From Oligoflexales bacterium (lineage in GTDB: Bacteria; Bdellovibrionota_B; Oligoflexia; Oligoflexales; RGVZ01), in NCBI GenBank assembly GCA_947468665.1, contig CANILH010000021.1, positions 1-41,806 of the forward strand: DNA of 41,806 bases, written 5' to 3'. The notes beneath the pieces were generated by a model. It made no database searches. It saw only the letters and a list, made by a program, of their open reading frames with translations, and had not been told where the DNA came from. Positions 1-41,806 of the stretch are shown piece by piece (position 1 is the stretch's first letter; every line of letters starts with the position of its first letter). Position numbers and translations under genes: made by a program.

Positions 1-146
1 CCAATCCTCTCCCCACCGTAACAATCAAATTCGCGCTATTTACGCCATGCAACAAATGAACGCTATATCCTGAGCCTATTGCCTTAATAGGGCACGATGG
101 GTTCTAAACGGGGGGCGGCCGGGCAACCGGCCGCTCTACCAGATAG

Positions 147-380
147 CTGAGACGTCCGTCAAGCAACCCCCGCTATGTATCCAAAGACATCAAAAGCATT
201 GTGTGGCAACGAGACCGCGGGGTTTGCCGCGGATGCGGGAGCAGACGCGGGCTTAACTTTGATCATATAGTGCCGGTCGCAAGAGGTGGGCAGGGGACGC
301 CGGATAATTTACGGCTCCTTTGCTTTGCCTGTAATCAGCGTGCGGGGATCAAAGCTGGGCTGATTACATACGGCTGTTAG
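147..380 (+). pseudogene. HNH endonuclease C-terminal remnant (not in the ORF track)
   Basis: Frame starting at 147 reads LRRPSSNPRYVSKDIKSIVWQRDRGVCRGCGSRRGLNFDHIVPVARGGQGTPDNLRLLCFACNQRAGIKAGLITYGC*, a typical HNH core (CxxC, DHIVPVARGG, N-LxLLC-xCN). No start codon; in-frame stop at 144-146; a C-run at 167-171 is compatible with a frameshift. Confidence 0.72.
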
Positions 381-455
381 GCCTGTTTGTGTTACGCAAT
401 GGCAAAGTTCGAGTGATCAGCGCAAGGGCCGCGAATAGAAAGGAAAGGCATCGTT

Positions 456-698
456 ATGAAGAAATCCTACGCAAAATCTCGCAAGGAATATGATGAGCCG
501 TTTGAGCTGGACTCCACGAAAATTTTAGCGGCTATGAAGCGATTCAAAAACAAGAAGAAAAAACCTACCAGCGTCGCGTTAGATGAGACTACAATCCGCG
601 AACTTAAAAGTATGGCTGAAAAACAGGGCATTCCTTATCAGGTCTTGATCCGCGTATTTATTCTAGACGGGTTACAGCGGTTAAAAGGCGCTGCTTAA
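456..698 (+). CDS. Ribbon-helix-helix / BrnA-CopG-like antitoxin
   Basis: 80 aa, basic N-terminus, C-terminal PTSVALDETTIRELKSMAEKQGIPYQVLIRVFILDGLQRLK typical of CopG/BrnA-type RHH antitoxins; RBS-like GAAAGGAAAGG upstream. Confidence 0.7.
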   Translation: MKKSYAKSRKEYDEPFELDSTKILAAMKRFKNKKKKPTSVALDETTIRELKSMAEKQGIPYQVLIRVFILDGLQRLKGAA

Positions 699-712
699 GC
701 GCGGCAAGAGGA

Positions 713-841
713 ATGCATTTATATCGGCGTGATAATTGCCTTGAGGATGTAGGTGTACCCACGAAAAAAAAATTGGAGGCACAGTTAAATTTGAATTTCA
801 CGCCAGAGTTCAAAGAAGACGAAATTTGGAAGATTGGTTAA
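713..841 (+). CDS. Short ORF (42 aa) directly downstream of the RHH antitoxin gene; function unknown
   Basis: ATG at 713 after AAGAGGA; reads MHLYRRDNCLEDVGVPTKKKLEAQLNLNFTPEFKEDEIWKIG*; not in the ORF track because of length. Could be a remnant. Confidence 0.35.
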   Translation: MHLYRRDNCLEDVGVPTKKKLEAQLNLNFTPEFKEDEIWKIG

Positions 842-889
842 TTCTGACTTGACACTAGCTAAATCTCAATCTAATTGTTGGAATAATCC

Positions 890-1531
890 TCAACCAAGAT
901 TGTCATCGGCATCTTGATCTCGCTTTGATACTGCAGTTGGTCTTCCATGAATATTCTTAACCGTGTAGCCGTCATATCTACCCTGCTGAATTGCCGCAAC
1001 AAAGACCTCATCAGTCATTATTTCTTCCGTGTGCAAATCAAAAAAAGTAATATTTCGTCCCGATTTATTTTGCTGAAGTGTTACCACCTGTTTTTCAACA
1101 CCGTCCTTGATCATTGCCGCGCCGCCATACTTTCGCGCATCACCTGGATCAATAATCAATTCACCATTTTTTAATGCTCGCTTAAGCTCATCGAGTAATT
1201 TGACTCGATCACTTATTTTGCCTCCATATTTTCGACCCACTGAATTATTCCACAGATCCATATTTTGCTCGGCGGGATCTACAGTCGGCGAACTTGTCGG
1301 AAATAATTCATTAAGCCTCCCAAAAACATCCGCCGCATTTGCATCGTATTCTTGCGTAAAGACCCCACTTACATACGCATGCCGAAATGCGTCTACGTCA
1401 TTGTTATGATAGCCTGAAGCAAATTCATTAAAGGTTCCATCTTCGTTTTTGGGCAACGATCTGATATTAGCGTCAAAATATCTATAAGCTTCATTTTTGG
1501 ACTCGGTCCTTAAACCAAATGGATTCTTCAC
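890..1531 (-). CDS. DUF6973-like domain protein (polymorphic-toxin-associated domain)
   Basis: 213 aa; signature GYHNNDVDAFRHAYVSGVFT...MDLWNNSVGRKYG resembles the DAFRHAYW...MDLxNNxxGR pattern of DUF6973. Confidence 0.6.
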   Translation of the reverse strand: MKNPFGLRTESKNEAYRYFDANIRSLPKNEDGTFNEFASGYHNNDVDAFRHAYVSGVFTQEYDANAADVFGRLNELFPTSSPTVDPAEQNMDLWNNSVGRKYGGKISDRVKLLDELKRALKNGELIIDPGDARKYGGAAMIKDGVEKQVVTLQQNKSGRNITFFDLHTEEIMTDEVFVAAIQQGRYDGYTVKNIHGRPTAVSKRDQDADDNLG

Positions 1532-1905
1532 CTGATAAGCTCCTCATTTATAGGCTTATTATAAAAAGCGAGAACGACCACTACAATAGCACCCGCAAAC
1601 AAATAGGGAGAATAATACTCCGCCATTAACAACGTGATAACCGCGCTCGGCACAAGTGCCGCAAAGGCTCGCAAACGGAATTTTTTCGAATAGGATGTAC
1701 TCATCAACCAGATGCAAAGGCCGCTGGCCAAGGAAATGATAAGAATAACTGCTCCTGAAAAAAAGTTAAGCCCCCCATCGATACGAGGGCACTCCGATAG
1801 AAGAATAAACAAACCAAATACATGTAAAATCGCTGCGAATCGAAGAATAAACGTTCTGATTTCATTCATCACGGGACCTCTCAGGTATCCTTTCCAATAA
1901 CTCAT
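1528..1905 (-). CDS. Small multi-helix membrane protein, 4-bp overlap with the DUF6973-like gene
   Basis: 125 aa with about four hydrophobic segments; ATGA-type overlap with the next gene at 1528-1531. Confidence 0.6.
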   Translation of the reverse strand: MSYWKGYLRGPVMNEIRTFILRFAAILHVFGLFILLSECPRIDGGLNFFSGAVILIISLASGLCIWLMSTSYSKKFRLRAFAALVPSAVITLLMAEYYSPYLFAGAIVVVVLAFYNKPINEELIR

Positions 1906-1997
1906 ATCGAAAATATAACATACATTTTGAGACTATAAATCAGCGCGTAGGTCAGTGTGGTGGAATGGAGTAGGTACCATCACAAAAAACGCTGAAT

Positions 1998-3791
1998 TTA
2001 AGCTTTGGCGTAGGACGTCGCGCGGCCTTTACCGAGGCGGCGGAGGAGTCCTTTTTTGACAAGTTCTGTAAGGTCGCGACCGGCAGTGACTTCCGTGGTC
2101 TTAAACGCGTCGCAGACGTCTTTATTGGTTATATTTCCCATTTGCTCACACAGATCCATGATTTTGGCGTGACGGGCGCTTAGATCGGGATGTCTTGCCA
2201 GTAGTTCACTCGCGACATGCGGTCTGTTTTGGGGTGCGGTAATTTTTTGTGATATGTCACGGATAGTGATCGCTTGATCGATCAGATATTTTCCGTCATT
2301 GACAGTCAGCCAGGCGTCATAGGGCTCAAGCATTTTGCGGGCCCTGGCTACCAGAGCATATATTAACGGATCATGTCTGAGGGGGTTATAGACCTGATTC
2401 CAGACTTTTACCGTGATTTCCTCTTTGTTGAGCTCACTTTGGGCCGCGAGCGCGAGAAATAACTTTTTGACAAGATCAGGCCATCCATCGGGTTCATGCC
2501 GTACATGACCTTTGGCGAGAATCGTGACGGAGTCTCCCAGGTAGCCGAATAAAATCGCCTGACTGAATTGAGGGACCTCAATAAGTGATGGAATCAGACC
2601 CAGAAATCCGCTGTCGAGAATCCGCTCACGGATATCTGTGGCGTGATACGCGAGGTCATCCATGAGGTCCCCGAGCAGATCCTCACCGCGCCGAATATCT
2701 TCTCTGGGAGAAATCCCGAGTCTTTCATTGATTCGCCTGGCGAGCAGAAGACCCGATTTTGCCTCAAGGTGGCGAATCTCGCCGGCCAGCGTCTCTGACT
2801 CGGTGGTTTTTCCGGACTGTAAAAGAATTTTGGCCTCGAGCCCTAAAATCCTGGTTTCCATCGCCGCGTCATTGGCCTCGCTGACGCGCATTTTCGCGGA
2901 ACGGACAAGTTCCAGAGCTTTCTTATAGTCGCCCTTCAGGCAGGCCAGATGCGCGTAGCGAAAGGACAGATTCGCGTCAAAAAAAGGCTGGTCAAGTTTA
3001 TACACCCAATCGCCTGCTTCTTTGAGACTTTGTTCGGCAATGTGCCCTGACCCACTTAAAATCTGGAGTCTTGCGAGCTCAATATAAAGATTCGCGAGCG
3101 TGTAGCTATTCTCAAAGGAGCTGGCGCGAATGGCGCCCTCAAGTTCAGCTAATAACACCGACGCGCGATCCAGCCCAAATGTAGAGCGGTACAGGCGAAG
3201 TGACACCTCGGTGGATTGTCTGATAGCTCCCCTGCCAAGCGCGTCCGCGATGGCAGACGAATTATTTAGGTTTTTGATCCCCGCCCGGATCTCGCCGAGA
3301 TTAAGTTGCGCGTGACCCATGAGATCATATCCGACCAGACGTCCAAAGGAGAACTGTGCCCTGAACGCGTGATCGTACGCCTTGCGCGCCCACTTCAGAG
3401 CCTGCGTAAGTCTGGTGTCGGTATACCGAAAGAAGGCAAGCGAGCAAAAAAAGAAATATTTAACGAAATCATCCGATGAGCCCGAGAGTCGCAGATCTTT
3501 GAACATCGAGACTAAAATCAAGCTGGCCTTCCGCGTGGAGGACTTTTTCCGTAGTCTGCGATGGGCTAGCACCAGGTAAAAGCGGGACTCCATGGACTCA
3601 CGAAGTGTCATCTGCCGCTGGTTGGCGTCGAAAATCGCGTCGGCCTCGTCGGTTCGTCCCAGAAAGCTCAAAGACCCGGTGGCGTACACCGCGTCGGGGG
3701 CGGTAAGCCTTTTACTTGTCGGGGAATCGATCAGTTCCGCGACGATGTCCGCATAAAGCCCTGAATAAAATTTTTCAGCGATTATCGTCAT
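1998..3791 (-). CDS. TPR-repeat regulator with OmpR-like winged helix and second C-terminal HTH
   Basis: 597 aa; helical repeat-rich body; EEITVKVWNQVYNPLRHDPLIYALVARARKMLEPYDAWLTVNDGKYLI resembles a Trans_reg_C/OmpR-type wHTH; C-terminal GNITNKDVCDAFKTTEVTAGRDLTELVKKGLLRRLGKGRATSYAKA resembles a wHTH. Confidence 0.6.
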   Translation of the reverse strand: MTIIAEKFYSGLYADIVAELIDSPTSKRLTAPDAVYATGSLSFLGRTDEADAIFDANQRQMTLRESMESRFYLVLAHRRLRKKSSTRKASLILVSMFKDLRLSGSSDDFVKYFFFCSLAFFRYTDTRLTQALKWARKAYDHAFRAQFSFGRLVGYDLMGHAQLNLGEIRAGIKNLNNSSAIADALGRGAIRQSTEVSLRLYRSTFGLDRASVLLAELEGAIRASSFENSYTLANLYIELARLQILSGSGHIAEQSLKEAGDWVYKLDQPFFDANLSFRYAHLACLKGDYKKALELVRSAKMRVSEANDAAMETRILGLEAKILLQSGKTTESETLAGEIRHLEAKSGLLLARRINERLGISPREDIRRGEDLLGDLMDDLAYHATDIRERILDSGFLGLIPSLIEVPQFSQAILFGYLGDSVTILAKGHVRHEPDGWPDLVKKLFLALAAQSELNKEEITVKVWNQVYNPLRHDPLIYALVARARKMLEPYDAWLTVNDGKYLIDQAITIRDISQKITAPQNRPHVASELLARHPDLSARHAKIMDLCEQMGNITNKDVCDAFKTTEVTAGRDLTELVKKGLLRRLGKGRATSYAKA

Positions 3792-3833
3792 TTAGTAACA
3801 AAGCCTTGCTAAAAATATTCCTGCCCTAAGTGT

Positions 3834-6134
3834 TTATTTCTGGTTTTTTACGTACCTGTTCCCGATCATGTAAATCATATTGCATATGTCCTCGGTATTG
3901 CTTCCGCGCTCCATAACGGAGACTGGATATTGCGGTCCAAGGAGTACTGGTCCGATTCCGGTACTGCCGGAAATCGCGGAAAATATCTTATAGGCGATAT
4001 TGGCGCTGGTCAGATCCGGGAATATAAGCACATTGGCCTGGCCTTTAAGTTGGCAGAACGGGAAGTCTCTTTCCTGGAGTCTTTCACTAAGCGCCACGTC
4101 GGCTTGAATCTCGCCGTCAAAAATAAAATCACATTTGCGTTCATGAAGGATCTCTACGGCTTCGGCCACCCGCTGGCTTTTCTCGTGCCGGTTGCTGCCA
4201 AAACTTGAGAAGCTCAGCATGGCGACTCTTATTGTATCCTCGGTATACTGCTTCGCAAAACTTGCGGTGTTGACCGCGATGTCGGCCAGTTCCTTAGCCG
4301 ATGGCTCAATACAGACAGTGCAGTCGGCCAGGAAATACATTTTTTTGTTCCAGGAGAACATATAAAGGCCGTTCATGATGCGGCCTGGTTTAGTCCGGAT
4401 GATTTCCATGATGGGTTTTAGACCGTTGACGTATGGCTCAACGACTCCACCGATAAGTCCCTCTGCGGCGCCGCTGCGGACGAGCATGGATGCGAAGTAG
4501 TTATTATTGCGAAGCATCTGCTGGGCCGCTGATTTCGTTACACCCTTACGTTGACGCATTTTATAAATGCTGTCAGCGAACTCAGTAAGTCTTCCATCAT
4601 GATGGGGATCAATAATAGTGGTCTTTTTGGCAAAATCGCGAAATCCGAGGGATTCCGCCTTGGCGATGATTTCAGCGGGAGACCCCAGTAAAATTGTAGA
4701 TACATCACCTTCGTAGTCCATCTGAGCGGCGGCCTTGATGACACGTTCATCATGCCCGTGCACAAGAACGATACGGGGTTTTGTCGCAGACTTTCTGCTC
4801 CAGCCGCCAATGTTATTGCGCATCTGGCGAATGAGTCTCTTAGTGGGCCCAAGGATTCTCTCAATGTGCTGTGTATATTGCTCGATATTCACTTGCTTGC
4901 GGGCCACTCCGGATTTCATGGCGGCTTCAGCCACGGCAGGTGCGACATAAAGCAAAACGCGTGGGTCCATTGGTTTTGGGATCAGGTACTCTCTTCCGAA
5001 GATGTAGCCTTCCGCCGTGTTGTAGGCACGAAGCACTTGCTCAGGTACGTCTTCTTTCGCTAGTCTCGCGATGGCCCGGACGGCGGCCATTTTCATCTCT
5101 TCATTTATGGTCGTTGCCCGCACATCAAGGGCACCACGGAAAATAAATGGAAACCCCAGAACGTTATTCACCTGATTGGCGTAATCACTACGTCCGGTCG
5201 CCATAATGCAGTCAGGGCGGGCTTTTCTCGCGTCGTCTGGCGTTATCTCTGGATCAGGATTAGCCAGGGCGAAGATAATGGGATTAGGAGCCATCGGCAT
5301 AATCATCTGGGGCTTAAGTACACCGGCAGCTGAAACGCCCACAAAGGCGTCTGCTCCCTTAAGAGCATCGGCAAGTGTGCGCAGCGGTGTATCAAGCGCG
5401 AACTTGTCTTTATATTTATTCATGCCGTCAGTGCGACCCTTGAAGATCACGCCTTTGCTGTCACACATAATGAGATTGGCTGGTTTTACGCCAAGGGAAA
5501 TGAATAAATTGGCGCAGGCCACAGCCGCGGCTCCGCCGCCACTGAATACAACTTTGACTGTCTCGAGTTTTCGGTTTGTGATTTCAAGAGCGTTTATAAA
5601 AGCTGCTCCGGCAATTATGGACGTACCGTGCTGATCATCGTGGAAGACCGGGATTTTCATCCGCTTGCGGAGTTCTTCCTCAATATAGAAGCACTCGGGG
5701 GCTTTGATGTCCTCAAGGTTGATGCCGCCAAAGGTGGGCTCAAGAGTCGCGACGGCGTTAATAAACGCGTCCGGATCCTTAGCGTTGACCTCAATGTCGA
5801 AAACATCGATGTCGGCGAATTTTTTAAAAAGAACTGCTTTGCCTTCCATAACTGGTTTGGAGGCCTCAGGCCCGATGTCACCAAGTCCAAGGACTGCCGT
5901 GCCATTTGTGATGACGCCTACAAGGTTGGCTCGGCCTGTGTATTCAAACGAAAGATCCGGGTCTTTCGCGATTTCCCGACAGGGTCCGGCGACACCAGGC
6001 GAATAAGCGATAGCGAGGTCTTTTTGGCTGGAGACTGGTTTTGAGAGGCCCGTGAATATTTTGCCCTTTGGCTCACGGGAGTGGTATTCAAGGGCTATTT
6101 TCTCGTAATCAGTGGTCATAAATTCACCTCGCAA
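3834..6134 (-). CDS. maeB: NADP-dependent malic enzyme with C-terminal phosphotransacetylase-like domain
   Basis: 766 aa; [79 protein letters not shown]-terminal PTA-like region. Preferred start is likely the MTTDYEK methionine a few codons in. Confidence 0.95.
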
Positions 6135-6238
6135 CCCTGTCGCAGGAGTTGTACAATGTCCGTTTAATTTGACTTGGGACTTTCACAGGAGCATTGTGAG
6201 GCTTTAAGATCAATTGCGCAAATGGGAATTCACCTTAA

Positions 6239-7297
6239 ATGACCGCAAACCCCGATCATTCAGCAAAAAACCGGGGCAATATTCTGGTGACTGGCGGTGC
6301 AGGCTATATCGGCGCCACGGTGTACTCAGCATTATTGGACGCCGGGTGGACTCCGATCATTTTGGATAACCTCTGCCAAGGGCGACGAGAATTTACCGAA
6401 GGCCGTGTGTTTTATGAGGGTGACATCGCTGACCGCGCGCTTTTAAGAAAAATCGTTAATGAGCGTGGCGAGTTATATGGCGCGATTCATTGCGCCGCGT
6501 TGATTGTTGTTCCGGAAAGTGTGGATCGTCCTGAGGATTATTACCGGGAGAACGTGTCAAAGTCGGTGGAGCTTTTCGCCGGTCTTCGAGACGTCGGATG
6601 TAAACGAATTGTCTTCAGCTCATCGGCCGCAATCTACGGTACGGTTCCCGGATTTATGGTGACTGAGGCATCACCTTTGGAGCCGTCAAGCCCATATTCG
6701 CGGACTAAATATATGATGGAAATGGTGCTTCGTGATTTCTGCGATGCTTACCAAATGAAAGGAATCGCGCTCCGGTATTTTAACCCAATCGGCGCTGACC
6801 CAAAAATGCGAACTGGTGCCTATCTGAAATCCCCTACTCACGTTCTTGGTCGACTTGTCAGCGTCGCCACGGGGAAATCTCCTGTGTTTGAGATCACGGG
6901 CACAAGCTGGCCTACACGTGACGGAAGCGGCATTCGTGATTATATACATGTCTGGGATTTGGCACGTGCCCATGTGAACGCGATCGAGAATTTTGACCGG
7001 GCCTTTGCGGGTAAGCAATCTGCTTCACCTTTGTCAGACAACTATCGGGTCATCAATCTTGGTACTGGCCGCGGCGTTACCGTCAGAGAGCTTGTCACGG
7101 CTTTTGAGACTGTTCACGGCTCGTCCATCAACAAAAAAGAATCAGCCGCGCGCCCTGGCGACGTGGCCGGAAGTTTCGCGAGTTGTGACACCGCAAAAAG
7201 TCTTATTGGCTGGAGCGCGGAATTGAGCATTGAGCAAGGAATTCGCGACGCCATGTCTTGGTCCAATAAGTGGGACCGGCTCAGAGCAAAAGCTTAA
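6239..7297 (+). CDS. galE: UDP-glucose 4-epimerase
   Basis: 352 aa SDR; ILVTGGAGYIGATV, SSSAAIYG, YSRTKYMMEM, ALRYFNPIGADP, IRDYIHVWDLARAH, NLGTGRGVTVREL. Confidence 0.93.
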   Translation: MTANPDHSAKNRGNILVTGGAGYIGATVYSALLDAGWTPIILDNLCQGRREFTEGRVFYEGDIADRALLRKIVNERGELYGAIHCAALIVVPESVDRPEDYYRENVSKSVELFAGLRDVGCKRIVFSSSAAIYGTVPGFMVTEASPLEPSSPYSRTKYMMEMVLRDFCDAYQMKGIALRYFNPIGADPKMRTGAYLKSPTHVLGRLVSVATGKSPVFEITGTSWPTRDGSGIRDYIHVWDLARAHVNAIENFDRAFAGKQSASPLSDNYRVINLGTGRGVTVRELVTAFETVHGSSINKKESAARPGDVAGSFASCDTAKSLIGWSAELSIEQGIRDAMSWSNKWDRLRAKA

Positions 7298-8243
7298 TGC
7301 CCGCGACATAGCCGCGTTCTAGGGTAGAGGTTTTCTCGGCGCTCCAGGTGGCGCTCCAGCGTTCCTCATAGATGCCGCCTTGCAGGCGCAAAATACCGAT
7401 CTCAATAAATCCAAGCTCCTCACCGTAAGTGCCGTCAAGCGTGTGATTACCATAGGCTACAGCGGTCGCGTGATACTTATGGGCTGTTCCCTCTACACCA
7501 AGCCATTTGGTAACATAAAGTTGAAGTTCTGCTCCAACCGTGGATCCTGATGCCGTGACAGAGTCAGATTCTTTTGAAAGGACTGGGGCGAGCTTAGAGT
7601 TCGAGAGCTGAAAAGAGTTTTTGGTTTGCATCAGCCCGTATTTCAGCACAAGCGACGAGTCCTGGACGTTTTTACCAAATAGCCTTACATCCATGGTGTA
7701 CCAGTTGGATTTAGCGGATGGCAGGTCCGCTGGAATAGACGCCGCGACAGTTGACGAGGTCGCCGCGTTCTTTGGGGAAAGAAGACCGCTGTCGCGGCCT
7801 CCAGCCTCAAAGCCAAGATCAATATTAAGGGTCCTGATTCCGACCCTTGACGACACCAGGTTGGTCATCCACACCTGGGCCTTCATGGTGTTGCCCTGGC
7901 TAGTACCATCTTCCGTGATGGCTCCGTCAATTTTGCGCTGCATTGTAGAGCGCGTGGCCAGAAAAGACGCATTGAGCTCGGGACGGAATTTATCTTTGTT
8001 AGGGTCAGAGAACATGGTGAGCCAGACATCCATGAGTTTCGTACGCTCCTTGATGCGAAGCCATTCCGTGAGCGTCCACCTGGTTTGTTCGCGCTCTTCC
8101 TGAGTGCGTACAACATAGGTGGTGACCGTCGTGATCGAGTCCCCCGCAAACGCATTGTCTGACGCCATAATGAGCGGCAGGAGCGTCACGAGAAGGTATA
8201 TCGTCCATACCTTCGGACGTTGAAAACTAAGTGGCATCTCCAT
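7281..8243 (-). CDS. Exported, probably outer-membrane protein of unknown function
   Basis: 320 aa with N-terminal signal peptide (...LLPLIMASDNAFAGD) and alternating amphipathic strands in the C-terminal half; convergent with galE, 17-bp overlap of 3' ends. Confidence 0.6.
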   Translation of the reverse strand: MEMPLSFQRPKVWTIYLLVTLLPLIMASDNAFAGDSITTVTTYVVRTQEEREQTRWTLTEWLRIKERTKLMDVWLTMFSDPNKDKFRPELNASFLATRSTMQRKIDGAITEDGTSQGNTMKAQVWMTNLVSSRVGIRTLNIDLGFEAGGRDSGLLSPKNAATSSTVAASIPADLPSAKSNWYTMDVRLFGKNVQDSSLVLKYGLMQTKNSFQLSNSKLAPVLSKESDSVTASGSTVGAELQLYVTKWLGVEGTAHKYHATAVAYGNHTLDGTYGEELGFIEIGILRLQGGIYEERWSATWSAEKTSTLERGYVAGIKLLL

Positions 8244-8602
8244 GTTCTCCTCCCATAACCGGTCGGTTGCCTCCGGTCCGTGGAAGCTTTGATTTCTCTG
8301 CCTTGAGTGTGGTCAATATGAGATGAAGCAAGGGGCGTGCCGTTGGAAAAACCCAAAGGTTCGGCTAAAAAACCCAATAATTATATTATGTTGAGTGTAT
8401 CCAAAAGGACACATGGGTGCCTGTTTAAAGTGCTCAGGTCAGATACGGGTGGCTGGCTTTGGCTGGATTCCATCCACAAAATTGTAACAAGATGGGCTAA
8501 TTTCATTGGCTCATGCCATTCTTAGCGTCCTTTGATTATTCTTGGTGTTACCTAATTACCGTCCCGCATTCTCTCCATCCGTTCGAACTGAAGAGGTTGG
8601 AA

Positions 8603-11182
8603 ATGAGCTCGTTTAATATTGATCTCGACAGCGTGATTCAGAAGACAGGTAAGTACCTGGCGCCTCAGGGGCCCTTGAAGGAATTCGTCGCGCAAAACCC
8701 CCTGCGTGGTTTTCTTGATCTTGAGTTTCACGACGCTCTTCGGAGATCGGCCGCTACATACGGTGCTTGGAGCTATCAGCCACTTGGTTTTTACCGTGAG
8801 GCCTGGGAGAAGGGGCAGATCTCGGAAAGCGCTTTAAGACGCAGTCTTGAGTGGAATATTTCCGACTCCGAGGCTCGCGAGCGCGCGAGATCTGATCTTT
8901 TTGAGTATCCAGAAGGATCCAGCAAAAAACCAAGATCCTTGGTTCGCACGGGCATTCGCGCCCAGTGGGAGCATTTCACGGGCCTCAATGTCATTGATAA
9001 ATCGTTGCCTGTCATGTTTCGCCTGCTCGGCGCCTATCTAGATCAGGGGATCTCAGTCTGGCGTATGCCTGGTGTCGAGCTTGGTTTTTTTGAGGCGGTC
9101 AAACAGCTTGTGACCAGCGGGTTCATCCCGTATCGGCCGTTTAATGAACCCCTCGTGCGGGATTTACTGAATTCTGATGTAGACACGATGATTCCGCGCG
9201 CTCTTGAAAGGTTGCTTGGAAATCCTGACTACGCTGAGCGTTACGTCATGGACTTAATCATGTCCCACCCTGGCTGGTCGGCGACAGTGAGCTTTATTGC
9301 GGCTAATCCCAATGCGTTGGTTCTGTCTCGTAAGATCACCATTAAAGAAATGATTGCCGTGGAGCTACTTTTGGATTTGGGATTTCTTAGTCGGGCGTTT
9401 GGCGGGGACTTTTCCGCGATGGCGCATTACGGCGCGAAAATTAATCCGATTCCAATGGATCAAAAAAACCCGATGGCCAGGGTTGATTTTGTTAAGAGCA
9501 TTTGGCATGAAGCGTGGGAATGGGGATTTTACGAGCAAAGCCTTTCTCTTATGTCCAGTCTGAGGGCACTGTCCCGGAAAGACGAGAAGCCCAGTGTGCA
9601 GGCGCTTTTTTGTCTCGATGACCGGGAGTGCTCGATGCGCCGCTATCTTGAGGCGGAGGACTCCTCGATCAAGACCTATGGTCTGCCTGGGTTTTTCGGC
9701 GTGGACTTTATGTATCAATGCGCTGATGAGCTGTTCCCGACCCGTCATGCTCCCATTGTGATCAATCCAACTCACCTGATTAAGGCAAGTTATAATCACG
9801 TGGGCAAGACAAATCCCCCCAGGCTCAAGCGGCGATTAATGATTCTCGATCACGCCACGCACACCATGTTTCGTGGATGGTTAATCACTCAAGTCATGGG
9901 TCTGATGGCAGCTGCTCGTCTGGCATTGGCCGTGTTCAGACCAACAATGACACAGGCAACCGCCAGCTCTCTCAGTAAAGTTAACGAGAATGTGCGTATG
10001 AAAATCCAGAGAGAAACTGGCGATCAGAAGTCTCCGGACGGATATTTTCATGGGTTCACTATTGACGAGATGGGCGAGAAGGTCGGGCTTCAGCTTGAGG
10101 CCATCGGGCTTATTAAAGACTTCGCACCAATAGTAGTTTTGTTCGCCCATGGAAGCAGTTCAACTAATAATACGCATTTCTCGGCCTATGACTGCGGCGC
10201 CTGTTCTGGTAAGCCGGGGTCGCCTAACTCCCGTGTCTTCGCTGAAATGGCTAACCATCCCGAGGTGCGTAGAGTTCTCACTAAGCGTGGGATTGTTATT
10301 CCTGACGAGGTCAGGTTTGTTGCGGCGCTTCACGATACGACCAGGGATGAGGTTAAATACTTTGACCTGAAAAGTCAGCCGGAACCAACGCGTAAGGCAC
10401 TCCGTGATTTCTCAAAAAAGATGTCGAATGCGCTGGGGAAAAACGCCAAAGAGCGGTGTCGTCGGTTTGAGATGGTTAAAAAAACGATCAGTGACCATGA
10501 CGCGCTTGATGAGGTTCGGCGCAGGTCGGTCTCTATTTTTGAGCCTCGTCCTGAGCTTACCCACACCGGAAACGCGATGGCGATCATCGGTCGAAGGCAC
10601 CTTACGGGCGGAGGGTTCTTTGATCGCAGGGCGTTCTTACATTCTTATGACGCCACAATCGATGCCGATGGTCAGATTCTCAGAAGGATTCTTGCCGCGG
10701 TGGTCCCCGTTTGCGGGGGCTTTAATCTTTGTTATTATTTCTCCAAGCTTGACGGGGATGTCTACGGGTCGGGCACAAAGCTTCCACATAATATTATTGG
10801 CTTAATAGGTGTCTCCAACGGTGTTGAGGGTGACATTCAGACCGGCTTACCGCGGCAAATGGTGGAGTTTCATGACCCGGTCCGTTTGCAGCTGGTTATT
10901 GAGCAGAAGCCAGACGTTGTCACGGCTGTTTTTGAGAAGGAGCCGAATCTTTTTGTCTGGATCCGCAATAACTGGATGCGGCTTGTGTGTATAGATCCGG
11001 CATCAGGTCAAATTCACCTTTGGAAAAATGGAACTTTCGTTGAGCTTTCCACCGGAGAGTTACCGGTGGTCGAGGTGAAGCAAAGCGCAAGAGAGTGCTA
11101 CGAGGGGGAAGTCCAGAACGTTCCACTGCGCATATTGAACGCGGTGATGCCAGAGGGGGGTTCTTCATGGCGCTTGATTTGA
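8603..11182 (+). CDS. dabA: DabA-type inorganic carbon transporter subunit (DUF2309)
   Basis: ATG at 8603 (AAGAGG upstream) gives MSSFNIDLDSVIQKTGKYLAPQGPLKEFVAQNPLRGF...; CLDDRECSMRRYLE and FAHGSSSTNNTHFSAYDCGACSG match the DUF2309/DabA zinc-site motifs. ORF-track start at 8513 is probably too early. Confidence 0.88.
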   Translation: MSSFNIDLDSVIQKTGKYLAPQGPLKEFVAQNPLRGFLDLEFHDALRRSAATYGAWSYQPLGFYREAWEKGQISESALRRSLEWNISDSEARERARSDLFEYPEGSSKKPRSLVRTGIRAQWEHFTGLNVIDKSLPVMFRLLGAYLDQGISVWRMPGVELGFFEAVKQLVTSGFIPYRPFNEPLVRDLLNSDVDTMIPRALERLLGNPDYAERYVMDLIMSHPGWSATVSFIAANPNALVLSRKITIKEMIAVELLLDLGFLSRAFGGDFSAMAHYGAKINPIPMDQKNPMARVDFVKSIWHEAWEWGFYEQSLSLMSSLRALSRKDEKPSVQALFCLDDRECSMRRYLEAEDSSIKTYGLPGFFGVDFMYQCADELFPTRHAPIVINPTHLIKASYNHVGKTNPPRLKRRLMILDHATHTMFRGWLITQVMGLMAAARLALAVFRPTMTQATASSLSKVNENVRMKIQRETGDQKSPDGYFHGFTIDEMGEKVGLQLEAIGLIKDFAPIVVLFAHGSSSTNNTHFSAYDCGACSGKPGSPNSRVFAEMANHPEVRRVLTKRGIVIPDEVRFVAALHDTTRDEVKYFDLKSQPEPTRKALRDFSKKMSNALGKNAKERCRRFEMVKKTISDHDALDEVRRRSVSIFEPRPELTHTGNAMAIIGRRHLTGGGFFDRRAFLHSYDATIDADGQILRRILAAVVPVCGGFNLCYYFSKLDGDVYGSGTKLPHNIIGLIGVSNGVEGDIQTGLPRQMVEFHDPVRLQLVIEQKPDVVTAVFEKEPNLFVWIRNNWMRLVCIDPASGQIHLWKNGTFVELSTGELPVVEVKQSARECYEGEVQNVPLRILNAVMPEGGSSWRLI

Positions 11183-13038
11183 TTTATTGTTTGTTGGGGC
11201 TTCCGTTTGTCGCTGGATGCATTGTCGCGTTTGGTGGTGGGGGACGCGAAGACTTTATTTCGAAGGTCGCGGTAATAGCGGGTTGGCTTTACGCGTTGCT
11301 GACCGCCACGCTGGTGGTTGTTTGGGCGTCAGATGGCGGTCGGCATATTGATTTAAGGGCCTTTGTGCTCTACAGGACCGCCGAATACACGTTTCCGATC
11401 GCGTTTTATGTGGACAGTATGTCGGTGGTTTTTTTGACGTTGGTTGCCTTTTTGACCAACATCGTTTTCAAGTACAGCACTTACTATATGCACCGTGAAC
11501 CTGGTTATCAGAAGTTTTTCGCTTGTCTGCTTTTTTTGATGTTTGGGCTGACTTTGCTGACTCTGGCGGGGACTTTGGATCTTTTGATGGCCGGGTGGGA
11601 ATTTGTCGGAATCTGCTCATTTCTTCTTATCAGTTTTTACCAGACCAGGCTTAATTCCGTCCGCAACGCCTTTAAGGTTCTGTCTGTTTACAAGTTTTGT
11701 GATGTTGGACTACTTCTTGGAGCGTGGCTGAGCCACTTACTCTGGCATGAAACGCAGTTTTTCGCGGTTTTGTCGTCACCGGAGGCCAGAGCGCATTTGG
11801 CAGACGTGGGGTCTTGGCAGTTACTACTTCTTTCGGTCATGATTTTAATCGCCGCCGCGGGGAAATCGGCACAATGGCCATTCTCGTTTTGGCTCTCCCG
11901 GGCGATGGAAGGGCCTACGCCATCATCTGCGATCTTTTACGGGGCGTTGAGCGTACATGCTGGCGTTTTGTTACTGCATCGTATGCATCCCATCTGGTCA
12001 GCGACGGAATATGGTCCGTGGCTTGTTGGAGGTCTTGGCCTGACGACTGCCATAGTCTGTACGGGGATCGGTCGAGTTCAGTCCAATATCAAAGGTCAGA
12101 TCGCATACTCCTCCGCGGCGAACGTCGGGATTATGTTTGTGGAGATGGCTCTGAATCTTAAAGAACTCGCCATGCTACATATGGTCGCTAACGCGTCTTT
12201 GCGATGTTTCCAGCTGCTTGTTTCGCCATCGGTCATGGCCTATTTGTTGCGGCTTCAAGGGAGCACGAATTCTCAGCTTCGTCCCATAGGCGGATCAATT
12301 GAGCGATTTTTACCGCCAAAGGTCGCCCGTAGTATTTATGTGTTCTGTATCAATGACGGTTATTTAGAGGAGATGGTCCGCTCTATTATCTGGCGCCCGG
12401 TGAAGATTATTGGGCGCTTTCTGCATAGGTTTGATAATTTCTTTTATTGGTTTGTTATGCCGGTATTACTGATGGCTATAGGTTTTCTGCGGGTGAATAT
12501 TCATGAGGATGTGCGGGAGTCGATTTCGGTTCTCTCGGCGTTATTGACTTTGGGGCTTGCAGTAGCCGCATTCTCGGAGTCGAAATCTGCGATTCGCGCG
12601 TGGAACACAGCCACATTGAGCGCATTGTTCGCGGGCGCTACAATTTTGGTCATTGAACCAAATGCTTTTGCCGATGTTGCTATATATGCCAGCGGGTTGC
12701 TATTTTTTGGCGTGTTGGGGCTTCAGTCACTTCTTTTCATGGCGGATAAAAAATCAGGATTGGATCTGGGTGTTTACAGTGGAATGAGTGTCGAAAATCC
12801 GGGGGGGTCCGTTGTTTTATTTGTCGCCGTTCTGGGTGTCAGTGGGTTTCCGATTAGCCCTACCTATTTGGGGCAAGATTTGATTCTGCATCACGCCGCA
12901 GGTCAGGATATATGGTTGGTTTTCGCCATGGCGACCGCTATAGTGATAAACGGCGTGTCCCTGGCGAGAATTTATACCAAAGTCTGCATGGGAAGTCCTG
13001 TCGAGAGGCTCAAAAGTGAATTTACGCATTCTGCATGA
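11167..13038 (+). CDS. dabB: DabB-type NuoL/MrpA-like proton-translocating membrane subunit
   Basis: ATG at 11167 gives MALDLIYCLLGLPFVAG...; multi-TM NuoL-like core with MAGWEFVGICSFLLISFYQTR, AAGKSAQWPFSFWLSRAMEGPTPSSAIFYGALSVHAGVLLLHR; overlaps dabA by 16 bp. Confidence 0.88.
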   Translation: MALDLIYCLLGLPFVAGCIVAFGGGGREDFISKVAVIAGWLYALLTATLVVVWASDGGRHIDLRAFVLYRTAEYTFPIAFYVDSMSVVFLTLVAFLTNIVFKYSTYYMHREPGYQKFFACLLFLMFGLTLLTLAGTLDLLMAGWEFVGICSFLLISFYQTRLNSVRNAFKVLSVYKFCDVGLLLGAWLSHLLWHETQFFAVLSSPEARAHLADVGSWQLLLLSVMILIAAAGKSAQWPFSFWLSRAMEGPTPSSAIFYGALSVHAGVLLLHRMHPIWSATEYGPWLVGGLGLTTAIVCTGIGRVQSNIKGQIAYSSAANVGIMFVEMALNLKELAMLHMVANASLRCFQLLVSPSVMAYLLRLQGSTNSQLRPIGGSIERFLPPKVARSIYVFCINDGYLEEMVRSIIWRPVKIIGRFLHRFDNFFYWFVMPVLLMAIGFLRVNIHEDVRESISVLSALLTLGLAVAAFSESKSAIRAWNTATLSALFAGATILVIEPNAFADVAIYASGLLFFGVLGLQSLLFMADKKSGLDLGVYSGMSVENPGGSVVLFVAVLGVSGFPISPTYLGQDLILHHAAGQDIWLVFAMATAIVINGVSLARIYTKVCMGSPVERLKSEFTHSA

Positions 13039-13336
13039 TCAGCTCACCCGGCGCGTTCAGCAATGGGGTAATGATGCCAGGGAAAATCGGCAGGTTTACC
13101 GGCGATTGGCCCAGGTGCTGCCTGACAGGCTGAAGGATTTGGTTTCGCGGCACCGTGGCCGGGGAATGGGTCCCGCCGACTCGACTCGTGCGGCCTTGGT
13201 GTCTGAGGAGCTTATTGCTCATATTGATGAGATGGTACAGGTTGGCGCGAACAGCGTTGAGGCTAGAATTCAATATGAGACACATATGATGCTGATTGAC
13301 GCTCGCCGCGCTTTGAGAGCTTTTAGGGCAAAGTGA
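13016..13336 (+). CDS. Small uncharacterised protein, third gene of dab operon
   Basis: 106 aa, GTG start, overlaps dabB by 23 bp; basic, predicted helical; MNLRILHDQLTRRVQQWGNDARENRQVYRRLAQVLPDRLKDLVSRH.... Confidence 0.6.
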   Translation: MNLRILHDQLTRRVQQWGNDARENRQVYRRLAQVLPDRLKDLVSRHRGRGMGPADSTRAALVSEELIAHIDEMVQVGANSVEARIQYETHMMLIDARRALRAFRAK

Positions 13337-13367
13337 TTCTCTCAAACGTTAAGTCGAGATCTGAAGA

Positions 13368-14717
13368 TTACGATTTCCCGTTAGGACGCCATTTTGAAAC
13401 TATTTTGGCAAGTTCTGAGCCGATACTATCCTCATTTGGGCCGAGGGCGGTAACACAGAGCCGCTCTGGCCGGAATATATTTTTGGCGGTATTCATTACG
13501 GTTACCGAGTCGATTATCTCAAAACGCTCTGCCCAACGTGAGAGTTGAGCCTCGGTATTCGAGATGATCGCCCAGCTTCCACGCCATGCCAGGGCCGTTG
13601 GTTCCGAGGTTGTGATATCCAGGTCTGTCAGAGCCCTGTGTTTGTGCCTGTTCAGTTCGGATTCCGGTACGACCTCGTTGGTTAGGCTATCGAGAACCGA
13701 GAATACCTCTTTGAAAAACGGCTTCAAATTCTCTCCGAGGACGCTCGCTGTGATGTTGATCAGGCCGGATCCATCATATTGATGCAAATCAGCGCTGATG
13801 TCATAGACAAGGCCCAACTCCTCGCGGACTCTCCGCGTTAGTCTGCTGCTGAAACCATCGGCAAGGATACGTGTAATGATCTCGTAGGCGACGGTTTTCT
13901 CACTTCCGGTTCCCTCGCAGACAAAGCTCATTTGAACCTGGAATTCATTGTCGCTGTTATCAACCCAAAACGCGTGTGGCCCAGTGAACGTTGATGAGAT
14001 TTTCGTGGGCGACGTTTTTGTTTGCTGCCCGCGCCATGGCCCGAAGTTTGAGCTAAGTAAGTCCCTAATTTGGATCTCACTGCCGCCGACCACGCAAACG
14101 ACGGCATTATCCGGTGTATAGTTTGTTTGATACCAGTCGCGAAGCTGCGCCTCACCGATAGCGGCGAGAGTCTCAGGGGTTCCGATTATTGGCATGGCCA
14201 TTGGCGTTCCTGGCCATACTTTAGTCGCGATATGATAGTCGGGGTCAGTGCTGATGTCGTGCTCATTTAACTCTCCCTCAAGCTCACGCTGGACAATTCT
14301 GCGCTCGGTCTCAAGATCATGGAGTGCTGGTCTGATGATAAAGTCAGCGAAAAGAGAAATAGTCTCGTCAATTTTTCCGGTGGTTCCGTTAAAGTAAAAC
14401 TCTGTGTACTCGTGGCCAGTGGCCGCGTTCCACTCACCGCCAAGGCTCTCAAAGGCTACACTGAGATCAGAAAATGATGGGTAAAGAGCGGATCCCCGGA
14501 ACATCATATGCTCAAGTAGGTGACTGATACCCGCATACTGTTTTGGTTCGTGACGGCTACCCGTGCCAATCAATAAAGTGATCTGAAATCTGGGATCCCC
14601 TTCAGGTAAGGGTATGTAGAGGCACCGTAGCCCATTTTCCATGGTCCACATTCGCCATTTGGTGTCAAATTGTTTCAGATGACTGAGGGAGTTACCAGCT
14701 ACGCGGTTGTTTGACAA
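13368..14717 (-). CDS. M16 family zinc metallopeptidase
   Basis: 449 aa; HLLEHMMFRGS (HxxEH), distal E in the VQRELEGE region, M16 C-terminal domain. Confidence 0.9.
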   Translation of the reverse strand: MSNNRVAGNSLSHLKQFDTKWRMWTMENGLRCLYIPLPEGDPRFQITLLIGTGSRHEPKQYAGISHLLEHMMFRGSALYPSFSDLSVAFESLGGEWNAATGHEYTEFYFNGTTGKIDETISLFADFIIRPALHDLETERRIVQRELEGELNEHDISTDPDYHIATKVWPGTPMAMPIIGTPETLAAIGEAQLRDWYQTNYTPDNAVVCVVGGSEIQIRDLLSSNFGPWRGQQTKTSPTKISSTFTGPHAFWVDNSDNEFQVQMSFVCEGTGSEKTVAYEIITRILADGFSSRLTRRVREELGLVYDISADLHQYDGSGLINITASVLGENLKPFFKEVFSVLDSLTNEVVPESELNRHKHRALTDLDITTSEPTALAWRGSWAIISNTEAQLSRWAERFEIIDSVTVMNTAKNIFRPERLCVTALGPNEDSIGSELAKIVSKWRPNGKS

Positions 14718-14734
14718 GGTATGGGCCCCGCGTG

Positions 14735-15820
14735 TTACGAAAAGCGCATGAGAAGCCGACGTGCAAGTGTCTCTAAGTCGGTTCTCGCCGCGGATTCAGG
14801 AAAACAAGTGAGCGCGCTAAGCGCGCGATCAGTCCACTTTGAGGCCTCTTTCAGAGTTTTTCCGGCGGTGTCATAGTGGTCTACTAAATTAAGAACTTTG
14901 AGCATCGCCTCCTGAGATACACTTTCCTCATGAATCAGGCTCTCAACAAACCCCCATTCAGATTCCGTGGCAAGTGAGCGCAATAAAATAATCGGAAGCG
15001 TGACTTTACCCTCAGGCAGGTCTGCCAATGTTTTTTTGCCGAAGACGCTGTCTTTTCCGGCGTAGTCCAGAGCGTCATCAAGTAGCTGAAACGCGTAACC
15101 GACGCAGCGACCAAACTCACTTAACGCATCCCGTTGATCCTGAGGCGCGTTGGCAAGCACCGCCGGTGCCTGGCAGGCCGCTGCGAGAAGCACCGCTGTC
15201 TTATGCTCAATAATTTTGTAGTAGGTGGCTTCAGGCATATCGGGATTATATAAGTTCTCGAGCTGAAGCAGCTCCCCGTCACTCATTAAACGAATCGCCC
15301 GGGCGAACATGGATACGATTTCGAGGCTTCCGGTGTCAGCCATAAGCTCACTAGCGCGTGAGTAAATCAGGTCACCAACCAAAACGGCAGCCTCATCACC
15401 CCAAATGTTATTTGGGGTGGGTTTTCCGCGGCGGAGGCTGCTGTTGTCGATAACATCGTCATGGAGCAAGCTGGCGGTGTGAATATACTCACACACTGCA
15501 GCGATAGGCATCAAGTGCCTGCCATCGTACTCAACAACCCGGCTAGCAAAAAAATAAAGTGCCGGGCGAACGCGCTTACCGCCTCCGGTCAGTACGTGAT
15601 TAATGATGTGCTTTGCGGAGGCGGTCTGTGCCTCAAGCAGGATTACCAAATGGGGGGCGAGAGTAGACAGGCTATCAGCGACCGGAAGCAGCGCCTCCTC
15701 GACGAGTCGCTTGGGATCACTTAGACCGAGATCAAAGCTGAGCGGGTTTAAGGCTAAGGCTCGATCGGATGTTGTTTGTGACAGAGGCACTTTGAATCGC
15801 TTTCCTGATAAGGCTTTCAT
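14735..15820 (-). CDS. ispB: Polyprenyl diphosphate synthase (octaprenyl-type)
   Basis: 361 aa; GGKRVRPAL, LLHDDVIDNSSLRRGKPTPN, GYAFQLLDDALDYAG. Chain-length specificity cannot be assigned by eye. Confidence 0.85.
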   Translation of the reverse strand: MKALSGKRFKVPLSQTTSDRALALNPLSFDLGLSDPKRLVEEALLPVADSLSTLAPHLVILLEAQTASAKHIINHVLTGGGKRVRPALYFFASRVVEYDGRHLMPIAAVCEYIHTASLLHDDVIDNSSLRRGKPTPNNIWGDEAAVLVGDLIYSRASELMADTGSLEIVSMFARAIRLMSDGELLQLENLYNPDMPEATYYKIIEHKTAVLLAAACQAPAVLANAPQDQRDALSEFGRCVGYAFQLLDDALDYAGKDSVFGKKTLADLPEGKVTLPIILLRSLATESEWGFVESLIHEESVSQEAMLKVLNLVDHYDTAGKTLKEASKWTDRALSALTCFPESAARTDLETLARRLLMRFS

Positions 15821-15959
15821 CGAGTCGGGACTTATACCCCGGATTACGGATATTAGGAAATCATTAATTCATACGCCCCCTTAGGCCTGACTAAAAAAGT
15901 TGCATTATACTCGCCGTTTTGGTAGAAACGGCCCTCATTTTCAGGGGAGGAATACCAGC

Positions 15960-17378
15960 ATGGCAGGTCGTTTATCCGAAGAAGCCGTCGTACAGTCGTT
16001 GGACACCGGTTGGCAGTCGCTCGTCTGGAAGAGTAAATACTCTAGTAAAAACATATCCCTGTCCCCGTCTGTGGACTTTACGGCGATTCTTGACGCGAAA
16101 GACCCGGCGGAGGCCGCTCAGGCTGTTCCGCGGCGGGATATGTATCTGGCTCTCGTGACCGGCGGGTCAGAGGTCGCTCTGGATATCTTGCCGTTATTAT
16201 CATCCGAGCAGCTTGTTACCATTATGGATAATGAAGCATGGCATGACGGCCAGCTGGCAATACACCAGGCGATCCGTTGGCTGGATCTCTACAAGAACAT
16301 GGATCCTGAGTTTCTCTATCAACGTTTTCGTGAGCTCGACGAGGAGTATCAGGTCGGGTTTCTCAATCCCTACATTGATATGGTGGATGAGGAGTCGTTT
16401 GAGAAGCTTCCTCATGACGAGCAGGATAAATTTACCGCGATGCCTTGTAATACTCTCTGGTGGCGCGTCAAGTCTGGCGATGAGAAAATCCAGGAGTTCG
16501 TATCTTCGCTTATTCAGTCGTCAATTAGTGAGGACGCGGCCTATATTTACACGTTGCTTGGAATGGCGGCGATGCTCCCGCCCAATGAGCAGGAGGCTTT
16601 GCTACGTCAATTTCGCGACGCCAGACTTGAGGAGGACGGCTTTGTTACCACCGAGGAAAGTCGCGCGCTGTTTGGCGAATTTGATGGTGAGGCTCTTTAC
16701 TCAAAATGGAAAGCAGTCAAATCGGATTGCTCCTCCGATCTGAGCGTAACGGGTGATGCTGGTGTTTTATTTCTTGACGCAGTTATGTCAGTCGCTCTGT
16801 CAACCGGTCGCGCTGATCAGGTTGCCGTGGACAATGTAATGCGTGGCTTTGGTTATTTGGCGAACGCTGTATCGGGAGCCTGCCATGTTGAGCCAGATGA
16901 TATTCATGGTCTGTCGAGTCTTCTTTCGCAGGTTCGGCATACGGTAAGTTTTGGTCTGGAAGTTCTATCATCAGGTGATGTGACCAAGGCTCTTGAGATT
17001 TTATTTACGGAGTATCCCAAAGTGGTATTCCAGTTCGCCATTTCTACGGTGAACTCGATACGCGCTGAGGCAATTTCCGGGCTTATGGCGCTTAGTCCCG
17101 CCAACGCCTCTAAGCTTGAGTCTTTGTGGAAGTCCGGTAAATTCGGTTCGGCATTGTGGCTGATCGACCGTGATTTTCTTGAAACCCTTGGGTTTGATAG
17201 CGCGGAGGTTTTAAAGGGTTTATTTAACCGCTTTCCGCTGGTTAAAGAAGAGGTTTCGAGTCTTGAGGGTGTTGAGCGGGTAGTATTCAGGCCCCTGGCG
17301 ACGACGGAGGATTATTCCGCGTTGCTGAGTGATGTGAGGAAATATTTGTCATTCAATTCTGGAGGAACGCTGCAATGA
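15960..17378 (+). CDS. DUF6178-like conserved protein
   Basis: ATG at 15960 with GGGGAGGAA upstream; MAGRLSEEAVVQSLDTGW...; YLALVTGGSEVALDILPLLSSEQLVTIMDNEAWHDG resembles DUF6178 proteins of deltaproteobacteria. Confidence 0.6.
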   Translation: MAGRLSEEAVVQSLDTGWQSLVWKSKYSSKNISLSPSVDFTAILDAKDPAEAAQAVPRRDMYLALVTGGSEVALDILPLLSSEQLVTIMDNEAWHDGQLAIHQAIRWLDLYKNMDPEFLYQRFRELDEEYQVGFLNPYIDMVDEESFEKLPHDEQDKFTAMPCNTLWWRVKSGDEKIQEFVSSLIQSSISEDAAYIYTLLGMAAMLPPNEQEALLRQFRDARLEEDGFVTTEESRALFGEFDGEALYSKWKAVKSDCSSDLSVTGDAGVLFLDAVMSVALSTGRADQVAVDNVMRGFGYLANAVSGACHVEPDDIHGLSSLLSQVRHTVSFGLEVLSSGDVTKALEILFTEYPKVVFQFAISTVNSIRAEAISGLMALSPANASKLESLWKSGKFGSALWLIDRDFLETLGFDSAEVLKGLFNRFPLVKEEVSSLEGVERVVFRPLATTEDYSALLSDVRKYLSFNSGGTLQ

Positions 17379-17800
17379 GTTCAGGAACATCTGTTGAGCT
17401 TTCTCAAAAAAACCAACTTGTGGCTCAATTGCTTGAGCGGAAATATGGCGCGTGGCTGGGCCAGCGATTTGTTGAGGTGGAGAGCCATTCCGACGGGGCA
17501 GTCCTGACGATAAAAATAACTCTCAGGAATCGTGATAAGTCATACGTCTACCCAATTGAGGGACGTATCATGTTCGCTGATCAGGATATGACGGCTGATG
17601 AGACGCGTGATTTTCTGATGGACTTTATGGATGCTTACATTCAGGAATACTTGTCAGGTGGTGAGGAGACATATCTTACCATTGACTGGTCAAATTACGA
17701 TTGTGATGGAGTCGAGCTGCAACTTCGGGGTCAAATCCTGAATGTAAATCTCGAGGACCTGGCCGAGCAGTTGATCAACGGATCAGAGGCCGTTCATTAA
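17375..17800 (+). CDS. Conserved hypothetical protein translationally coupled to the DUF6178-like gene
   Basis: 141 aa; ATGA overlap with the upstream gene; acidic alpha/beta-looking sequence. Confidence 0.6.
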   Translation: MSSGTSVELSQKNQLVAQLLERKYGAWLGQRFVEVESHSDGAVLTIKITLRNRDKSYVYPIEGRIMFADQDMTADETRDFLMDFMDAYIQEYLSGGEETYLTIDWSNYDCDGVELQLRGQILNVNLEDLAEQLINGSEAVH

Positions 17801-17820
17801 TAACATGTTTCCGGGCCCGC

Positions 17821-18783
17821 TCAGGCCGCGACTTGCTTATGGTTTATAATCGCCGCACCGGTATGCATGCTGACCTGGTTGCGTCCATTGTGCTTAGACT
17901 GGTAGAGCGCCGCGTCAGCCCTGCTGATAGTGTCTTTGCCGAGTTCCTGACCGACGATCATCTGAGCCACGCCAAGCGACATAGTAACTGGAATCGTGAT
18001 GCCCTCGAACTCAAACTTGAACTTTTCGATGGCATCACGGACTTTATCCGCGGCGACAACTGATCCTTTAGCGTCACTTGCTGGAAGTATGACAAGAAAC
18101 TCCTCGCCGCCGTAACGGCAGACGATATCTGTTCTGCGGAATGTCTTCTGAAAGATCTGAGCGACCATCTTAATGACATAGTCACCAGCCGGATGACCGT
18201 ATTTGTCATTGATTTTCTTAAAATGGTCGATGTCGCCCATGATTACCGATAGGTTGCGATGATCGCTCCCAACAGGAAGGCTCGCGATTCGTGGCTCCTC
18301 ATTTCTCATAAAGTCCTCGAAGTGAGCCCTGTTAAAGAGGCCAGTAAGAGAATCTGTAATGGATTTTGAGGCTTTGTCTTTATATTTACCCTGGAGCTGT
18401 GTCTCAGCAGTGACGTCACGGATTAAAACGAACGCACCGATAATAGCTCCGTCGACAACAAAGGGAAAATACCCGATAGTCAAGTTTAACTCCGAGCTTT
18501 GGCCTGTGGTAGCGGTGATGTCATCGATTCTGGTTGGTCCGATGTTTTTCAGTAGTTCTCTGCTTGATAGTGTTTGTCCGGCTACTGACATCGTTAGAAC
18601 TTCGTCCACGGAGCTAACCTTGAGCAGGTGCTTTGAGCTAACTCCCGTAAGCAGGGCCGCCGCGGGATTGGACTTCATGATTTTGCCATTTGTATCAATG
18701 ACAACGAAAGCGTCCAGCATGGCCTTGCAAAATTGCTCGTAAGGCTTGAAGGCACACATAATCTTGTCTTTGTCGGTTTCCAT
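17821..18783 (-). CDS. PAS-GGDEF diguanylate cyclase
   Basis: 320 aa; PAS region FVVIDTNGKIMKSNPAAALLTG; DSLTGLFNRAHFEDFM...MGDIDHFKKINDKYGHPAGD...CRYGGEEFLVILPA; RRTD five residues before GGEEF is a possible inhibitory I-site. Confidence 0.92.
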   Translation of the reverse strand: METDKDKIMCAFKPYEQFCKAMLDAFVVIDTNGKIMKSNPAAALLTGVSSKHLLKVSSVDEVLTMSVAGQTLSSRELLKNIGPTRIDDITATTGQSSELNLTIGYFPFVVDGAIIGAFVLIRDVTAETQLQGKYKDKASKSITDSLTGLFNRAHFEDFMRNEEPRIASLPVGSDHRNLSVIMGDIDHFKKINDKYGHPAGDYVIKMVAQIFQKTFRRTDIVCRYGGEEFLVILPASDAKGSVVAADKVRDAIEKFKFEFEGITIPVTMSLGVAQMIVGQELGKDTISRADAALYQSKHNGRNQVSMHTGAAIINHKQVAA

Positions 18784-18824
18784 CTGTTGACTCGCTTTCA
18801 GACTTTGTCACTACAATTGTGGAT

Positions 18825-19301
18825 TCAAGACTCAACCCAGGCGAAAAATTCTTCCTCAATCTCATCCATTTCAGTAGGCTTAGCGCATTTGCCACACGCT
18901 ACGTCGCCCCCCCCGTCTCCGGCAGTCTGTGGGAGGTTTTTTCCTTTAACAAAAAGATGCTGCTGATGATTTCCGCAGTGCTGGCAGGTATAGGTCGCAT
19001 ATACGGACTGCACGTCCGCTTTTCCGCGGAAATTAGGAATCATATTAATCTGACCGACGATATCCGCCGTGCATTCCTCAAATATAATCGAGCGCCCTTT
19101 CTCAAGTTCCCGCATAAATGTTATCCAGGCTCGTACGCCGCAGGAGTTGACGGACTCTACCGCTTTGAAGTTGACGATGATTTTCGCTCCAAGTGCCTGT
19201 AACAGCTTAGGCAGGTGCAGTTCCGCGTCTTCGTTGATTGGGCCGAATAAACTCAGCTTCTCCCAGTCACCGTTCTTCGCGATTTGAGTTGTGATGCTCA
19301 T
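18825..19301 (-). CDS. STAS-domain protein with C-terminal zinc ribbon
   Basis: Preferred ATG at 19301 (CAGGGAGAG upstream): MSITTQIAKNGDWEKLSLFGPINEDAEL...VNSCGVRAWITFMRELEKG (STAS) followed by CQHC...CGKC zinc-ribbon. Confidence 0.7.
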   Translation of the reverse strand: MSITTQIAKNGDWEKLSLFGPINEDAELHLPKLLQALGAKIIVNFKAVESVNSCGVRAWITFMRELEKGRSIIFEECTADIVGQINMIPNFRGKADVQSVYATYTCQHCGNHQQHLFVKGKNLPQTAGDGGGDVACGKCAKPTEMDEIEEEFFAWVES

Positions 19302-19493
19302 AAAAAACTCTCCCTGGTTAGATATCCCGACCGCCGGTGGCATAGCACCCTGTTCCCCTCTTATCGGAAGTCATTGGGCGGTCTTAAATCGGCGAGGCCC
19401 CGCCATTAAGATGACGAGGCCTGGATTTCCGGGAATTATTTCTGAAATATGGGAAAATTATTAAAAGACCAAATCACAGATCTTACCAGAGAG

Positions 19494-21410
19494 TCACCCT
19501 TCAACAAGGTAAGGGTAGCCCTTTGTATACTGAACTAGCTTGTCATAAATTTCGTTACGAGATTGCTCAGTCATTTTTCCGGCAGCGACGGCGTCATTCA
19601 ATTGATTACTGTAAGCGTCCGTGATTTCTGTCATGTCATAATTACGGCTTACCAGTAGTTCATCAATAGGGTCGCCCTGGGTGATTTTAGTTATTTCCCA
19701 CTCGCCTTCCTGGTTCGCGTGAACCTCTGCCTCGTGAATCGCGCCGAAAAGGTTATGCTCGTTGGCGAGGGACTCCTGATAGGCGCCCACGAGGAAAAAC
19801 CCGATATAGTACGGGGAGTCACTTGGCGGGTGAAGCTCAAGCACGGTTTTTGTGTCTGAGCGGTCAATGAACGTGGTGAGGCACCCATCGGAATCACAAG
19901 TAATGTCTACGATGGTGGCTTTGAGGCTCGGCTTTTCGTCGTGTCGCGAAAGGGGCATTACAGGGAAAAGCTGATTGATCGACCACGAGTCTGGTATGGA
20001 CTGGAAGATTGAGAAGTTGGCCAGATACTTGGAGACCATGACCTTTTGGAGGTTCTCAAACTCTTCCTGGATATGGCGCTCAAACCCAGAGAAATACAAG
20101 GCTTTACGGCAGATGCGATAATAGAGTTCTTCCGCGACGGCGCGGTCTTTAAGCTGAAGGTAGCCGAGATTAAAGAGTGTAAATAACTCTTCCTGGTACA
20201 CGATGGAGTCGTGGTAGTACTCAACATAATTCTTGCGATTCATGCTGGTGACAATATAGCGGAGCTCATTTAACGCCTTATGAGCAGTCGGGTCGATGTG
20301 CTCAAGGTCAAGGATATCGTCAGCGTCGATATTGACGTCAGCGCCTTGAACCTCCCTGATATTTGTTACTACGACGCTGTGATACGCCGCGATAACGCGT
20401 CCGGATTCCGTCACGATGGTTGGGTGCGGCACGGCCTCGTTATCGCAGACTTCCATAAGTACATAGACGGCGTCGTTGGCGAACTCCTGGAGACTGTAGT
20501 TGGCGGACGACTCGAAACTTGTCTTGCTGCCGTCATAGTCGACGCCAACGCCTCCTCCAATGTTGAGGTAGCGCGGGGTGAAGCCGATTTTGATGACCTT
20601 GGAGTAAACTCGGGCCGCCTCTTTCAGTGCCCCTTTAAACCGCTTGATTTCGGTAATCTGACTTCCGATGTGGAAATGGAGCATCGCGAGTTTGTCTTTA
20701 AGATTTGCTTTCTCAAGCATCTGAAGTGCGTGAATCACCTCAGTGGTTGTCAGGCCGAACTTGGACTGTGCACCGGAGCTTTTCTCCCACTTTCCGGAGC
20801 CCTTTGAATAAAGGCGGACTCTCAGACCGATTTCCGGGCATTCTTTGTAATGCGCGGCCCGATCAATGATCATCTGCAGTTCATCGGGACCTTCAACGAC
20901 CATCACGACATTTTTGCCCATGGCCTTCGCGATAAAGCCCATCTCAATGAATTCCGCGTCTTTAAATCCGTTGCAGACCATGAGGGCGTTATCCTGGAGC
21001 TTGTAGCCCAGGGCCGCGATAAACTCAGTCTTGCTGCCTACTTCGAGACCGTAATCGACTTTCCGTCCCGCGCTTACAATCGCGTCAATGAACTCACGGC
21101 GCTGATTGACTTTAAATGGGAAGACTCCCATGTGCCGACCCTTAAAATTATTGTCAGCAATCGCGTTCTTAAATGAACTATGCATGCGCTCAAGCTGTCC
21201 CTCAATGATTTGAGGAAAGCGGATAATAAGTGGCGCTGTCAGTCCTTTTTTGCGGACCTCCTCCATAACCTCAGGAAGGGAGACGCTGATGTGCTCTTCA
21301 CCAGTTGGGTTGGCAACGACGTGCCCCTGGTCATTAATGCCGAAATATCCAGCACCCCAGCCATCAATGCCGTAAAGTTCACGAGCTTCCTGAATTTGGC
21401 GAATGTTCAT
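19494..21410 (-). CDS. speA: Biosynthetic arginine decarboxylase
   Basis: 638 aa; YGIDGWGAGYFGINDQGHV, GVFPFKVNQRREFIDAIVSAGRKVDYGLEVGSKTEF, LHFHIGSQI, LNIGGGVGVDYDGS. Confidence 0.95.
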   Translation of the reverse strand: MNIRQIQEARELYGIDGWGAGYFGINDQGHVVANPTGEEHISVSLPEVMEEVRKKGLTAPLIIRFPQIIEGQLERMHSSFKNAIADNNFKGRHMGVFPFKVNQRREFIDAIVSAGRKVDYGLEVGSKTEFIAALGYKLQDNALMVCNGFKDAEFIEMGFIAKAMGKNVVMVVEGPDELQMIIDRAAHYKECPEIGLRVRLYSKGSGKWEKSSGAQSKFGLTTTEVIHALQMLEKANLKDKLAMLHFHIGSQITEIKRFKGALKEAARVYSKVIKIGFTPRYLNIGGGVGVDYDGSKTSFESSANYSLQEFANDAVYVLMEVCDNEAVPHPTIVTESGRVIAAYHSVVVTNIREVQGADVNIDADDILDLEHIDPTAHKALNELRYIVTSMNRKNYVEYYHDSIVYQEELFTLFNLGYLQLKDRAVAEELYYRICRKALYFSGFERHIQEEFENLQKVMVSKYLANFSIFQSIPDSWSINQLFPVMPLSRHDEKPSLKATIVDITCDSDGCLTTFIDRSDTKTVLELHPPSDSPYYIGFFLVGAYQESLANEHNLFGAIHEAEVHANQEGEWEITKITQGDPIDELLVSRNYDMTEITDAYSNQLNDAVAAGKMTEQSRNEIYDKLVQYTKGYPYLVEG

Positions 21411-21505
21411 CTCTTTGTGGTTCCTCGCATGCCGGAGTCTGGTGCTGCCGATAAAATGTTATAAAAACTGAAAAACCTTCATAAGGCAACTGGGCGAAAT
21501 ATCAA

Positions 21506-22162
21506 GTGCAAATTGATCCCAAGCGGGATAATAAAATTTATTGTTTTTTTAGGGACATTCACCAGAGCGGGGCTGAGCAAGTGAAAATTTCATCGGGCTG
21601 GAGCAAAGGCCTGAATATATTGACACCTGAAGGGCTAGAGACCCGTCCCACCCGGGAGCGGGTTCGTCAGGCTGCCATCAATATGCTTCAGCCATGGATT
21701 TTAGAGGCGAGGGTCTTGGACCTTTTCGCCGGTAGCGGTGCCGTGGGTATTGAGCTCGTGAGCCGGGGAGCCTCCGGCGCCCATTTCGTCGAGAAGTCTC
21801 CAGCGGCCCTTGCCTGTCTTAAGAAAAATACGGCGGAGGCCGCCCTTCGTGCTGATAAGCAGGACATACACCTTAGTCCCTGGTTGGTTGAGGCGGCAGA
21901 TGTCTTATCCCGGTTAAAGTCCTTTCAGGCTGGAAGTTTTGATTTGGTATGGGCTGACCCTCCCTATGAAATGGTGCCTGAGTTTTTGGACTCGGCAGCG
22001 GTATTCCTGCCCGGAGTCATAGCCCCGGAAGGCGTTTTTGTTCTGGAGTCTGGCGCTGAGTCGCTTGAGGTTGTGAAGCCGTGGAGCGCCTCCGCTGGGC
22101 TGGAACTGGTAAAGCACCGGAATTACGGTGCTACTCTGATAACGATATGGCAAAAGAAGTGA
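21506..22162 (+). CDS. rsmD: 16S rRNA (guanine966-N2)-methyltransferase
   Basis: TRPTRERVRQAAINML, VLDLFAGSGAVGIELVSRGA, WADPPYE. True start may be the GTG at 21581. Confidence 0.9.
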   Translation: MQIDPKRDNKIYCFFRDIHQSGAEQVKISSGWSKGLNILTPEGLETRPTRERVRQAAINMLQPWILEARVLDLFAGSGAVGIELVSRGASGAHFVEKSPAALACLKKNTAEAALRADKQDIHLSPWLVEAADVLSRLKSFQAGSFDLVWADPPYEMVPEFLDSAAVFLPGVIAPEGVFVLESGAESLEVVKPWSASAGLELVKHRNYGATLITIWQKK

Positions 22163-22244
22163 TCATTTGAGACACTTTATTGTGAGGTATGAGGTGGGTC
22201 CAAGACCCCGAAATTGAAATTCTTTTAGCGGGAGACTCCCAACA

Positions 22245-22739
22245 ATGGCGGCTAAGGCACTTTACGCGGGTAGTTTTGATCCGGTGACCATGGGACATTT
22301 GGATATTATTGAGCGGGCCAGCCGGATGTTTGGTCATGTTGTTGTGGCTGTGGGGGTAAACCCCAAAAAGCCTGGATTATTCACCACTGAAGAGCGGGTC
22401 GCCCTTCTGACCGCATCCTGCAAGGGAATACGCAATATTACTATAAAGTCTTTTTCGGGCCTGACAGCTGATTTCGCGGCTCAGGAAAAATGCTCCGTTC
22501 TGGTTCGTGGACTGCGGGACGCTCAGGATTTTGGGTTTGAGATGCAAATGGCACACATGAATCATCACCTGACCGCGTCACTAGAGACGGTTTTTATTCC
22601 ATGTCTCCAGCAGTACTCAAGTGTCAGCTCGTCTCTGGTAAAGGAAGTCGTTTTTTTGCTTGGAAAAGACGGTGGAAAAATCAAAGGTCTTGTTCCGGCG
22701 GTTGTTGAGAAAGCGCTCCTGAAGAAATTTAAGAAATGA
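22245..22739 (+). CDS. coaD: Phosphopantetheine adenylyltransferase
   Basis: 164 aa; ALYAGSFDPVTMGHLDIIERASRMF, LVRGLRDAQDFGFEMQMAHMN, SSSLVKEV. Confidence 0.95.
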   Translation: MAAKALYAGSFDPVTMGHLDIIERASRMFGHVVVAVGVNPKKPGLFTTEERVALLTASCKGIRNITIKSFSGLTADFAAQEKCSVLVRGLRDAQDFGFEMQMAHMNHHLTASLETVFIPCLQQYSSVSSSLVKEVVFLLGKDGGKIKGLVPAVVEKALLKKFKK

Positions 22740-25144
22740 TTTCGGTGATGCCAATTCCCCAATGGCGGGTTCTCGTTTTTTTTACTGCGAGCATTGCCAC
22801 GCTCCAGACGGGACCAGCCTCAGGGGCTGGCATCGCCGCGATGACTCAGGGGCCATTTGCCCTCAACAGGGGCGATCAGATTATTATCGACGCGCGCCCC
22901 GTGACGCCGTCTTCCCATGTGGAATGGTGGAGTGGCGGCGCGTTGATATGCGATAAGCCCCGGTGTGTCATTGATACCTCGTCATATACTCCGGGCGAGT
23001 ACAAATACGAGGTTATTGTATCTGACGGTGAGGGGATCGCGACGGCAGGCTTGTCGGTCAGCGCGAATGACTCGCCGCCCCTTTACGTACCAAAAACTGT
23101 GAACCCAACACTGACGCAAGTGAATTCCGGGCTAACGGTCGTTAAAAATGGCGAATGGCTGATCGTGGCGCGGGCCGGCAGCATTACGACTCCAAACGCC
23201 CGCAATCCATCAAAACCAACGCGCGTCGACTCAGTCGGGGGCGTGCTCGAGGGCGCGATTTATTCCGTTGCCGGTGGAAGCCAGGCGATTTTGCGAAAGA
23301 TTGGTTCTGCGGAGGAGTGGCTCATATCATCCGGATCTACCTTTAAGTTTCGCCAAAATGCATTCGAGTTGCTTTCTGGCCAGGGCATTTGGCGCGTTCT
23401 ACAGGGAAGTCAACCGACTCCCGGCGTGGCGCTCGTCGCGGGGGCTCAAATAAAGACTTTGGGAAGTGTTTTTCTCAGTGTCACGATGGGGCAATCAGCG
23501 GACGGAGCGGCCAAGGTTCTCGCGCGAAATTTTGAGGGGGATAAGGTTACTTTGTCCTGCGCTGGTGGCGCCCCTGAATCTGTTGATAGTGGCTCTTCTA
23601 AGGTAATTAATTTGGGCGCGACGGGCGCATGTGTCTCTTTGGAAAGTCAGGCGTTTAACGCCGGAGATCCCGCGCCTCTGGTTCGGACGTGGTCCCCCTG
23701 GTGGCTTGGAAAGGGTTCTCCAACGAATGCTGACAGATGGCGCGCGGAATGGGGTCATCTAAAAGACAATCGCTCTGAGGCCCTGATCCTTGCTGATGCC
23801 TTAGCGGCACAGAAAGGTCGGCGGTGCGCGGATGGTTTGGATCTGGTCGGCATCCGCCAGCCATCAGCGGGAGGGCGTGGAACGTTCACACGGCTCATGG
23901 GTGATTGTCAGTTTGAGCTTGGGCTGTTCGCCAAAGCTCTCGCAACATTTACTGAGCTGGACACTTCCGGTGCTGATCCATTATGGGCGGCCTTTATGGT
24001 CGCGAGATCCCATCAAATGTCAGGTCATCATAAATTAGCCCTTGAATGGTTTCGTGAGGCTTTTAAACGAGGTTTTGAAGACCGATCGGCGCTCGCCAGA
24101 TACGCCATCGAGGCAGCCGTGGTCGATGAGAATCCAATCGAGAGGCTGCGTTGGCTTGAGGTGGCGATGATTTATGAGACCGATGATGCCCGGTATCCCC
24201 AGGATATTAGGGACGCGTCGAATTGGCGCACTTACCGGCCATGGGGAAGCGTGGTCAAAGGGCTTATGTTTATGGATAGCCAGGCGCTGCCTGTAAACTC
24301 AAAAAAGATCTCTGTAATGCCCCAAAACGCGAAGGTGAGTCGATCACTTGTGTTCGGTATTACTGGTGATTGGTGGACGACTCGTCACCTGGCGCGGGAT
24401 CTCAATCTTAAAATTTCTGGAACTCACGACGTTTACGTGCCAAAAGAATCAAGTATCTCGTTTGCCTCGAGATCGGTTCACGAGATCTCCGCGGAAGTAA
24501 TCGCTGGCGGGGATATTGATGAGCGAAATGAGCCGGTGGACCGGTGGACCGGGGCTCTGGCCGGAACAATCGGAACCGGACTCGCTGGCGGTGAGAGGCA
24601 GCGTGACCGTATGGGCTGGTCAATGACCGTGGGGCGTCCCAGTTGGAGTCATCTGTCATGCGGCATAAAATCAGATAAATATCTTGATCCAAAACCAGGC
24701 GGCGCTGATGTCATTGATCTGGATCTGAGCCTTTATACGGGTGAGGCTGATCATAGTCATTTAGATTTGGCCTTTTTAGTCAATGCGGCCGCCATGAACG
24801 GGGAGTTGTCCTGGTGGTTGGGTAGTGAGTATGGAACGGTCGATTACCGGACTGGAATTATGGATCAGTATGATCATTCACTTATCAGGTTATCGGCGAA
24901 GCTTGGCTGGGTCGTGAGCAGGAGAGTTGAGTTATTTATGGATCCGGAATTTTTGTCGAGAACCTTTAAAGACAATGGTGGCACAGATCAGTCAACGGGC
25001 GCTCATGTTGGTGCTCGCTTGATGGTGGCTCCGCTTTGGAACCTGATTGTTGACACAGCTATTGAGAACCGCGCCGTCAGTAAAGATGAAACATCATCGT
25101 GGTCGAGGCTTATCTACGGGATTGGGCTGTCGGCGGAGCTTTGA
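22736..25144 (+). CDS. Large exported protein with FecR-like and TPR-like regions and a beta-barrel-like C-terminus
   Basis: 802 aa; signal peptide; FecR-like stretch (VGGVLEGAIYSVAGGSQAILRKI...SGSTFKF...GVALVAGAQIKTLGSVF), TPR-like middle, amphipathic beta-strand C-terminus; overlaps coaD by ATGA. Confidence 0.6.
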   Translation: MISVMPIPQWRVLVFFTASIATLQTGPASGAGIAAMTQGPFALNRGDQIIIDARPVTPSSHVEWWSGGALICDKPRCVIDTSSYTPGEYKYEVIVSDGEGIATAGLSVSANDSPPLYVPKTVNPTLTQVNSGLTVVKNGEWLIVARAGSITTPNARNPSKPTRVDSVGGVLEGAIYSVAGGSQAILRKIGSAEEWLISSGSTFKFRQNAFELLSGQGIWRVLQGSQPTPGVALVAGAQIKTLGSVFLSVTMGQSADGAAKVLARNFEGDKVTLSCAGGAPESVDSGSSKVINLGATGACVSLESQAFNAGDPAPLVRTWSPWWLGKGSPTNADRWRAEWGHLKDNRSEALILADALAAQKGRRCADGLDLVGIRQPSAGGRGTFTRLMGDCQFELGLFAKALATFTELDTSGADPLWAAFMVARSHQMSGHHKLALEWFREAFKRGFEDRSALARYAIEAAVVDENPIERLRWLEVAMIYETDDARYPQDIRDASNWRTYRPWGSVVKGLMFMDSQALPVNSKKISVMPQNAKVSRSLVFGITGDWWTTRHLARDLNLKISGTHDVYVPKESSISFASRSVHEISAEVIAGGDIDERNEPVDRWTGALAGTIGTGLAGGERQRDRMGWSMTVGRPSWSHLSCGIKSDKYLDPKPGGADVIDLDLSLYTGEADHSHLDLAFLVNAAAMNGELSWWLGSEYGTVDYRTGIMDQYDHSLIRLSAKLGWVVSRRVELFMDPEFLSRTFKDNGGTDQSTGAHVGARLMVAPLWNLIVDTAIENRAVSKDETSSWSRLIYGIGLSAEL

Positions 25145-26088
25145 AGAATCTCAAACCATAGAAGGAGCTTTGAGGTCGAAAGAGATTCCTCCGAGTCTTT
25201 AAAGAGCGGTCCGAGGATCGGTATTGAAGCCAGCCAGGGTTGCTCTCTTATGGATGTCGAGGATGAGGACAGATTGATGATGGCAGCGAGTGTTTTTTGT
25301 CCTAGTTTAACGTTAATCGATGATGTTACATCGCTTAATCCATAGGAGCCCTTTCCCCGCGACGGCGTCCTGAGTGATACCGAAAAAGGAATTTTGAGAC
25401 TTTGTGCATCCAGGGGAATTAGTTTCATTTTTATGTCCAGGCCGTGACTTTTCCACGTGCTGATTACGTGTCCCTGATCGGTTTTTGACTGAAACTCGTC
25501 TTCGGCACCCGCCCTGATTGTCAGGTCCTCACATGGCGTAGAGGTCAAAACCGGATCTCCGATGATATGGCGCTTGTATTGACTATGGCGCGGATCAAGG
25601 CTGATGCCAAGGCCCGTGGTGAGGCTTCCATTCCGCCAACGTAATATCGTGTCGATATCGATGCCGGCCGATTGAAGATCGTAGTCGTCGACCAGCTCAA
25701 TGGTTGCGTGTGTCTCATATTGTGTCCTTCCATCCGTTGGGGCGCAAGTGACGTCTCCGGGCTTTATTGTCGAAATATTATCCACCAGGGCGCGTTTGGT
25801 TTTTTCCGGCCGCGGACGGACGTCAGCGTAGAGTGTTCTTGGCTCGCTTGATTTTAGTTTTGTCTCAATAGCAACGACCCCCGTCCTGAGCGCCGTTACA
25901 GACCAGTAGTCGTCGTGATCGTGAACCAGATGAATAATTCCTTTGCGGGTGACGTGCACCCGAACCGCGTCTTTTAACTCGATGGTTCTGGCATCGCCTG
26001 TGTGGAGGATTATCTTTTCAACATCAGCCTCCCCGTAGGCTGATGTTTGTATCATGAGCACCACGAGCGTGATGTACCAGCGTTTCAT
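25114..26088 (-). CDS. CpaC/RcpA-like secretin of Tad/Flp type (short)
   Basis: ATG at 26088: MKRWYITLVVLMIQTSAYGEADVEKI signal peptide; N-domain like the pilus secretin N-terminal domain (IILHTGDARTIELKDAVRVHVTRKGIIHLV...TGVVAIETK); C-terminal secretin signature GQKTLAAIINLSSSSTSIREQPWLASIPILGPLFK. Confidence 0.72.
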   Translation of the reverse strand: MKRWYITLVVLMIQTSAYGEADVEKIILHTGDARTIELKDAVRVHVTRKGIIHLVHDHDDYWSVTALRTGVVAIETKLKSSEPRTLYADVRPRPEKTKRALVDNISTIKPGDVTCAPTDGRTQYETHATIELVDDYDLQSAGIDIDTILRWRNGSLTTGLGISLDPRHSQYKRHIIGDPVLTSTPCEDLTIRAGAEDEFQSKTDQGHVISTWKSHGLDIKMKLIPLDAQSLKIPFSVSLRTPSRGKGSYGLSDVTSSINVKLGQKTLAAIINLSSSSTSIREQPWLASIPILGPLFKDSEESLSTSKLLLWFEILQSSADSPIP

Positions 26089-26089
26089 G

Positions 26090-26524
26090 TTAGTCCCCAT
26101 ATGTGACCCGAGGGTGTTGACGGCAGGCATGGATAGTCTGGCCAGCGCCCGCGTCAAGTAATTGAATAGAACGAAGATCTCCTGGTGTAATCGCGAGAGC
26201 CGTATTTTCGAGTGATTCCAGTGGCCCGGAGAAAATCGCGAAACTCTCATGAATTGAGAATGTCAGGGGTATGTGCTCGATAACGCACGGGTCAGACTCG
26301 ACTCCGGAGACTCTCAAAAATCGAACTGATTTCCCCCGTAGGGTCTCCGCATCAGTCATCCGGCGCAGCTGAGTCAATGGAACCGTGATCGAGAACCCTT
26401 GCTTCGCTGAGCTGACGCGGGGTTTTGAGTCGAGAAGTGGCATGCACCACATGGCAAGAATAAATCCTGAAATCACGCAGGCTCCGCAGGTCAGAGTTTT
26501 GCGAGGCAGGTTTTCGATCGTCAT
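26090..26524 (-). CDS. CpaB/RcpC-like Flp pilus assembly protein (short)
   Basis: ATG at 26524 (ATGA overlap with upstream gene): one TM then GFSITVPLTQLRRMTDAETLRGKSVRFLRVSG...ESLENTALAITPGDLRSIQLLDAGAGQTIHACRQ, resembling the CpaB/RcpC SAF-like domain; directly precedes the secretin as in cpaBC. Confidence 0.5.
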   Translation of the reverse strand: MTIENLPRKTLTCGACVISGFILAMWCMPLLDSKPRVSSAKQGFSITVPLTQLRRMTDAETLRGKSVRFLRVSGVESDPCVIEHIPLTFSIHESFAIFSGPLESLENTALAITPGDLRSIQLLDAGAGQTIHACRQHPRVTYGD

Positions 26525-26826
26525 CCGCAGCCCCCCGAGGCGCAAAATTGAGTGAGCTCCCGAAAAAGTTCTGGCAAAGGACTTTCCTTACCGCGTCCGG
26601 CCTCATGGAGGTGTGGGATAAGGCAATTTATAGACACATGTTCAAAGGGAGTGATGAGCTGGTCTTCAGGGCTGGTCACGACGCTTGCGGTATCCTCGCA
26701 ATCGTGACGGGTTTCCTGCCAAGAGAGTAATCGAAAATGTACAGAGTGATATTTGAGGCTAAATCCCGCCAGCGTAAGTGACAGTATCAGGCTAAACGTC
26801 GCCGAAAGAATGGGGGCTACTTCCAT
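26521..26826 (-). CDS. TadE-like single-TM minor pilin-like protein
   Basis: 101 aa, N-terminal MEVAPILSATFSLILSLTLAGFSLKYH TM segment and small soluble domain; operonic position. Confidence 0.4.
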   Translation of the reverse strand: MEVAPILSATFSLILSLTLAGFSLKYHSVHFRLLSWQETRHDCEDTASVVTSPEDQLITPFEHVSINCLIPHLHEAGRGKESPLPELFRELTQFCASGGCG

Positions 26827-27260
26827 AGGTCGGGGTCCTCATTTAGATTGGTTTCACTGAGGCGGTAGGTGTAGTTTGGTGTGTCTGGTTTTTCCTCATC
26901 CGAATTTCTTAGATAAAGCTCAGCCACTGGCATAAGTGACCTGATGTCGAGACAATGATCCGACGTGATCTCAAATTCTGCGGCGTAGCGTGCGGTGATG
27001 GATTTTCTAAAAAAGCTATCCGTAACGCCGAAGAGCTTCCTGGACCGGGGGTGTTTCACGACCTGCTGTAAAGCAAAGGCGTGAAAGTTTGTGATGGCCG
27101 CAAGGGCCCGTCCGCAGGCATTGGCCTTGTATTCTGACACCCAAAGAGACCTTGAAATCTGATGGTTGCGGTCAGATATTTTTAGCAGGGCTAAGCAGGT
27201 CCAGGCAAATAGCCCCAATCCAAAAACAATACTGATAAAAGCGCTAAACGACTGGCTCAC
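26817..27260 (-). CDS. TadG/TadE-like protein, first gene of the Tad-like operon
   Basis: 147 aa, GTG start at 27260 with AAAGGAG RBS; MSQSFSAFISIVFGLGLFAWTCLALLKISDRNHQISRSLWVSEYKANACGRALAAITNFHAF resembles Tad pseudopilin N-termini; overlaps the next gene by 10 bp. Confidence 0.4.
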   Translation of the reverse strand: MSQSFSAFISIVFGLGLFAWTCLALLKISDRNHQISRSLWVSEYKANACGRALAAITNFHAFALQQVVKHPRSRKLFGVTDSFFRKSITARYAAEFEITSDHCLDIRSLMPVAELYLRNSDEEKPDTPNYTYRLSETNLNEDPDLWK

Positions 27261-27417
27261 GGTAGTCTCCTTTAGGGGGACGTTATGAGCTCAATCAAAC
27301 CATTTTAATTGGATGACCGCCAACGACATGAGTGCGCGCTAATTCTGGGAGGCATTAAAAAGACTCCGGGAATTACAGGCAGTAAGTAAGATTTCCACAG
27401 GCTTGAACTGTCGGTGA
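27252..27417. repeat. ~166-bp imperfect direct repeat, copy 1 (upstream region and start of the Tad-like operon)
   Basis: Matches 28192-28358; blocks CTGG[CT]TCACGGTAGTCTCCTTT.GGGGACGTTATGAGCTCAATCA and an identical 28-mer GATTTCCACAGGCTTGAACTGTCGGTGA at the far end. Confidence 0.92.
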
Positions 27418-27499
27418 CAGACGTCATGACGCGCCATCATTGTTCTGGACTAATATTTCGGGACATTTTTGGGGTCGGCAATCGGAACGCGCTCCGTTT

Positions 27500-27847
27500 T
27501 TAAGACGCGACTCGTACCTGGACGCGAAGTCCTGACTCATCCACTAAAGTCTGTAACGCTAACTGGATAAATACAACTTCCGGTTGACCAAGCGCTCTGG
27601 CAAACGCTACGGCCTTGAGAAGGCTTACAGATCGTCGTCCTTTTTCGATATCATTGAGGTGTTGGCGAGGTATGCTTAACACTCTCGCGAACTCCGCTTG
27701 GGAGATCTCGTCAGACAGGCGAAGAGCGGCTAGAGCTCGCCCGATATTAAGTGGACCACCAGTAAGTCGTTGTAAGATTACTTCTGAGTCTTTTGATCCA
27801 GGTGCTTTCTTCCTGGCGGGTGGCTTTTGTTTTTTCTTAATATTCAT
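27500..27847 (-). CDS. higA: HigA/XRE-family antitoxin
   Basis: 115 aa; HTH ISQAEFARVLSIPRQHLNDIEKGRRSVS; overlaps toxin 3' end by 11 bp (CATGAATATTAA). Confidence 0.82.
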   Translation of the reverse strand: MNIKKKQKPPARKKAPGSKDSEVILQRLTGGPLNIGRALAALRLSDEISQAEFARVLSIPRQHLNDIEKGRRSVSLLKAVAFARALGQPEVVFIQLALQTLVDESGLRVQVRVAS

Positions 27848-28115
27848 GATTATTTACCTCAACAACTCTCACGAATGTTACAGTGCCATCCGAAGTGACT
27901 TCATAAATTGCCCGATAAGACTTATTTAAACGAATTGATCGTTGACCCCTGTGGTTTCCAATGAGTTTTTCATCATGGTAGCCGGGAATCTCTCGAACTT
28001 TTCCCAAGCCAATGTCTTCCACGGACCGTTTCCAAAGATAGAATTTATCCACAATAAAAAATGGTAGTCGTCGAAGTTGTTTGACGGCCAACGCTGAGAT
28101 TTTAACGTGGTTAAT
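27837..28115 (-). CDS. higB: RelE/HigB-type toxin
   Basis: Preferred TTG start at 28115 with GGGAAGG RBS: (M)INHVKISALAVKQLRRLPFFIVDKFYLWKRSVEDIGLGKVREIPGYHDEKLIGNHRGQRSIRLNKSYRAIYEV...VVEVNNHEY. The track start at 28163 lies in the predicted promoter. Confidence 0.8.
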   Translation of the reverse strand: MNHVKISALAVKQLRRLPFFIVDKFYLWKRSVEDIGLGKVREIPGYHDEKLIGNHRGQRSIRLNKSYRAIYEVTSDGTVTFVRVVEVNNHEY

Positions 28116-28136
28116 CAAGCGGGCCTTCCCTGTATA

Positions 28137-28163
28137 TGTACCCACAAATTGGGTACATGTCAA
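28137..28163 (-). promoter_or_regulatory. Predicted higBA promoter with overlapping palindromic operator
   Basis: Minus strand TTGACA-17 bp-TACATA; spacer and -10 cover the inverted repeat TGTACCCA-ATTTG-TGGGTACA (28137-28157). Confidence 0.55.
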
Positions 28164-28191
28164 CTGGTTTTGTTGTAAATGAGTTGCGCGG

Positions 28192-28358
28192 CTGGTTCAC
28201 GGTAGTCTCCTTTATGGGGACGTTATGAGCTCAATCAGACCATTTTAAATGGATGACCGCCAACGACTTGAGCGCGCGCCTATTCGTGATAGGCGTTAAC
28301 AAGACTCGCATAATTTCGGGTGTTAGGCGAGATTTCCACAGGCTTGAACTGTCGGTGA
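28192..28358. repeat. ~166-bp imperfect direct repeat, copy 2
   Basis: See copy 1 at 27252-27417; retains the AAAGGAG RBS and GTG start codon on the minus strand, then diverges. Confidence 0.92.
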
Positions 28359-28409
28359 AGGAAGGTTGTACAAACATCTAACCAAGTATCCTTAAACACA
28401 GTCTGGGTG

Positions 28410-28454
28410 TTGACGGGGAGTGGCGCATGAGCTACAATTACAATTGTATTTGTA
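28410..28454 (+). promoter_or_regulatory. Predicted vapBC promoter with overlapping palindromic operator
   Basis: TTGACG (28410)-17 bp-TACAAT (28433); 22-bp near-perfect palindrome TACAATTACAA|TTGTATTTGTA at 28433-28454. Confidence 0.6.
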
Positions 28455-28496
28455 TTTTATGCGCGCGAATTCGAATGACCTTGGAGACTGAATCAA

Positions 28497-28757
28497 ATGG
28501 CTGCCCCGAAGAAATTCACCTCGAAAATCGCCGCAAACGGCCAGGTTGTCGTTCCTAAAGAACTGCGGGACTTACTTAGTTTGAAGGGCGGAGATTCTAT
28601 AGTCTTCATAGCGGAAGAGACAGGGACTGGCATGATCAGGATTGAGTTAAAAAAACCCACAAAATCCTTCAAAAACATGCTGGGACTTTTTTCAGACCTC
28701 AAGGGACGTTCAACGGCGAAAATTCTCCGTGAGCTTGACGACGAGGAAATGCCATGA
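28497..28757 (+). CDS. vapB: AbrB/SpoVT-like antitoxin (VapB-type)
   Basis: 86 aa; FTSKIAANGQVVVPKELRDLLSLKGGDSIVFI swapped-hairpin AbrB fold; ATGA overlap with the PIN gene. Confidence 0.85.
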   Translation: MAAPKKFTSKIAANGQVVVPKELRDLLSLKGGDSIVFIAEETGTGMIRIELKKPTKSFKNMLGLFSDLKGRSTAKILRELDDEEMP

Positions 28758-29203
28758 TTATTCTGGACTCCTGCGCGGTGCTTGATATTGTTTTTGGAGA
28801 GGCGCAGGCGACGAGCCTGACAGAATTTCTTGATCGAGAACAGGCCAACGGACGAGACATCGTCTTTCTTCCGCTCACGGTTCTTGAAAGCTTCTCAGTA
28901 GTGGCTGTGAGATTTAAAGAAGGAAAATCGAAAATCCACGATCTGGATTACTACCTGGGCATTATCCGGGATTTTGGCTCGGTCACGACTCTGGGCGATC
29001 TGTCTTCTGACATTATTGTAGAGTCGGCTAAAATCAAGGCGACACATGCCGCGAGCATGGTCGATTGCTACCTTATCGCAAACGCGGTCGCCCGAGGTGC
29101 TGAGATTATAACGGCTGACCAGGAGATCTTAAAATTTCGCTCAAAAAGCTCCAAGACCAGAAAAATAAACAAAAAATTCTCCGGCATTAAATGGCCTAAA
29201 TAG
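28754..29203 (+). CDS. vapC: PIN-domain toxin (VapC-type ribonuclease)
   Basis: 149 aa; acidic PIN residues in MIILDSCAVLDI, LTVLESFSV, MVDCYLIANA, ITADQEILKF. Confidence 0.87.
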   Translation: MIILDSCAVLDIVFGEAQATSLTEFLDREQANGRDIVFLPLTVLESFSVVAVRFKEGKSKIHDLDYYLGIIRDFGSVTTLGDLSSDIIVESAKIKATHAASMVDCYLIANAVARGAEIITADQEILKFRSKSSKTRKINKKFSGIKWPK

Positions 29204-29245
29204 GCAGGTCCAATGCTCGTCGGTAATTTTACAAAAATTAAATGA

Positions 29246-29261
29246 CATTTACGCGTAAATG
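29246..29261. repeat. Perfect 16-bp palindrome CATTTACGCGTAAATG downstream of vapC
   Basis: Direct reading of sequence. Confidence 0.9.
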
Positions 29262-29408
29262 ACAATTTTCAAAGTTAAATTTACGTAACGGCACACAGTG
29301 AGGCGCGTTTCTAGTACTCAGACCAATTAGACCTTTTTAATCGGTATGAGTTACAGAAAGTGACGCGAGTGGCTTTCAAAGCTCCATCTTACGCATTGAT
29401 TAATCGTC

Positions 29409-29490
29409 GAGCAGAACTCCGGCGTCGGAGCTGCCCGATCCGGCGGAGTAACGAAATAAAATTTTCACTAGGATGCTTAGTTGTCGCCAT
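29409..29490. repeat. ~80-bp imperfect direct repeat, copy 1 (adh 3' end plus terminator-like hairpin)
   Basis: GAGCAGAACTCCGGCGTCGGAGCTGCCCGATCCGGCGGAGTAACGAAATAAAATTTTCACTAGGATGCTTAGTTGTCGCCAT matches 29933-30013. Confidence 0.9.
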
Positions 29491-29511
29491 TTGTGCGATG
29501 ACACGAAGTCG

Positions 29512-29893
29512 CTACCTGCTCTTGTAATTTCTTCCCCGACCGCCTTTGGTCATGTCGAGTATGCTCCAAACATGTTTGAGCGGGTCTCGGATAACGGCGC
29601 ACTTCCCGATGGGGATGTCAAACGGTTGGACGAGAACGTCGCATCCATTCTGGCATAAATGAGTCACGGCCTGTATCACGTCATCAACAAGACTAATTGA
29701 CGTCGACCTCCACCGGTATTGCCTCGATGCAGTGCAATACAAGCTCTGTCCCGCGGTCGCCCTCAGGAAACCTCATGCCAATCGACTGTTCGTCTTCCCA
29801 GATGGGAGTCATACCAAAGACCCGTTGGTAATATTTGGCAGCTTCCCAGGGGTCAGCCACCTTAATCATCACACAGTCGATTTGTTTGAACAT
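29512..29893 (-). pseudogene. Glyoxalase/VOC-family protein split by a frameshift
   Basis: N-half MFKQIDCVMIKVADPWEAAKYYQRVFGMTPIWEDEQSIGMRFPEGDRGTELVLHCIEAIPVEVDVN* and C-half SLVDDVIQAVTHLCQNGCDVLVQPFDIPIGKCAVIRDPLKHVWSILDMTKGG lie in adjacent frames; a single extra T near 29687-29690 would explain the break. Confidence 0.8.
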
Positions 29894-29932
29894 CTTCGGA
29901 TACTTTGGATGCTGACGCGGCGATCAAGCAAT

Positions 29933-30013
29933 GAGCAAAACTCCGGCGTCGGAGCTGCCCGAGTCGCCGGAGTAACGAAATAAATTTTCACTAAGCTACT
30001 TAATCGTCGCCAT
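29933..30013. repeat. ~80-bp imperfect direct repeat, copy 2 (true adh 3' end and terminator)
   Basis: Includes adh last codons (minus strand ATGGCGACGATTAAGTAG) and the hairpin. Confidence 0.9.
29939..29974 (-). terminator. Intrinsic terminator of the alcohol dehydrogenase gene
   Basis: ACTCCGGCG...CGCCGGAGT stem with nested TCGG/CCGA stem, followed on the minus strand by TTTT. Confidence 0.65.
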
Positions 30014-31042
30014 ATCAATTACAAACCGGTAGCGGACGTCACTTTTGAGGACGCGTTCATAGGCTTCGTTGACTTTGCTGATGGGGATTACCTCAATGTC
30101 AGAGCCGAGATTGTGCTTGCCGCAAAAATCCAGCATCTCCTGTGTCTCAGCGATGCCGCCAATCAATGATCCGGCGAGGCTGCGGCGTCCCATGACCAGA
30201 GGGAACGCGTGAACGGGTGTTGGTTTTTCGGGAATGCCGACGACGACCATGGTGCCGTCGACTTTTAAAAGTCCAAGGTAAGCGTTCCAGTCGAGGTCGG
30301 CTGATACGGTGTTAATAATCAGATCGAAATGTCCCGCGAGTTTTTTGAATGTCGACTCATCTGAGGTCGCGTAGTAGTGATCTGCCCCTAGCTTTTTGCC
30401 GTCCGCTTGTTTTTTGAGGGATTGGCTTAAAACGGTGACCTCAGCACCCATGGCGTGAGCGATTTTTACTCCCATGTGGCCAAGTCCACCAAGGCCAATA
30501 ATGGCAACTTTTTTGCCCGGGCCGCAGTTCCAGTGTCTCAGTGGAGAGTAAAGTGTAATGCCAGCACATAGAAGAGGAGCTGCTTTGTCGAGCGGGATAT
30601 TCGCGGGGATTCTTAAAACGTAGTTTTCATTCGCGACGATGTGATTTGAGTAGCCACCATAAGTGGGGGTCTTACCGTCGCGCTCAAGTGAATTATACGT
30701 GCCGGTCATTCCTTCCTGGCAAAATTGCTCAAGGCCTTGTTTGCACGATGAGCATGTCCGGCAGGAGTCCACGAAGCAGCCAACACCCACGTGGTCTCCG
30801 ACTTTATATTTGGTCACCTTTGGACCGACGCGGGTCACAACGCCTGCGATCTCGTGACCGGGAACCATGGGGAATGTTGCCCCGCCCCACTCGTCACGGG
30901 CTTGGTGGATATCTGAGTGACAGATTCCGCAAAACTTAATGTCGATCGCCACATCGTGAGCTCCAGGCTCCCGACGCTCAAATGTGAATGGTACAAGTGG
31001 TGTGGTGGCTGATTTAGCGGCGTATCCAAGGGTGTGTGTCAT
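29996..31042 (-). CDS. Zinc-dependent NAD(P) alcohol dehydrogenase (CAD/YahK-like)
   Basis: 348 aa; [26 protein letters not shown], structural zinc cluster [36 protein letters not shown]. Confidence 0.93.
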
Positions 31043-31150
31043 GATGAACCTCCAGGTTATGGTGGGATTATATGCGAATATTTGGTTTTAGGACAGACTG
31101 AATCATGTTAGAATTTCCAACTCTATTCTGATTACCGGAGTTTTTAATTG

Positions 31151-32143
31151 ATGCGTTTTTGCGCGATATTTTTTGTGGTCATAGCGGCGAGTCTCACCGC
31201 GTGTAAGAGTCCGCGCACTGGCGAGTACAGCCAGACCGTTGGCGCTCCGGATGGTGCCGGGCTTGACGACATTAAGTCTCACGGACGAATTGAAAGTACT
31301 CGGGCGATCCGGTTCGGTTTAGATGAGTTCTCCGGGATGGATAGCGTTATCGATCCACGAACCGGCAAAGTTACCATTTTCGGAGTTGGAGACGGGGGCT
31401 TTGAGATCATCGCGTCGGAATTTTCGCGTGATTTCACAGGAGGGACCTCAAACACGGCCCAATTAAAGAAGCTTGTTCCCCGTAATGGTGATGGATCTCA
31501 ATGGGAGGGGATTTCCGCGGACGCTAATGGGCTATTATTTGTCCTGGAGGAATCCCCTGGTACTGTTCACGTTTTTGATTCCTCGGCGAAACGCCTGATT
31601 CAAACCATCACGCTCGATTACAAACATGAGGGTTTGCGGGCAGGTGATTTTGAGGAAAACTCGCTAGGAGAGGGCATAGCTCTACTTCAAAATGGGCACA
31701 TACTCATATTAAAAGAGAAAGACCCCGCCATGCTGATTGAGTTTGGCCCGGATGGAGACGAGCCTTACGGCGTGTCACCTGAAACTTTGATCGCAAAACG
31801 AGAGCCGTTTGCGTTGTCAGCTGGAGAAAAAATTAAATATAAGCCTCTTAAGTGGTGGCGTTTTACAGATAAATCCAGGTCGTTCATGCAGGATTTGAGT
31901 GAACTTGCTGTAGGTCCTGATGGTATTCTTTATGCTTTGAGTGATGAAAGCAACAGACTTGCCAGGCTTGAGAGTCGCCTTCGAGTTAAAGAGGACAAGG
32001 TGAATATTAAAGCGTACTGGGATCTTCCAAAATCAATGGAGCATCCCGAGGCATTGACGTTTATAGGTAACGCACCAGTCGTCGGCGTCGACACGAAAAA
32101 CGGCAGGGAAAACCTCTTTGTTTTTGGGCCGTTACCGGAGTGA
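31151..32143 (+). CDS. Lipoprotein with beta-propeller-like repeats (SdiA-regulated/esterase-like)
   Basis: Lipobox SLTAC; repeats such as WEGISADANGLLFVLEESPGTVHVFD, LSELAVGPDGILYALSDESNRLARLE. Confidence 0.6.
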   Translation: MRFCAIFFVVIAASLTACKSPRTGEYSQTVGAPDGAGLDDIKSHGRIESTRAIRFGLDEFSGMDSVIDPRTGKVTIFGVGDGGFEIIASEFSRDFTGGTSNTAQLKKLVPRNGDGSQWEGISADANGLLFVLEESPGTVHVFDSSAKRLIQTITLDYKHEGLRAGDFEENSLGEGIALLQNGHILILKEKDPAMLIEFGPDGDEPYGVSPETLIAKREPFALSAGEKIKYKPLKWWRFTDKSRSFMQDLSELAVGPDGILYALSDESNRLARLESRLRVKEDKVNIKAYWDLPKSMEHPEALTFIGNAPVVGVDTKNGRENLFVFGPLPE

Positions 32144-32268
32144 CATGAGCGCTCAGCGCGGGTATCAGCAACTCTGCCGGTAATGCTTCGTCTTGACATT
32201 ATATGTGCATTCTATTAGATACGTCCTGATTCTATCGGCCATTTTGACGTTGTAGCAGGAGTTTTAAT

Positions 32269-34110
32269 ATGAAGTCTATAATTATACCAATATTGGCAGT
32301 CGCTGGTTTGTTCACCTCCTGCGGAGCACAGAAGGCGCCCAAACAAGCGTCTCGCTTAGCAGATGAGTTCTCGGGTGACCATTTTTACTATCTGACGGCT
32401 GAAGACCGCGTAAAAATTCTGACCGATCTTCGCGATATGGTTCTAGATAACTATGTTTTGCTTTCTATTAAATCCAGTCTTGGCATCGTAACTGAGCCAC
32501 AGACACTTTTTGATGACGCGATGACCCGTGAGTCTCAGATCGACGCCAGTTCGTTGACGGATCCCCTCGATCAGGCTCGTTCTAATTTAAGATTTATTGA
32601 ACGGGCTGAGATAATCATCGCGAGTTTTAAGGATACCCATTTCAGTGGTCGTCCCGTTGTTGCCGCTCCCCAGATTTTGAACGGAATCACCCTTGCCCGC
32701 GTGGGCGCTGATGTTCGGGTTATCGCGAAAATTCCACAGGTCATCGCTTATGACGCGAGTCACGCGGCCGTACCGGCTGACTACGCGAAAATCACTCTGG
32801 GCAGTAAAGTTGTAAGTATTGATGGCCAGCCGGTAAATGACGCAGCCGCGGCTCTTCGCCCGTTGATGTCAGCTAGTACGCCTGAGTTCGGTGATAGCCG
32901 ATCAGTCATGGCACTGGCGCAAAGAAGCGTTAGCTACCCTGAGAATTCTTTTGCCGATTGGGAGTTCGCCGTCGAGGGTGCGCAGGAGCATGTTCTCGTG
33001 CGTCTTCCATATTTTTACGCGCCAGCTGCCGATCAACGCCCCGACGCCTTGTATTTTCTTAAGACCAAAGGCTTTCAGAAAATCGATGATTTAAAGCTCA
33101 CCTGGGACGATGCGACCGCGTCCTGGAATTATAGCCATGCGCTTCCGGTTGAGGGTTACAGCTCAACTGAGATTCCTCAGGGCATGGTAGGGGCTACGAC
33201 TTGGGTCAGTGTCGACAAGGATAAAAATGGAGTTGTCTCGGGCGCGACGAGTATGCGTACGGGCTATATGATGCGTAGCGGCAAGGCTTATGGAGTGATT
33301 CAACTTTTTGAGTTCGTATCAGAAAAAGTCGCCCTCAAAGCTGACGCGCCGGAAGCGCAGCAAAAGGCTTACAAAGATCCAGTGGTCTCCTTCGTAAAAG
33401 ATCTTAAAGCTGCCGGTTTGCCGCTCATTCTTGATCTTCGAGTCAATGGTGGTGGTAATCCACTTAATTCGGTATCTGTTCTTGAGGCGGTCGCCAAAAC
33501 TGGCGAAACCTATCCGCCCAGTGTCAGAGCGCTTCGCGTTACGCGTATTATCCGCCAAATGATTGAATCTGGGGCTCTAGATCAGATTCCGCCTGTCGGG
33601 CACTACGATTATGATTACACGACAGTCGTGGAGCTTCGTAAAGCCATTGCCGACCACCGTGAATATACGTCAGCATTTACACTGACAGATGACATCAAAG
33701 CCTCTCCTGATGTCGGAGGCTACGATCAAAAAATGGTGGCTCTTGTAACTCCATTTTGTATCAGTGCCTGTGATGGTATGAGTACTCTTCTTAACACAGC
33801 AAAACGCGCGACAATTATTGGTACGCACACGAATGGCACTGGCGCTGGATTTATCGGGTCCGGGCCGTTTGAGGAGCTTGTCTGGCAAGATCGCTATAAG
33901 GTCATGAATCTCAGGATTCCAAATCGTCTTTTTGGACCAGGTGGATCAGTGGGCACTCATGTTTATGACACTCCCACCGCCTACGCGGATATGAACTCCG
34001 AGAACCGTCCGACGGTCGCTGATGTTACCTATGATTGGGCAATTGGTGATTACACGGGTAAGGGACAAGGGTGGTATCAGAAGGCTATGGATACGTTAGA
34101 TCAGCCTTAA
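32269..34110 (+). CDS. Lipoprotein of S41/C-terminal processing peptidase-like family
   Basis: 613 aa; lipobox LFTSC; GSKVVSIDGQPV (PDZ-like), LPLILDLRVNGGGN, VALVTPFCISACDGMSTLLNTAKRATIIGTHTNGTGAGF. Confidence 0.75.
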   Translation: MKSIIIPILAVAGLFTSCGAQKAPKQASRLADEFSGDHFYYLTAEDRVKILTDLRDMVLDNYVLLSIKSSLGIVTEPQTLFDDAMTRESQIDASSLTDPLDQARSNLRFIERAEIIIASFKDTHFSGRPVVAAPQILNGITLARVGADVRVIAKIPQVIAYDASHAAVPADYAKITLGSKVVSIDGQPVNDAAAALRPLMSASTPEFGDSRSVMALAQRSVSYPENSFADWEFAVEGAQEHVLVRLPYFYAPAADQRPDALYFLKTKGFQKIDDLKLTWDDATASWNYSHALPVEGYSSTEIPQGMVGATTWVSVDKDKNGVVSGATSMRTGYMMRSGKAYGVIQLFEFVSEKVALKADAPEAQQKAYKDPVVSFVKDLKAAGLPLILDLRVNGGGNPLNSVSVLEAVAKTGETYPPSVRALRVTRIIRQMIESGALDQIPPVGHYDYDYTTVVELRKAIADHREYTSAFTLTDDIKASPDVGGYDQKMVALVTPFCISACDGMSTLLNTAKRATIIGTHTNGTGAGFIGSGPFEELVWQDRYKVMNLRIPNRLFGPGGSVGTHVYDTPTAYADMNSENRPTVADVTYDWAIGDYTGKGQGWYQKAMDTLDQP

Positions 34111-34132
34111 CTCCCCGTAAGAGAATGAATTT

Positions 34133-34166
34133 AAAGAGCCGGTCACTGAGGTGGCCGGCTCTTTTT
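34133..34166 (+). terminator. Intrinsic terminator after the S41-like gene
   Basis: AAAGAGCCGGTCAC-TGAG-GTGGCCGGCTCTTTTT. Confidence 0.85.
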
Positions 34167-34249
34167 GCGTCTTGGGGCAAGGCATTCTTACCACTTGTCG
34201 CATAGTTGCCTAACACCCCTGATAAGGGTATTATCTACGAGGTTCTGGT

Positions 34250-34401
34250 ATGCCGGATATTCGAATCGTTATAATCGAAACAGAGGCGCAAAAAAAACTT
34301 CGTAAGGTTCTAATCGCTCCTATCGCGCGATTTATGCTGAGATTGAGCAAAAGGCCGTTGAATTCATCAGTATTGAGGAGGTGCATAAGCATGAATATTA
34401 A
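34250..34401 (+). pseudogene. Internally deleted HigB/RelE-type toxin remnant
   Basis: N-terminal MPDIRIVIIETEAQKKLRKV in one frame and C-terminal NRSYRAIYAEIEQKAVEFISIEEVHKHEY* in another (34312-34401); compare intact NKSYRAIYEVTSDGTVTFVRVVEVNNHEY* at 27837. Confidence 0.82.
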
Positions 34402-34726
34402 AGGCAAGTCTAAAAAAAGCTCAGCGGTCTCGTTTCTCGAAGATCTTACTGGTGGACCACTAAGTCTCGGGCGACTTGTAGCCGCGATTCGTCTTGGCGA
34501 GGAGGAAACACAAAGCGAATTTTCCAAGCGCCTCGGAGTGTCAAAAGCGCATCTTTGTGACGTTGAGAAAGATCGACGTATTGTCAGTCCAATCAGAGCT
34601 AGTCAGTGGGCAAAAAAGCTTGGCTATGACCCAGAACAATTTATTGAGCTCGCCCTACAGGGAGAGCTGCGGAAGTGTGGCCTCTCCTATAAGGTCACAA
34701 TCAAGCCCATGGGCAAAGCCTCGTAA
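34391..34726 (+). CDS. HigA/XRE-family antitoxin paralog (orphan)
   Basis: MNIKGKSKKSSAVSFLEDLTGGPLSLGRLVAAIRLGEEETQSEFSKRLGVSKAHLCDVEKDRRIVSP..., clearly homologous to the antitoxin at 27500-27847; same CATGAATATTAA overlap with the toxin end. Confidence 0.82.
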   Translation: MNIKGKSKKSSAVSFLEDLTGGPLSLGRLVAAIRLGEEETQSEFSKRLGVSKAHLCDVEKDRRIVSPIRASQWAKKLGYDPEQFIELALQGELRKCGLSYKVTIKPMGKAS

Positions 34727-34739
34727 AATAAATTTTCAT

Positions 34740-35603
34740 TTATTTTATAATGCTTTTAACCCAATTGACTCGCGATTTTTTCGATTCAATTGAGTTCATG
34801 TTGTGATCGTCATCAATCCATTCAAGTTTTTTTGGCTGTTTTGCGGTTGTGTACAGGGCTTCGACAGCCTTAGTTGTTAACCAATCATCTTGTTTTCCAT
34901 ATTGCAAAAACAGCATTTTGGCCCTCGTTGCCGGAAGTGTCTCAGTTAGATCGGTTGGCATTAAAATTGATCTGAACCGGTCAAGCTGTGCTTTGTTCGC
35001 GCCGTCACGGGCCTTTAGCGCTACGGGATGGAGACTTGTGGTCCAAAAATTGGAAAGGTCTGGAATCGCGCCTGTCAAGAGGGAGGCATAAATTCGATGT
35101 TCCGTTGTCATCCACAATCCACCAATTCCGCCGCCTAAATTCCTTCCTATAAAAACAACGCGTTCGGGATTTACTTGATATTGCGATAATAGCAAATCAA
35201 CCCACAGTGAAAGTTCGGCGCTTGTTAGTTTCCATATTTCCAATTCTTTGTCTGGATTTTGTATGCCTCTGGGCACTTTCCACTCGGATCGGCCATAGGG
35301 AGCTTCTGGAAGTATAGATATTGCTCCCTGTTTTGCGAGATCCTTAGCTTCATCTAGAAAGGAGTCTTTATGCGATGTGGCGGAGTGTAAAAAAATAATC
35401 GCTGGCTTGCGGTTTTTGCCCGCTTGCTCGCTTTGGACAACAAAAGCCGAAGCATGAGGGGACGTAGGTAAAAATATTTCTTTAGTGGAGATCAAGTTAT
35501 TTGCCGCAAATCCAGTATGATTGACAAAGAACGCAAAGGCCACAATCGACCAACTGACCAGCGTTCTAATTTGAGAGGTTTCATCGAAGCGACAGTCTAT
35601 CAT
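34740..35603 (-). CDS. Exported alpha/beta-hydrolase-fold protein
   Basis: 287 aa; PAIIFLHSATSHKDSF, VVFIGRNLGGGIGGLW (nucleophile-elbow position), ...WIDDDHNMNS; signal/anchor segment near N-terminus. Confidence 0.68.
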   Translation of the reverse strand: MIDCRFDETSQIRTLVSWSIVAFAFFVNHTGFAANNLISTKEIFLPTSPHASAFVVQSEQAGKNRKPAIIFLHSATSHKDSFLDEAKDLAKQGAISILPEAPYGRSEWKVPRGIQNPDKELEIWKLTSAELSLWVDLLLSQYQVNPERVVFIGRNLGGGIGGLWMTTEHRIYASLLTGAIPDLSNFWTTSLHPVALKARDGANKAQLDRFRSILMPTDLTETLPATRAKMLFLQYGKQDDWLTTKAVEALYTTAKQPKKLEWIDDDHNMNSIESKKSRVNWVKSIIK

Positions 35604-35984
35604 TTATGTTCGCTCCTTCCAGCGGTAGAATTTTTTATGAGCCAAACTCAGCATGGCCTCGTCTTCGGGTGAGTCACCATAGGCGTAGATCGTGGAATAG
35701 GCTTCTAAATTGAAGCTCTTGCGGATCCGCCGCGCTTTCTCCATTCCCGAGCAGTCGCCGCCGCGATATCTGCCAGTGTAAACTCCATAAAATCCAATCC
35801 AGGCAATAAGCTGGCGCAAAACCGTTCCTGGCAGGATGCGAAGTTTATAAGCAATTAGCATTGGAGCTAAAACCACCTTACCAATTGCCAGCCTCGTGCT
35901 GGAGACACCGTAATAAATGAAGTTCGTAAAATTATCATTTGTTGTGAGAGTATGGTCAAAATCAAACAGAGCCAGATTCTTCAA
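35604..35984 (-). pseudogene. HAD-IB family hydrolase with internal in-frame deletion
   Basis: TTG start at 35984 behind GGAGG; LKNLALFDFDHTLTTNDNFTNFI...LIAWIGFYGV joins directly to YTGRYRGGDCSGMEKARRIRKSFNLEAYSTIYAYGDSPEDEAMLSLAHKKFYRW; the segment expected between these motifs is missing. Confidence 0.65.
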
Positions 35985-36228
35985 GCTTGATCCTCCGATG
36001 ATTTGAATTCTAACTACGCAACGGCGTTGACCTCGTTTTGGATCATTTCTTGGCGGTAAAAATCTTATCAAAGTGAGGGAAATATTGCGTCATAATTGGC
36101 ATCGACGCCGGGTGGGGACATCTGGCTCACGTTTAATGCTCTCCAATACGACGCAGCCCAAATCGTGGCAGACACTTACGCTATGTCGACGTAGAGCCTA
36201 AAAAAAAGGCGCTACCACCGACGCAGGA

Positions 36229-36432
36229 GTGAAACTTCGGTGGCGGACTTACTCAAATACCGATTTATGGAACGATGACACATGCCGTGTCGACCCGGAG
36301 ATCCGTCACTGCGGCGCAAAGATGATTGTGGATGATGCCATCACTAATCGGCGTCATTCAGAGGCCATTATCCTGAACATTTTGAAGGGCCTCGATGGAC
36401 AGCCCTATAATCAAAACGCGACATTGATTTAG
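36229..36432 (+). pseudogene. Possible IS91-like transposase C-terminal remnant
   Basis: VDPEIRHCGAKMIVDDAITNRRHSEAIILNILKGLDGQPY resembles the CPxCGxxM...DDxxxxxxILxxLGL tail of IS91-type transposases; surrounding frames are broken. Confidence 0.35.
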
Positions 36433-36524
36433 GTCGCGATAACTCACGCGGCAAAATTTGCCCTATTAAGTTTCAAATATACCCTCCGATAGCAGATCTA
36501 TTCTGAATTCTAATAGGAGGTTTT

Positions 36525-37085
36525 ATGCTTTCAGTTAAGACTATTTTAACCAGCACCCTGATTCTTCTGGCAACTCCTGTCAGCGCTGGGGCTCTTGTAC
36601 AAGGTGGCTATTTCCAAAACTACTCCAATTATCAAGACGATGATTCCGACAATTTCATCCGTGAGAGCATGGCCCACGTGGTGGCTGCAGGTCAAGTTGC
36701 GGGATGGGCTGCTGGAGCGTGCTATCATTTTGAGGAAATGTTTTATGGCGGAGAGCAGCAAAAGCTTGAAGCTTATGGCCCCACCATTGGATATATGAGT
36801 GAGTCTCTAGGAACATTCGCGCTCGGCACTTACTTAATAAATCCACGCCTGACCTATTCGGACAGCTCAGACAAATCATACGGCGGCAGTGGCTATATCG
36901 CCGAAGTCGGAAAGATTTGGAAAGTATACGGGCAACTATCCGCCGGCGTTGAATTGGTTCGGACACAGATCATATTCAAAAAAGAGGAATCCACGTCAAG
37001 TAACACGGGCGACGTTACAACGACAGAAAAGACGAGCAAGTCAATCGTCACCAAACCAATGGTCTCAGCCGTCTATGCGTTTTGA
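36525..37085 (+). CDS. Small outer-membrane beta-barrel-like protein
   Basis: 186 aa; signal peptide ending PVSAG; alternating aromatic/Gly strands; terminal F; AGGAGG RBS. Confidence 0.6.
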   Translation: MLSVKTILTSTLILLATPVSAGALVQGGYFQNYSNYQDDDSDNFIRESMAHVVAAGQVAGWAAGACYHFEEMFYGGEQQKLEAYGPTIGYMSESLGTFALGTYLINPRLTYSDSSDKSYGGSGYIAEVGKIWKVYGQLSAGVELVRTQIIFKKEESTSSNTGDVTTTEKTSKSIVTKPMVSAVYAF

Positions 37086-37311
37086 TCACTAATACAATCT
37101 CAAAAGGTCAAAGTTCTGCACTAAACTAATGATCGCTCGCGTCAATCCACTGGGGCCCCCAGTGGTATCAATTATATACCTCGCCATAATGACTTTATAA
37201 GGTCTAATATGGCATATTATGATTTTTACATTGATTTCTATAAAAAAGCTGCTATTGTCCTCCCCTGCTGTAGGTTTTAGCTGTCATCAATAAGTCAATT
37301 GTGGGGGATTT

Positions 37312-39906
37312 ATGCGGAATTTTTCTTATAAAATCGGCTTGTTGGCTATTTTTATGACTGGTTGCGGAGTTTTTAGCCCGAAAGCTAAGATACATCAGCA
37401 GGCACCCATCGCGTCTAATTTGGCCGTCACCCAAAAGCCCACAGTGGTATCTTCCGCGTTGATCGCAGCCGACGCCCGTGGCGCAGGAACAGGCGCCACC
37501 GCAGCCTCTGAGACAGTCACAGGCGAGATCACCCTCAAAAAATCACTGATTTTAAACCGCGTATTTCTTTACGGGTTTGACCTTCAGTATTCCTCCGGGC
37601 AAAACGCGGACTATGCGTTGATTGATCAGAGCATGGCGCTCGGTCACGTGCCCGTTACCTTCAGAATTTTGGGAGATAAGCTTCAGGTTGTTTCTGACTC
37701 ATCCAGGCTTTTTGAGAGCGCTGTGAATCACCCTGAGATTCTCGTCAACGAGTACCGGATTCTCGGCCAGACGGCCGATACATTGACTGTCGCAATGGAT
37801 AGTCCCGGTATGCTTCTTCACAAAACAGTTAACGGCGCTGACGCTGCCGCGCCACAAAGAACTTGGGTCCGCTCCCTTCAGTACATCGAAGACGGCAATT
37901 ACATCCTCCAAGAATCAGCGATCATGCAAGCCAATGGTAATGTGCAGACCTTTATGGAATCCCTGTTCCCGAGAGACTCGCTTGTTCCCGAGACGTACAA
38001 AGGTATCGAGGACAACAGGGACAAGAACCCTTTAGCATCGCGCTTTATGATGATCACCAATGAGAAGGTTTTTGTTGAGCGCGGTCTCACTAACGGCGTG
38101 CCAAAGCGTGAGAAAACTGCGTTCGCCAACCGTTTTAATCTCGCCACCTCAACCAGCACCATTGACTGGTATGTGACACCCAATGTGCCAGATGATTTTA
38201 TGAAGGAAATGAAAAGCGCCACTGAGGGCTGGAACCGTTACTTTCACGATCAACTTGGCCGCGACGTCGTTCAGTTTAAAGGCCGCCTGCCTGAGGGCGT
38301 GAAACTCGGCGATCCACGTTATAACGTCATTAACTTTGACACGGTCGCAGAAGCTGGTGCCGCGTACGAAACACAGGCAGCCGATCCTATGACCGGTATC
38401 CAAAGTCACAGCATGATTTATATGCCCTACGCCTGGTACAATATCGCCGCTGGCTTAAGTGATGCCCGTGAGCTTCCCGTGGCGGCGACCGCGAAACTCG
38501 GCCCGAAATCTCCGGAGGTTCTTTTTGGCGCGACCATCGACGTTATCCGCTGTGCCCGGGACGTCAGCGAAGCCGCCACGACTCCGGTTCAGGCAGATCT
38601 CGCGGCAGCCGCGACTCCTGAGGACGCTGTGAAAATTGTCGACGAATTTGGCCGCAGGATTTTTATCTCGACCTTATTTCATGAAATGGGTCACGCGTTT
38701 GGTCTTGGCCATAACTTTAAAGCATCCCTTGCCTACGACGGCGAGAAGCCGGTGGACTTTGGGACCAATCCGACCACCTACTCGACTATGGATTACAACT
38801 ACTATCAGCACGAAGTGGATCTTGTTGGCGCGATTGGGACAACCGACGGTCCAAGACTTGAGTACGATCGTCAGATGATCAGCTTTCTCTATAACGAGAG
38901 CCGTGACATCAAGCCAACTGACAAGGTTATTCCTGCTTGTAATGATGAGGACGCCGATAACATCGATGGTGGCTTAGATCCTGATTGTATTCGCTATGAC
39001 GCTGAGTCAAACCCGCTTGTTGGCTTAAGACATGCCATGAATCGACTGGTTGACGCTTCGGGCGCCAAGGGTATAGAGACTTTGACTTTGAGTCAGGCCA
39101 TTGATCGTCAGAGAGATCAGCTGCTTGGTCGCCTCGCCGACACGTCGCTGACGCCAGACGCGGCTGCCGCGGAGAAGCTTGTTACAGAACGCGGCACGGC
39201 TCTCGCGAAGCTTGTTAGTTACTATACCGATAAGGGAGCTCAGTCTCTTCGGGTTAACCTCAGTCTTAACGCCGGCGCTCTTCGCGCCTGGAACTCAACG
39301 CCGACAGTCGATGGTATCTTGATGCCGGAATCAGACAGACGCGCGGAGTACGTCGCGATTTTGACGAAAGCCGCACAAATGACGGCACTTCCTGACGCGC
39401 CAAAACAGTCAATTAAGGAACTGAATGATATCTTAAGCGCGTTTATAACTCAGAATGATCGTTTTGGATCAACAGATGAGCGGACAGCTCTCGCGACTAA
39501 GCTCACAAAATCAGTCCAGGATGCCGTTAATGCTGGCACTGTCAAATCACTTGGCGCGCTTAGAGTGACGATCGCTGGCGCGTTAAGCGCGGCGAAAGAA
39601 AAAGCCAAATTCGCGTCGTACTCGACGGATGGTAAAACCGCCGAGCAGATCGCCGTTGAGACACTCCGTGGTATCGCTATGAAGGGCCTCAGCGCGACGG
39701 ATCTTGGTGACGCCAAAAGTCAGGCTGCCCGTATCGCGGGTGTAAAATCTCTGGCCACATTCGCCGCCCTGGGAGATGACTACGCGGCTGAGATTCAGGC
39801 AGTTAGGTCTGAAATTGTCGCGGTCCGCAACAGCGCCCGCCAGGCCGGTAAGCAAGACATCGTGGATCATACGAGAGAATTAATTCAGCAGCTGGATGCC
39901 CGGTAA
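37312..39906 (+). CDS. Lipoprotein zinc metalloprotease (metzincin-like)
   Basis: 864 aa; lipobox MTGC; STLFHEMGHAFGLGHNFKAS (HExxHxxGxxH). Confidence 0.85.
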   Translation: MRNFSYKIGLLAIFMTGCGVFSPKAKIHQQAPIASNLAVTQKPTVVSSALIAADARGAGTGATAASETVTGEITLKKSLILNRVFLYGFDLQYSSGQNADYALIDQSMALGHVPVTFRILGDKLQVVSDSSRLFESAVNHPEILVNEYRILGQTADTLTVAMDSPGMLLHKTVNGADAAAPQRTWVRSLQYIEDGNYILQESAIMQANGNVQTFMESLFPRDSLVPETYKGIEDNRDKNPLASRFMMITNEKVFVERGLTNGVPKREKTAFANRFNLATSTSTIDWYVTPNVPDDFMKEMKSATEGWNRYFHDQLGRDVVQFKGRLPEGVKLGDPRYNVINFDTVAEAGAAYETQAADPMTGIQSHSMIYMPYAWYNIAAGLSDARELPVAATAKLGPKSPEVLFGATIDVIRCARDVSEAATTPVQADLAAAATPEDAVKIVDEFGRRIFISTLFHEMGHAFGLGHNFKASLAYDGEKPVDFGTNPTTYSTMDYNYYQHEVDLVGAIGTTDGPRLEYDRQMISFLYNESRDIKPTDKVIPACNDEDADNIDGGLDPDCIRYDAESNPLVGLRHAMNRLVDASGAKGIETLTLSQAIDRQRDQLLGRLADTSLTPDAAAAEKLVTERGTALAKLVSYYTDKGAQSLRVNLSLNAGALRAWNSTPTVDGILMPESDRRAEYVAILTKAAQMTALPDAPKQSIKELNDILSAFITQNDRFGSTDERTALATKLTKSVQDAVNAGTVKSLGALRVTIAGALSAAKEKAKFASYSTDGKTAEQIAVETLRGIAMKGLSATDLGDAKSQAARIAGVKSLATFAALGDDYAAEIQAVRSEIVAVRNSARQAGKQDIVDHTRELIQQLDAR

Positions 39907-39914
39907 AATAAAAC

Positions 39915-39946
39915 AAAAACCCCCGCTATCTGGCGGGGGTTTTTTA
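39915..39946. terminator. Bidirectional intrinsic terminator
   Basis: AAAAACCCCCGC-TATCTG-GCGGGGGTTTTTT. Confidence 0.88.
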
Positions 39947-39956
39947 TTGGAAAATT

Positions 39957-40382
39957 TCAGTCGAGAGAGGGCGTGACATCGACAATGACGTCCTCACCGA
40001 AGCGATCTTGAAGCTTGTCGCGGACACCGGAGAAAAGCGTAATTTGAGACGATGGGCAACCTCGGCAGCCGCCGCCCAGCCTGATATGGGCAGTGCCATT
40101 CTCAAAAGCGTCCAGACGCGCAAACCCGGAGTGAACGGCGAGGGCATTAGAAACAGGACCCTCCAAAAAAAGAGCGATCGCTTGCGATAGACCAGAGAAT
40201 ATGTCGCTCGTAAGCGGCTCGTCAAATGTGCCTGAAGAGGTGAGCCCTAACGCATCTCGCATCAGGCCCTGGGCTCCATCAACGGTATCACCGATCACAA
40301 GACGTCCCGACGGGAGATGTCTGGCTTCCCACTTGCCGTCCGAATTTCCTGAAATTACAACACCTTGAAGGTCATTGTTCAT
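39957..40382 (-). CDS. NifU-like C-terminal (Nfu) Fe-S scaffold domain protein
   Basis: 141 aa; HIRLGGGCRGCPSSQITLFSGVRDKLQDRFGEDVIVD (CxxC Nfu motif). Confidence 0.82.
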   Translation of the reverse strand: MNNDLQGVVISGNSDGKWEARHLPSGRLVIGDTVDGAQGLMRDALGLTSSGTFDEPLTSDIFSGLSQAIALFLEGPVSNALAVHSGFARLDAFENGTAHIRLGGGCRGCPSSQITLFSGVRDKLQDRFGEDVIVDVTPSLD

Positions 40383-40568
40383 TTGATTTTCCCGTCAAAG
40401 TGTCTGGCTTCGTGAGTGCGTCAAAAATTAACAAACATTGTCTAGGTGATTCATATATAACATCGCCCATTGTTCGGCCATTGCAAAATGAATCATCAAA
40501 AAATATACTATTATCAGTAAATTCAGCTATATGGATGGACTGACAATTAAGCGGAAAAGGGTGTCAAA

Positions 40569-41249
40569 ATGCCTCAAAAGTCTGCGGGTGAGCGCGAGCT
40601 CCAGGCCATCAGTGGAAAATTAGAAGAACTCATGCAAACCGTCATGCAGCAGTTCGTCGGGCTCAAGCGTGGGCTGGATGGGGCTGATTTTACCCTTTTG
40701 AGTTCGATTATTGAGGGTGATGAGAAGGTGGACGCGATTGAGATTGACCTCGATGACCTCTCGATGCTTTTTGTCGCGAACCGGGCTCCCATGGGAGCGA
40801 GCCTCAGATTTATGTTTGGAGCCATTGATGTTGCGGCTGCTTTAGAGAGAATTGGCGATTGTATTGAGTACGTCGCGAGACATCTTATTGAGTCAAAGGA
40901 TCTCCGCGAGGACTGTCCCGATGGTTGGCATCTTTTACAGGATATGACGACCAAGTCATTTTCGGTCTATGAGCGGGCCATTACAGCCGTCAGCAATCGT
41001 GACCCAAAGCTGGCAAAATCAGTACCCGCGATGGACGACGCCGTCAACGCGCTTCAAGACCGGGCCTATAAAATGGTGATCGACCGGGTTCGCGCCGGGA
41101 CTCTTGATGTTGAGATGGGGATTCACATGATCCTTATGGCCAATAAGCTTGAGAGTATCGCGGATATCGCCTGCCATGTGGCGCAGACTGTCGTTTATAT
41201 AGTTGAGGATGAGCGCATTCGTCATAGACATGACATTGAGCGTCAGTAG
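40569..41249 (+). CDS. phoU: PhoU-family protein
   Basis: 226 aa; two helical PhoU repeats with DEKVDAIEIDLDD and ALERIGDCIEYVARH / KLESIADIACHVAQTVVYIVE. Confidence 0.82.
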   Translation: MPQKSAGERELQAISGKLEELMQTVMQQFVGLKRGLDGADFTLLSSIIEGDEKVDAIEIDLDDLSMLFVANRAPMGASLRFMFGAIDVAAALERIGDCIEYVARHLIESKDLREDCPDGWHLLQDMTTKSFSVYERAITAVSNRDPKLAKSVPAMDDAVNALQDRAYKMVIDRVRAGTLDVEMGIHMILMANKLESIADIACHVAQTVVYIVEDERIRHRHDIERQ

Positions 41250-41270
41250 CGAGATTATGGGGATTAAAAG

Positions 41271-41806
41271 GTGATCATAACCGCGTTAAGAAATGGAATT
41301 CTGGCCGGCGCCTTGGGGTGTTTGCTCATGGTCGTATCTGGCGTATCAAGCGCGCAGGAATCAACCATGAACGCATTGACCCTTGGTCCGGTCGTGATTG
41401 GCGAGGACCGTGTTCCGCTGTCTCTTAGTCAGGTTCATGTTGAGACTGATATTCCACAGCTGATAGCCGAAGCGAAATTTATTGAGAAAAGTGTGCAGTG
41501 GGTTCGGCTCGACAGCGTTTTGCTGGTGCCACGGGCGAGATTTCAGTTGACTCTGAAAGTGGATCCCAAAGATGTTATTTTGCAGTACGAGGGTAAATCC
41601 TTCGTAACCCAGGACAAAAACGGTCAGGCCTATATTGAGGTGTTTGTACCTTTGTTTTTCCCGGGAAGTATTGATGTCGTGATCAAAGGCGAGCATCAGG
41701 GGAGCATTGGCTTTACCGTTGATGCCAAGGGCAAGGCCAAAAAACAGGTTATCGACTATAGTTGCGCGTCGGTGGATTTGCAGTTTACCGGAATTGATAA
41801 TGAGTA
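41271..41806 (+). CDS. Exported hypothetical protein, truncated by window end (missing from ORF track)
   Basis: GTG at 41271 opens a frame to the window end: VIITALRNGILAGALGCLLMVVSGVSSAQESTMNALTLGPVVIGEDRVPLSLSQVHVETDIPQLIAEAKFIEKSVQW...; signal peptide ends near SSAQ. Confidence 0.65.
   Translation, partial: MIITALRNGILAGALGCLLMVVSGVSSAQESTMNALTLGPVVIGEDRVPLSLSQVHVETDIPQLIAEAKFIEKSVQWVRLDSVLLVPRARFQLTLKVDPKDVILQYEGKSFVTQDKNGQAYIEVFVPLFFPGSIDVVIKGEHQGSIGFTVDAKGKAKKQVIDYSCASVDLQFTGIDNE

What the first reader, a model, noticed from the sequence alone, without database searches (positions are those of the whole stretch)
25114..27260. Four-gene Tad/Flp-like envelope operon with a short secretin but no motor or pilin
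Four tightly overlapping minus-strand genes read as TadG/E-like, TadE-like, CpaB/RcpC-like and CpaC/RcpA-like. The secretin call rests on a pilus-secretin N-domain and the IPILGPLF signature, and the cpaB-cpaC order is canonical. No Flp pilin, TadA ATPase, TadB/C platform, TadV peptidase or TadZ lies nearby. All four products are unusually small. This could be an auxiliary secretin module repurposed for export or host contact, or one that works in trans with a distant Tad system.
Basis: partly seen in the sequence, partly recalled or inferred. Interest (0 to 1): 0.7.

Follow-up and report, generated by a model that had tools for sequence, protein, structure and literature searches.

The report
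Motorless Tad-type secretin operon of Oligoflexales
A compact four-gene operon encodes an outer-membrane secretin ring of the Tad-pilus type plus three small inner-membrane anchored proteins, and because almost every sampled member of the bacterial order Oligoflexales keeps it while most lack the pilus platform such rings normally serve, it looks like a previously undescribed stand-alone envelope channel rather than a piece of a Tad pilus.

Summary
The four genes are real, in the stated place and order. The last is a genuine secretin: Pfam Secretin just under threshold in the window protein, but found in 29 of 32 family members; a family profile finds PilQ, RcpA and GspD; profile-profile alignment to canonical CpaC covers the whole protein including the N-domain. 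It is short because this genus lost a middle periplasmic domain, not because the ring is truncated. The TadE/TadG labels are not supported: these two proteins match no known family. CpaB is not matched either; only a weak full-length resemblance to its RcpC domain remains.

Synteny changes the picture. The secretin family is found in 41 of 43 sampled Oligoflexales genomes, mostly with the small genes beside it; the B and G families are in none of 14 other genomes of the phylum. Canonical CpaB occurs in 5 of 43; TadB/C-type platforms are missing from the host genome (85% complete) and from a 97% complete relative that keeps the operon. So it is neither an accessory of a distant Tad system nor a decaying relic. 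Best reading: an ancestral trans-envelope secretin conduit built like RcpC-RcpA, without its own motor, platform or pilin. Energy source and cargo are unknown.

The parts
26817..27260 (-). Gene G (147 aa): one N-terminal membrane helix plus ~110 aa predicted periplasmic domain with a conserved Cys pair (C49, C103) and N58; orthologues outside this genus mostly end in a W-P-N-W motif
   Evidence: ORF; order-wide alignment A4; no meaningful Pfam match in 16 members; found in 26 of 38 Oligoflexales and 0 of 14 other genomes of the phylum
26521..26826 (-). Gene E (101 aa): one N-terminal membrane helix plus a short Cys-containing domain
   Evidence: ORF; alignment A3; no meaningful Pfam match in 16 members
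26090..26524 (-). Gene B (144 aa from the ATG that overlaps the E stop): N-terminal membrane helix, ~90 aa alpha/beta periplasmic domain, two invariant Cys, conserved C-terminal V-x-Y-G motif
   Evidence: ORF and start; alignment A2; AlphaFold domain with pLDDT about 70-88; weak RcpC-like profile signal
25114..26088 (-). Gene S (324 aa): secretin with signal peptide, single N-domain, linker and complete C-terminal secretin domain
25813..26019 (-). S residues ~24-92: all-beta N-domain equivalent to the CpaC/RcpA N-domain (7 predicted strands)
   Evidence: hhalign to canonical CpaC covers it; strands in the low-confidence model
25135..25620 (-). S residues ~157-318: secretin (beta-barrel and gate) domain
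   Evidence: family-profile matches to PilQ, RcpA and GspD chains over the whole domain; TIGR02515 157-310
25201..25224 (-). IPILGPLF secretin signature
   Evidence: sequence; P290 is invariant and G293 nearly invariant in 32 family members
22736..25144 (+). Gene T (802 aa, P0005), convergent with S (3' ends overlap by 31 bp): TPR protein with a predicted C-terminal beta-barrel; candidate fifth component
   Evidence: TPR match; beta-barrel porin match in a relative; beside S or beside G-E-B across four families of the order; but also usually beside coaD-rsmD-speA, so synteny alone may explain it
27236..27420 (-). Upstream region and start of gene G, present in a second, 85% identical copy at 28176-28360

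Best explanation
S, B, E and G form a stand-alone trans-envelope secretin conduit that was present in the ancestor of Oligoflexales. S oligomerises into an outer-membrane ring. Its N-domain reaches into the periplasm and is met by B, an inner-membrane anchored adaptor that does the job RcpC does for RcpA; the conserved V-x-Y-G tail of B is the likely docking strand. G and E are single-helix inner-membrane proteins with disulfide-stabilised periplasmic domains that complete the inner-membrane base. The module has no recognisable pilin, platform or motor of its own, so it most likely works as a gated export channel for periplasmic or membrane-handed cargo, not as a Tad pilus. Shown: secretin identity, operon, gene-level conservation, missing Tad platform and canonical CpaB. 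Inferred: the B-S contact, the topology, the disulfides, channel function and absence of a dedicated motor.
For: Secretin domain: Pfam Secretin in 29 of 32 family members; family profile against PDB finds PilQ (9e-20), RcpA (1e-15), GspD; Foldseek top 39 hits of the (low-confidence) model are all secretins. CpaC/RcpA type: hhalign to canonical CpaC covers 405 columns including the N-domain, E 1e-19, against secretin-domain-only matches to the host's own PilQ and GspD. Order-wide vertical inheritance: S in 41 of 43 Oligoflexales, B in 31 of 38 and G in 26 of 38, B and G in 0 of 14 other genomes of the phylum; recurring neighbourhood epmA-like gene, G, E, B, S, T, coaD, rsmD, speA. S and B trees co-vary beyond the background (partial r 0.59-0.89). 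Missing parts: RcpC in 5 of 43, canonical CpaC N-domain in 4 of 43; only PilC and GspF (four T2SSF matches) in the host and in 97% complete G001, against six matches in the five genomes with canonical CpaB. The host has T4aP (pilMNOPQ-like genes) and T2SS loci with their own secretins, so S is a third one. Published analogue: RcpC is the periplasmic adaptor that docks on the RcpA N-domain through its C-terminal beta-hairpin (PMC12307814).
Against: B is not recognised as RcpC by Pfam or by standard hhalign probability, and its predicted fold finds no RcpC chain in the PDB search. No experiment shows expression, a ring or a cargo. The host assembly is 85% complete, so missing genes there are weaker evidence than in G001. 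A secretin with no dedicated energy source is unusual; T4aP or T2SS parts could serve it.
Confidence: 0.5

Rival explanations
1. The operon is an alternative secretin/alignment subcomplex that plugs into the genome's own type IVa pilus or type II secretion machine, using its motor and platform.
For: Host genome carries PilB/PilT/PilC, PilM-Q-like and T2SS genes. Three bitopic proteins followed by a secretin is organised like PilN-PilO-PilP-PilQ. In genus g10 the S gene has moved to within a few kb of pilB-pilT-pilC.
Against: Both host machines have their own secretin and alignment genes. B shows no profile similarity to the host's GspC-like or PilP-like proteins. In most families the operon is not near T4P genes.
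Confidence: 0.25
2. A short (about 300 aa) TadA-like ATPase encoded elsewhere (G000:C13, beside dprA and smg) is the cognate motor, making a stripped-down Tad-like transporter with parts at separate loci, perhaps for DNA.
For: The ATPase is found in nearly all Oligoflexales sampled and is closer to TadA than to PilB/GspE; it sits next to or near dprA in most genomes examined.
Against: S and ATPase trees do not co-vary beyond controls (partial r 0.07-0.50). No genome examined places it beside S. TadA normally needs TadB/TadC, which are absent. Both genes are near-universal in the order, so co-occurrence says little.
Confidence: 0.12
3. One reading: the operon works in trans with a canonical Tad/Flp pilus encoded elsewhere.
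For: Some congeners (G002, G004, G005) do carry canonical Tad genes.
Against: These have their own CpaB and, where found, their own CpaC. The host and G001 lack CpaB, canonical CpaC and TadB/C. Canonical CpaB occurs in 5 of 43 genomes, the operon's secretin in 41 of 43.
Confidence: 0.05
4. The operon is a degenerating remnant of a Tad locus, and its small size reflects decay.
For: Small products; loss of the middle secretin domain in this genus; toxin-antitoxin-like genes next to it.
Against: All four frames are intact and conserved in congeners; invariant Cys, Gly, Pro and signature residues are kept; B, E and G are of normal size for their families.
Confidence: 0.03

Closest known systems
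RcpA/CpaC secretin of the Tad (T4c) pilus
   Same: N-domain plus secretin domain architecture; hhalign over the full length; RcpA solved chain 8odn among the profile hits
   Different: Not recognised by PF13629; not in a Tad locus; no TadD pilotin identified; most members carry a Cys-containing middle domain that this genus lost
RcpC/CpaB, the Tad periplasmic alignment complex
   Same: Encoded immediately before the secretin, N-terminal membrane helix, periplasmic domain, conserved C-terminal segment; weak full-domain profile resemblance to the RcpC domain
   Different: About half the length (single domain), two invariant Cys, no Pfam or hhalign-level match
PilN-PilO-PilP-PilQ of type IVa pili and GspC/L/M-GspD of T2SS
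   Same: Several bitopic inner-membrane proteins plus a secretin in one operon
   Different: No sequence relationship found for B; S is closer to CpaC than to PilQ/GspD; no PilM-like protein in the operon
'Needleless' T3SS* of Myxococcus xanthus and filamentous-phage pIV
   Same: Envelope complexes or secretin pores without the usual filament; pIV is also a small secretin
   Different: Different subfamilies and partners; T3SS* resembles a T3SS basal body (from the abstract of PMC12075869 only); pIV is hit only as a generic secretin

Membership tests
Secretin superfamily | C-terminal secretin domain matching PF00263 or solved secretins over its length | tested here: met
   29 of 32 members match PF00263; window protein itself 25.2 bits against a 27.5 cut-off; profile matches PilQ, RcpA and GspD across the domain. 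Foldseek hits all secretins, from a low-confidence model.
RcpA/CpaC secretin subfamily | Pilus N-domain (PF13629) before the secretin domain | tested here: inconclusive
   PF13629 hits 0 of 32 members, but profile-profile alignment to canonical CpaC spans the N-domain, prob 99.2%, E 1e-19.
CpaB/RcpC | PF16976 (RcpC) domain | tested here: inconclusive
   No meaningful Pfam match in 25 members; hhalign prob 1-10%; global score 12.2 exceeds 200 of 200 column shuffles and 53 of 53 windows from real families.
TadE/TadF/TadG minor pilins | TadE (PF07811) or Tad N-terminal pilin-like domain | tested here: not met
   No such Pfam match in any of 16 E or 16 G family members; no similarity of G to a congener's real TadE protein, which the same Pfam scan does detect.
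Tad/T4c pilus system | TadB/TadC platform (extra PF00482 proteins) | tested here: not met
   host and G001 have only PilC and GspF; genomes with canonical CpaB have two more matches.
Tad/T4c pilus system | TadA/CpaF ATPase in the locus | tested here: not met
   No T2SSE match on the window contig; eight places elsewhere in the genome, including one short TadA-like ATPase on C13.
Tad/T4c pilus system | Flp pilin and TadV prepilin peptidase | not tested
   None seen in the window ORF list by eye; genome-wide Flp and peptidase searches were not run.
Type IVa pilus / T2SS alignment complexes | Homology of B to PilP or GspC | tested here: not met
   hhalign against the host's PilP-like and GspC-like proteins: prob 0.1% and 1.4%; single sequences, so a weak test.

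The most novel reading that the evidence does not exclude
An order-defining, previously undescribed class of secretin-based envelope transporter in Oligoflexales, composed of three novel disulfide-bearing bitopic proteins and a minimal CpaC-type secretin, that functions without filament, platform or dedicated cytoplasmic motor.
Probability: 0.3. Interest if true: 0.8.

Novelty: new variant of a known kind. Interest (0 to 1): 0.55.

Why it matters
Secretins are normally studied as the exit gate of a motorised machine (T2SS, T4P, Tad, T3SS). An operon in which a CpaC-type secretin and its adaptor-like partner have been kept by nearly a whole bacterial order without a platform would give a natural minimal system for asking what a secretin conduit can do alone, and would name three protein families that have no Pfam entry. 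It is also a candidate for a lineage-wide cell-envelope trait in a group with few cultured members.

Tried and rejected
Pfam and NCBIfam scans of B, E, G and T: nothing for B, E, G. PF13629 across the order: hits only separate canonical CpaC-type loci. AlphaFold of S with only four sequences (input rule of the tool): mean pLDDT 44, usable only as weak support. AlphaFold of B: domain pLDDT about 70-88 but Foldseek returned unrelated immunoglobulin folds. Literature searches for Oligoflexales secretins found nothing on this operon. Considered the short TadA-like ATPase as motor: order-wide, but no co-evolution beyond controls. Considered T as a fifth component: its linkage to G-E-B persists after S moved away in genus g10, but T is also usually next to coaD, so left as a candidate. 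A broad secretin alignment could not be used for the named-genome scan, so names come from three close relatives only.
Full report
What is there. The window is the whole of contig C21 of a 2.6 Mb, 85% complete draft genome. Of the three closest named records two are titled Oligoflexales bacterium and one Bdellovibrio sp., so the host is taken to belong to Oligoflexales. At 25114-27260 on the minus strand lie four ORFs that I call G, E, B and S. They overlap by 10 bp, by an ATGA, and are separated by 1 nt. The true start of B is most likely the ATG at 26524, which gives 144 aa.

Secretin. Pfam Secretin hits S at 25.2 bits, just below the 27.5 cut-off, covering only the end of the model. The doubt disappears with relatives: 29 of 32 family members match, and a family profile finds PilQ, RcpA, GspD and other solved secretins over the whole C-terminal domain. 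An AlphaFold model made from only four sequences has low confidence (mean pLDDT 44), yet the 39 best Foldseek hits are all secretins. Against canonical CpaC proteins from the class the profile aligns over 405 columns, N-domain included (E 1e-19), whereas the host's own PilQ and GspD align only over the secretin domain. S is therefore of the CpaC/RcpA type, although PF13629 recognises none of the 32 members.

Why it is short. Most family members are 430-490 aa. The alignment shows that the window's genus lost a middle periplasmic segment of about 130 aa that carries conserved cysteines elsewhere. The N-domain and the secretin domain are complete. This leaves a single N-domain before the ring, the layout described for Pseudomonas RcpA (PMC10499894).

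The three small proteins. Each has one N-terminal hydrophobic segment. B has two invariant cysteines and a conserved C-terminal V-x-Y-G motif; G has two nearly invariant cysteines and, in most other genera, a W-P-N-W ending; E has a nearly invariant C-terminal cysteine. None of 25, 16 and 16 members gives a meaningful Pfam match. G is unrelated by hhalign to a congener's real TadE protein, so the TadE/TadG labels are dropped. B against CpaB gives an hhalign probability of only 1-10%, but the alignment is in register across the RcpC domain and its global score beats 200 of 200 column shuffles and 53 of 53 windows from real families. I treat B as a possible minimal RcpC, unproven.

Distribution. 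S is found in 41 of 43 sampled Oligoflexales genomes when searches are combined (two of these hits, in G011 and G016, are weak). B is found in 31 of 38 and G in 26 of 38 at E 0.001, and neither in 14 other genomes of the phylum. A recurring neighbourhood, epmA-like gene, G, E, B, S, then T, coaD, rsmD and speA, is seen in several families. In genus g10 S has moved next to secG and near pilBTC while G, E and B stayed behind next to T. S and B trees co-vary beyond the background of neighbouring housekeeping genes.

Is there a Tad system to serve? Canonical RcpC occurs in 5 of 43 order genomes and PF13629 in 4 of 43, in separate loci. The host and G001 (97% complete) have neither, and only two T2SSF proteins each, PilC and GspF. 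The host does have T4aP and T2SS loci with their own secretins. Flp pilin and prepilin peptidase were not searched genome-wide. Hence S is a third secretin without a recognisable platform of its own.

Mechanism. [quoted passage not shown] Whether the channel borrows energy from T4aP/T2SS, from the short TadA-like ATPase encoded beside dprA, or from nothing, is open. The ATPase shows no co-evolution with S above controls. The adjacent T protein (TPR plus predicted barrel) is a candidate partner, with synteny to coaD as the plain alternative.

Verdict. It is a new variant of a known kind: a Tad-type secretin module kept order-wide without a Tad pilus.

Noticed in passing
G000:C13:43159-44118 (L045:9157-10119); many order genomes: A short (265-340 aa) TadA-like ATPase is encoded beside or near dprA (often with smg, topA, LysM and PilZ-domain genes) in most Oligoflexales genomes examined; function unknown.
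   Followed up: partly
window 27236-27420 and 28176-28360: The region upstream of gene G, including its first codons, is duplicated at 85% identity with a toxin-antitoxin-like gene pair between the copies; no third full copy in the genome.
   Followed up: partly
window 27500-28163 and 28497-29203: Two toxin-antitoxin-like pairs: HTH with ParE/HigB-like (weak match), and MazE-like with PIN domain.
   Followed up: partly
window 22736-25144: Protein T combines an N-terminal segment that looks Ig-like by eye, TPR and a predicted C-terminal beta-barrel; found in about half the order genomes, often beside the operon or its G-E-B part.
   Followed up: partly
L129-L132 (G023, G027, G017, G037): Where S has moved away, a ~257-284 aa possible outer-membrane protein lies between B and T in its place.
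   Followed up: no
L090, L091, L092 (G002, G004, G005): Canonical Tad loci of congeners encode a ~583 aa protein with TadA-like similarity and an extra N-terminal region that resembles an FHA domain by eye.
   Followed up: no
row L030 (G031); rows for G024 and G028; rows for G015 and G025: A few secretin or B matches contain an in-frame stop, possibly frameshifts or read-through of overlapping gene ends in draft genomes.
   Followed up: no
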